Shown here piece after piece: positions 1 to 64,000 of a stretch of DNA of 64,000 nucleotides. The DNA lies in NCBI GenBank assembly GCA_019096065.1, contig JAGUCH010000003.1:2170001-2234000 (forward strand). The letters are read 5' to 3'. How positions within the stretch are numbered: position 1 is the first letter of the stretch; each line of letters opens with the position of its first letter. The stretch comes from Paracyclopina nana (taxonomy: Eukaryota; Arthropoda; Copepoda; Cyclopoida; Cyclopettidae). The translations under genes and the position numbers were made by a program. The notes under the pieces were generated by a model that worked only from the letters and a program-made list of their open reading frames with translations, ran no database searches and was not told the DNA's origin.

Positions 1-132
1 AAAAAAAGCTAGCTCATGCACATTAGAAAAAGCTACTGAATTTATTTGAAGAAAGACATTTATTGCATCCATATAAAACTTTTTGACATTTGGCCGGTTT
101 TGTGTAGATGATCAAATCTTCATTTGTATTAA

Positions 133-623
133 TGTTGTGGCCTGCCCGCTCCCGTTTTTGCCGACAATGGACGTGCAGCTGCCCCTTCACCTCATCGCGC
201 TTGTCTGCTGTTTTTCCGCCAACTCACCGTTTTTCTTTAGTACTGCACAAGAATTCAACAAGGAATAAACCTTTTACTTTTATCTCATGTATTTTTGCTA
301 CTTAGTTAATTTTACATTTATATGAGAACTTTCTTGAGCATTGCTCCATAGCATCTATCCTTGAACCAGAGAGGATTAGCTGCTGCATTCCAGGTCCAGA
401 TGAGGTTTTGGATCTTCACAAGCATTGCTTGTACTTGTCTTTGGCATTGCCAATCTTGATTTCCAATCAGAGTGGTCAATCCATCCATCCAGAGCTTTGG
501 TAGCTTGCCCCTTGCTGGAAAGTAAGAGATAGGTTAGTTAGCATTGCTACTTGTCTTCGCATCGTATCGTGATCATTGTCATCTAACACCGGTTCAAGCC
601 TCGTTGGGTTGCAGAACATATCA
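133..623 (+). repeat. 5' LTR of BEL/Pao element
   Basis: The 491-bp LTR begins TGTTGTGGCC and ends AACATATCA. It contains the poly(A) signal AATAAA at 264-269 and four GCATTGC-centred palindromes (336-346, 418-432, 441-453, 539-549). The copy at 12681-13171 matches at 490 of 491 positions by eye. The promoter is presumably upstream of the AATAAA; I see no clear TATA box. Confidence 0.95.
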
Positions 624-626
624 GTT

Positions 627-644
627 TGGCGCCCAACGTGGGGC
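627..644 (+). promoter_or_regulatory. Primer-binding site, tRNA-Lys(CUU) type
   Basis: TGGCGCCCAACGTGGGGC starts three bases after the LTR. It is the exact complement of the 3' end (with CCA) of animal tRNA-Lys(CUU) as I know that tRNA. First-strand cDNA synthesis would start here. Confidence 0.85.
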
Positions 645-676
645 CCTCGAATCCACCCTAGACGGAGAGTCTTTCT

Positions 677-3600
677 ATGCCACGTAATCGTAAGAACAAG
701 TCCAACTCTGGAGGGAAGAAGAAAGCCGCTGCTGCTGAACCTACCCGGAAGAGTAGACGCAACTTGGGTCAAAGTCCATACGATTATCAGGGTAAAATCA
801 ATCTAGAAATATCTCCATATCATCAAGCCCTTAGGGATCTTCGGCTGGAGAGTGCCAAGGAGTCTGAATCCGACGCGAGAGCTACTCTTTTTCGAGACGT
901 GGCCGCGGAAATCTCTGATCCTGAACAAATTGAAGAAATTATTTCGCTCGTAGAATCTCCTCAAGCTTCACGTTCTAGCCCATCGCACGAATTTCCAAGT
1001 TTTGGAGATAAAGAGATCAGGATGCCCGTTCAACACACCCCACCAAGTCCCCAAGGAGGAGCAGGCTATAATCCGGATCAAACTACATTTCCTGACACTC
1101 CAATGCCGCCTAGTAGGAGGTTCTCTCCTCAGATTCCTGGAGTGGAAGCTCAACAAGGGACATCAAATGCGAACCCTCAGGTTGGTCCCATAGCGCAAGG
1201 CGCTGGCTCGTCGTCCTTCAACGCCTCCACTCCTTTACCAGGAACGAGTGGCATTGCCACTAGGACGATGGCGACTCCCACCAATACCACGACTCAGACT
1301 GTCATCCAGAATCCTGATCAGCGTGGAAACGATCCGAGTCCAAAGGGAATGAGGCCGCCACCCATTCCTCCCATGAATCCACAACCACTGTCGTCAAGAG
1401 ATGAAATGGGATCACAGTCGTCATTGGCGACCTCCGCTTCTGCAATGCAGTCCAGGGGAAAGAATTTTCCAGAAGGAGGACGAGGAAAAGCCACTGGAGG
1501 AAAGAAAGGAGGTCATTCTGAGACAGGATACTTGCCAAAAGGAACAAAAAGCAGGCCCAACTCTGCCAAGAGATCTGGAAAGCAACTTCAAGAAAAGAAG
1601 GATGCAGAGGTAGCCGCTTTCACCCATACTGAATCTCTCCAGAATCTTTTCCAGATCACCAATCCCTTTGTGAGATGGAATCGACAATCTTTCCTTGACA
1701 AGAAAAAGAAGACTTCAAAGGCTGAAGCAAATGAGGTTGTGCAACATCTGAGGTACTACATCAAGGAGTACGAACGCCTTCATGCACTCTACACAGAGGC
1801 TATTCGCATTGCGAATATACAGGAATCCTCAACCTTGTTGACCTCGTATAACAAGAATTACAAGGCATGTCAAGTTCTTCTTCAAGCAGCGAATGAAATT
1901 CTGAGAACTTATGGAACTGCTGGCAATGCTCAGGCCGATGCCCCACTGGAAAACGAAGACGCTGATCCCGACAGCAATGACTTGGAAGAATCACATGAAC
2001 CTCCCAACAACAGTGAGGAAAATTTTCCAACAGCCCGAGTCGAGGTCGACGAGGTTACTGGAGGCTGCCACGTCATGATGAATGATGGTAACTACTATTT
2101 CTTGAATGCTCAACAGGTCAGTGTTGGAGTCACGGCAGAGTGGCTCAACAAGCAGCTCCAGGTTAGGCCTGGCACCTTTGCTTCGGAGGCTGCAATGCAC
2201 CAAAACTCCGCTGGCCATCAACAACAAGTGCGCTCTACCCAACAACGATTCATAGAAGACTCAGCAGGAAGAACTGATGGAGTAACTCACCCAGAGCGCA
2301 CGCAAAGCGGCGCAGCTGGAATTGTTGACGGCTCTTCGCATCGCGAACGGCCCATCGGAACATTGTCAGCTGAGAACAATGTCACGGATGTCGCTGCTCT
2401 CACGGAAGCTGCCATACGATATGGTGGCGTCATCGCAAATCTTCGAGCACATCATGGAACTATGTTACAAGAAATTGAAATTGAATCCCCTATTGCTGAT
2501 TTGATGTCGGACTTGCCACAATATGTTCATGCTTTGCATCAAGCTCGTTCAGCGGCGCAGGCTTTTGAGGAGGCAGGAGGCGGAGTGAACGATCTTGACA
2601 GGCAATACATGGAAAGAGCTGAGCAAACTATTGGTCTCATTCGACAAAAGGCGGAAGACTTGCCAGCCAATGCTCGACCCAATCGACCCCTGCGGGATCC
2701 TCTTTTGGAGCAAGCATCGCTTCTCAACCCGCAACCTCCACAAATTAGGGGCGAAGTAAGGGGAAATGTTTATGTGCCCAGGGGACAGGCCAACGAAGTC
2801 CGCACTTACAATCCTTTTGCAAGCTCGCAGAGGGGCATTTCTGGAGATCATCAACCTCAAGGACCAACTACTTTTCAAAATCGATTTCCTTCTAATCCCA
2901 GGTTGAGCCACGGGGATTCTATTTTCAGACCACGTCAAGCTGGAGGGGTTCAACCCCCAATGGGGGGACTACATAGCAACATTTCCCAGGGAACCTTTAA
3001 CCCCCAAGCCCGCAATGCAGCCGAGGTACGCCTGCATCAAGGACCCTCGAACGCCATCTATCAGGCTCCTGCTTTGTGTTTGGGAAACTCCAATCGCCCC
3101 TCTCAAAACTCTGGTGCTAATCCGATCTACAGCAATGCTGTCACCTCTGGCCCTTACACTGTGGCCTCCCAGCATGCCCCTTCTCTTGCTGGTCCTCAAC
3201 TTCCGCATTACGGATGGCAAGCACCTCATGTTACTGCCCATCAAGCTTATCAACTGGGTTCGCAGGCACAAGGCATACAACCTAATTATAACTATCAAGG
3301 AAGCTTGGCTCATGGCAACTATCAGTTGAATCCACTTGCTGCACCTCAACCGCCTCTGCTCAACCCTCATGGATATCCACAGCAGGTGCAGCCGCAAACG
3401 AGCTATCACTCGTATCAGGGATTCCCTAATTCAATGGCATCATCATCACTGGTTCACAATCAAGCTTATCCAGCCCTTCAAGCAGCAACTGCAATGCATT
3501 TGCCTGCCACAAATACTTTTGGGCATTATCAGGCTCCACATCTTCAAGCTGCAATGCAGCAGCCTGGATTGCCTAACCCGATGGCTCGATACAAGGCCAA

Positions 3601-4747
3601 ACTTCCTCCAGTTAGCATGTGCAGGTTCACAGGGCATGATATCTCCGAGTTTTATGCTTTCAGAGATCAATTCCGCTCTTTCATACATGAGGACGTGACG
3701 ATGCCATGGCCGGAAAAGTACTCCCGTCTCATGGAACTCACTCAGGGTGGGCCCGCAGGAGATTTTGTCAGCAGGCAGCCTCAAACAGAAGCAGGTTACC
3801 TCTACTGTTTAGAGGCCCTTCAAGCTGACTATGGTTGTCCAAAACTGCAAATGGATTGCTTGATAAGCAAACTCATGAATATGTCGCTTCTGGATCATGA
3901 AAATGCCTCATCGGTTATGTCAGCAAAGCTGGCCGTTGGAGACATTTATCGACATGTCACTGCTCATTGGGGCCATCCCGGCATTGCCGCTTCGATGGAT
4001 CTACACGATTCGTATATTTTCAGGTCTCTACCAACGACGGCTGGCACCAGAGCAGACATCGACCAATTTGTGAACGGCAGGAATGACAATTCCAACTCTT
4101 ACTTAAACGGCCCACTCTTTGAAAAATGGTGCAATAAAAAACTTCATCGGCTTAGATCACAATCAATCAAACAACCACCAATAGCCACAAAGCAGATCAG
4201 AAAGAAGCCCACCGTCGCTGTCAACCATTTTGAAAATGCACTTTCAGCTGAAGACTACTTGCCATCCTACTACCAAGAAGAAGAAGACACTTCTGACATG
4301 CCAGGAATATTTCAATTCTCAGCAAAAGGCAACATGGCAAAAGTCTCAGCAGATGACCAAGATCAGAATGAGGTCATCATGGTTCCCAACGAAGAAGGCC
4401 AAGGCTTCACAGTCCTCACAGTGACGAAAGGTGATCAAAAATATTATGTTAAGTGTCCCGAGTGCACTTCCACAGAGCATCGCTTCTTCAACTGTCCTAG
4501 CATATTGGCATTGCCACCCAGGGGACAAGCACTGAAGTGTTTCAAATACAAGGCGTGTTTGCGCTGCATGGCAGGAGCACACAACACCAGGGAGTGCATA
4601 AGAAGCTGGAAATGTGAAAAATGCCAATCGGATAGTCATCACACCAGACTACACGGAGCTTGGGACCACAAAGACAAGAAGGAAAGAGCTCAATCCAGTG
4701 AATCCAAAGGTGCTGCTCCGGCTGTGGAAGTTGGAAGCAGGGGCTAA
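677..4747 (+). CDS. gag: Gag polyprotein of BEL/Pao element
   Basis: A 1356-codon ORF from the first ATG after the primer-binding site. Residues 1-960 are low complexity: basic near the start, then rich in Pro, Gln, Ser and Asn. Residues about 968-1060 resemble the DUF1759 region usual in BEL/Pao Gag (LPPVSMCRFTGHD followed by an FRDQF segment). Near residues 1259-1320 are three zinc knuckles: two CX2CX4HX4C (CPECTSTEHRFFNC, CLRCMAGAHNTREC) and one CX2CX4HX4H. Gag would form the particle and bind element RNA. The protein is about twice the usual BEL Gag length because of the long disordered N-terminal part. The stop is TAA. The pol frame overlaps the 3' end in the +1 frame. Confidence 0.85.
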   Translation: MPRNRKNKSNSGGKKKAAAAEPTRKSRRNLGQSPYDYQGKINLEISPYHQALRDLRLESAKESESDARATLFRDVAAEISDPEQIEEIISLVESPQASRSSPSHEFPSFGDKEIRMPVQHTPPSPQGGAGYNPDQTTFPDTPMPPSRRFSPQIPGVEAQQGTSNANPQVGPIAQGAGSSSFNASTPLPGTSGIATRTMATPTNTTTQTVIQNPDQRGNDPSPKGMRPPPIPPMNPQPLSSRDEMGSQSSLATSASAMQSRGKNFPEGGRGKATGGKKGGHSETGYLPKGTKSRPNSAKRSGKQLQEKKDAEVAAFTHTESLQNLFQITNPFVRWNRQSFLDKKKKTSKAEANEVVQHLRYYIKEYERLHALYTEAIRIANIQESSTLLTSYNKNYKACQVLLQAANEILRTYGTAGNAQADAPLENEDADPDSNDLEESHEPPNNSEENFPTARVEVDEVTGGCHVMMNDGNYYFLNAQQVSVGVTAEWLNKQLQVRPGTFASEAAMHQNSAGHQQQVRSTQQRFIEDSAGRTDGVTHPERTQSGAAGIVDGSSHRERPIGTLSAENNVTDVAALTEAAIRYGGVIANLRAHHGTMLQEIEIESPIADLMSDLPQYVHALHQARSAAQAFEEAGGGVNDLDRQYMERAEQTIGLIRQKAEDLPANARPNRPLRDPLLEQASLLNPQPPQIRGEVRGNVYVPRGQANEVRTYNPFASSQRGISGDHQPQGPTTFQNRFPSNPRLSHGDSIFRPRQAGGVQPPMGGLHSNISQGTFNPQARNAAEVRLHQGPSNAIYQAPALCLGNSNRPSQNSGANPIYSNAVTSGPYTVASQHAPSLAGPQLPHYGWQAPHVTAHQAYQLGSQAQGIQPNYNYQGSLAHGNYQLNPLAAPQPPLLNPHGYPQQVQPQTSYHSYQGFPNSMASSSLVHNQAYPALQAATAMHLPATNTFGHYQAPHLQAAMQQPGLPNPMARYKAKLPPVSMCRFTGHDISEFYAFRDQFRSFIHEDVTMPWPEKYSRLMELTQGGPAGDFVSRQPQTEAGYLYCLEALQADYGCPKLQMDCLISKLMNMSLLDHENASSVMSAKLAVGDIYRHVTAHWGHPGIAASMDLHDSYIFRSLPTTAGTRADIDQFVNGRNDNSNSYLNGPLFEKWCNKKLHRLRSQSIKQPPIATKQIRKKPTVAVNHFENALSAEDYLPSYYQEEEDTSDMPGIFQFSAKGNMAKVSADDQDQNEVIMVPNEEGQGFTVLTVTKGDQKYYVKCPECTSTEHRFFNCPSILALPPRGQALKCFKYKACLRCMAGAHNTRECIRSWKCEKCQSDSHHTRLHGAWDHKDKKERAQSSESKGAAPAVEVGSRG

Positions 4748-7718
4748 ACTGCTCCAAAAACAGGGGGTAAGCATTGCTTCACATAATAATATCTCTTCTA
4801 ACTCAACAGATCAGAGCATTGCTCAGCCCATTGACGTGACTGCAAAAACTGAGCAAAAAGTTGCTCAAGCTGTCAATGCTGCTCCAAACGCATTCTTAGA
4901 CACGGGCGCACAACTTTCATTGATTTCTGAATCTCTTGCAAATAAACTGAAGTTGAATGGAGTCTCTGACGATCAAATCTTAAAGATGATCGCCACAACC
5001 GTAACTGTGACCAGCAATGCTGTGTCACTCAGAGTAAAGTCTGTGAAGGGGGGACCACATCATGATCTTGCATTGCATACGATCGATGAGCTTCCCTCCA
5101 CGGTGCATGTGCCACCTTTGGATCGACTCAAGAAAAAGTTTCAGTTTTTGAAAGACATTGATTTGCCATATTATGCGTCTCCACCTCATCCTGATCTTCT
5201 CATCGGTATAGACTACTACAACTTGATCATGCCAGACCAAGTAGTCCACAAGCAAGAAGGAGAACCCTACATCTATGACTGTCCCCTGGGACGAGTCATC
5301 ACCTACTATACTCCTGAGCAGGTAAAAGGGGCTTCTCAATTTGGGGTCATGCTTGGGACCATTTCTCTGCCAGATGAAGTTGACGTTTCATCACCACCCC
5401 CTCCACCCTGTAAACTCTGCGAAGGAAAAGACATCCCACCTGCCAATGAGCTGCTGCAAGCATTGTGGGAGTATGACGATCCACTAGGACCACCACCTCT
5501 GACCATGCTCAGTGTCAATGACAAACGAGCATTGGACATCCTCACCACCACCATCTCGCAAATCGAAGGAAAGCAATATCAGATGAGTCCGATGTGGAGG
5601 CCTGGCGAACCTTATTTTCTGAACAATCGCTTGGCAGTCATGAAATCTACTGCTGCAGTGGAGAGAAGATTGAGGCTTTTTGACATGCCCACATATGAAA
5701 GAGCCACCAAGGAACTTAAGGAGTGGCTCGACTCTGGTTTCGTCAGGGTACTCGATCCCGAGACAGAAGATTTGGATGATGGCTATTACCTTGATTGGCT
5801 ACTTGTGGAGAGGAAGGACAAACCTTCCATGCCGGTTCGAGTGGTATTTGACGGCTCCAGGAAACATCACGGTAAAAGTTTAAATGATGCTCTTTTACCG
5901 GGACCTAAGTTGCAACGCGACGTATTTGAGATTCTCATCGGGGCTCGTGAAAAACCCATTATTATCGTCACGGACATAAGCAAAATGTTCTTGCGCTTTG
6001 CTCTGGACCCGGCCTCGAGAAAATTCCACAGATTTGTTTGGCAAGGAGTTCATTATGAGGCTGTTTCAGTGGTGTTTGGCACGGCAAGTGCTCCGTGCAT
6101 GGCGAATTTCGCTGTCAAGCACCATATTTCAAAATATCAGGACACTCACCCATTGGGCTATCGTGTCCTCGATAACAGCCTCTACGTTGATGACGTGTTT
6201 GCCTCGGTGGAGGACGTGCAGGAAGGAAGAGAAACTGTCAAGCAGATCCTCGAATTGGGCGAGACCGGGGGCATGCCTTTCAGGAAATGGGGCAGCAATG
6301 TTGCCTCAGTTCTCGACAACATCGACGATGATTTGAAGTTGCCAGGTTTTGCAATCAACTCTGAGAAAGCCGAAGTCACCAAAGCACTGGGAATGTATGT
6401 CGATTGTCAAGGAGACCAAATCATTTTTCAACCACCGAGCTATGAGTCAATGCGCAATGCGCCACTCACTTTAAGGCTGATGGTACAGTACGTTCCTAGA
6501 CTTTTCGATCCACTCGGTCTGCTCAATCCTCTGGTCCTGAAAGGGAAGATCCTGATACAGCGAGTCATGGCCTTAAAGACTGTTTTTGATGTTGATTGGG
6601 ACACTGTGTTTGATATGGTTGATTCCGCTGAAATAGACTCAATTTCCCATGAGTGGAAACTTTATGTCGAGGAAGTTGCAAAAATTGAACTCTTCAGGAT
6701 TCCTCGCGCAATGCGCCATAAGATCGCCAAGAGAATTTCTCTCCACATCTTTTCTGACGCAAGTGAAGCTGCAAAAGGAGCTTGCGCCTATGTTAGAGTC
6801 CAATATGAGCAAGGCAATTACGATTGCACTCTGCTCGCCTCGAGATTGAAGATTGCTCATTTGGGTGAATCCAGGTCGATGCCGGAGATGGAGTTAGATG
6901 GGTGTGTCATGGGAGCAGATCTCTGTGTGGACATACTCAGGTCCTTGGAGAAAATAGATGAGGTACATCTTTGGACAGATTCGCAATGCGTTCTGACCTG
7001 GATCTCCAAGCCTGCCTGTAAATACAAAAAGTATGTCGCCCGTCGAGTCACCATGATTGTCGAAAAGACGAGCAATTTTCATTGGCATCATGTGCCTGGT
7101 CGGGTTAACTCGGCTGATTTAATCACTCGAGGCTGCAGCATTGCTGACCTCGCCGACTCAGATCTTTGGATCCACGGCCCACGATTTCTGAGGGGACCTG
7201 ATGAGCAGTTTCCAAAATGGACTCCAAAGATCACCGATGATGAGAGGGCCGCCCTGGAGAAATATGAAAAAAGCGGACTTCACGCACGCAGGGCAAAGAA
7301 GGTAGTGAAAAAGATAGTATTGATCAACCATTTTTACAAGCTAGGAGGAGTGCAAGTCCCAAAACACCTTAAACCCACTGACAACATCCTTGCCTTTTGG
7401 CACTACATGAGGGCCAACTCCTGCTTCATAAATCTCAGCCGCTTCAGCAGCTGGAATCGTGCGGTGCGTGTTCTGGCCCATGCTCGTCGTTTTGGACTCC
7501 TTATTATCTATGGTGAACACGCGATGGGAGAGGGCGAACTGAACAAAGAAGAGCTCTTGCAGGCAGAAGCTAGCATTGCTAGCTGGCTTCAACAAAAAGA
7601 GTATGCCAAGGAGCTTGACTATTTTCTTGAAAGGGCGATCTGGCCAAAAGGTAGTCGCCTTGCGATCATTGATCCCGTCCTTTATCCCCATGGGAATTGC
7701 GCACCAAAGGAAGGTTAG
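4614..7718 (+). CDS. pol: Pol part 1: aspartic protease, reverse transcriptase, RNase H
   Basis: Long open frame in the +1 phase relative to gag, overlapping it by at least 134 nt; the 5' end given is the first possible start (GTG), not a demonstrated one. The protease motif FLDTGAQLSLIS is near 4890-4930. The Pao-type reverse transcriptase follows, with VVFDGSRKHHGKSLND in the palm and the catalytic YVDD at 6183-6194. RNase H has the acidic motifs FSDAS (about 6750) and LWTDSQ (about 6970). It makes cDNA from element RNA in the particle. The frame stops at TAG 7716-7718, just before the integrase region, which is unusual since BEL/Pao pol is normally one reading frame through integrase. No canonical slippery heptamer is visible at either junction. 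Confidence 0.85.
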   Translation: MKNANRIVITPDYTELGTTKTRRKELNPVNPKVLLRLWKLEAGAKLLQKQGVSIASHNNISSNSTDQSIAQPIDVTAKTEQKVAQAVNAAPNAFLDTGAQLSLISESLANKLKLNGVSDDQILKMIATTVTVTSNAVSLRVKSVKGGPHHDLALHTIDELPSTVHVPPLDRLKKKFQFLKDIDLPYYASPPHPDLLIGIDYYNLIMPDQVVHKQEGEPYIYDCPLGRVITYYTPEQVKGASQFGVMLGTISLPDEVDVSSPPPPPCKLCEGKDIPPANELLQALWEYDDPLGPPPLTMLSVNDKRALDILTTTISQIEGKQYQMSPMWRPGEPYFLNNRLAVMKSTAAVERRLRLFDMPTYERATKELKEWLDSGFVRVLDPETEDLDDGYYLDWLLVERKDKPSMPVRVVFDGSRKHHGKSLNDALLPGPKLQRDVFEILIGAREKPIIIVTDISKMFLRFALDPASRKFHRFVWQGVHYEAVSVVFGTASAPCMANFAVKHHISKYQDTHPLGYRVLDNSLYVDDVFASVEDVQEGRETVKQILELGETGGMPFRKWGSNVASVLDNIDDDLKLPGFAINSEKAEVTKALGMYVDCQGDQIIFQPPSYESMRNAPLTLRLMVQYVPRLFDPLGLLNPLVLKGKILIQRVMALKTVFDVDWDTVFDMVDSAEIDSISHEWKLYVEEVAKIELFRIPRAMRHKIAKRISLHIFSDASEAAKGACAYVRVQYEQGNYDCTLLASRLKIAHLGESRSMPEMELDGCVMGADLCVDILRSLEKIDEVHLWTDSQCVLTWISKPACKYKKYVARRVTMIVEKTSNFHWHHVPGRVNSADLITRGCSIADLADSDLWIHGPRFLRGPDEQFPKWTPKITDDERAALEKYEKSGLHARRAKKVVKKIVLINHFYKLGGVQVPKHLKPTDNILAFWHYMRANSCFINLSRFSSWNRAVRVLAHARRFGLLIIYGEHAMGEGELNKEELLQAEASIASWLQQKEYAKELDYFLERAIWPKGSRLAIIDPVLYPHGNCAPKEG

Positions 7719-9118
7719 ACTCCTCTCCTGTGCAATGGATAGGAAAAAGACAACTCATTATTCCTGGTGAGGGAAGGAAAATGGTTCTCGAAGATGTTCA
7801 TCAGCAACTGGGACACGGACTTGGTAGATTAAGGTACGTCAGCGAAGCACAATTGAAATACTGCATTCCTGGCGCAAAGCGCATTATGACCGACATCCTT
7901 AACGGATGCGCAAAGTGTGCAAGGCACAAATTGACGGCATTGCCTCCTCACATGGGGCTGTTGCCACCTCACGCTGTACCCTTGACAGAATTTCTGCCTT
8001 TTCGTTATACCTCGTTCGACATGTGCGGGCCCTTTACCACCCAATTCAACAGATCTGAGTATTCGATGTACGTCGTCGTTTTCGTCTGCCTACACTCAAA
8101 AGCTATCCATTGCGAAGAGTTGTATGACATGAGCACAGATAGCCTCATGCAAGCCCTTGAAATGTTTGTGGCCAGAAGGGGCTGCCCTCATACCTTGCGC
8201 AGCGACAATGGCAGCAATTTCATAGGCTGTAGAGAACTCATAAGGACGAACCCAAGATATCAGGAACTGCTCAACTGTTTGGGGCGTATTGATTGGGATC
8301 AACTGAGGCGATATGGGGGAAGAATTGGAATAGTTCAATGGATGCTTTCACAGCCTTTCTCCCCGAACTTCAATGGTTTATTGGAAGCAGCTGTCAAGAT
8401 CTTCAAGAAAGCTCTCTACAGAGAATTTATTGGAAAGGTGACCAACATCGAAGATTTTAGGTACATTGTAATAAAATCTGAAGGATTCATTAACGGCCGC
8501 CCCATTGGGGAAATCGAGGGCCAATTTCTAACCCCCAATCACTTTCTCACCCGTGGTCCTCCGGGAGAGGTTCTTCCTGTCATCGATCCTGATCAGTTGA
8601 AAACCTTGGAATCCAGGTATCGCACGATCGAAACTGCATTGCAGTCTCTTTGGGATTATTGGACCAAGGAGCTCGTTGAGCATCTGAGGAAGATGCCAAT
8701 TTGGCAGCACCACCGAAAAACCTTGAAAGAAGGCGACGTCGTGGCAGTGCTGGAAAAGCCTCATTTTCATAAGCGATACTGCTGGCCAATGGGGGTTGTA
8801 GAAAGGGCTATGAGTGATCAAGATGGAGAGTGCAGACGGGCCATTGTATGCATGATTCCACCGGGAGAAGTCGAGCCTGTTTTCTATGAAAAATCTACCC
8901 AATTTCTCATTCCCCTGGCAGTTTTCCGTGACTCTGATGAGCTCATAGTATTTAACAAGCCCGGCGAAGGCAATCAGCCACACCTGGAACATCTGCAAAA
9001 CGAAGAAGATTGGCTCAGCCTGGAGAGATATGTCACTGCAATGCAGGTTATGCCTCCACACCCTATAGATCCTTATCCCATACTCTCAAGCAGAACTGTG
9101 GATAAAGGCGACATATAA
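7673..9118 (+). CDS. int: Pol part 2: integrase
   Basis: This frame is open from 7673 to TAA at 9118, in the -1 phase relative to the RT frame and overlapping it by 46 nt. It has no obvious ATG start, so expression from the RT frame by frameshifting, or a recent frame break, is likely. The zinc-binding HHCC module is at about 7797-7925 (VHQQLGH, then NGCAKC). The DDE core aspartates are at 8018-8020 and 8204-8206 (SDNGSNF) and the glutamate at 8384-8386. A C-terminal domain with Trp and basic residues follows. It inserts the cDNA into the genome. The GRL turn that normally precedes the HHCC region lies right at the frame junction, so little protein is lost between the two frames. Confidence 0.85.
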   Translation, partial: SRPLSPWELRTKGRLDSSPVQWIGKRQLIIPGEGRKMVLEDVHQQLGHGLGRLRYVSEAQLKYCIPGAKRIMTDILNGCAKCARHKLTALPPHMGLLPPHAVPLTEFLPFRYTSFDMCGPFTTQFNRSEYSMYVVVFVCLHSKAIHCEELYDMSTDSLMQALEMFVARRGCPHTLRSDNGSNFIGCRELIRTNPRYQELLNCLGRIDWDQLRRYGGRIGIVQWMLSQPFSPNFNGLLEAAVKIFKKALYREFIGKVTNIEDFRYIVIKSEGFINGRPIGEIEGQFLTPNHFLTRGPPGEVLPVIDPDQLKTLESRYRTIETALQSLWDYWTKELVEHLRKMPIWQHHRKTLKEGDVVAVLEKPHFHKRYCWPMGVVERAMSDQDGECRRAIVCMIPPGEVEPVFYEKSTQFLIPLAVFRDSDELIVFNKPGEGNQPHLEHLQNEEDWLSLERYVTAMQVMPPHPIDPYPILSSRTVDKGDI

Positions 9119-9166
9119 TCATCCTTGATAAATTATTTACCCAATCACTATAGCGCATTGCGCAAC

Positions 9167-9187
9167 AAAAAAAAAAAAAAAAAAAAA
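9167..9187 (+). repeat. A21 tract after integrase
   Basis: An uninterrupted run of 21 A residues 48 nt after the integrase stop. An AATAAA lies about 84 nt further on (9271-9276). It marks the boundary between the pol genes and the accessory region. Confidence 0.9.
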
Positions 9188-9346
9188 CTCTTTTGTGAAT
9201 CACTTGAGATGGAGGTTTGCGTTATCATTCTGCTTGCATCACTGTCACGTTCCCCTGAAAAATTCTGTTCAATAAAACTTTTAGTTCAGAAACCAATTAT
9301 CCTCCGCAATGCGGCGTGCGCAAGTCTGGTGAGGTTTTGAGATTAC

Positions 9347-11050
9347 ATGAAAATCTTTCCCGTCACTAAGGTTGCTCAATTTTTAACGAGCAAAAGCACC
9401 ATGTCGAAAAAACTAGTTGAGCTGACTGCAGTTTTCCGTTTCCTCCCTTTCGTTAGTAGTGAAAGTAAAAAATTCGGTGAAAAAGCACCAACAGTGAAAG
9501 TGCGCAAGATGTCCTTCAAGCCCAAGGGGGAAGACGAGGAAAGTCTTCTTGACGTGCCCTTCGAAGGTCAGTCTGGACAAACGGCGAATATCACGCTAAT
9601 GGCTGAAGGCCCGACGACGACAACATTGACGGGAGTTTTGCAAGAATTTGACGCTCTAAATCCGACTCCCTCGGGTAGCATTGCTACCAATAATACAGGT
9701 AATAATGAGTCTAGCATTGCTACTCACTCCGGCACCCCCCCTCGCATTGCGACCTCTGAAGGTGAAGCCATGGAAGTCTCTCACGCCTCCCCGAAATATG
9801 CACCATCGGAAATGTCTTTGGGATCACCTCACAATGCTCGAGAAGGCAGCATCTCGGTGAGCATTCTCGGATCAGAGAGTGGAGACGAGCTAAATCTCCA
9901 TCCTGACTCTGAGGCGGATTTTGGACTGCTGGAAGAAGATGAAAATCCGGGAGAGCTCCCCTTTGACGGCGGGCGCGGGTCGACTGACAAAGAATCCTCA
10001 GCCAACTCCTCGAGAAGTGCACCCTCTTCGAGGAGCTCATCCACTCACAGTCCCAAAGAACGAGAGAGACATCATCGAAGATCGAGGTCATCTCCATCAA
10101 AGTCTCGCTCGTCGTCCCGTCGATCAGCACCCCTGCAGAGGTCGAACCTTTCTGTTTTCAAAATGCCTAGGCTTCCCAGGGTTGAGCGTCGGGAAGAGGC
10201 AAGACGTGATCGAGAAGTAGCTAGGAGCTCGGTGTTTTCGAGGTTGGGGAGTCGTCCTGAGCTCAGTAAGAAAGAAGAAGAAGAAAAGGAAGAAATGGTG
10301 TGGCCGGAGGTTGATTTTGGAAATGTTTTCGAACCATGGGATCGCAGCGCGAGCATTTGTCGCGATGCCGAGGGAAAAATAAGATCAAATAATTTGCATC
10401 GTCTCTTTTCAGGACTCGGTCTTCCCTCCAAGTTCGAGGAAAGAAGAGGAATGCTCGCCGACCATCTTCGAGTCCTGGAAGTCACGATGAGGGCCAAAAC
10501 TCTCCTGTTCAAGGACGAGGCTGAGGCCATGCCTGGAGATGCCATCCTGGTTCATTATTGTGATCCAAATGTGGCTTTTTTGGGACATTCTTTGTCTTAT
10601 GGCGAGCCTGACAAGGACGACCTCCGCGATGCCGGCCTTCGTGCCACTGATCCGGTTGCAGCCGCAAGGGCTGATCACTCCCGCATTGCGGCTCTCAGGG
10701 CAGGAGTGCCACCCCTGGACGTTATGGCGGGATGTCATCCCAACCTGATGCACATCTACGATGAGTACCAGCTGCGCTGCATTTTCTCTCAGCCGCCCAT
10801 TCACCCGCTTAGAAGACTCCCTCTTGCTGGCTCGGCTTTGGAGGAGGCCCAACTTGTCTGGGAGGCCAGAAAGAGGCTCGCCAAGATCCCATTGCGGCCT
10901 CCACCACCTCTCAGCGATGGTGCTGCCACCGCACCCACCTGCCCGAAAGTGAAAGCTCTGATGGACAATCACAACTGCAATGCAGAATGTCTCGCCAACA
11001 ATTGTGCCTTGCACAAGATAAGCGAGGGCCCTCACGACGCGCAAGTTTGA
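9347..11050 (+). CDS. Accessory ORF A: acidic/SR-rich protein of unknown function
   Basis: A 567-codon ORF from ATG 9347 to TGA 11048-11050, between integrase and the 3' LTR. I do not recognise the family. Residues about 80-220 are Ser/Thr/Glu-rich and acidic. Residues about 220-290 are an Arg-Ser block (RRSRSSPSKSRSSSRRS), then a charged segment. The C-terminal half looks globular and ends with a Cys/His cluster (HNCNAECLANNCALH). There is no signal peptide or membrane helix, so it is not env-like. The same frame stays open after the TGA into the next ORF. Five GCAWTGC palindromes lie within it, like those in pol. It could be a second nucleic-acid-binding or Gag-like protein; function unknown. 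Confidence 0.7.
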   Translation: MKIFPVTKVAQFLTSKSTMSKKLVELTAVFRFLPFVSSESKKFGEKAPTVKVRKMSFKPKGEDEESLLDVPFEGQSGQTANITLMAEGPTTTTLTGVLQEFDALNPTPSGSIATNNTGNNESSIATHSGTPPRIATSEGEAMEVSHASPKYAPSEMSLGSPHNAREGSISVSILGSESGDELNLHPDSEADFGLLEEDENPGELPFDGGRGSTDKESSANSSRSAPSSRSSSTHSPKERERHHRRSRSSPSKSRSSSRRSAPLQRSNLSVFKMPRLPRVERREEARRDREVARSSVFSRLGSRPELSKKEEEEKEEMVWPEVDFGNVFEPWDRSASICRDAEGKIRSNNLHRLFSGLGLPSKFEERRGMLADHLRVLEVTMRAKTLLFKDEAEAMPGDAILVHYCDPNVAFLGHSLSYGEPDKDDLRDAGLRATDPVAAARADHSRIAALRAGVPPLDVMAGCHPNLMHIYDEYQLRCIFSQPPIHPLRRLPLAGSALEEAQLVWEARKRLAKIPLRPPPPLSDGAATAPTCPKVKALMDNHNCNAECLANNCALHKISEGPHDAQV

Positions 11051-11077
11051 GGGGAAAAAGGTGAGCAGTGCCACTCC

Positions 11078-12067
11078 GTGTTCAGCCTTCGGGATGCCTT
11101 GGAGGCCATCAAGCTGGCAGCAGGCCCTTTTGACTGCAGGTCCACCGGCGGCAAGCGAAATGTGCTCGTCCTCGAAAACGACGCGCAGTGGCCTGAGCTG
11201 GAGGCTCTTCTGGAGGGCAAGTACTCCTTTTTCACCGACATCGAGGCCTGGACTGCTATGACAAGCCACATGTACAGTTGGACGGTGCCGGCCTTGGAGC
11301 GAGAAAAGCTCACCACGGACGGGAAACCCAACGAGGGCTGCTTCACATTGTTGGGAGTGGGCAACCTCACAGGCACCCTGTTGATCATTCAATGCAATTA
11401 TGGAGGCATTACTCAACAGTATTTTGGCGGTGCCAAGGTACCACAGAGGATCATTGATCTTCTGGAGTCCTCCAGCATCAGGGTCGCCGGCTTCAACATT
11501 GGAGAAGAAAAGAGGTACAACGATATCGGCATTGAAATCCGCGCCAAGTGCGAGGCCAACCTCGTGGGCATTGCCCTTTTTCCACAAGAAGGAGTCAGAC
11601 CCGCCGCAATGAAGACCAACGTCACCTTCGTCGCCGATAAGCTGGGCTCGGAATCCGTGCCCATCATGGTGACAGCCTCAAGGGGCGGGAGCAGTCTCAC
11701 CGTGCAGCCTCCAAGAAAGGTCTTCTATTACAAAAGAGACGTAGATGACTATAGCGTGTCCTACAAGAAATGGAGCTCTCAGATGCAAATGTTTGTCTGG
11801 ATCAACCACGCCATCGCTGCGGCCTCTCTGGTGACCCTTGCTGTTCGAGGTCTGCTGCGACACAGTGCAGGCCTTGAGGCCGACGTAATACGTCACATGC
11901 ACTTCTACATGGACCGGATTCGGAATAAAAGAAGCTCAGGTCAACTGGCAAAAACTGAGGCCGAAATGCGCCCCTTCAACAAGAAGGAGCTCCCCAGCAC
12001 ATCCTCGCATTGCGAGGACGGGGAGCCAGCCTTATGGATGTGGTTGCAGGAAAACTCTGCTACCTGA
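11078..12067 (+). CDS. Accessory ORF B: possible DEDD 3'-5' exonuclease-like protein
   Basis: In the same frame as ORF A, after a single TGA; the frame is open from 11051. The start used is GTG 11078, so a start is not proven. Residues about 25-170 follow the order of a WRN/EXD-type exonuclease fold. FFTDIEAW resembles the DxE motif I. A hydrophobic strand with LLIIQCNYGG matches the usual strand before the helix. LLESSSIRVAGFNIGEE matches the region before motif II. A helix near FVWINHAIAAASL sits where YxxxD is expected. The motif II and III aspartates appear replaced by E and H, so the protein may bind rather than cut nucleic acid. The call is from pattern only. After its TGA (12065-12067) the frame remains open to 12274. 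Confidence 0.4.
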   Translation: MFSLRDALEAIKLAAGPFDCRSTGGKRNVLVLENDAQWPELEALLEGKYSFFTDIEAWTAMTSHMYSWTVPALEREKLTTDGKPNEGCFTLLGVGNLTGTLLIIQCNYGGITQQYFGGAKVPQRIIDLLESSSIRVAGFNIGEEKRYNDIGIEIRAKCEANLVGIALFPQEGVRPAAMKTNVTFVADKLGSESVPIMVTASRGGSSLTVQPPRKVFYYKRDVDDYSVSYKKWSSQMQMFVWINHAIAAASLVTLAVRGLLRHSAGLEADVIRHMHFYMDRIRNKRSSGQLAKTEAEMRPFNKKELPSTSSHCEDGEPALWMWLQENSAT

Positions 12068-12224
12068 ATCAACGGAGTGGTAGCCACCCGCACCTACCTG
12101 CGCAAGAGCTCCAGGCGTTATGCTTTGGACCTCCATCTCGTCTCCAAAAAGCTGGCCTCTGACTTCATGGCGGTGGTGAGGAAAAGCCCTGGAAAGATGA
12201 CCTGGCACGACATCATAGACATAG

Positions 12225-12650
12225 TCTATCACATGGGGCGCGCCCCATTTCTGTCGTCGGTGTGGGTCTTTTGACCATGAAATTGGGGCCTGCAATGCAG
12301 GCCCAGTGAGGTGCATTTACCCCCTCTGCGGCTCGCTCGCTCACACAGTTATGGTCTGCGAGCTCCTCATGGAAAGGTGTGAGCTTTGCCAAGAGCTCGG
12401 TCATCGTGCTGCTCACCACTCCCTCGACGGATCTGGAGGCAAGCCCTGGATGGTGCTTCTGGAAGAAGCCGCTCTGTGCAGCCTCCTCAGCATCAAAGGC
12501 CCCCAGTTCCACGAGGGCTTCAAGCTGCGTCTGACTCGTGATGAAGACAAGGTCATGCTTGTCCCTTACAACAGAATCGTCCAAGAGCTCAACATCACGC
12601 GATTTGTGTTGGACACCCGCTTCGTGGCCTTCACCGGCAAGTGGCCTTGA
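12225..12650 (+). CDS. Accessory ORF C: zinc-knuckle protein fragment
   Basis: Open frame, shifted +1 from ORF B's frame, ending TGA 12648-12650 just before the 3' LTR. It begins with three closely spaced zinc knuckles: CRRCGSFDHEIGAC (CX2CX4HX4C), a CX4CX4HX4C variant, and CELCQELGHRAAHH (CX2CX4HX4H). The first knuckle lies upstream of any start in this frame, so the segment is probably the C-terminal part of a protein begun in the preceding frame. After the knuckles come about 80 residues of unknown type. CCHC knuckles bind single-stranded nucleic acid and are typical of Gag, so the element carries a second knuckle set. A 19-bp palindrome (12286-12304) lies between knuckles. Confidence 0.5.
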   Translation, partial: SITWGAPHFCRRCGSFDHEIGACNAGPVRCIYPLCGSLAHTVMVCELLMERCELCQELGHRAAHHSLDGSGGKPWMVLLEEAALCSLLSIKGPQFHEGFKLRLTRDEDKVMLVPYNRIVQELNITRFVLDTRFVAFTGKWP

Positions 12651-12668
12651 AGGCTCTCATCGTGGTCC

Positions 12669-12680
12669 AAGGGGGGACCC
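12669..12680 (+). promoter_or_regulatory. Probable polypurine tract
   Basis: AAGGGGGGA followed by CCC lies directly before the TG of the 3' LTR, where the plus-strand primer is expected. The purine run is short (9 nt). Confidence 0.6.
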
Positions 12681-13171
12681 TGTTGTGGCCTGCCCGCTCC
12701 CGTTTTTGCCGACAATGGACGTGCAGCTGCCCCTTCACCTCATCGCGCTTGTCTGCTGTTTTTCCGCCAACTCACCGTTTTTCTTTAGTACTGCACAAGA
12801 ATTCAACAAGGAATAAACCTTTTACTTTTATCTCATGTATTTTTGCTACTTAGTTAATTTTACATTTATATGAGAACTTTCTTGAGCATTGCTCCATAGC
12901 ATCTATCCTTGAACCAGAGAGGATTAGCTGCTGCATTCCAGGTCCAGATGAGGTTTTGGATCTTCACAAGCATTGCTTGTACTTGTCTTTGGCATTGCCA
13001 ATCTTGATTTCCAATCAGAGTGGTCAATCCATCCATCCAGAGCTTTGGTAGCTTGCCCCTTGCTGGAAAGTAAGAGATAGGTTAGTTAGCATTGCTACTT
13101 GTCTTCGCATCGTATCGCGATCATTGTCATCTAACACCGGTTCAAGCCTCGTTGGGTTGCAGAACATATCA
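12681..13171 (+). repeat. 3' LTR of BEL/Pao element
   Basis: Near-identical copy of the 5' LTR (one difference, C at 13118). The same AATAAA lies at 12812-12817 and would direct polyadenylation of the element RNA. The four palindromes recur at 12884-12894, 12966-12980, 12989-13001 and 13087-13097. Confidence 0.95.
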
Positions 13172-13175
13172 TTAA

Positions 13176-14974
13176 GGAAAAAAGCGCTAAAGACTAATTA
13201 GGCGTTTTTCCTCGCCGTAATGCGACAATGCCCGACAAAAGCTTCGATCGTGTTACAAGAGTCAAACAGAAGTAACAGTTTAATTAAAACACTGTGAATA
13301 GGAGAGAAGAAGAAAGCAGCCTTCTCTGGTGACCACTTGCAGTTATATTAAAATGGAAAAATAATTTCACAGCTTAGCCTTTCTAACCAAAAGCTGCAAG
13401 TTTAATACCTTGAGGCTCGTTTCTCCCTCAGGCGAAAAAAAGGAGAAAGTCAGGAAACTTTTCATCTACGTAGAATTTGACGCTTCAAGACATCCTCATT
13501 TTTTTATTCTTCTTATTGCTAATAATTCATCGTAATTGAAACTGATCAAGATTTTCCTTAGCTGCTCTCCTTTTTCCCTAGATGAGGATTCTTGCGCACT
13601 TTTCCTCGACTTTCATGAAAAAGCAGAAATCAATATGAGGCCATTTAATCTGCGTCTGTTGATGACGCAAATTGCAGCAGCATCCAGGGCACAAAAGAGG
13701 CAACAAGTCCCTGTAGAGGCCTGAAATTAATTGGCAGAATTACTACTGCGTAGCAGAAGTATTTGGGTAATTCCTGTTTTGGCGCATAGCTTTTACCACA
13801 TTAGTATGGTGGAAATAATCTCATAAATAATGTAATTATGTTATCTGACAAGTAGATTTACGTGCGCTGAGCTTTCAGTAGAAAAGCGATTATAAGATAT
13901 TTCCCCCAAATGTTCGTGTTACAAAACAAGCGTAGGCTACATCAAATTCACGTGTTACAAGAAAAGAGTGCTTTTCTAGCAAAGCATGAGTAGTGTACGC
14001 TTCTCTGATTTCTGATTACGCAACCAGCGATTGGATAATTCATGGTCCTTAGATAATAGAAGAGCTGAGTGTCGATATGATATGACGAAGAAACTGTCAA
14101 AAGCAAACCTTGCATATCTTGAAGCTTATTCTCTTATAAATTGATTAATGCTATGTTCACCTATAGACGAAATTCTTTCCTTCCGTTAAATTGCGTTTTG
14201 CTTAAGCCTCCTATTTCAGTAGTGATAATTTTTCCTAACTTTTGATAGCTTCAAGTAGGCCACGTTTCCCAACTGTTTTGCTCGTATGAGTTTGAAGTGT
14301 TTTGATTAATCAGAAGTACGAAAACTGAAGCATTTCATTTACGGATGCCGTAAGATTTTAAGGAAAAGAGACATAGGTGAACGAACACCTCTAAGTGATC
14401 CTCCCACACTCTTCGCTTAGTACACCCATTAAACCAATTTCAAGTTACGTTTTACGGGCAAGTTATTGCACGGTTAAAAGGCCAGCTCACGGATTCCATC
14501 AATTTTTATAATGATTTGATATTTTAAGTGCACCTTTTTTTGCTTTGATCATGTAAAAGCATTCCTTTAGAATTGGCTTACGTGGAAGGTACCTTCAGCA
14601 AAAGGAAATGCCAAGTTGAGAAAACCTGTAACTATTTGATGAAACTCGCACACTTCCAAGTATGGAAAGTTAACAATTATTTCAAGAAAATGAGCTCTAC
14701 TTTGGACGAGACCAAACGCTCATCAGCAGCTGGCTTTCGCAAAACCATATTTCATGCGGCTTAATTTAATTATGTTAAATCCGCCAACAGACTCCAGATT
14801 CATGCATAATGAAGATGAGTCTCATTATTAAATTCAGCAAAGTTTCCGAGAAAAACAATTATAAATAATTCATGAAATTGCTCTCTTTTCCAATTCTAAG
14901 TTGCTACGAATGGCAATGCTCTTCAATCAAAACAGTACTCCAGGGTTTCCATTTGAAAAGAAGCCTCTTTGCAG
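13176..14974. other. Probable arrestin intron or upstream region, no gene seen
   Basis: AT-rich sequence between the retrotransposon and the first recognisable arrestin exon. Short ORFs at 13536-13724 and 14573-14764 show no family resemblance. I looked for the missing arrestin N-terminal exon (normally a YLGKRDF-type segment) and did not find it here. Confidence 0.5.
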
Positions 14975-16930
14975 GTATGGTCGAGAAGATGAAGAGCTGA
15001 TGGGATTGAGATTCTGCAATGAAATCATCGTAGCAGCGGAGCAGATTTATCCCACTGCAATTGAAGAGGCGGTGGAAGAAATCAAAAGCACAGAAAGCTC
15101 TTCAGGCGTTGTGAAGGAGCGCCGCAATTCGTTGATCAACAGTCAGGGTTTCTTTGCTGTACCTTTTGTGGTTGACATGGGCAACACAGCTCCACCATCC
15201 ATCAGACTTGTTCCCTGCAGACCATATAGTGGAGCTCCAATAGGTAAGAAACCGCAGCCATCTCATTTTTGGTTGGGCGCCCTAAAAAACGCCGCTCGCT
15301 TTCAGGGACCAGCTATGAGGTGCAGCTGTTTGCAAGCCACTCGCCTGAGGAGTTGCCGCGGCGTCGAAAAATGGTACAAATGAGCCTGAGAGTGTACGAG
15401 AAGCTGCCCAAGGAGCTCCCGCCGAGGTCTAATGTTGTTTTGCACAAAGATTATGTTTTTTCGGACCAGCCTCTGATGGTTTCTGCCAAACTTGACAAGG
15501 GCGTGTATTCTCAGGGGGAAGAGATCAATCTCATTTTGTCTATACACAGAGGGGATAATCAACCTCACGGAGTCAAGAAAGTCAAAGCCATGGCTGTTCA
15601 GCAGGTTTGCACTATATAGTACCTTTTTGATTCAATTTTTCAATTTGCCACGTAACTCCAACTTTCCAGTTCTACACAAGCCTAACCTAGTTGCAAATAC
15701 AGCATTAGGAGCATTAGATAAAGAAAGTTGCCACAGCTATTCATGGATCTAGGATCTAAGGAAAGGCTAAGGCTAAAAAGAGAAAAGTTTTGCTAGTAGG
15801 TTCCTGATTAACGCATTTAATGCCACGTTAACGACATTTTTTGGAAAGTTGGGCCGTGTTATAAACCACTCAGGCGCAGAATTTGTCGTCATTTCTTAAC
15901 TATCGGAGCTTCGTTAATAGCTGTCCATTGAAGTCTGCTGCGAATAAAAGTCAGCTTTATAGCTGGATTCTTCAAAAATGGTGCATTTTGTAATAGCAGG
16001 CTGTGATTATCCCGAATTCTGACGAAAGCAGACGAAGCTCAATGTTCTCATTAATTATTATGGCCGTACGAATGGAGAAGCTTACTGAAAGAAACAAGAT
16101 GATTAAAACATAATTAGGCCCAATTACCCGGCGCGCATCGAACACAATTACAGACTGGAATGGCTTATTGACAGAATTCTACGCGGTGTATCTGAAAGCA
16201 TATAACTATCTGTTGAAGTAGGCACATGAGGCAGAAGTTGTAACTCAAAGTATATGTACTGAGCTGAGAGCTTTCTAGGATACAAGTTTTTTCCCATTAG
16301 AAATGTTGGCTTGAATAAGCTGATGCTGACAAATGCTCGAAAAAGTTAGTGTTTTCGCAAAACCTGAAAACTGTCATCAATTAGTCTATTTACCCTCATG
16401 TAGTGCAACCAAAGTGTGCAGGCTTGAAAGCATAGCTTAGAAGGCTTTCAGAATACAAAAACGCCATAGATACAGTACATTTCAGAAGAGAAAGACTATA
16501 TGATTCGCATTTCTAGGTGGGAGTGGCCATGTTTTCCTCGGGGAATTTCAAAAACAACATCGGCATCAATAAAGACATTCCTCGTCCTGATTTCCGCCAA
16601 AGTGAGTACAACGAAGTGATTCCAATCAAGATTGAGCTCAGCCAAGAATTCGCCTGGGCTGCCATGGACGAGACGTCGAAAAAGGAGTCGGAATTGACCC
16701 AGCTGGCCCCAACTGTGACCCACTCGAACAAAGCGTTGTTTGTAGTCAGAGTGACGTACTTCGTGCAAGTTCAACTCGTTTTTGGCTTGCTCAAAAGGCC
16801 CATTGTGCTCAAGCTCCCGTTCATTTTGAAGCGAGTCGACCCAAAGACTACAACAGCCAACTCGAAGCTGATCCTGAAAGAAGAATGCAATCATACTGCT
16901 GCAAATCCTAAAAGGAGGAGTTCAAAGTAA
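14975..16930 (+). CDS. Arrestin family protein, N-terminal exons not in view
   Basis: Three exons: 14975-15243, 15306-15604 and 16517-16930 (TAA). The splice phases join correctly (62-bp and 912-bp introns). Exon 1 begins with the arrestin signature YGREDEELMGLRFCNE and includes SIRLVPCRPYSGAPIG. Exon 2 gives the second-domain start (SYEVQLFAS) and DKGVYSQGEEINLIL. Exon 3 has MFSSGNFKN and the last strands, ending in a basic tail without an obvious clathrin box. Arrestins bind phosphorylated GPCRs and stop or redirect signalling. The region after GNFKN is shorter and diverged from beta-arrestins, so it may be a divergent arrestin rather than the main visual or beta type. The N-terminal strands must come from upstream exons, probably beyond the retrotransposon. 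An ATG-initiated read-through of exon 1 from 14910 is an alternative start but would lack that domain. Confidence 0.75.
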
Positions 16931-18647
16931 TTTCAAAATCCACATGATAAATTGCTTGCGTGCAATGGATTTCTCTGCTGACCTGACTGTTTACTTTGAG
17001 CTACTGAAGGTTCAATACCATGACTACCATATAAGGTAGTTGTTGAATCTGATAAAGTTAAAGCAGGCATAAAAACAGGCTCTCAAGTTCTTTGCATGCT
17101 TGCTTTTGCCACAGCAAGAATTTGTTTCCTTTTCTGCTTAAGAACATTCAGAGTGTCCCATGGATAACGGTGGCATTTGGTTTTGGATTAATTATTGCGA
17201 TGTTTGTGGGACATTCTGAATGTGGCCCAATTTGTACTCTGTCCCCAATGACATCATTCAATAACGCGCATATCATCACCCATCATCAGCTTTTTGAAGA
17301 TCTCGTGAATGTTGACAAATTGGATTTATAACTGAGTGTAAGCAACGCAATGGATACGATGATGTAAACAAGATTGACTTTAAATTGTATACACGAAATA
17401 CATTTTGTTTATAATCAAGATTGCTATTAGGTAATCACATCGCTTATTGTGCTGTTTCATCGTAGCAAAAAGCAACCCTTTCAATTTTCATTTCCCTCTT
17501 TTGTCAATCAACCAGAGAAAAATGGAGCACACATGATCCAAAAGAGAGAACACGCATTTCACTTTGAGGGATATAGTACGTAAGTGCCGGTTTACCGTAC
17601 CCGCTCGAATTTAAGTTGCCCTTTAAATTAATGCTCTCTTCCCGCAAAAATCATTTTGAGCTAGGAGTGAAATTCCAGCGGGCTAAAAACTGCTTCGGTC
17701 AATGGCTCATCGGTTATAGCTCCAAAAATTAATTAATATTATCTGAAGGCATTAATTGCGTATTTAGGTCAAAAACGAAATGGCTCGATGAAAGCGGAAA
17801 ATTTGCTGCCTTGATGGTGAGTTACCCACTCGTATCTGTAGTAGAATTCACGCTGAAAATTGCATCATTGTCCCAACAGACATGAGCAGACCTGATTTTA
17901 AGGGGACCTTAATATGATTTTTTTTCTGAAAAGGGTCAAAATGGGGCGCTTCATTTCAAGCGTGATATTTCACGGACGGACCTAAATAAGAGAGGGTACG
18001 GTATATGCTATACGCATTAAGCACAATCCGCTAAAATCTAGGTCCATTTCCTCGATTGGTCAATTGATTGAGCATAAAAAGGCTTACATCACAAATCCCC
18101 TTGCTTCACGGTGATGAAGGAAAAAGGCTTCCAACAAACTCAACTTGACATGATCTATCCGGAAATTCACATAATTACGCCAATTACGTGGCTATAAGAT
18201 TACGCAAAAGCTTGTCATCTGTTGCTTTCTTTTTCCTCAACAGCTATTGTGTACAGTGTAGTACATCCTATTTTGTGAAAATTAATTGGATTGCTTTTTT
18301 GTGTTGTTGATTCACAGCAAAAAAACACACCATTAATTAGGAAGTTGAGCTCTGTAGACGTGAAGGTGAACTTTCCAGACTCCATGACTCTCGCCTCTGA
18401 AAGAGTAATAATGAAAAAAGCTTTCTACCAAGTCATGGTGCCTCAATAAAAGAGCTCATACCAGAACAAAGTTCATTGCATGAATAAGCTGCAATTTCGT
18501 CAGGGAAATTTTCTCTCTCTAATTTTTTAGCCCATCCTCATAAAAAAGTTATTTGTACTTCATTTTGTACATTATCATGGAATTTTCATTACTCTATCTA
18601 ATTGATCATCTTCTCCTTCGTGTTTTCGGAATGAGCTTATGATTAAC
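16931..18647. other. Intergenic region between arrestin and Reeler genes
   Basis: Probable arrestin 3' UTR followed by AT-rich sequence. A 79-codon ORF at 17092-17331 has one hydrophobic segment (ITVAFGFGLIIAMFVG) but no supporting splice context or known motif. Nothing else is identifiable. Confidence 0.5.
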
Positions 18648-18653
18648 TTTATT
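18648..18653 (-). promoter_or_regulatory. Poly(A) signal of Reeler gene
   Basis: AATAAA on the minus strand, 19 nt after the TGA stop. Confidence 0.6.
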
Positions 18654-18671
18654 GCTTCCAAAATTATCAGT

Positions 18672-19349
18672 TCACTCTACCGAAAAATTGACGGAAGTTT
18701 TGCCATTCCAGTTGATACTGTAATCTTTGACAATGGTATAATGAAAGTAGTATTCGGCAGTGGGCGGAGCGGAGGGCGGAGGCGTCCAAAAAAGGTCAGT
18801 TGCATCCTTGGGCTCTGAGTTTGTATGGGTAACTGTAGACTCTGGAGCATTCTCGTCACAAAGCAAGTGCTGAGCTGGGGAATTCTTCTGCAAGACAAAA
18901 ACGCCCGCAGGCTCGTCATTGCTCAAATATCTGCCTTGCACCAGGAATCCCATGAATTTCTCTCCGGCGTGGTTTCTCTTTGGTTTTATCTGGAAAAAAG
19001 CCGATTGTTCCCTGAATTGCCATACATGCACAGTACGGTGTAGAATATTTAAATGAATGCTTCATTAGATATTTTATTGCACAACTTTCCATAATTGGGA
19101 GATTCCCTGTATTACCGTGAGTTTAAGTTCCTTCCCCTTTGGAAGGCTAGCCACAACTTTTCCGCCTTGAAACGAGCTCGGGAAAGTTAGGTCAAATAAA
19201 AGTTCAGTATCTTCTTGAGCATTTTCATGCTGGGGAATAAAATGAGCACAAGCCTCTTCTGGAGCTCCATTCGAGTGAGCCTTGATTTGTGGAGAAACAA
19301 CTCCTAGGAGAACAACTATGACGTGCACACTCAATATTACTCTGACCAT
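18672..19349 (-). CDS. Secreted Reeler-domain defence protein
   Basis: Two exons on the minus strand: 19349-19116 and 18989-18672 (TGA), joined in phase 0 across a 126-bp intron, giving 183 residues. Residues 1-24 are a signal peptide (hydrophobic VILSVHVIVVLLGVV). The mature part begins with the Reeler pattern NGAPEEAC and continues with GEKFMGFLVQGRYL, a Cys near LLCDENAPESTVTHTN, and a DLFWTPPP strand. It resembles the single-domain defence proteins of insects (l(2)34Fc/Noduler type), secreted haemolymph proteins linked to antibacterial responses. A poly(A) signal is at 18648-18653. It lies head-to-tail behind RPB6, with about 270 bp for its promoter. Confidence 0.8.
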
Positions 19350-19617
19350 CGTGGTTCCAATTTCGAAACTGAAACCCTTGATGACCTAAAACTTGCCATT
19401 TTATACAGGCGTCACGGTGAGAAATCTCGGCTGAATCCTTGATCCCTCCAACGACTTTTTCTCAAAACGAGGTTATTCCGCCCAGTGTGCAGTGACTATT
19501 TACAAGTGGTCACGGCAATCCGGTGCACTCGTACTTGAAAAAAGTAGAAACCAGTCCAGAAAAAGAGAAAGAGGAAACGCTCAATCAAAGAAATACTTTA
19601 ATTCCCAACAAAAGTAC

Positions 19618-19623
19618 TTTATT
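19618..19623 (-). promoter_or_regulatory. Poly(A) signal overlapping the RPB6 stop codon
   Basis: On the minus strand the stop TAA is the start of TAATAAAG, so AATAAA shares two bases with the stop codon. This implies a 3' UTR of only about 15-35 nt. Confidence 0.65.
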
Positions 19624-20011
19624 ACATGTCAATAATGATGAGCTCATCGATGCCCCAATCCTCATAACTGCCATCAGGTAAGTATCTTCGAATTATGATG
19701 GGGATTTTCCTCTGCTTCAGCTCCTTCATTGCAATCTGAAGAGGATCAGTTTCTCCCTCCAATTCCACCATCACTGGAGCACACATGGCGATTTGAAGTG
19801 CACGTGTACCCAACACTCGAGCACGTTCGTATTTGGTCATATAAGGTGTGGTCGTCCTCACAGCGGCCTTCTTGCCGTCGCCGTCTTCAGCTGGCAAAAT
19901 GTCTATTTGTTCGTCACCAGCCTCGGCGGCCTCGAGGTCGTCGTTCAAGTCCTCAGGCTCGTCGGCCTCCTGGAACTCATCCTCGTAATCATTGTCCTCG
20001 TAGTCAGACAT
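19622..20011 (-). CDS. RPB6: RPB6/RPABC2, shared subunit of RNA polymerases I, II and III
   Basis: Single coding exon of 129 residues, the normal length for the family. The acidic N-terminal half ([19 protein letters not shown]) leads to the conserved core [23 protein letters not shown], then the assembly helices and a C-terminal beta segment ([21 protein letters not shown]). RPB6 helps fix the clamp and assemble the polymerase in the nucleus. The ATG is preceded by a splice-acceptor-like CCTTCTAG, so a 5' UTR intron directly before the start is likely. Its poly(A) signal AATAAA (19618-19623) overlaps the TAA stop. Confidence 0.97.
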
Positions 20012-20402
20012 GGCTAGAAGGAAAAGAGGGAAACGTTAGAACCAAAAAAAGTGAATTTTTGCCATTATTGAATCATCATCAACCTGATGATATGCGAGGT
20101 GTATTTCAAATTATTCTCGGGTGCACATTTCAGAGCCAAAATGGAGCTGTAGAAGCAAACCTGCATCAAGGCCGGCCTTTTTTGCATCACTGGAGCACAA
20201 CAGCTTATAACTTCATCGATTGGTTCAACGCCGTTTCAGTTTGGCTCGAAAAGGCACCCGTAAATACAACTAGTGGTATGTAGAAGAAGATTTGGATGTC
20301 ACTCTCATATATTAGTAGTCTCTGGAAGTGCGCCACACACTCATAATAAAAGTCTTAGCAATGTTCTCAAGCAAGTCAGTCACAAAATGCACTACTGATG
20401 AT

Positions 20403-22835
<2,433 letters not shown>

Positions 22836-23812
22836 TTTTTCGCGCACTCAATTCTGAGCCTAGCTGAAACGAAGATGTTGAATTGCGGAGAATGATGCCC
22901 AGAAACTAGGTGGACTACTTACAGATTCGCTAAGAAGATGAAGACTACTTCATCGAGCACAAATGGAACTATGATCGTCCAAGTCTTGCTGTTCGGCACA
23001 AAATTTGTTGATAATCAACAACACTAGAGTCGAGAGAGGTTTTCCGCGGAATAAACGCTTGCCGAAAAAACTCGCCAAAACAACGTGCTTTCCAGCCAAT
23101 CATAAGCGAAAAGCGCCGCTTAATGGAAAATACGTGCGTGCAAACAAACTGCGCGCAACTCTGCGTGCTCGGCAGGTGCGGCAGAAAAAACCGAAAAAGG
23201 GCGACGAGAAAAATATCCAATATCGTATAAAAAATTTTTTAATACTTACGAATTGTTCAGAATAATTCTTGATTAAAGTCATTACGTTCATAATATTTTT
23301 CAGGAGCAATTTTTAAGGGCGACCCGAAAACGGACTTGTTCGCATAATTTCTCCATTTACGTGAGAATTTTTTTTTGCTGTGAAAGTAGCTGGGGTCAAT
23401 TGTCAACGAGTTGCACTCTTGGATTTATTCATTGGTGAATATTGATTCGTCTAGAGGATCTGTGGAGGATTTGCTAAAATAGAACCCATAAAATCACCGG
23501 TGTGAAACGAAAGAAACTGCGTTAAGGCACACAACAACCTACAATGCGAAAAAGCAATAAAATTACCACAAGAAATATTGCGAGTCGCACATGCAAAAAA
23601 AAACATTTAGCAAGAGAAAATGGAGAAAAAAGTTATTAAAATAAGCTTCTCCTCCGAATACGTCGCTACCAGATGCGAGTTTAATTCGCCGAGAAAATCG
23701 CCAGCTCCGCCTTCTCTGTCAACTTGAGCAACAGTCTGCTGAAAACCACCAAACAAACCAGGAAAATTAGAACTTATCTCTTTGAAGAATGATCTAGGGG
23801 AAATTGATCGCA
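22836..23812. promoter_or_regulatory. Divergent intergenic region, PAP(-)/SEFIR receptor(+)
   Basis: A 977-bp stretch between two start codons pointing away from each other. It should hold both promoters and 5' UTRs. Overlapping short ORFs near 23000-23300 occur on both strands and look like chance. I see no clear TATA box. Confidence 0.5.
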
Positions 23813-26636
23813 ATGGCGACATCACAGTTGCAAGCAATCCTCCTCATCTCGTTTCTGTTAATGGCTGTAGACTCCTCAATCACACGAAGACCGCGAAATT
23901 GCTGCAGATACTCCACCCTGTCCAGCTCAAAATCCACAGCCAATTGTCCCAGCCCAAAGTCTTGCTCAGTGCAGACTTACAGCGTACCTGACGCCGAAGT
24001 CATCTATCCCGGCCTTGAGCGATGTTCCGTTCAAGTGGACAACAAGGCGGAAAAGAAGGACGTCGAGGACAACTCTGACTGTGCCAACGAGGACTTCTCG
24101 TCTGATATCACGCTGACGGATCAAATCCTGGTTAATGCGTATCTGTTGGACCTTGAGACCAACTACTTGGACATTTATGGCTTAGAACTCGCAATTCCCT
24201 ACGACAAGCCATGGTCAAAGGCGAGATTCAGGTGGACGAACAAGCAAGGCTGCTCAGAGTGCACACCTAGGTGCGTGCATATCGAAAGAAACGGAGCCAT
24301 TTCAGCTCCAGAATCGAAGGAGTTCTTGCATTACGACTGCGAAATAGGGCTGTATCACACCTTGGGAGGACATGCAGTTCCCACCTATGGCCACACATAC
24401 GGATTGGACGTTTGCTTAGATGATGCTTGCAGCTCTTACCTAGTCATGGTTCCAGACTCTGCAGATTTGAAAGGCTTAGATAGAGAAGATGGCTTGGTCT
24501 TAATCGAGGCTTTGCCCCTCGTTAAAAGTGGATATTTAACCATGCACTTTCCTCCAGGTAAAAAGCCCTACATTATTTGATGAATCCATAACTTAAGTAC
24601 TTTTACTTCGTAGAAATGGCGGGTAAAAACATATCTGTCAAGATACAGACTGTAGCCAATGACACTAAGGACGGCTTTGAAGTTTTTGGCAACACCAATG
24701 ACCAAGGCCTATTTGGAAAATTCATTGGAATGCAACTGTCCCCTAGGGTTCAGTACTCGATCTTCTTTCAAGAACAGCTCGCTGACAGCAACAGCTCTTG
24801 GATAAAAGTGGCTGAATTCAAAACAGGCTCCAAAGACTCGACTGTCTTTGGAATTGTCTTGTTTGTCATCTTCGTTTTGTTGCTTATCCTGATGGCCTTT
24901 GGTATCTTCAAGAGGTATAAGCACATTCAAGAAACTCACCAGGTCCACCCAAATAGGCTTTTGGAATCCGGCAGAATCAAGCCTAGAAATGTTCTCATCA
25001 TCTCTAACGTGGACAACAGGCACCACATTGACGTGATTTTGGCTTTTAGCCGATACCTCAAAGCCCACTGCGCAATTGGAGAAGTTTTCTTCGCACTTGA
25101 TCCGCATACTGGAATCACTTCTCAGGTATCCTCGAAAGGTTAACGTGACTATCATGTACAGAAAAATGACTAAAAACTAGAAGGAGCACAGATATCTTCT
25201 TGCATTATCCATAATGGACTTCTGGACGTTATTAGATGGAACATGCTAAAAGTTTCATTTTATAATTGGGTCTCTATGTATGTTTTTCTTTTAGTTTGAT
25301 TACAAGGAAAAATATTAGCCATCGCTTATGCTGAAGTTGTTATCAACGAGCTTTTATTATTATTGCTGCTCAGAATCCGATTATCCTATTATTTTAGGAG
25401 TCGCACGATCCCTGGAAATGGGCCCAAGAAACTGCCGACATGATAGCCAAGGACAATGGATTTCTTATTTTTGTGGCTGGCCCTCCAGCTGGCATGGGAT
25501 TGGCTATTTATAAGGATCTGCCCAACAATCAAGCCTTCGTCGGGACCGCCCATCTCAAAACGCTCGCTGAGGGCAATAGGCTTGCTGTCGTGCATCTTCC
25601 CTATTCGGACCCTGAAACCGTACCCGTTGTCGTGCCCGTGCATATTCGCACCGAGGCCTATGACCTCCCAAGAGAAATGAACGCGTTCCTTTGCCAGTTG
25701 CTCGAAGTCAAGATGAGGGAGCTCTTTCCGTTTGTCCCACTTCCCATAGTGAGGCCAAAGGTACACAGCTTTCAAATTTACGTATTCTTTTCCTACTCTG
25801 TTTGGAAAATATCAGTTGTAATTTGATGTAAGTGCGGCAAAAAGTACTTTCAAAAGTACATTGCTGTTCCGCTATTAAACGTACTTCCATCAAAGGCTAT
25901 TAAATGTCTTTGTTTCTACTTGCCTCAAAGGTTAGCGATTTTAACACCTATTTTTGGTGAGGAACGGAGCCAATAAAAGGTCTTTTTTAATAAACGAAGG
26001 GCGTAGCAAAATTTGTAAAGCCAAAGCATATTTGTCCAGATATTGGGTGCGGATTAGAGAGTTATTTGCTCTAATACCTAATGATATTTTATTTTCATCA
26101 ACGTTTCATTAAGCAAATTGGCTACCTGCTATCAATGTTTCATAAAAGCCGTGGGATGATAAGTGTTGCGTAGGCTTCAATTCAGCAATCATATTAAGGA
26201 TCGCTGCTTCAGTGACTTTTGTGGTTTGAATAAAAACCTAATAAAAATTATGATTTCTCCTAAAATTACACTTCAATTGCAGATCCTTCCCCATGATTTG
26301 CCGTTGTACAAAGGAGGTCAAGAACTCGTGTCAGATATTGAAAACTTGACTACAAAGGTTGAACGATACAAGGCTGAGCAGAAGCAGCTTCTTGCTAATG
26401 GTGGGATTGGAACTATGACCAGAACTGAGGATTCTCTGGTACCTCCACCGACAGCTTCAGAAAAGCGCTTACTACTCACTCCTTCTAGAAAGCCAATTAA
26501 TATTTTCTCATCTTCTGCATCTGGTACTGAAAATCAGCAGCTACCGGACAACGGCGTCAAAGTCAACATTGAAGCTGACATACTCAGCTTGGACAATCCC
26601 AACAGGGATAAATCTGTTAACTTGGACATTCAGTGA
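23813..26636 (+). CDS. Single-pass receptor with SEFIR domain (IL-17-receptor-like)
   Basis: Four exons, 23813-24557, 24614-25125, 25398-25760 and 26283-26636, join in phase to 657 residues. Residues 1-22 are a signal peptide. Residues about 25-320 are a Cys-containing extracellular region with two fibronectin-like stretches. Residues 326-347 (VFGIVLFVIFVLLLILMAFGIF without a charged residue) form the membrane helix. Residues about 373-540 resemble a SEFIR domain: PRNVLIISNVDNRHHIDV, then FSRYLKAHCAIGEVFFALD, then WAQETADMIAKDNGFLIFVAG. The tail is Ser/Asn-rich. IL-17 receptors pair SEFIR domains with Act1-type adaptors to activate NF-kB, and an arthropod member would be an immune or cytokine-like receptor. 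Ligand and sub-family cannot be read from the sequence. Confidence 0.75.
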
Positions 26637-27217
26637 ACTATGGACATGCTCAAAAAAGTCAATTGTCTCCTAGGCTGCTATATGATTGAGGTCTGTCCGA
26701 GAAAAGCAATGTGCGGCTATCTTATGGTTTAAGAGAGCCAATTCTTTGGAGCTGAATTCAAAGAGATTGGTTTGATGCTTTCAATTATGATTTCCATACT
26801 GATTTCTCAATATGAGTAAAGCTGATTAGTTTATATCGTAAGTTATATTACATTTGTTTATAAGGTACCTTAATCATTAAGGCATGTTCTTATCATAAGC
26901 ATTTTATAGTGAAACGAATAATTTGTAGAGTACAGCTTTAAAGAAGTGTACATTGTTTGTCCCTCCCCTTTTAGTAACGAAAAATGCCGCAATGAGACCG
27001 GCACATGTAAGAAGTCTAGTGAAATCAATTCTGTCATGTCAATCAACTATTTTGAGAAGATGCTTATAATTTCCATGTTATTGTTGTCACTTAGTAAATA
27101 GTACTATATATATATTCTATGGATCTTAACATTAAAGACACTTAGTACATACTAGCTGCACTACTCAAAAGTATGAACACTAATTTGTATAATTGTTTTA
27201 GGTAAATAAAAAACGAA
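26637..27217. other. Receptor 3' UTR and SRBD1 upstream region
   Basis: AT-rich sequence without ORFs. ATTAAA near 27131 is a possible poly(A) signal for the receptor gene. A splice acceptor (TTTTAG at 27196-27201) 16 nt before the next ATG suggests a 5' UTR intron for the SRBD1-type gene. Confidence 0.45.
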
Positions 27218-30154
27218 ATGTCAAAAAGGCCTCTTGGAAAGCAGTACGGAGAAAACCAAAAGAAGCGGTTGAAAGTTCAAGACGAAGTTCATGTAAGACT
27301 TTTTCGCATAAAACTTTTTTTCGCAGAAAAAAAGCCTTGGTAGATAATCTGGATTAAAAAACTGAATTTTCTAATATAGGAACCCGAGCAAGAATTGAGG
27401 AAGCAAATATGGCCACTTTTTGATCAAGGCCACACAATTCCTTTCTTGGCTCGATATAGAAAGGAGCAAATTGGATATGTGTCTGCGGACAAATTGAGGC
27501 ATTTTTACGAGGACTATGAGGAGTACAAGTAAGGCTTTCACTAATGCCAAAATTGAAGTAGCTAAAAAAATCAGTTTGAGTTTTTTTAACGTAACTTTTT
27601 AAAGTCTTCGAATCAACGATTGTCTTTTAAAATCTTATAAACAATGTACTGAAATTAAATAATTGGCCTAAAAAAGTTCGAACCTTTTTTGTCTTAAAAA
27701 ATTGGGTACTTATTCACTTGGCTTGATAAATTTAATTGCCCAATTAGCTTAAGAACGTTCCTTCGAAATCATTATTGTTTTTAGGCAAGTTCAATCAAAA
27801 GCACAGAAGCTAGTTGAGAAAGTCTCAAAAATTGGTCGACTTAACAAAGAGCTCAAGAAATGCATTGAATCTGCAAAAACGCTGGAGGAAATTGAAAGCC
27901 TGGCTGCTCCATTCAAATCCACATCAAAACTGAGCAATGTCAACAAAGCGCGGCAGATGATTGGCTTAGAGGCAGCTGCTCAGCTGTGGCGAGAGAACAA
28001 GCCAATCAACGTGCAGCTCTTAGCCAGTCAAAACAAGGGCGCCAAAATTCAAACTATAGAAGAGAACCTCAACTATTTAGTTGCTGACATGATGCTACAT
28101 GACTTCCAGGTCAACCAGTTTATCACCGAAAAGTTGGCCAATGATGCTAGAGTCACGATTGAAGCTAAGGCTACAAGCAGTTGCGACAAGAAGAAGAGTG
28201 CTTTCCAAAACTACCATGACTTCCAGAGCTCCATTTTTCGCGTGAAATCTCATCAGATATTGGCCATTAACCGAGGGGAGAAGAAGAAAGAATTGAGGGT
28301 GAAGGTAAACCTACCGGATGTCATTCACAGTGAGTTGGAGAGCTTCTGTTCTAGACACTTTTCAAATGCTGAAAGTACGAGGTTGAAATCAGCTCTCCAA
28401 GAGGCTTACGGAAGACTGGTTAAGCCAATGCTGCAAAGGAGGATCAGGTCCCGTTTGACCAAGAAAGCTGAGCTGGAATCTCTCGATGTGTTCGCAGACA
28501 ACTTGAGGCAACTCTTACTGACACCACCCTGCAGAAACTCGGTGATCATGGGCCTAGATCCTGGTTTCAAGCACGGCTGCAAAATGGCAGTGATTGATGC
28601 TCAAACGCAAGTGCTTCAAACTGGTGTGATTTTTCCAACCTTTCAAGGATCTCTAAATGCCAAGGTACACATAAGCACGACTTTTTCAGGAGTTCTATCA
28701 GTAATTGTGTTAGAGAAAATGCTAAATTCATTAGTGAGGATAATTTTAGTTGCTATGGTAAATGTCAGAAAGGAATTGCTTTCTCATAACAAAGTTCACC
28801 TCTCGCATAATCGCACTTCAAAGACAGACATGTTATGAAACTTTTGATGCCTGGAGCCAATAACCTGCTTGATATTATGTACTATATGCCAAATTTTTCA
28901 GGATGAACAACTTTTGATCAAAAGTGTGCGCAAGTTCAATGTTGACATTATTGGTATTGGCAACGGCACTGGAAGCACACAGATACAAAAAGCAGTCGGT
29001 GCTCTCATTGCTGGCCACAAGTTTGGTGGCAAAGTTGTCAAATTCACCATTGTGAATGAAGATGGAGCCTCCATTTACAGCTGTTCTCCCAGTGCAGCCG
29101 CGGAGTTCCCCAATATGGATCCGAATATCATAAGTGCCATTTCCATAGCGAGAAGATTGCAGGATCCGCTGAGTGAATACGTCAAAATAGGCCCCAGCCA
29201 TTTGGGTGAGAGCCAATTAAACGTGCCACTAATGCATTTATAATCGAGCTTTCACATTTATGCTGCAGGAGTTGGAATGTATCAGCATGATGTATCTGAG
29301 GCAAAGTTGGCCAAAACCTTGGATGCAATTGTCACGGAATGTGTAAGCTTTGTAGGCGAGTATTGACGTCTTTTTGTCTCCCTGCGTGAGGAAACATGGA
29401 CACTTTTTGTATCTTCTAGGTGTTGATCTGAATGTTGCACCAAGTTTTTTGCTGCGTCATGTAAGTGGGATCAACGCTGCTGCAGCCCAGAAAATCATCG
29501 AATGGAGGGACAAACATGGGGCATTCTCTTCACGTTCGCAGCTCCTCAAAGTTAAAGGGATTGGTGCCAAGACATTTGAGCAGTGTGCTGGCTTTGTCCG
29601 AATTTCGCACAAACAAGGCCATAAAGATTGGTGAACTTCACTTTAGCATGGAAACATAATGGAAAGTTATTGGACTTTTTTCGCATTTCAGGAATCCTTT
29701 GGATGCAACTCTCATTCACCCAGAGTCTTATGGCAAAGCAGAACAACTGCTAAAAGCAGAGGGCTTCTCCTTGGAGGACATTGGATCACCAGAGTTGATG
29801 GCACACTTTGAAAAAAAATTATCCTCTGCTAGGAACGATGTGATGTGCGAAGCTCTCATCATGAACCCATTTTCTGACGTGAGAGATTTCCAGAAGGGCT
29901 GCAAAGTTCTGCTCCAAACTGGATTGGGCTCGGTGAATGATCTGCAAATTGGTCAAGCGTTGCAAGGCTGTGTGAAAAATGTGACTCATTTCGGAGCTTT
30001 CGTCGATATTGGCGTGGGACGAGATGGATTGCTACACAGTAGTCAATTTTCAGGAGGAGATGCCATCAAATTAGGCCAAGTCCTGGATGTGACGATTCAT
30101 AGCCTCGATTTGTCTCTGGGGCGAATCGGCCTGAGACTTGCCAAAAAGCGCTGA
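27218..30154 (+). CDS. SRBD1: Tex/SRBD1-type S1 RNA-binding protein
   Basis: Seven exons: 27218-27292, 27380-27528, 27785-28664, 28902-29205, 29269-29355, 29420-29630 and 29692-30154, totalling 722 residues with all phases consistent. The order is that of bacterial Tex and animal SRBD1. A helical N-terminal part has [13 protein letters not shown], where Tex has the same phrase. A YqgF/RNase-H-like domain starts at about residue 330 ([17 protein letters not shown]). Helix-hairpin-helix motifs are at about 500-560 ([32 protein letters not shown]), then [13 protein letters not shown], and a C-terminal S1 domain is at about 655-720 ([19 protein letters not shown]). Tex binds nucleic acid in transcription; the role of SRBD1 in animals is poorly defined. 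The intron after exon 5 has a GC donor. A poly(A) signal lies at 30260-30265. Confidence 0.93.
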
Positions 30155-30259
30155 AAAAAGAAATCCAATTTTGACCGTAAAAATCTCAATATCTTTAAAT
30201 CCAGGCCCGATGATGCCCAAGAGAAATCTTTGAAAATCCTCATTATGTGTGATGCCGTG

Positions 30260-30265
30260 AATAAA
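30260..30265 (+). promoter_or_regulatory. Poly(A) signal of SRBD1-type gene
   Basis: AATAAA 106 nt after the stop, inside the 153-bp gap before the convergent potassium-channel gene. Confidence 0.6.
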
Positions 30266-30307
30266 GAAGCTCTGAATAGATTTACTGCATTTTTTGAGTG
30301 GGTAAAT

Positions 30308-33025
<2,718 letters not shown>

Positions 33026-36000
33026 TTAGTGCTCATTTTTGCGGCTGGTTTCACTTTCAATAGTTGAAAGGTTAATTTGGATTTTTTTGCTTTCCTCAAC
33101 AGCTCTAGAGTTACATAATGCCCACTTCACTTTTTTGGCTAATAATAACTTACATTTAAAGTGCATTTGGCTATGTGTGTTTGTGCCTCCAGCAGCCTCG
33201 AGAGCGTACTGAAAGCTGCTGGCACGATAGCAAAGCGAATACAGAGAGTCTAAGGGCTTTTGATGACGGCGGCTTGGGCGATTTTCGATCCACTGCCCAT
33301 TGAGCGCTTGGAAGAAGTGGAGCAACAGCAGAGAAAGCATCCCAGCTATGAAAGTCGAGCCTTTTTTCTGGCAAAAGCTTTCTTCTCGTCGCATACAGAT
33401 TGTCCAGGCATTTCGCTCGCACGATAAAAACACAGGGGCTGTGAGCCTCATTGTGCAACAAATGCGGCTGGACCTTCTTGAACAATGTTTGCTACATAGC
33501 CTATTTGATTGCTTCCTTTGTTATCCCTTGCAAGATGGGGCATTTTTTCTCACTTTTGAAGAGCAGTTTGTGGATTAAGTGCTGCTGGCGAGCATTATAT
33601 CACCTAATGATAGAAATTGGAGACTAATTGACCTGTAATGACCTTTTGGTTAAGGGAAAGCAGATTTTTGCTCTAGTTTTCAAATAGGCCAATTTGTAGC
33701 ATCATCATTGTGGAAGAGGAGCTTTTCTTCATTAGTTGCCGCGTGTTTTCTTCTCTTTGATTTGATGATTCGGCTAGGCCAACAATAATATGTAATATGT
33801 ATGTGACACTGCGCAGATCATGACCTCGGATCATTCCTCATACACACACATATGCCAAGTCAACAAAACAAAGTGAAAGTCATGCTTCTGCTGCTGGTGG
33901 AGCTTTTCATCAGCAGTATCACTCCCACTTTTATGGCATTATTTTACGGGCTCACTACTGCTGCTGCCCACTCACTCATCCTAAATAAAGAGCTGGGTCG
34001 TAGTGAAAGGCAGCTAAAAATAGAAATTGCACTTTGTCAGAAAAAAGGCAACTATTGCTCCTTTTGGGCTCGCCCTTTCACAAAAGCTTCCCATGTACAT
34101 AATGGAAAACTGGATTTTTTGCTGATCTACTTGATACAAAGGACCATTTTTATTGATAAGGAAAAGTTTATCAAGAGTTTTGCTGAAGCAGTATTTTCTT
34201 AGCAATGCGAGGAAAGGCGACGATGAAAGCAAAAGATTGTTTATGTTTTATTCAGCACTTGAGGGAAAAGAAGTCAAACGAGAGTCATTTGTCTGGAGAA
34301 TTGTCCCAGGTCGAGTGGCAGCATCAGAGGAGACTTTTGCCTCGAACTCGCACTTGAGGATATGCCTGCAAAATATAAGGGAGGAAAATATAAGGCTCGC
34401 ATTTTTGAAGCAGTCACATATCTACTTAATGTGGAAAGTAATTCCGCGTAAATGAGAGCCGCAAAGTGACATTTACTGTTTCTAAAATAAAGTAAAAACG
34501 GCTTGCTTTCAAGTATACCATTATTAAAAATGCTTTCCTGAAATGAAGCTTTTTGCATCATTATTGGTGTGAGTTTCAGTTTGGAGCATGCTACCTTTAG
34601 TTGCCGTTGAAAAAAAGAGTATTTTATTGGTTTCAAGTAAACCATTTCCATAGCTGTGACATGAGCAATTTTCCAATCAGACGAGCCACTTCGTAAGACA
34701 AAAAATGTGGGTGCCTTTTACAAGATCAAATTTTATTGCAGTATGTGGCAAAAATATCGTCATTTCTCTTTTTTTGCAAGCTCGTTCAACTTCAAATTGA
34801 AGGCAAACAAAAATTATAGGAGTATTCCCATAAAAAAAAAATTGGTGCGCAAATTTGGGCTCCATTTGTGTAGTGAGACTTGTTGGAAAAAATCGTACAG
34901 GAGCCAAAAATGTATCCAAAAGAAATGAATTCCGCTAGCTTATCTTTAAAGTTATAACCATTGCATTGAGATCCATAGAAGGCTTAGCATTTGATTTAGA
35001 ATTGAAATTAAAGAATGTTACCTGAGGAGTTTGTGTTCATCGAGTCCACGCCCGAGTCGTGGCTGTGGTTGATCACAGATTCCTTGAGAAATCTCCTCCC
35101 ATTCAACTCGCCAACGATGGATGAAGGTGAAGACGGTAAAATCGAAGCCTTTTTCTTGGTGGCGGCCAAAGCTGAAAACGTGAAAACTGCTGTTTAAAAA
35201 AGGAAAGCGCTCAATTCTCGGGATATTGTAGCTGCAAATCTTCCTTGATTTTATGGTCTAGAGAACTCTGAGCCACAAGGCAAAGAAATGGTTCTCGTGA
35301 GAAAACTGTGTTATTTGAGTTGACAATTTGTCCAAGGCACGCAGAATTGTTCAGTTTAAATTCAGCGCCGAATTTCGCGTCAGCTGTTGGCCCAGGCTGG
35401 ACGGCCAACAGGGCGGGTTGGGCAGCAGCGAAAGTTAGAGAGCGCTCCCTAGCGGAAAAAGTGTGCTAAGATGCACGCTGCAGCTACGCTCGACTGATTT
35501 ATGCAAAGGCTTCTTTGATGTAACATGATTAAGGCAGCCACGATGTAACTCAAGAAATTCCTTGCCAAATATCTTCCACAGCCCGAGCTGCCCGTTTTGA
35601 TTACCTAGATGGCTTTCAGGATCCTTTGAAGGCCAATCTATGAGGCCATAATGTGTGGTCTTCAGGTTGTTGTACGTCTTCCTTCCTAGCGCAGATGCAG
35701 TTTCCAAATTGTTGAGCCTGGTGAAATCAGCGCTCTTCAGATGGTTGGGCAATATTGTGGTTGAGGCTGTGTCAGAGACACAAGAGCCAGTGTCACTCCA
35801 GCAGTATTGTTGGCCTGCGAGGAAAATGGAAAAAGTCCCTTTTAAGAAGGTAACAATAAACACTCCCTGGAGGCTAAATGAAAGCTCATCAAGGATGCAT
35901 CTAGCAGTGCTTCAAAGAGGAATGCGACGCCAGAGCTTGGCTTCTCAAAGAGTGGCCCTAAATTGACTTGGGAATGGAACGTACTTGCACACTTTTATAT

Positions 36001-37031
36001 TGATGATGGCTTTCCAAGAGTAGTAGCTTTCAAAAAAGGCTCGCTTCAATTTTTAAAAATCCTTTTTCTTGCTCTAGGCCACTCTCGCGTGGCAGCGAGC
36101 AACTCTTTTAGTGTATGAGGAGCAGTCAAGCAATATGCTTACCAACTCTTTGTCTAGCCAAAATCCAACTTTCCATGCATGACGAATCCGTGTGTTGCCT
36201 TTTGGTCCAAAACTCCTCTGTCGTTTTCATAGAAACGCGCCGTTTTCTGGCCTTTTGCACCGTGTCCTGCATACAGAGATGGCACAAAGTTAATATTTCC
36301 ACTGTGAAATGTTTTTTCGGGGCAGAATTGCTTTAAATAGCCCAAATGTAGCTCGCTGGTCTGCGCCTTTTATGTTTCACCAAGTAATTTCCCCCAATGG
36401 CACCCCAGGGAAGACTTTTACCTATGCTGAGCTTGGAAATGGACTTTTTTATGCCAATGTACATAATTTGGCTTGCTACATGTTGCACTAAATGAATGTG
36501 TAATGTCACTCGAGGCAAATGCTCTCTGGGTAATTTTTTCCTTACCTCCAGAGTTGAAAACCATTTTCTGATACCATCCGTTTTCCTCAGCAGCAGTTTT
36601 CCACCGTCTCTCGGCAAAGCTAAGCGAAGTGTCAAGTAACCGCGACGTTCAATTAGTTCAATGTCTTCCACCTGAAAGAGTTGGCATTTTTACTATATCT
36701 AACCGTGAGCTCGTTTCTGCAGCCGTACCTCACACAGCCTGACTCTGTAAATAAAGGCTCCCATTTCTGATATCTTGGAGGTTCCTTTGCGAAAACATTG
36801 CAGATAGTCGCTGGTCAAAATGAAGAATCTCTCCTTCCACCTGGAGAAACGTTTCTCTCTTTGCTGCCACAAAACCCCTCGTAGTAATGCAGTAGATGAA
36901 GAGGATAGTCCTTCTTCTTCAGATGTTGTTTTTGTTTCTTCTTCTTCCTTCTTTTCTCGCAGGGCCAAATTGCTACTTTTTTGTGTCTCAAACAAGGCCT
37001 GGTTTGTCTTGTTTGCTTGCTGCTCGTGCTG
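33026..37031 (-). CDS. PH-domain protein, shorter paralogous exon set
   Basis: Minus-strand exons at 37031-36729, 36671-36546, 36266-36143, 35814-35605 and 35171-35022 join in phase; a last exon at 33306-33026 fits in phase but is less certain. The first two exons encode a PH domain (GVLWQQREKRFSRWKERFFILT... with GYLTLRLAL and the final Trp helix). The third gives RKRRVSMKTTEEFWTKRQ, and the fifth HDSGVDSMN. Each has a counterpart in the next gene upstream with the same phase and, for the second PH exon, the same size (126 bp). PH domains bind phosphoinositides or protein partners at membranes. No start ATG is seen: the first exon opens with an acceptor in phase 0, so a 5' exon is missing or shared with the upstream gene. 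Family name not recognised. Confidence 0.6.
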
Positions 37032-37037
37032 CTGCAA

Positions 37038-37964
37038 AAGGAGGAGTGGTTTGTATAATTGTCCTAGCAGCTCTCAGAGAGGTGATATAAATTGCTTTTG
37101 CCTATCTCCTTAGCTAGGTAGAGCTGTTAACAGGAAATCTCTTTGTATTTAGCCACTGCATTTTGTCTTAGCTTTGAGAAGCAGGTATACATAAAAGCAA
37201 AAGAAGGTGAAGAAATCATATCTGTATCACGATTTCCTGTGCCTGGAAATTGCGCCCTAAGGAGCTTGGTTAAGTTTGCTGCGGAAATCCATTCTATCGC
37301 CTTAAATAGATTGTCATTATCAAGCTATTATTGTCAACTTGGGGGAAAACATTTCTCATCCTGCTAAAGATATCATGTCATTTGCTTTGCATCGTGATGT
37401 CAAGTAATGCTTTATCTTCAAAAGAAAATGGAGATCAGAAGATGGCTGCTCATTATTTTTTCCCCTAATTATATTACTCTTGGAAGCACAAAATGGCCCT
37501 TTTTTGTCACTCATTAAGATGCATGAGAGCTAGAACATTATCTTTTGCTTGACTACTTTGAGAAGCACTGCGGGCCATGCGACTAAAACGCCTTAAAATT
37601 ATGCCATTAATTCTCTTGCGAACCCGTGCGCATGCGCGTACAGAATTGTAAACAAGCGTGTGCGCGCATCAGCTGACATCAAATTTTGGACAATGTCTTG
37701 CGTGTCCTGCTATTAAATATAGCAATAATTTCAAGACCATGAAACTTGACCCCATATTTCAGCTTCCAAGCAATATTTCAGCCATAAATGATGGAAAGCC
37801 ATTTGGCATACCCATTTCAGGATTTGTATTCCGTCGAAATACTTTGTGGAAGTGTGAGAAAATGCATTGCACTAAAAGCTCACAGTCAGGACTTTGGGCC
37901 TAATTAGACCCTACTTTAAAATGCATTCACAACTCATATTTTTTGTGAGGCCTTGCCCATTGTT
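37038..37964. other. Gap between the two PH-domain exon sets
   Basis: AT-rich with short chance ORFs. It may hold a promoter and first exon for the shorter PH gene, but I could not define one. Confidence 0.35.
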
Positions 37965-40900
37965 TCAAGCAATATGGAGCTCATATTTACAAAAACGCCC
38001 GTTTTTCATTGATTCTGGCCCTACTGTGCCTGCAAGCTTTAGCAAATTGCGATGCACAGCAGATCTCCTCTTCTTGACAGAGGCAGCAGCAGCCGAAGAA
38101 AACTTTTTTAAAGTTTGGATTGGAAAATGCGAAAACTTTCCGTGGCATATTTCAAGTTAGTGGAAAAATAGACTGATATTTTCCCGTGCACTTAATGCTA
38201 CAAAAGAATTGAGGTGAATGTTTTGTCGTTACCTTGTTGGAGCTGTTGATTTGTTGCCACGATGATAATATTCTGTTGGAGGTCAAGGGAGGCCTCACCA
38301 AATCTGTGAAAGGTCTTCTTTCTCTGGGGGAGGCCATGTCCAATTGAGTAATAGCCCTGCGGCCCAATCCAGTAATAATAACGCCATTGGTTTTTGGCCT
38401 TTGTTTCTGCTGCTGCTGCTGAGGTTTACACTCTAGCCTAGATGAGCCTCTTATGTCAAAACTCGAGGGAATCTTACAAGGCGATGGAATCTCGCTGTAA
38501 ATTGGCTCCTCTTCTTCTAAAAATAGAACACTTAAGAATTGGTTGTCCCCATATTTATGTTCATGTGTTAGAAAAAATGTCTTCTGCCAACCTAAGGTTA
38601 GGCTTGAGAACGTGGAATGTTCATTGAAAAATATTCTAATATCTTGCCAACTTCATAGTTGGTTTTAATTTTGAACTGTATATCTATTTCCACGCCCTCG
38701 CTCGTGCTCGGACTTGTAAAGTTTCACTCGGGCTATTTTTTTGTAGAATCAGAATTCCTTAGTGGATGTGATTTAGTTGCTAGGCCTTAAACAAGGCACT
38801 TTAAAGCACTGCATGGTCATCATACCTGTGGACTGTAGCGGGGTCCTCGAGGGTGTTGAGGTCATCATGGGAATTCCCATTCGAGGCTGTTTTGTGAGTG
38901 GAGGTCTGAGTGATCTTCGAGGCGCTGGCTTTGGAGCAGTCACCGTGGAATGGCTACTGGCTGTTGTAGTGGTGCCAGTGCTTGACCGGCTCGAGTAGTT
39001 GAACGAGTTGGAATGCACGCAACCAGAGGATTTTGAGCTAGGCCCTCTTAACGAACTTCTGGCCCCATTATGATTGACTAGCGACTTTGGTGGAGAAACG
39101 GCAGCCACGACAGGCTTGTGCACCTCGTAGATTTGGCTCCTTTTTGCCAGCATTTCTGAAAAAGGCATTAGTGGTAGTTTTTTTCACCTTTTTCATTTTC
39201 AAATGAGCCAATTTGTCATGGCCGGAAGTATCGTAATGGCAAAACCGTTGATGCTCTGTTTTCATGTCATTCCATAATTACCCAAAGGTGTGTTCGATTT
39301 ATTACCAGGTATCATTGATCAATGTTTTTTACCTTTATATGAGGTTTTTTAAATATGGGCTGAGGCAGATGTGAGTTTAAGCCCCTGAAGAGCACCTGCT
39401 AAATACCGCATGTAATGGGCAAAGTTTGACCTGAAGATAGACTACTATCTCTAATATCGAGCCATATCAATTAGCATTAGGTACATAAAAGTGCACTGGT
39501 ATCAAGATGTTATAGTCCTACTAATGAATATACCCTTGAACTCAAGATAGCTGCTTAAATTGGTTGCTAAATCAGTTTTATGGCCCTTGCTTAAATCGTT
39601 GGATTTCGAGCTATTGATGAGTAATTGGTAGTAATGATTAGGCGTTTTGTGCCAGGGCTTGTTGTGTACAAGTTGCGCTACGTGACGACGGTTGATACAT
39701 AGACAGATACCATATGCCATCCAAACTGCCATAAAAAGCAATCAGCATTCCATATACCTGAACTTGGTTAGTTATTAACTCTAAATATGAGCTGGCTGAG
39801 CGCCAACTCTCTTTACAGTAACGCGCCATCATTCTTTGTTTACATTCACCATCCGCCTAAGCGCGGGATTATTTGAAAATTTGATTGTATGAAATTCTCA
39901 AAATTAGTGTTTTCGCTTGATTTGAATCATCTTTATGATGACATTTGAAAAGGATAGGAATTTTAATGAATTTTCCTCCTCTTTCTTTGTTGCGACGTCG
40001 TGCCTGCTATGCCAACTTTCAAAATAGAGCCTTGATTAGCACCATAGAAAAGTTGGAAGAATAATTTTATGAAATAGGTGAACTTCGCTGCTCCTCGCAG
40101 CTTTTGCTATCAAACTCGCTTCACAGGATGTGCCCTATTACATATATCTACTGATATTAAAAAAAAGTCTCTCTGATTTTCTGGAGGAGCTCTTTTTTTC
40201 ACATGAAAAACATGTGGCTCAATTGCTTGATTTTTGTACATTTTCGTCACCTGAGTCACCACTCTTTTGTGCATGGATGGCTATGTGGGCCCACGATTTT
40301 ATATCACATTACATTGTTCAATTGTTGTAAATGATTAACTGAATTCCTGCCTTGATTCTTCTTTTGTTATACTAAAAGAATTTGCTTGATGCAACGCAGA
40401 CATTGTCAAATTTTGAGCCTCTTTCACACTATAAGCGACAATTTGAAAAAGATTGCTGACTTGGCTAAAAAAACCTTTTAATGTGAAAGGCCTTACTTTT
40501 TAGAATTGTTGAGTTTAGGAGATTTTGGTCCAAAATGCTTACCTATGCAGAGTGATCTTGCTACAAAAGAAATTCACATGGGGTAGGTCAACAGATGCTT
40601 TCTATTTTGTTGGCCCCAAGGGAGGTGTTAACACTGCGAAATGAAGCTGTCAACTTTCGGTGGTGTTTGTTGTTTTCTAAGCCGGTATTGATTTGAACAA
40701 AACAACACTGATGTTGTGCTGGGGGCGAGCTCAAAGAAGCAACAGCCTTAAGCTCTCCGCTGTGCACGGTGGACTTTGAAACAGGCAGCTGCATATGCAC
40801 ACTGGCCGAGCAGAAAAATAATAGATTGATCAAAGAAATACACAAAAATTAGCCAAAGGTATTTTCAATCTAAGAATAATCTATGCTTGAAAAAAATTGC

Positions 40901-43900
40901 TTAAACAACGCGATAGATTTGAATATTTGAATATTTTTAACAGCTTGAAATGGAGCTTTAAATAATTTTAGAATGTTCTAAGCTAGGTTAATATTGAAAC
41001 CGAATGTAAGCTTGCAAACTTATCTTTTAGGCTTAGTGACATAAATAGGGATGATTGAGCTATTTTTGGAGTAGCTTTGGCCAGTGTGCGATGTGAGTCA
41101 TCAGGGTGTGCGTGGAAGAGGAGAACCAACGGACCAAAATGCGCGAGCGTTTTACCTATAAAAACTCACGTGCTTCTTCACTGTGGGAATAGCAAAAAGT
41201 TGGCCACCATGCATCATCCATTAGAGGGTTATTCATAGCTCATTCGCGCTGCGTAAAACAAAAACCGACACGACTTTTGCCGCTGCTCTTTGCCCACTGT
41301 GCTAATTGTGTGGGAATCTGGACCTCCTTTATTTTTCATTGTGGCAATAATTTTGTGCAAAAATTATTGTTGCCTCAGTTTGTTAGTGATGATGGAAAAA
41401 ATAAAAAAACTAGCATTTTTCCGTTTAAAGGTGCCGAAAATGCAAAGTCATGTCAGATTTCCGTTAATTGTTATTTAACAGCTGCATTCTTTTGAGGCCA
41501 AGGTCCACAAAATTTCCCTACAATTCACATGAGAACGATTCTTGCGCTCGTGAAAACATCGACCGGAAAAGTCTCCACTTATTATTACTTTCATTCAAAT
41601 TCAATCTTGTGAAATAATAAACCTTTATAAGAGCTGATTTTGCAATTTGTAATGGTAGATGGCGCCACAGTAAGGTAGAACAGCTGTTTACGCACGACGC
41701 TTTGACGGAAAAGTGAAAAAAAAAATTTTGGGCTACATCCTAAAAGCCTTAAAAAATTGCCAGTTTTTGCATGAAATAGCCTAAATCATTAATTACGTGA
41801 TGACACAAGTTTTTCCGGTTGCACCGGTAGCCTAATTTTCGTTCACAAAGTAGCATGAAACATTACAAGAACTCATTATTACTATATTATGAATTTTTGG
41901 TAAATCAGAAGGGAATGCCGATTTTTGGGAAATTAGTAGCTGCCTCTGTAGTGAACATACTACACGGCTTTTCACGCTAGGGCGCGCTGATTGTGCTACG
42001 TAACAGAAGCCATCGTTCCTTATAGCTTTGATTATCAAAACATCACTTTTATTGACCCACACAACATTTGATGTTGATGTGTTTTTGTCGTGCTATGTCG
42101 TAATGATGCTATTACTACTCGATTTCATCCATAATTAACTCGATAATGTAGAAGCTATCATGGCACAAAAACTCGAAAATGCGCCTTGATTTCACGCAGC
42201 ATTTACCCATCTTAATATTAGCTTGTTCTCATAAAACTCAGTAAGGCAGGCGGTAAGCAAAGCAAGGCACTTTGGAAGCTCATAACTCAGTAAGTATTGA
42301 GCCGATTGGAACCAAATTTGGAGGGATTCATAAGAGCGTATTGAAGAATCGTCATACCAATTTTCATCCGGATCGGAGGTCTCAAAGGAGGTGGCTGATT
42401 TTTCTCCTTTGCTTAACTGATTTGCCTCACTTTCAGTAAGGCGGCCTTAGCGTCCTCCAATCCGGATGAAAATTGGCATGAAGATTCTTCAATACGTCCT
42501 TATGAATTCCACCAAATTTGGTTCCAATCAGACGAGTAGATGCTGAGATATAAGCGCGCAAAGTGCCTTGCTTACCTTATAGAAATGTTTATGAGAACAA
42601 GCTAATGATCTACTTTATTGAAAATCACATACATTAGTAAGTATGTGGGTAAAAGAGTCTGTTTTCTCACAGGAGAATAGCAGGGAAATCCTCCATATTT
42701 TTCTCTACTCTATGAGACCATTTAAAAAGTGCTTTAACGTCGTATATAACGGCCAAATTCTCTCAAAAGGCTTTTTGCTGGGTCTTTAGACATGGTGGAA
42801 ATGACTTCTGGATTCCCCTAAAATCGCACCATAATGAGAGGATATAGCAAAGCCACACACATTGCGGTTGTCTTATCTGATCATTGGAGTGACTTTCATT
42901 GCCTTCGGTTGACATTTTTATGAACTTTGGGCAATTAAAATGCAATGATTTTCGTCTCTGCCAAATCATCTATTCACTCAGCTTTTCTCACTTGATTGCA
43001 ATTGCTGATAGAGAGGAAAAACCAGATTTTCCATTGTGCTCAGACGGTTGCCAATTTGGCAAAGCTCACTTTGTCACACGACTTTATTGGGAGGGAAAAA
43101 AGGAAAATACTTAGTACTTTTCGGAACTATCGTTTAACCACTCACGCAACCTTAGCTGCAAACTGAGGAAAAAAGCAATTATGATGAGTGAATATGTAGC
43201 CTTGTCAGAATTATTGATCGATGATTTGGCCAAATTTCTAGAAAATACCTGGGTCATGATGCCGTTGACTTGTGTCCATGCGTCACGGATTTATCATTAG
43301 ATTTCACCCCGGGGCCATTTTCTCAAATCTCCCATTCGGTATTTCTTTTGACACCCAGCATTGGCATAATCCACCCTTTCCACTGAGGGATGAGAAAAAC
43401 CTGAATTTTTCACACCTTGGTTAGTTTTGATGAATCGAGATCATTTGTAATTTTGGTGCTGCTTCCAAAAAAAATCTTGGTAACTTGAGCTGAATTCCCC
43501 AGTGTGATGATGACAAATTTGATCCCCGATTTTCTCTTTAATGGCCCGAGGAGTCAAGAGCAAATTGTTGAGTTAGATATTTATTTCAACTGATGTGTTC
43601 ACAATTTCGTAATTTGCGGCCGCTGAATCACGGTCCCGAATTCTTGCTCGATGTTCCACATTGTGGACGGGATGTAGCTGGACTTTGGACGTCTATTCAC
43701 GGTCACGTGCGTTGGTTTTTGGGGCCTCCGAAAACTTGGCGATCGCTCTGCAAAAAGATAATTTTAAATGTTATTTAAACATTATTGGCCTCTAAGCTTT
43801 TGAAAAGCAGGTCATAAATTTCAGTTGCCAGCTAAAAAAGTAATTGTGTATGCCTTGTACTGTAAGTGCTTACTGCTTTAATGAGCACTTAATTACCTTG

Positions 43901-46900
43901 CATTTGCATCATCATTTGGGGTGAAGTGACTTTGCCCAGTCGGCCTCCTCCATATTTGAGTGGATTTTCCTCCTCGCTAAAAATGTGGCCATGATGATTG
44001 GTGCCATTGGAGCTATCCTCTTTGGATGAATACGAAATGGCAGGAGAGCGGCCTGAAAGGAAGGAAATGATCTTCATTTTTATTCAAGACTAATGAATAT
44101 ACTGCCATAGTAGGCCAAGCAAAAAAGGCGCTAGCTACCGGAACACAAGAGTTTCATCACAATTATGACACCTCCTCCGTCGCAATTTTCAGGTCATCTT
44201 TTTTCTGCGGGAGGTCAACTCTGCTGTGAAATTGCGAGCAAGACATGTAATAATTCAGAGGGCATTATCTCACTTTCACGCCATGATCTTCATTAAAACC
44301 TTTGAACAATGTAGCAGTTTTGCGATCTGCAAATTTTCAGCTTGCATGCAAATTTTGGCCACTTGATAGAATTTGCAATTACTTCTGTGCATGCACGAGT
44401 GTCAAAGGATCAATGATGAATGAAAAAAGGTTACTGGAAATCATATTCAATGTTTTGGCTTGAAAAAGTGTACAAAATATTTAGTGCAGTCAGGATTTTT
44501 GGGTTCCCTCAGTGAGAGTTTCCTTTGCTAAGTAGAGCATGACTTTGCTTGGAAGATCCTTCTTTTGCTTTGATGGCTTCTTCTTACCTGGCTTTTCAAT
44601 GGAGTCAATTCCTGAATCATGACTTTTGCTGTCTGATGAGTCTTTTGTGCTGAAGGCATCAATTACCAAGGGCTTCACTTGGTCCAACACTTCTTTTGAG
44701 CCACTGTAGGCCATATGCTGCTGAATTTTATTAATGTGGTCAGTTGGTGCAGTTTTCTTAGCACCTGAAAAAACAATGAAAAAGATCTGGAGAAAATTCC
44801 TTTTTAGCTCTTTTACAGCATTCCTTGTGACTTTTTTCTCCAGTATCAACAAATAGTCACAAAGGATTTTTATCAACTGTGTCCGTACATGACTTGGCAT
44901 CTATTAGACATTTTAGCAGACAGATGGCACGAAAAGGCTTTTTTTTCTTTGGTATACTATATTCTCAGCTGTGCAATTAAACTGGCTGCAGATCATCTCA
45001 CATGTTGCGCTGTAGGCTTTGAAATCTAGGAAGGGAAATGGCAAATGGGCAAATGGTTTCAGCGAAAAGTCTTCTTCGGGATAATTAGCGATCCATTACC
45101 AAGGTGCCATTATTCAAGGTGAAACGAAAATGATGAGTGTCGAAATGAAGAAAAAAGCTCTGAACTTGGCACTTTTCACAATATGCATTTTAATTTCTTG
45201 CCTTCAGCATTAATTGTCCAGCCTTATAGTGGTTTTGCTGAAATTTGCCAAATCGCCATTTTCAGCTATAAAATTATTATGTCATTAGGGCGATCCCATA
45301 TTCGGATTTTTAGTAGTCAAGTTACGTTCCTAAAACAGCAACCTTACTTTATTAGTTTTATATGATGGAAAGTAATTTTCGCATGTATAATTCAGTTTAC
45401 CAATTTGTCTCAGTTCATATAACTACACATATATAAAGGCTCAGACGTTTTACTTTATCAAGTGACACACATTATAAAGTATTTTATAAGGTGTGTTGCT
45501 CCTCTGTTTGACCAGATATTGTCCAAGAAGTAAATCCCATTGCAGAAAAAAGGAGAAAAAATGCCTTGCATTGGGATCGAACCCTGATCATCTAGTCCGA
45601 CGCTCTACTGACTGAGCTACCAATACAGATAGAAAAAATTGTTGTTAGAATTCCATTTTATTCTTCTTCTAAGATGAACGAAGCTTAGATGAGGAGTAGA
45701 GTCTATAGCATAGAACCCATACAAAAATTGATCTAACACATCTTTTAGCCTGAAAAAGTGCCAAATTCAAAATGCACACTTTTTAAGTGATTCATTAACA
45801 CTTTCGGCTACTCTTGCACTACTCAGGGCCTCTCAACACAAGCACTCAAAGTAATGGATCAAATGCTAAGTCAAGATTGCCTGGTCTGGTAACTTCATTA
45901 ACATTTGAAAATTACTTTCCATCATATAAAATCGTATATATATGTAAACAAATTATAAAACAGGCTTACAAAATGTCTGAGCTCATTTTACATAGTAAAA
46001 ATCTCGTAGCATTACTTGGCTCTCGCAAGCTCAAGCCTGCAAAGTTACCACTCGATTTTTACTTTACAAAATTTGCTCAGCTATTTTATTAGCTTGTTTT
46101 ATAAATTGTTTATATATATAAATAGATAAAATTCAGCTTGTTCTAGCCAAGTTCGGTTCGTTTTAGCTATGTTCAGTAGACCGCTGAGCTGACACGCCAA
46201 TGCGTTGCACATCAGCAGCTGATGAGCAAAGTTAGCTTTTCTCAATTAAGCGAGCTTCAGTTACTGCGCATAAGAAAACACTTTTTGCAGCTATGTTCAG
46301 TTTGGCAACTGAACTTAGCTAGGCAAACAAGCTAGTACTACATAAAATTAAACTAAGTTAAGTTCTACCTACATAAATATCTTAAAACTTAATTATTTAC
46401 CTAACTTAACTTCACTAACAAGTCAATATGGGAACGCCCTATTGTTATGCTTACCAGTTTTTGAGTGGTTGGCAGTAGCAGTAGCAGCAGCAGAGTTGTG
46501 ATTGCTGTGGCTTCCATTATTTGTGTCTTTGGTCTGGATGTTGCCATTATTGCTTCTAGTTGGCTTTGGGGCGTCAATGAACCCATAATCCACTACTGCC
46601 TTATCTTTATTCAAGAAGTAGTTACTGCCATGACCTCCTGCAAGAAAAGAATAGTTTTCAATTCACATTTGTCAGGCCTACTACATTTTTATTTTATATT
46701 CTATATACCTCTGAAAAGAAACTTGGCCATTCATAAAATCTAGGCCAACAAAAGGAGCTCTGCGAAAAATGTCTACCATTTCATACTACTTGCGTTTCAT
46801 GTTTTTTTCCTGTTGGAGGTGATGACCTTGCATTTTTAGGCCCTTCGTGTTGACTAATTAGTTGCACAAAATCCAAGAAGACAACTTTTGACATATCTAG

Positions 46901-49900
46901 TATAATTTTTGCTTGGTAGAGCAGCCATAAAAAAATGCCTTGCTGTGGAACGTTTTAGGTATTTATCACCCTTGACTTGAATTATTGAGTCTCCTCTTTA
47001 CCATACGAGTGGGTGGATGTCATGTAAAGTGCTTGAGTGTGTTTCTGGACCGGTTATAATAATGGCAGCAGACAATTGAAATCAGCCCCCAACACCACAT
47101 CAGTAAATTTATGTGAAATGGAGCTGTCAATTGAGCTCACAAGATTGGTTTTAGTAGCAGTAATGAGGAAGTCACAATCGCAGCCAGCACACGTGTATAA
47201 TAATAATGGTACTTTTTAAAACTTCCCTCTTGCCTTTGTCCAAGTCTAATTGCCAACTCGTGCTCATATCTGAATAATCTCAATCTGAGTGTCATGATTT
47301 ACATTGTTAAGCTTTTTTTAGCTGGATCAAATATGTGAGGAAGTTGAGAGTGGACGAATTCTTTTGTGAGGATGTGGCTATCTAAATGGGATCACTAATA
47401 AACTGAAGGCTACACCAGACTCTAAACGAGAGCTTTGTTTACGCGCCCACAGTAATTTGTGAAGCTCTTAAAAATGTGCATAGTCAAGAGGCATCAAAAT
47501 GTGACATGACTTTGTCAGGCAATTTCTCCCATACAATCGTGGTGAAAAGGAAGAATTATTGCTCTCTTTTGAACTTTAGCATGGTTTTTTTAAGGATAAA
47601 CAGTCAAATGGGCAATCAGATTGACACAGGCCAATCTTGACACCATCACCAAGGTCTCAAACCTTATATGATAAACAAACTCAGCTGAGCAGAAGTAGAT
47701 TGCTCAGCTGATGAGGATGCCAATTTGGGGCATGATGGTATGCAGCTGTCAGCAATCCTTTCATCCTTTTGATGTATCGCAACTATTCCTGCTTAGCAAG
47801 TTTTCGGCTTAATGCAAATGTCACTTGCTGGAAAACACAGCCTAGCCATTGTCTGAAGCTGTGCACAACCAGATAGGCCTTGTTTTGTTTACTTTTTCAA
47901 TGCCAGCTGGCGCTTTTGTGAGCGACACCTGGTGATAAACAAAATCGCCCACTTTTTGGCGGGAAAGTAAGATATGTAAGCAAACAATTGCCCTGATTAG
48001 TGTGGCCTTTAAAAGAAGAAGAGCTACGAAGGTCCTACGTATTATTGTGTAGTAAAAGTGAGGAATGCTAATGATGTTCAATATCAGCAGCAGCCGTGGA
48101 AAATGAACATCCTGACAAATATTATAAGGAGAAAACCGCAAAATAGAGGTGAAAAATGACTTCACAGTGACATTCCAAAATCGTCTTTTGCCTTGAAATG
48201 TAATGAAAATTGAGCCCTCATAATCACAACATATCTACTGCATTATGACTGCGAAATGGCTGTCGAGGCCCTCGGCCAAGTCATTTGTCATGTTGAGGCT
48301 AAAGTGGCCGTTTTGACACATTTTGACAATTGGTCAATTAAACTGGCCATCATTTTTTTCCCGGCCTTTGGCACTTCCTTGCACTGAAATGGCCGAGCTC
48401 TTATCTTTGTTCAGCCCTTCCAAATTCCAATCAGGTTTGTGTTTTCATAAACTATGGATTGGATGCAATTAAAATTCTCATTTGCCATGAATCACAATGT
48501 CACACACCCAGCAGCTCAGGTTGGAGGAAAACTCCAAGATAATTTGCTCATTCTGTCCTTGGCAATAAGGTTGGGTGTCATTAGAACTCTTACGATTTGC
48601 ATTTACAAGGGTGCTCAAACTGTTTGGAAGATGTCCTTCAAGTATTACTTTTTTCCACTCAGATGGTCACCGTCGTCTTTTTTGGGGCCTCGAAAATCTT
48701 GACATTGAAGAGTCATTAATCCCTCTGCAGCTACTTTTACTACTGATTTCTCAACATTCCCACTAGACTAGCTGCTATATAAAATTCTGGCTCTGGAGAA
48801 GAAGGAACTTGCTGATTGGCCATTTACTCTGTGATTGATTTCATGCTTGTCGTCCAAGTGGAGTAGAATTCGGTAAAAGTGTGTCGGAAAATTTCGTGGA
48901 TTTGCCCGTTGAAAATCGGCCTCTTTTTTTGCTTTGTTTGCAGCCCGGTTCCAACAAGGGAAATCAGCATAGTCAGGAGACGTAACTTGACTTTTTAGCA
49001 TAGTCAGGTCACAGCTAGCTCGCGCGCTCAGCTCAACCTGACTTGACTGGTTTACCGTACTATACTATGCTGATATCCCGTGTTGGAACTGGGCTTGCAG
49101 CTACAACTACAACAGTAGAAGTAGAGAAATCGTTTGCCATTGATCAAATAGCGGCGAACGTCGCAAAGTGAATTAAATTGCTCATAACTCAACTCAGAGT
49201 AAGATTTATGTGTAACTAAATATAGAGAGGCCTCCTCCTCGCCTTCTTTTGGCCTTCGTTGCTTTTAGCCTACAAGATCGACTTCCCACTGTTTGACATG
49301 AGATTGAAAGAAATTGAACATCAATTCATCTCTGATCAACGGATGAAGAACTAATTCTGGCCGGCCTTGGCTGTTATTTGCTGGTATTTACCTTGCAGGA
49401 CCTCCAATCTTCTTCACTTTTTCATTAATCTTGTGCCAACAAGGCGAAAATGGTGGCTGTGTGTTGTCTCGGCACCATTTCAAGTGCTTGTCTCATAACA
49501 GGATCATAGCAGGATAAAGGTCACAAATGGACCCAGATTGGTGGAAGAGGCCTTCTTATTGTCGCATTGTTCGAAACTTCAAGGCCAATTTTCACGTCAA
49601 AAAGTTGTGATCTATCGATCATCAAATGTCATCACCCCAAAACCATTCAGGAAGAAAAGAATTCTTTGCATGCCCACTTCATATCATATTTTGGGAATTA
49701 TTCAGCCTATTTTCATGCCACATTCCAATATACCAACATTGTTAGCCCCTCGGGGTCCAAGTCGAATCGCACACACAAAGACAAAAAGGGCATCAAGTTG
49801 CAAACTGCAAGGGAGGGGCGACGCGAATAAAAAGCCGTGACATATTGCATTTAGCATCCATTCAATAACTTCCTCATCTAATAATATGTGATATAAACGC

Positions 49901-52900
49901 GCATCGTCCAAATCACGATAATGTTTACAAGCATCATTGTTTTTTCAGGTGATATATTGACTTATATAGAAGTAGCCCGGATTCTTATACTTGAAGGATG
50001 ATTGGCCAATAAAAGGTAGGGAAATAACAATAACGGGAAATTCCGGGAAATGACAATGCGCCCCAGCTACTCACCCGTAAGGTTACGCGGTTTCCCAGAA
50101 AAAAAAAAGAATTGGGAAATTAAAAGGGCCTAATGCATTGACAACTTGTTTGCTGTTGCGTTATCTCAAAGCAATTTCCAATGTGTTGACATAGTCAATA
50201 ATGCGCCCTAAGCATAATATGAAGTAGTTTGCTTGCATTTCGAAGCTTATTGTGATTGTGAGCTTGCTCCAAGTAAATATTTGAGGAGGAAGATGTGAGT
50301 AATGCGCCACTACTAGCTGCGATAGAATGCTGCTAAGTTTGGAATATACCCCATTGCAATTACTTATGGGCTGCTAAAAAAGTGATCACGTCTATTTGAC
50401 GAGCATCGGGGCATGGATGTGCCATGTGGTTTCCGGCAGTTTGGAAACCTCTCGGGTCGTGCCAAAAAACATTAGAAGAGTATCGGTTCATCTCGTTCAA
50501 AATTGCTGCCTCAAAGTCAAGGTTTATTTAGCCAACTTGCCAATTACTCCGCATGTTTGTATGGTTTACAAATATTGCTTGCAAGTGCATTACGGGTCAT
50601 GGCAACAACAATGACAGTTCTATTTTCAAATTGATATCTACAGGCTATCTCACAATTTTCTGAGTAAATGAGCCCGTTGTAACCGGGCTTGTAGGGGATG
50701 TATCACAAAGTCGAATGAATTAAATAGCCCAAAAATTAAGCATCTTCAATTTGAAGGCTTGATTTTTATTTACTCCGAATATCGTGGGGCATTCTGCGCT
50801 TGTACGTCATTCAAGGCCTACCTCATTAGCTGTACGTCAATAATTACGAAAATCAATCGCAATCGCAACCTCGAACATGGACGAGACAATGGTTTTTTTT
50901 CGGCTTATTAATATTGATTCATGATAGTTTTGTGGATCAGTTTTGTGCAAATATTCCATTTTTTGAGCCAGCTTTTCTATGCATCCAAAACTCAGATATG
51001 GCATTTTCGCTGGCTCTGCTAACTTATTTGAAAGGATCGATTTGCGCACGAGGCCCTTTTTGAGTCAGTTTGCGAATGGTCATGGCTCAGTTGCTTTCAC
51101 CTCCGAGGCTGTATTTCGAACTGGCTAGTCAAGCAGAAAGCAACGAAAGTTCCTCAGACGAAGAAGACGAGAGCAATCTTTCAAGCAATCAAACAAGTGA
51201 GTGAAGGAAAAGTAAAACGTTTGAATTAGCTCTTATTGAATGTGTATTTAGTAAAAAGCCTATTTTGCCAGATTCTCGGTCTTGCAGCCATAAGCAAAGA
51301 TTACGCATTCGGCTTCCCAAATCACAATCCAATTCTCCAGCAAAGAATGAAGAGCGAAAAGAGCGAAAAAAGAAGAAGCTGAAAAAGCGCAAAAAGGTGG
51401 CGAGTAACAAAGTGGAGCCAGCTAATTCCACGATCCTCAAGAAGGAGCCCGAAGTTGCCAAAAAACGAGAGAGCAAACGGCTGGTCCTTCCCAAAATTGT
51501 CCCCAGACCATGGCACTGATTTTGGTTGAGCAAAAAACAAATACAGGTTGTCCAATATTGATCGGAGTCAAAAGTATTCGCATGAAATTACAGATCACGC
51601 GCCTTAGAAATGTGGGCTCGATTTCTCAAACTGATTAATTAGCCCGTAAAAGGCAGGACAATCTGTGCTTAGAAGGAATTTTGGGCCTACCTTTAGCGTG
51701 CTGATTTCTTGAGACGAGCCATTCTGCTGAATACTGGGAAGTCTTGTCAAACTGTTTTTTGGACCAGAATTCTTTCGTGGATTTCATGAGTCCTCTTCGT
51801 TCTCGGCTTTTGGTGATGCAAGTCTGGAAAATAGACAAATAAGCCCCGGAAGATCGGAACTTGCCCCGAGTTAAATTCAGGGCTGCTCAGCTCCCACGCT
51901 TTCAGTTCTAATATGCAATCTAGCACTGGGATGGATTGAGTTCAGGGCAAATTTCTCCCTGACACATGGGTCATTCTCTTTAAATCTCACATAGTGCTAG
52001 AGTAGCGCATTGTTCCATAATTCACACATGAAAATTTCCACTAATAATGCTCCGCTCTCTCGAGCATGAAATTTTTGCAAAAAGAGCAAAAATTGGTCAA
52101 TCCTTTTATGCTTGAGGTGCTCGCTTCCAAATGACAAAACCTGGGAGCTGAGAACTGAGAACTGAGAGAGGGCAAACTAGTCTTTGGGTAGTTGCAAAAG
52201 AACTTGCTTCAGAAAAATTGTTGAGCCTGATATGGGTGAAGTGTTCATTACATCTAATTTCATGCTTACCTTCAAAGCTTCATGCCATTCTCGGATGCCC
52301 TCGGGTTTTCGCAACAAAATTTTGCTCCCCTCTTTGGACAAATGCAGGCAAACTGTGAGGTATCCTCTTTTGTCCAGCAAATCCACAGATGTGATCTGGA
52401 AGCATTTTTGAACGTTTCAATCCGCAGGTCAACTTTTTTATTAGCACTTCATGAAAGAGCAATTAGAGTGTCAAGAAGGCAGAGAAAGACTTGCGAAATC
52501 TTCTTCTTTTGTCTGTCATGGAGATTTAGCATCAAATGTTCTCTTTTTTTCTGCACAAAATAAGGCAATCTTGGGTATAAATTATTGCAGGTGTGAAAAT
52601 GTTCTCTGCGACCCAACCAAGGATCATATCCTAGCCTCCAATTATGCCAGGATATCATTTCAGCCTCCTACTAGTTAATCTTATTTATAATTACTGGCCA
52701 GCGCAGATTTGGCCATTTTGCTGCAGAAAGGTGGAGTTTCAGAAATGCACTTTGGGCGCGGTGCATACATCAATTGCCTAAATTAAATGGTCAGCGCCAT
52801 CACAAAACTGCACTTGAATTCTTACAGTCCTCTAATGTGGGCCCAGTTGGAATATTGGCAAAAAGTTGTTGCTGTAAAAACTGCAACAGGCAAGTCAATA

Positions 52901-55900
52901 GTGGCAGGCCACAATTTGCTCCGAAGAAAATCATGTCTCTAAAATTGCTCACAGCATGGGCCAATTCTCAATAATGCACACCAAAATGGAAGTGTGTACG
53001 TAGCATGTAGCAAAGTAGTCGAAAATGGCACCTACACTGAATTTTAACATGCCAGTTGATGCCCATAACTGCCATCATCTCATGACCAATTTACAATCTT
53101 AACAGATATAGTATGACTTATGAGGCCAGAGAAAAAACCACCAACTTACGTCCATGAGCTTGAGCTTGAAAATGAACCTGCCCATCTCTGAGGCTGCGGA
53201 ATGCATCACTGAGGGCGAGGCCTTTTTGAAGCATTGCAAGTAGTCCGAGGTGAGGACGAAGTATCTTTCCTTCCATCTGGAGAAAACCTTGTCTCTTTGC
53301 TGCCACAGGACTCCCTTCATCACTGTCGTGGAGCTGCTGTTATCTTCTTCTTCTTCTTGTTGATGTCCCCCATATTCGACTCCTGTGACGAGGCTGATTT
53401 CTGTATTGGCCCCATCCATCAAATTGTAATCAGGCTCCACCACCAATTTCGACTCGGATCGATGATGATGTTGGTTGCGATGATTGTTGCTGCTCAGAAT
53501 CAGGGACTGATTCTCCAGAAACTGCTGACTATTTCTGTGCAGTTGCAGCTCGGATCGAGAGGCCTGTAAACAGATAATAAATAGTAGTTTTTTCTGTTTA
53601 AAAAAAAGGATAGTAGGAAAATTGTGCGCCTTGTGAAGCTGCACGTGATTGATCAACTTTTATTGGTTTTTGATTGACTTGAACTTTTCCTCACAGGCCA
53701 AAAATCATCTCCACACCCACGTGAAATATTTAATAAGTGCTCTTTTTCCTGGAGCTGGAGCTATTTACCTGGCGCACGCATATCCAAAGTCCAAAACGAC
53801 GGACGCCATTTTTTAAGATGGCCAGCCAGAATCCGCATATTATGTAAATAAGTGTCACAACAATAAATCTCGCAGGAGGATGGGAGAGGGAAAAAGTGAT
53901 TTATTTAGTATAATAGCTGCGTCATGGGCATAGGAAAAAACGCCTACGTTTTTATGTCCATCTAGCCATTCAATTTCTCCGATGCTCCAATAATGCCGTA
54001 TGCAGTAAATTCTCCAATTGTGCTCGAATAAAAAAGCCTGATTTTGGGCTCCCTTAGCAGCCAAATAGTGGCCAGTGGAATTGTACTAGGTTCAAGCTAC
54101 TAAGTCGCCATTTTGATCCGATTTGAGAAATTCCGCCAAAATTAGTAAACAAACCCACGTGGTCTTGATTTTGGCCCAGAAAAGCAAAAATCGCGTCGGT
54201 TGCGAGCCGGATGGAGATTGGGGGAGCCTAATTTTGGCTCATTATTCATGGTATTTCCAGCAGAGTGTGGCGTGGTAAAGCAGGAGAGAAGATGAATTCA
54301 TCTCGGTTTGGAAGGGAAAGTGACAAGAAGAGTCCATCAACTCCAAGATGATCAAGTCTCGTGTGACAATTTACAAGCTCCATTTTAAAGCTAGCAATTT
54401 CAATCGAAGCAAAAAGCTGCTTTGTAATTATGAACTGCAGAGCTTCTTATCTTCAACTGGATCATCATCACGTGGCAAAAATGGAAAAATTCCTCAGCTT
54501 TTGGATGGCCACAGTTGTTAGGAATAGTTTTCTCTTTTTTCTGACATGACCTCACACACTTGATTTCAAGCTCCAGCAAATCAGAGCACGTTTAAGTCAA
54601 GACTGACAAGGAAAATCTTTTGATCGACAGCTGGCTTTTCATCGATCAAATTGTGTCACTTTCATCCATGACCTCCAAGGTGGGTCATTCATTTTTGAAA
54701 AATTCTGCGATCAAACTCGGCTCTCTTCAGCACGTTTCCTGCTCATTTTTTTTCTCCTTAATTAGTCGTATCATATAGCCAGTTTAGAATTTTGCTATGT
54801 AAAATTGGTAGCATAAAACAAAGTCCCTGATTACTTTCGTTACTTGTACCTAAATTATTAGGCTGGCATAAAAATGTGCAGGCCATGGTAATTTGCAAAT
54901 GCAATCAAAATTAGGCTGTAATTTTTATATGAGGCTATTTTATCAGCCAATTTGAGTACAACAGCTACGCTGCAAAGTTAAGTAGTATTTCAAGATATAT
55001 TTCTCATGAAAACAGCCAATTTGACGCAATGGTCTGACACACTTTTTTAATTGTACCTAGAGCCAAAAATTACTCTATAATAATGTGTCTTGTTGTTGCC
55101 TCTAGAAACAATGTGTGCTAGCAGTATGTAATAGCCAAAATTAATTAAAATTAGCTTTTGCACGGAGGGGAAACATAAATTCTGCTAATATTTATTACCC
55201 AGTAAATGGAGCCTGAAAGCCAATGTTTACCTTTTCCCCCAACCCGCCTTCTTCACCTTTATAATTGAAAAGTCTTCCTCTGTCACGCAGTGACTTCACA
55301 AAGAAGATCAATTCAGAAATTGAGAGACATTTCATCATTTTATGCAAATGAGATCTTGAGAATTCCATCGTTGCATCAAAATTAGGAAAATATCGACCAA
55401 AAGCCATAAACTGGCGAAAGTTTTGATGCGATGACTTCTGTATACGCGTGTGCAATAATTCTGATCATTATGAATTTTTGGCAGTGCAGAAGAGGAGCTT
55501 GGCATGAGGCCACCATGTTCATATTCCCCTAGAAAACTTGATCAAAACCTGCTGTCAGCTGGCAGAACGCCGGTCAACGGCAGCAAATTAGCCATTTATA
55601 GGCTGGAAACATGAAAGTAATTGCAGTTGCGGGGGGCTATGTATTGAGTGATGAATTTTGAGGTCATGCAGGTCGAACCAGTTTGATTAATGCTCAGGCT
55701 TTTTTCCTGCATTTCCCCTTCCTTCGAGCTTACTTCTGTGAAGCCACAAAGAAATCACGACCGAAAAAATTAAATCTGTTATTAAAAAGCTATTTGTCTG
55801 CTCGTAATGATCATGTTACAAGCGCTGCAGCAGGCGGAGAAGCAAAATAAATTGAACTTTTGTCACTTACTCGTTTGTGATGGTGGTACTTCTTGGCTGC

Positions 55901-56392
55901 CAATTTCGAGCTGTTGTTCACTTTGCTGCTGCTGCTGACATTTCTGTTCACGTCGGTTTTCACGTCTTCGTCGATTGGCAATCCGCCGAGGTTGTTGCTG
56001 GAAAAGTCGCAGCTTCGCCGGTTGCTGTTGAGCAAGATCTCGTCCAAGATGCGATTTCCTGTGCCCGAGATAGGCGGACGGGTCAAGACCGGAAGCTTCC
56101 ACATGTCAGCTGTTGTGGTGTTGTCCTCTGGGATTCTCCGGTCGAGCGTTTCCATTCGGTTTTCGTCGATCAGCAGGCGGTTTTCAAACATGGAAAACCT
56201 GTTGACGACGACGTTGTTGTTTTTGGGATTCCATTGGTAAAAATCTCCCGAGTGCCGATTGCGTTGCTTTTGCTCGGGTGAAGTTTGCGTCTTCGAGGCA
56301 TCTTTCCGCCTACGTAGCCTGACGGATGAACTGCCCTCGCTGTTTCGCACAAAATTGTGGCTCCGATTTCTGATGTTCTCCATCATCATCAT
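37965..56392 (-). CDS. PH-domain adaptor-like protein, long exon set
   Basis: Ten minus-strand exons join in phase to about 810 residues: 56392-55871, 53563-53150, 52395-52270, 51823-51691, 46637-46455, 44764-44588, 44052-43897, 39155-38826, 38516-38233 and 38072-37965. The last acceptor is the weakest. The first exon is Asn/Arg-rich and has four consecutive Met codons at the start. The PH domain spans residues about 256-354 (GVLWQQRDKVFSRWKERYFVLT; GYLTVCLHLSKEG; EGIREWHEAL). A basic stretch follows, SRERRGLMKSTKEFWSKKQ, then long disordered regions with SHDSGIDS, Pro/Ser-rich segments, a poly-Gln run and EEEPIYSEIP, a possible phosphotyrosine site. The architecture suggests a membrane-recruited scaffold, but I do not recognise the family. 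Introns reach about 5 kb and contain repeats and a nested gene. Confidence 0.7.
39156..43896. other. Intron of long PH gene
   Basis: A 4.7-kb AT-rich intron. Apart from the foldback element at 42221-42602 I see no gene or conserved structure. Confidence 0.55.
42221..42602. mobile_element. Foldback MITE with about 160-bp inverted arms and TA duplication
   Basis: The ends are GCTTGTTCTCATA and its inverse TATGAGAACAAGC-like copy (ATGAGAACAAGC), flanked on both sides by TA. The arms continue imperfectly inwards (AACCAAATTTGG, GTATTGAAGAAT and ATCCGGAT versus their complements on the right) to a loop near 42395-42450. No ORF. TA duplication suggests mobilisation by a Tc1/mariner-type transposase. 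Confidence 0.75.
45356..46128 (-). repeat. Composite repeat, copy 1, with tRNA-like segment
   Basis: This 773-bp copy matches 57613-58400 in inverted orientation, with small indels and a less similar central part. Two modules abut. 45356-45930 is bounded by the inverted ends TTTTATATGATGGAAAGTAA and its complement. 45931-46128 is a hairpin with roughly 90-bp imperfect arms. A tRNA-like stretch lies at 45562-45628 on the minus strand. Confidence 0.75.
45562..45628 (-). pseudogene. tRNA-like sequence lacking the anticodon loop
   Basis: On the minus strand it has a D-arm/A-box-like GGTAGCTCAGTCAGTAGAGC and a B-box-like GGTTCGATCCC. Relative to the copy at 58113-58185 it lacks about 8 nt across the anticodon loop. 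It is part of a repeat, so it is a pol III promoter relic, not a functional tRNA. Confidence 0.6.
48943..49094. mobile_element. 152-bp inverted-repeat element with TTGCA duplication
   Basis: The left end GCCCGGTTCCAACAAGGG is matched by the inverse of the right end, GCCCAGTTCCAACACGGG. The match continues through ATCAGCATAGT, making arms of about 31 bp with few mismatches. TTGCA flanks both sides (48938-48942 and 49095-49099). It is a non-autonomous DNA transposon or foldback element; the 5-bp duplication does not settle its family. Confidence 0.75.
51076..51519 (+). CDS. Small Lys-rich protein nested in PH-gene intron
   Basis: Two exons, 51076-51196 and 51272-51519, are separated by a 75-bp intron with GTGAGT donor and TTTTGCCAG acceptor, giving 122 residues. 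The N-terminal half is acidic and Ser-rich (SNESSSDEEDESN). The C-terminal half is strongly basic with a likely nuclear signal (KNEERKERKKKKLKKRKK) and ends RLVLPKIVPRPWH. I do not recognise the family; it looks like a small nuclear protein. It lies on the strand opposite to the PH gene, between its exon at 51823-51691 and the next one downstream. The joint codon is completed correctly across the intron, and the compact structure matches the active genes in the window. Confidence 0.55.
53564..55870. other. First intron of long PH gene
   Basis: A 2.3-kb AT-rich intron with no gene or repeat identified. Confidence 0.5.
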
Positions 56393-57612
56393 GATCTCCA
56401 CTTTGGGATCGATCCAGAGTTCTACTGCTTGCTGTCAATGCCCGAAAAGTCATGCAACGCGCGTTTTCGTGCCGCGCGCTTCTGTACAACTCGGGAGATT
56501 TCAACGCGCGCAAGCGCGACTTTTATTTGTACTGGAAGTGCGGCTTGCTCTTTTACCTCGGAAAACAAAGCAAATCGCCACTTTTTTTACATTAACTTGG
56601 ATTTACTTTTCAGTGACTAAAACGGAGCATTTTCATAGCTGGATTGTGAACAAAAGAACGTTTGCCGTCAATATTGTTGTAGTGAAAAAAACTGCAGGCA
56701 TTATGTAGTGAGCTATGTACAATATATAGTACAATAGGCGGTTGAATTGTTGGGAAACGGCAAAATTCTGGATGATCGTGTTGCAAAGCGCCTGCGAAAA
56801 TAAAGAGTACTATTGTGCTCATCTTTGAAAATATCATGTTTGATATGACGTCAAAAAATCCATTGTTTGACAGCAAGATGCTGAGCCGCGACGTGCACTA
56901 TACATGTGTGAAATGGTAAATTGCAGAAAACTGCGTGGAAAATTCCCTCTCTGTTATTTTTTTTTTCATGGTCTCAAAGGAGCTCGAAAAGAGCAAAACT
57001 GCGTGGTTTTCCCAAATCGTCCCCTGTGTTCTACTCGTTTGTCGGACCTTTGAATCTCCAGCACGTACTAGTGTTCCATGGTGAATTATGATGTGGAGAA
57101 AATAGCTAATTTCATAGTGCCAAACTTGGTAGGTTTATTTTTGGAAGCTCCAAATCAACTGCATTGCCAACCCACAATTATCAAGCCCAATTGGAGCAAA
57201 TGGCCAGAACGAATTATGTTTTCCTCTAAGGAAAGTCGTGGGAAATTGGCTGAGCAACTTCCGTTGCTTGCCTGCTTGTTTAACATTTTGGTTGCCTATT
57301 CAGCTCGACTCCAACATGAAGAACAATTACTCATCTTCAATGGCTTTTGGTTTTGAATGCACTTATAATTGTTTGGCCGTTGCTTCTTGGATTTGAAAAA
57401 ATGCAGTTTTGTTGGGACTCATCTAAATTGGTTGGTCTCTCAAATATGAAACAGGTTCACTTGCACTCAATCATTCCAACATCCAGTTCATGTTTGTCAT
57501 GACTTTTTGCAAAGTTGAGTTCGGGGGCTGCAGGTTTATGCTGAAAATGGGGAGCTTTTTTTTCGATGCCGTCTGCTGCTGTTTCCTCAGTGTGCTTCCC
57601 AACTGAAAGAAA
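56393..57612. promoter_or_regulatory. Upstream region of long PH gene
   Basis: It would contain the promoter of the minus-strand PH gene. The first 130 bp contain GCGCGC-type and CG-containing stretches (for example GTGCCGCGCGCTTCTG) richer in CpG than the rest. An ORF at 57078-57356 (+) has no recognisable features. Confidence 0.35.
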
Positions 57613-58400
57613 TATCTATTTATATATGTAAACAATTTATAAAACAAGCTAATAAAATAGCTGAGCAAATTTTGTAAAGTAGAAATCGAGTGGCATTTTT
57701 GCGGGCTCGAGCTTGCGAGAGCCAAGTAATGCCACGAGATTTTTACTTTGCAAAATGAGCTCAGATGTTTTGTAAGCCTGTTTTATAATTTGTTTACATA
57801 TATATACGATTTTATATGATGGAAAGTAATTTTCAAAGGTTGGTGAAGTTGCCAGACCAGGGGATCTTGCCTAAGCAGCAGATCGATTACTTGAAGGCTA
57901 GGGTTTAGAAGCCCTCAATAATTCAAGTGTAACAGAAAGCGTTAATCAATCAATTAAAAAATTGTGCATTTAGAATTTGGCATTTTTGGGGGCTAAAAGA
58001 TGTGTTAGATTAAGTTTTGTCTGGTACCTCTGAAAAGGCTCTACTGTTCTACTAAGCTTAGCTCAGCTGAGAATAAGAATAAGAAGGAATTCTGACATTA
58101 ATTATTCTGTCTGTATTGGTAGCTCAGTCAGTAGAGCGTTGGACTCCTAATCTAGATGATCAGGGTTCGATCCCCATACTCGGCATTTTTTTCTCCTTTT
58201 TTCTAACATGGGATTTACTTCTTGGACAATATCATGGTCTCTGGTCAAACAGAGGAGCAACACACCTTATAAAATACTTTATAATGCGTGTCACTTGATA
58301 AAGTTAAACGTCAGAGCTTTTATATATGTATAGTAATATGAACTGAGACGAATTGGTAAACTGAATTATACATGCGAAAATTGCTTTCCATCATATAAAA
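57613..58400 (+). repeat. Composite repeat, copy 2, with tRNA-like segment
   Basis: The 788-bp inverted counterpart of 45356-46128. The hairpin module (arms of about 95 bp) is at 57613-57805. It is followed by a module bounded by TTTTATATGATGGAAAGTAA and, at the right, CTTTCCATCATATAAAA. The tRNA-like part is at 58113-58185, followed by a T7 run. Confidence 0.75.
58113..58185 (+). pseudogene. tRNA-like sequence with CCT anticodon position
   Basis: TGGTAGCTCAGTCAGTAGAG (A box/D arm), an anticodon arm with CTCCTAA in the loop, and GGTTCGATCCCC (B box). The 5' and 3' acceptor strands do not pair, and it lies inside a repeated element, so it is a tRNA-derived SINE head or pseudogene. A following T-run could terminate pol III. 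Confidence 0.6.
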
Positions 58401-61400
58401 TACATTAGGTCATTCCCAGACAATTAATTTGCCTTCAAAGTAGATGATCGTCTTTGATTTGCCCTGGGAAGAATTCATTCTCTTTTTTCTGAGCAACAAA
58501 AACAAAATTAATCAGATCCAACTTTTTTGCTTGCGCCTCAACAATAAAATAATTAGCAGAGATTAACCATATATGCGAAAATCCTCGATAGGTTCCATAC
58601 CCAGCAATTACTGCCATGCTAGCAGAATTTTTGAGGTTTCACTTTTCTCTTTTTGGCTGCTAATTGACTGTTTATGAGGTCACGCAGGTCACGAGGGGAG
58701 TACCCAAAGGATTCCTTATTAAGAGTAGTAATTGACGTTTAGAGAAATCGTTCACTGCGTAAAAATGCAAGAAAAATGTGCATGCTCGCCATGCAGCGCC
58801 ATCTAGTGGGGAAAAGGTGAAAGTTGCAATATGAAACAAGATGATCAAATGTATGACACGTGGGTTGATTCGATTTTGCAAGATGGGGAGTTGCTGCATT
58901 CGCAAAATTACTACTATCCATGATTTGCATCCCAAATTGGAATGCAGTCAGGCTGTAATTTTCGGCCCTGCAGTCAATTTCAATCCAATCAAAATGTAGA
59001 TGTAGCATCTCAGAAAATGATGATGATCCAGCAGCAGCCATTTGAAAAATTAAGAAATGGCTCGAATTCGAAGCAGTAGTTCGCATTCACTCGTGGGAAA
59101 TTGCGTACAAGCAGCATTTCTCTGACGTAAGTAGTGCCTATTTTAAGGTGACGAATGGAGCTCAGCGAGGAAAATACGATAATCCTGTAAAAAGACAAAT
59201 GAGATCAAAGCTACCGAGCCTTACGTAAGGATTTGTGCTACGTTGACAATGATCCTATTTAGGCGACGTGTAAAGCTTTGTCACGATTGATCTCGTCAAT
59301 AATAAAAAGGCTTATCCATTTTCCTGCGAATCACCCTGTTTTCTTTCTTGATCATTACAAAAAAGTAGTTTGTGCAGTATTCAGAATTTTCTCCCAGCTG
59401 GAAAAGCAGAAATAGCTCAATTATAGTGATGATCATGATGGAAGAAAGTCGAAAATTCGGTGAAAACTGATGTTCAAAAAGGCTTGTGACATGAGATCTG
59501 AATTTAGCGGTTAGCATCACGCGGAGAAGCGCTATATATAGGTACGTGGTGGCGGCAATTTGGGGCCAGAACAGCAACTTTCCACTCGTTTTCGCGGTTT
59601 TCTTTACAGGCTGAAACACGCCATGGCCCATTATCCTTGCCTGACTTTGTGTCTTCCGGCCCCCTCATTCTCACACTTCCTCTCAAACAATGCTCGCAAT
59701 GCTGGTGTACCATCAATCTTGACTAAGATTTCAGATCGCGGCTTAAAAATAGAAGCATTGCTCCGTGCGTGACATTGCTCTTATATGCCCTGTTCATGTG
59801 CTCATACCCTGAAGAAAATTACTTATTTTTTATACCATATTGATTAACTACCTCTTTTCAAGATCAGCCCGAGGGCTGAGGCGTCGCAGTGTTTTCAAAA
59901 CAATTTATGTTAAAAAACTGATCACTATTTATATATATACGAATATCATACTATTATATAAATTCATTAATTTTTCTCCTTTTTGCGATTTTATAAGTGC
60001 ACTTTCCCATCATAACTTTATTATGAGGAAGATGTGCATGAAGAGGGCATTTAAATAGTGTTAGCAAACTGGCTTCAAGAAAGCGCCATCTGCCGGCCAA
60101 ACCAACTCGCATCATCACTCTCGTGCAAATAATGCGCCAGCAAAAGCAGTATAGGGATTTGCCTGCATTAGGCAACATGCAAGTTGATTACTTTGAGAAA
60201 ATACCAGCGCTACACCTTCCTCTTCTTCTTCACGTTCTATTTACGCAGTGAAGAAGCAATTTTATGTGCTGCAGCTTGTTGCAGTGCTGAAGAATGCAGC
60301 AAAACTCCTGGCTTGTTTTTCTCCAGCAGACAGAGATTCAGCTGAGGGGAGAAGGCATAAAATAGTCATGCATTTGTCAAAACTTTGACAGGCTCTAGCC
60401 AAGTTTTGAGGGACACTAATGCAACTACTACTGCTGGTATAAGCAAGATTGAAGAGAATCCAGTAGATCCCATTAGCTCGGGTGCATTATAACGCCCATC
60501 ACGATCAAGCATTTGAAGGGCGGAGGGAAACTTGGCTGGTGGGGTAGGGATCAAAGTTATTGACTTGACACGATCGCTTTCCGATAAAACTAATTAGTTC
60601 CTGCTGAGAAACATGACTGCAGGTCAATCTGGAGTGCCTTAAAAATGGGCCCTGATTGACTGCATTGAAAAAAGAGATTGTTGGGACGTTTTTAGTGCGG
60701 CCACCAAGATTGATGGGGATATCACACATCTGACGACTCACTTTAGCATACACACAAAAAGTAATAAAGCCATCAGAATTTTCCCCCACAATCACCTCAA
60801 GTTTCTCGTTAAAAATGGCGAAAGTTTCCCCCTGGGTGAAAAGTCGACCACAAAATTGACAACATTTGGGTGGAGCCGCGGCGCTAAAAGGATATATTCA
60901 AATGTGCATATGGGAGAATGGCTTAATTATGTCGTAAATAAAGAAACTTACTGAAGCTTGCTTACATGAAAAATTACATCTAGGTATTTTTGCGAAACTT
61001 TACGTTTGGTACATCACGAAACTTTTAATGAATTTCAAATAGCAAAAAAAGTTATATTTGTCTACATTCCAGATTATCTTGTAATATTGTCTGCTTCCGG
61101 AATCAACAGCGCAATTGAATTGTGTCATCTTGCTAACACCATTTAAGCACTCTATTAATAATATTCTGAGTTATATTGAGCAATATTTTAGAGTTTTTTT
61201 GCAGGATTGCAATTCATGGATAGTTCAAAGCGTAACGCATTGTAATATAATCCGGCTGTCAGAAACGGCCTTAGGCGATGGTAAAAATTATGTATATCTG
61301 CTAGTTCAGTAAGCTTTAAAAAAGCAATGTTTGAAAGCTTTTCTCAAATTACTAATTTTCTAATATTCTTGAGTGAATTTATTGCGTAGGTGAACCAAAC

Positions 61401-61871
61401 GGAAAAGGCCCCTCTTCTCGATAACATGTTTGTGCGTAGTTCCCTGAGCGAGCCTATTTATAAAGAATTTCAATAAAAAGATAAGTTTGCCGCTGTTTTT
61501 CATGTTGCTTACCATTGGAGTCTTTTTTATCATAGTCCAGTCGACAATTCTTCACAGCTGATAGTGGTTATTAAGGAAAGGCCAATATCTTCAAGACTAG
61601 GAGCAGTGAAACTTAGTAACTAAGGGTTTTAGTTACTTTAATCCCTATAAGTTTGATTGCCAAATATTTGCTGAAAATACGAAAACGACCGAGTCTTGAC
61701 ATCAAGGACAAGGTTTGTTTAGCTAAAGATACTCAAATAAGAGCATGGATTTTCATGTGGTCATTTTACTCACGTTCTCGACACGAAAAAAGCCTCTTCT
61801 GCGCATTTCTCCAGCCTCTGAAACTCGTCATTTAAAAGCTTGGGAGCAAGTAATTCCCTCTTCCAGTCATC
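58401..61871. other. Gene-poor region
   Basis: A 3.5-kb AT-rich region. ORFs at 58739-59086, 60366-60554 and 60505-60795 (all minus) show no family motifs or splice support. No RNA gene or repeat boundary seen. Confidence 0.45.
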
Positions 61872-62753
61872 ATGTTGATTTCATTAGTGCTATTACCCTC
61901 AGCTGTAATTCACTGCTTTTGTGTGGAAATGATTTCCTCTTTTCTGCTGAAAAAACCCTTGGGCATGCAAACTTTGCTGGACCAAGCATTCATAATTTTT
62001 GTTGACGGAATTGCGTATATTTTCTTATTCGGATCGATTGGATCATCTTTGGTGGTCTTTGTCCGAACTTTGAATGTCATAAGAGTACCTTTGTTGGTAA
62101 GCAGGATTGGGGCATTTATGTCAACAGTCCTGATTGGAAACTACGTAGCTTCCGGAGTTTGTATGTCGTTGGTGAGATTCTTGAGCATAGTCAAACCTCA
62201 GGTTTTCGACAGTTACTCTGATGCTCACATATCAAAAGTGATCAAAGTATTGTCCATTTCCTGGGGATTTCTATGTACGAGCTTGGACTTTGCTTTCTTC
62301 ACTAACATCGATGATAGTGAATTTTTCAAGATTTTCATGGGCCTCACCGGGGACAAGGTAGTTGTAGTGCCCAAATCCGTCTCTTTTAACCATTTCCTTC
62401 TGGTCCTTTTCTTTGTTGGCCTTCAGATTTTCATCGAGCACCAAAGATTCAAGGAAAAAGGATGCGGATTTCACTCATGTTTTCAGTGCAATGTGAAAGC
62501 AGAAAAGAAAGAGGAATTCAATGTGAATTTTTTTCGATCGGTTCTTTTCATTTTCACTGTGATGATGGGCAATGCTTTAATTGCTAATTTCCTAATGCCA
62601 CCTCAATATAATTTGGCCTCCAGTGTTTTTCAAGGTTTGACATTGAATATATTCATGGTGGCCTTTTTGGTGAATAAGGGGGACAAAATGAAGAACCATG
62701 TGAAGCAATGGATAATGGATTCTATAGTGTTTCGTTATTTAATTCTGAAATAA
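61872..62753 (+). CDS. Multi-pass membrane protein, possibly a divergent rhodopsin-like GPCR
   Basis: Intronless 293-residue ORF from ATG 61872. About seven hydrophobic segments occur, at roughly 1-26, 39-62, 76-100, 120-145, 170-190, 222-242 and 255-275. The segment at about 95-109 (GVCMSLVRFLSIVKP) resembles the end of helix 3 of class A receptors, but the usual Asp/Glu before Arg is Val and the helix-1 Asn is not evident. A Cys-rich loop (CGFHSCFQC) lies between helices 5 and 6. This could be an orphan chemosensory-type receptor; insect gustatory or odorant receptor signatures are not visible at its C-terminus. ATTAAA follows 30 nt after the stop. A single exon could also mean a retrocopy. 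Confidence 0.45.
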   Translation: MLISLVLLPSAVIHCFCVEMISSFLLKKPLGMQTLLDQAFIIFVDGIAYIFLFGSIGSSLVVFVRTLNVIRVPLLVSRIGAFMSTVLIGNYVASGVCMSLVRFLSIVKPQVFDSYSDAHISKVIKVLSISWGFLCTSLDFAFFTNIDDSEFFKIFMGLTGDKVVVVPKSVSFNHFLLVLFFVGLQIFIEHQRFKEKGCGFHSCFQCNVKAEKKEEFNVNFFRSVLFIFTVMMGNALIANFLMPPQYNLASSVFQGLTLNIFMVAFLVNKGDKMKNHVKQWIMDSIVFRYLILK

Positions 62754-62783
62754 ACTATCAAATCTCCACAATCGGAAATTTTG

Positions 62784-62789
62784 ATTAAA
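62784..62789 (+). promoter_or_regulatory. Possible poly(A) signal
   Basis: ATTAAA 30 nt downstream of the intronless membrane-protein ORF. Confidence 0.4.
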
Positions 62790-64000
62790 GTACTATATTA
62801 ATAGTTTTTTTGCTCATCTTGACCTCGAGTTTTTTATATTTCGCGGAGCTAGTTGGTAGGTTTCTTGTAGATGCTGTTTTTAAGATTTAGTAGCTCTCGT
62901 ACTTAGAAGAACATTTTATTATCCAAGAATGCAGGCTCAGTTGAAACTATTAGTTCCTTTCTTTGGCTCTCATTTTTGAACATGAAAGAGAAAAAGTTCA
63001 TCAGGATAAGGATTTGCCTTTCCAAAATGGGAGAGCTCTAAATTAATCTGTATGCGTGCGTGACAATTTTTCTTCGTAAATGCAGTTTTTGCTAGCATCC
63101 AATCCCCAAGAAAAAAACATGTTTCTCTCTGTAATTTTTTGTTATGGTCCTTGTGATATTTTTGTACATTTTCACTAGAAAGCTCTTTGTTTTTAGTTAC
63201 TTTTTCAGAGTAGTGCTTCTGAAGAATAATGCTATGGTTATTTTCAGTCATGTATATATTTTCTTGAATTCCGATTGCACTCTATAATTATTGTTTTACG
63301 ACAACAATCATTTTGTTTTGATTGCTTTATTTCATAGCTTTCAATTAAGCAGTTTTTCACTTTAATATTCCAAATTAAAAATAGGTTGGGTGATTTTGCA
63401 AGAGTAACGTTGCGTTGTCGGGCACAAAACTAGCAACGGAAAAAAAGTTGGCAGACACTGATTACTGTATGTAGTACACAAGCAGTGCTGGGTTCGTGTG
63501 TTAAAAGCACGTGTAAAAAATGCACCACAAAAACTGGACTCGTTTATTGTATGCATTAAAACTCGACATTTTACTCGAACACACACACACACGCGCATGC
63601 AACTACATAGACTACGTACACAATAAGAGTACAATACCCCTGAAAAAAAGGGAGGCATGTCGATGTTCTTTGTTCCCCTTTTTTCCGTTGATTTGGGGGA
63701 AAGTATGCTAAGTACTGCTCCACCTTCAAGGCTAGGCCAACAAAGAGCAGGAGCAGCATTTTGACCAAATTTCCACCCTGCAGCTTGTAGTTCAGCATGT
63801 CTGACCGAACTTCCCAACAACGAAAACGAGTCACTTTATCAGACACCCGCCCGTAGACACTCGCGCGCGTGCTCGCATCAGAAAATCAGAAAGGAGCAGG
63901 GGTGCATTTCTATTGATGTAGCAAAGTGTACAGCTCAAACTTCATATACATACCCAGGCCGAAAATATCCATGTCAGCCCTTTAAAACGACGCATTTCGG
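62790..64000. other. Terminal intergenic region
   Basis: AT-rich, with an (AC)7 tract at about 63579-63592. A minus-strand ORF at 63571-63846 contains a signal-peptide-like stretch (MLLLLFVGLAL) followed by an AAG|GTGGAG donor-like site, so it may be a first exon, but nothing confirms it. Confidence 0.35.

Follow-up and report, generated by a model that had tools for sequence, protein, structure and literature searches.

What are the short palindromes that crowd one LTR retrotransposon of the copepod Paracyclopina nana, and do they act as DNA or as RNA? The element lies in a stretch of 64,000 nucleotides that was analysed as a whole (hereafter the window), is 13.0 kb long and can be assigned to BEL/Pao based on a Pao-type pol (Peptidase_A17, RVT, rve, DUF5641) and a DUF1759 gag (Table 1). 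It shares with other BEL/Pao retrotransposons the LTRs and the Pfam domains Peptidase_A17, DUF1759, DUF1758, integrase and DUF5641; the RVT_1 match scores 28.3 bits, slightly below its cut-off of 29.6, while the remaining four pol/gag domains exceed theirs. The palindromes, ORF4 and ORF5 set the element apart, and we found no described counterpart for them in a BEL/Pao element. Pfam and PDB scans revealed no known RNA-binding domain in the element proteins; the zinc-knuckle-like cluster of the Gag-like ORF was spotted by eye only.

Table 1. Coordinates of the element and of its hairpins in the window.
Feature	Position	Strand	Remark	Basis
TTAA target-site copy	129..132	.	second copy 13172-13175	sequence
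5' LTR, TG...CA, 4 hairpins	133..623	+	one difference to 3' LTR (position 570)	
3' LTR, identical set of 4 hairpins	12681..13171	+		LTR comparison
Gag-like ORF, 1356 aa	677..4747	+	long N-terminal extension, DUF1759, zinc-knuckle-like cysteine cluster	by eye (cysteine cluster)
Protease / reverse transcriptase / Peptidase_A17 frame	4614..7718	+		
Integrase frame	7697..9118	+	Integrase_H2C2, rve, DUF5641	
ORF4, 567 aa	9347..11050	+	arginine/serine-rich stretch, without Pfam family	
ORF5, 329 aa	11078..12067	+	without Pfam family, identity 49-84% in elements A-E	
gagc-ATT-gctc	336..346	+	LTR	
aagc-ATT-gctt	420..430	+	LTR	
tggc-ATT-gcca	442..452	+	LTR	
tagc-ATT-gcta	539..549	+	LTR	
tggc-ATT-gcca	1249..1259	+		
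ctgc-AAT-gcag	1440..1450	+		
tcgc-ATT-gcga	1804..1814	+		
cccc-AAT-gggg	2955..2965	+		
cagc-AAT-gctg	3130..3140	+		
aggg-ATT-ccct	3417..3427	+		
ctgc-AAT-gcag	3549..3559	+		
cggc-ATT-gccg	3979..3989	+		
tggc-ATT-gcca	4506..4516	+		
aagc-ATT-gctt	4769..4779	+		
gagc-ATT-gctc	4814..4824	+		
cagc-AAT-gctg	5012..5022	+		
tgtc-AAT-gaca	5513..5523	+		
tgag-ATT-ctca	5927..5937	+		
gcga-ATT-tcgc	6102..6112	+		
gcgc-AAT-gcgc	6452..6462	+		
gcgc-AAT-gcgc	6706..6716	+		
gaga-ATT-tctc	6731..6741	+		
cagc-ATT-gctg	7136..7146	+		
tagc-ATT-gcta	7571..7581	+		
gatc-ATT-gatc	7664..7674	+		
caga-ATT-tctg	7986..7996	+		
cccc-ATT-gggg	8500..8510	+		
ctgc-ATT-gcag	8634..8644	+		
gcca-ATT-tggc	8695..8705	+		
ctgc-AAT-gcag	9036..9046	+		
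gcgc-ATT-gcgc	9153..9163	+		
ccgc-AAT-gcgg	9304..9314	+		
tagc-ATT-gcta	9676..9686	+		
tagc-ATT-gcta	9712..9722	+		
tcgc-ATT-gcga	9742..9752	+		
ccgc-ATT-gcgg	10681..10691	+		
ctgc-AAT-gcag	10975..10985	+		
gatc-ATT-gatc	11449..11459	+		
gggc-ATT-gccc	11566..11576	+		
acgt-AAT-acgt	11883..11893	+		
tcgc-ATT-gcga	12005..12015	+		
ctgc-AAT-gcag	12290..12300	+		
gagc-ATT-gctc	12884..12894	+	3' LTR	
aagc-ATT-gctt	12968..12978	+	3' LTR	
tggc-ATT-gcca	12990..13000	+	3' LTR	
tagc-ATT-gcta	13087..13097	+	3' LTR	

We counted 41 GCAWTGC cores between positions 338 and 13095, four LTR sites being present twice, which leaves 37 distinct sites (22 T-centred, 15 A-centred); at least one further complementary pair flanks 39 of the 41, and 11 distinct sites reach 13-19 bp. 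All these counts agree with an initial annotation made from the letters of the window, although its chance expectation of 1.6 cores was too low: first-order Markov simulation gives 3.3, with a maximum of 11 in 300 runs. The annotation had also proposed codon-preserving shuffles and genome-wide density as comparisons, and neither reproduces the excess. The five ORF pieces hold 30 cores as opposed to 5.1 in shuffles (maximum 12 in 1000), and the element has one core per 0.32 kb compared with one per 5.4 kb in the genome (17,027 in 92.0 Mb). The departure is larger for perfect 11-bp palindromes, which hold 34 of the 41 cores: 34 in the whole element against 0.25 under the Markov model (maximum 3), and 23 in the coding parts against 0.43 in codon-preserving shuffles (maximum 3 in 1000), so that protein selection does not explain them, as had been argued. 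In the remaining 50.8 kb of the window we found eight cores, none inside an 11-bp palindrome, and no GC-framed AWU hairpin; GC-framed triloops with any loop number 44 in the element's 12.5 kb and five in those 50.8 kb. The element carries 12 additional 11-nt palindromes with an AWT centre and a different inner stem, so that GCAWTGC describes the unit slightly too narrowly. Hairpins also occur in the LTR and in the 3' ORFs, and their spacing is irregular (CV 0.82). All three codon phases are occupied, as first described, but unevenly: in four of the five ORFs (integrase ORF left out), the first loop base of 30 AWU hairpins falls at codon positions 1, 2 and 3 in 21, 2 and 7 cases, respectively.

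Concerning its anatomy, the unit is an 11-nt mini-hairpin whose triloop, AUU or AAU, is closed by a 4-bp Watson-Crick stem, usually NNGC..GCNN. Any base pair is accepted at the two outer stem positions: in six elements these pairs are Watson-Crick in 224/235 and 209/235 cases, with all four pair types, which bears out the earlier observation that the arms vary while staying complementary, and at the next position outward complementarity falls to 103/235, that is from 89% to 44% after four pairs. A loop length of three is in excess in seven of ten loci tested, including that of the window (z 3.3-6.7); L036, L038 and L043 lack such an excess (z 0.6-0.8). Among the ten, no other loop length is consistently over-represented; L038 also has z values of 3.7 and 3.4 for loops of four (GAAA) and five bases, respectively. 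In the window's clade, C-G closes 36/46 complete stems and U-A none, and in the sister clade these are 43/59 and 7/59. The hairpins have a mean predicted pairing probability of 0.62, compared with 0.31 for the remaining 4-bp triloops that arise by chance in these elements; with other loops but an unchanged GC inner stem, folding is almost as good (0.55). G-U pairs are not preferred, single G-U variants above control being about as common as A-C or other mismatches. For RNA this lack of G-U use would be surprising, unless a 4-bp stem is too short to tolerate it.

The comparison with other BEL/Pao families that the initial annotation had suggested, for which all data come from this one genome, showed that hairpins are present there too and that their loops differ by clade. 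Measured against codon-preserving shuffles (60 per locus, 22 of the 30 loci), there are 10-20 AWU hairpins versus 0.6-1.4 expected in eight loci of the window's clade, 12-21 CA[G/U/A] hairpins versus 0.7-1.8 in nine loci of the sister clade, and 12 CAC hairpins versus 0.5 in one locus. Outside its own clade each code is at background or modestly above, with 0-4 AWU hairpins versus 0.5-1.0 in the 14 other loci and 1-5 CA[G/U/A] hairpins versus 0.8-1.3 within the window's clade. The CAG/CAU/CAA and CAC signals are strong, whereas those of GAC and GAAA are weaker: a more distant family (48% pol identity) has four GAC loops in its gag region versus 0.65 expected and no GAC excess in its pol piece, and GAC loops were predicted and then found in a newly retrieved relative (5 versus 0.39). 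On the pol tree, the loop codes require six changes, the minimum possible, as opposed to 13.0 with shuffled labels.

These loops bear directly on the nature of the signal, for which a strand-symmetric DNA feature comparable to HIP1 or an uptake sequence had been preferred, with C(AUU)G and C(AAU)G triloop hairpins as the alternative. HIP1 of cyanobacteria is a fixed-sequence, double-stranded, dense short palindrome found across the host genome; the hairpins are likewise short, palindromic and dense, but differ by clade specificity, variable arms and loop coding. The equal strand use expected of a DNA tag is absent from the sister clade, where CAG/CAU/CAA loops number 128 and their reverse complements CTG/ATG/TTG 20. 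The window's clade is near strand-symmetric (AUU 150, AAU 97), which misled the earlier reading because AUU and AAU are mutual reverse complements. Nor, in the host DNA that we examined for arms (the window outside the element), did we see the genome-wide dispersal expected of such a tag. Moreover, at aligned column 2727 a hairpin is kept in three clades with the loops AAU, CAG/CAA and CAA, one clade having a compensated stem pair. Clade-specific loops, sense polarity and a loop swap at an aligned site argue against a strand-symmetric tag and point to a single-stranded signal, probably RNA, so that the triloop hairpin is the reading that fits. A dimeric protein of the host or the element binding a double-stranded palindrome, or a HIP1- or uptake-like tag, would account for the palindromic motif and its near symmetry in the window's clade (T-centred 140/235, A-centred 95/235). 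However, a dimer's half-site preference would not yield arms that are variable yet complementary, the sense-specific sister loops include the non-palindromic CAU and CAA, and the cores in the rest of the window lack arms; we regard it as highly improbable.

Little is understood of how a retrotransposon selects its own RNA among the RNAs of the cell, and the typically weak motifs of dispersed packaging signals have kept these signals under debate. In this element the excess of the motif is large enough to be recognised from sequence alone. We give an even chance to the reading that the palindromes are sense-strand triloop mini-hairpins, forming a dispersed recognition or packaging signal for an element-encoded protein, probably Gag. 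The element would maintain about 40 hairpins at flexible positions, acting in the sense strand, most likely of the genomic RNA, and these would be recognised jointly, as a multivalent signal, by an RNA-binding protein that the element encodes (most likely Gag), through which the element's own RNA would be collected, condensed and packaged. Related families have exchanged the loop, presumably together with the protein that reads it, so each would hold its own password. More tentatively, and at somewhat less than even confidence, co-resident families may run a self/non-self RNA code, each displaying its own triloop about 40 times per genome to be read by its own Gag, with particles packing their own RNA and excluding relatives, parasites and host RNA; such a code might evolve by loop swap on a kept GC-loop-GC frame (AWU, CAG/CAU/CAA, GAC) and could jump to a GAAA tetraloop. 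Natural relatives with different loops represent ready-made specificity controls and, if Gag reads the loops, the co-evolution of a protein and a 40-site RNA code could be traced over dozens of copies in one genome. In the available text of PMC6281560, dispersed stem-loops with a common coat-protein motif are a model for RNA viruses, for MS2 and for hepatitis B pregenomic RNA. As there, we found many short stem-loops with a shared loop motif along the genome and otherwise varying sequence; here, however, they belong to an LTR retrotransposon, the motif is conspicuous in the sequence itself, and loops differ among co-resident relatives.

Host proteins might be the readers instead, LIN-41/TRIM-NHL-type proteins steering the element RNA to germ cells or controlling its stability or translation, which we consider unlikely. 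As described in the available text of PMC5908797, LIN41 response elements have a short Watson-Crick stem, exactly three loop bases and several copies per RNA, as do the hairpins, and many sites may compensate for low per-site affinity; by the same text, LIN-41 calls for closure by U-A and for a purine as the third loop base, whereas the window's clade closes mostly with C-G, never with U-A, and its AUU/AAU loops, spread over the whole element, end in U. The CAG and CAA loops of the sister clade do end in the preferred purine, and some of its stems are closed by U-A, but several host readers would be needed because co-resident clades use different loops. For the Roquin constitutive decay element, the loop rule is pyrimidine-purine-pyrimidine, which AUU and AAU do not match, and it is a host mRNA decay signal, unlike a retrotransposon array. 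The likeness, from the available text of PMC5603727, lies in its being a protein-read triloop hairpin.

Somewhat less probable than host readers is that the hairpins form in single-stranded cDNA during reverse transcription and serve in pausing, strand transfer, plus-strand initiation or nucleocapsid binding of the cDNA. Strict Watson-Crick pairing without G-U preference would be natural in DNA, and sense polarity suits one cDNA strand as well as it suits RNA, but we know of no retroelement step that requires some 40 dispersed cDNA hairpins. RNA and cDNA are indistinguishable by sequence. A mutational by-product, in which reverse transcription switches template at quasi-palindromes and so perfects imperfect hairpins, would yield strict Watson-Crick arms of any sequence, but seems very improbable since it leaves unexplained the specificity of loop and inner pairs, its change from clade to clade and the drop in pairing past four pairs; two Ty3-type loci of the same genome (3.3 kb) also show no hairpin excess.

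In favour of an RNA signal read by Gag, hairpin positions turn over mainly through in-place substitution; against it, only three hairpin columns are common to the window's clade and the sister clade (about 0.7 expected). Covariation of the stems between aligned copies, which the initial annotation had suggested examining together with turnover, does occur but is modest, a further point against that reading. Two Watson-Crick types are seen in 3/30 shared column-pairs of the window's clade and 1/48 of the sister clade, and a mismatch in 7/30 and 16/48, respectively. Among doubly changed pairs, the Watson-Crick fraction in the sister clade is 0.37, as in random paired positions (0.37; 0.20-0.23 when slid), and in the window's clade it is 0.44 versus 0.24-0.29 in controls.

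In the window's own 13.0-kb BEL/Pao element (hereafter W), the core GCAWTGC occurs 41 times, with at least one further complementary pair at 39 of the 41 sites and 11 distinct sites reaching 13-19 bp; our recount reproduced these figures of the initial annotation. Chance or codon usage as the cause is ruled out by 1000 codon-preserving shuffles of five ORF pieces, and the claimed excess stands: these contain 30 cores (shuffle mean 5.1, maximum 12) and 23 palindromes of 11 bp (mean 0.43, maximum 3). Over the whole of W, 41 cores and 34 such palindromes compare with 3.3 and 0.25 in 300 runs of a Markov simulation. In the 50.8 kb of window sequence outside W there are 8 cores, none of them in an 11-bp palindrome, which rules out a host-wide motif within this portion, and the comparison extended to the 92.0-Mb host assembly gives one core per 5.4 kb against one per 0.32 kb in W. 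The cores in the rest of the window are without extended arms. Genome-wide there are 17,027 copies of GCAWTGC, about twice the count from the base composition of the window (~9,000 by our own estimate).

The extent of the constrained unit was defined on 235 cores with A or T at the centre in six elements of the window's clade, namely W and five relatives (A-E) that are 68-85% identical to it in pol. Outside the heptamer, where all four pair types occur, the first pair is Watson-Crick in 224 cases, the second in 209, and the third in 103 (44%, still exceeding the one-quarter chance level). Thus, the constraint is on a 4-bp stem enclosing a three-base loop, an 11-mer. Cores centred on C or G number only 9 in the six elements, and a single one of these has an arm that extends further. 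Among distinct AUU/AAU triplets (AWU), 8.75% lie inside such a hairpin in the six elements, versus 0.59% elsewhere in the window. W also has twelve palindromes with an AWU loop on a different inner stem, and the lineage of E and the loci L026-L028 has AUG and CAU loops alongside AUU and AAU, which indicates that loop and stem are conserved rather than a palindromic heptamer. This lineage is a possible intermediate between AWU and the CAG, CAU or CAA loops, CA[G/U/A], of the sister clade.

A search of the same genome with pol, in which the best 66 of 271 candidates were scored, gave at least 70 matches and yielded 30 BEL/Pao loci of 4.4-5 kb. The motif is present in close relatives: each of the 12 loci closest to the window (L017-L028) has 9-19 cores. 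In the 18 others, which are 58-65% identical, there are 0-3, and most of these loci carry another triloop. Codon-preserving shuffles were run on 22 of the 30 loci (omitting L019-L022, L032, L037, L040 and L044). Eight loci of the window's clade have 10-20 AWU hairpins (0.6-1.4 after shuffling), nine sister-clade loci have 12-21 CA[G/U/A] hairpins (0.7-1.8 after shuffling), and L045 has 12 CAC hairpins (0.5 after shuffling). CA[G/U/A] reaches 7 against 1.3-1.5 in L042 and L043, and 3-4 against 1.0-1.5 in L036 and L038. GAAA tetraloops occur 4-8 times against 0.25-0.38 expected in L036-L038 and L042-L043, a weaker signal in related copies; L044, with 2, was not flagged.

More distant families were also compared. 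One that is 48% identical in pol has 4 GAC loops against 0.65 in its gag region and just one in its 1.95-kb pol piece. GAC loops were predicted in advance for a relative of this family, and the prediction held: the relative has 5 in-frame GAC loops against 0.39, together with no AWU or CA[G/U/A] loops in frame; GC-framed GAC loops (2 in 4.4 kb) fell below the predicted number, and one stem (catgc..gcatg) is identical in both relatives, so that the sites are not all independent. No triloop excess was seen in 5.0 kb of a short-gag family (16 versus ~20 expected) or in either of two 3.3-kb Ty3-type loci (13 versus ~13 expected each). In another BEL/Pao family, a 1.55-kb pol piece (C4:5326407-5327960) has 3 GTC triloops against 0.15 expected, a stretch too short to carry weight.

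The initial annotation favoured a strand-symmetric DNA tag, both orientations being common in W, and offered an RNA triloop hairpin as the alternative. Ten sister-clade loci together contain 72 CAG, 33 CAU and 23 CAA loops, and 13, 4 and 3 of the respective reverse complements; the signal is therefore read as one strand, either sense RNA or a single cDNA strand. The apparent symmetry of the window's clade arises because AUU is the reverse complement of AAU, and even there the counts are uneven (150 AUU versus 97 AAU). Sense-specific loops whose identity is tied to clade speak against a strand-symmetric DNA palindrome and support the hairpin alternative, broadened to a clade-specific loop code. 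When ~120 nt around each site were folded, mean pairing probability was 0.62 for 200 signal hairpins versus 0.31 for 390 other 4-bp triloops; among the latter, the 85 that share the GC inner pairs reached 0.55, indicating that stability comes mainly from the stem frame. Single G-U variants are not favoured above other mismatches: a 4-bp stem may be too short to tolerate wobble, or cDNA may be where the hairpin acts.

On a 24-row pol tree the loop codes require 6 changes, the minimum with seven labels, whereas shuffling the labels gives 13.0, a fit to which near-copies add and for which labels were assigned after the loops were seen. The window's clade forms one side of a branch (support 76/99) and the sister CA[G/U/A] group requires two changes; the deepest part of the tree is unsure owing to two long branches. 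In aligned copies, hairpin sites are gained or lost mostly through in-place base substitution, and an origin by insertion of a mini-element is not supported, although one site, at column 954, falls in a region where the displayed copies have alignment gaps. Three hairpin columns are common to the window's and sister clades versus ~0.7 expected, among them column 2727, where three clades have a hairpin with the loops AAU, CAG/CAA and CAA.

Within shared hairpin sites, covariation is modest. Of 30 column-pairs in the window's clade, 3 show two Watson-Crick types and 7 a mismatch; of 48 in the sister clade, 1 shows two types and 16 a mismatch. Doubly changed pairs are Watson-Crick at a rate of 0.44 in the window's clade versus 0.24-0.29 in controls; the sister-clade rate of 0.37 exceeds the slid control (0.20-0.23) and equals that of random paired positions (0.37). 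The strongest evidence for pairing lies across sites rather than within them.

The LTRs of W are adjoined on their outer sides by TTAA. The gag-like ORF (1356 aa) contains DUF1759 and is followed by Peptidase_A17, reverse transcriptase (a match slightly under the Pfam cut-off), integrase and DUF5641, with ORF4 (567 aa) and ORF5 (329 aa), both without a Pfam family, at the 3' end. Database relatives of pol are at most 36% identical among the best 120 of 179, and those named are mostly arthropods. For the host itself, a search for COX1 found none, and HSP70 has full-length database matches of up to 90% among the best 120 of 7993.

Terminal repeats of W, in window coordinates
Feature	Position	Basis
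5' LTR	133-623	LTR pair comparison; one position differs from the 3' LTR
3' LTR	12681-13171	LTR pair comparison; one position differs from the 5' LTR

Gag and pol of W lie in two overlapping frames (677-7718), and several relatives have a single open frame of ~2900-3000 aa; this copy is probably broken there despite its near-identical LTRs.

Borne on RNA, the hairpins could act as a multivalent protein-binding signal, which would fit their many copies and flexible positions, the constancy of loop and frame, their occurrence in LTRs as well as coding regions, and loop identities that differ between families of one genome. A reader encoded by the element itself would account for the differences between neighbours in one genome. 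Gag would come first among the candidates, since it is the protein that selects genomic RNA and since a dispersed-packaging model has been published. PMC6281560 presents dispersed packaging stem-loops as a model in other viruses; PMC5908797 provides in LIN-41 a precedent for a protein reading triloops, although with different loop and closing-pair rules. Among the papers listed by searches of the open-access literature, none describes a counterpart of the hairpin array.

Judged from sequence, candidate readers are the gag N-terminal extension, a zinc-knuckle-like cluster, ORF4, which contains an arginine/serine-rich stretch, and ORF5. Within that extension, gags of the window's clade share a stretch (285-409 in W) with one gag of the sister clade at 22-27% identity. 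Scanned against Pfam at E <= 10, gag, ORF4 and ORF5 gave nothing beyond DUF1759 and one chance-level match, and PDB searches with the same three gave a single chance-level match. For ORF5, none of 5743 candidates was a homologue at E <= 1, and a single-sequence structure prediction (mean pLDDT 33.7) was discarded. By eye, ORF5 (11078-12067) has a faint likeness to a DEDD 3'-5' exonuclease that has lost catalytic residues, a resemblance for which database searches gave no match. In the sister-clade locus L062 (C2:10888700-10893500), a third ORF of 1291 aa joins the ORF4 and ORF5 counterparts and terminates, by eye, in a second zinc-knuckle-like cluster.

The 92-Mb genome is rich in young LTR elements. 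Among the best 150 of 429 candidate matches to RT_RNaseH_2, a family typical of Ty3-type elements, many have equal scores and long open frames. A copy of the LTR at C7:788556-789483, 97-98% identical, is interrupted by ~485 bases.
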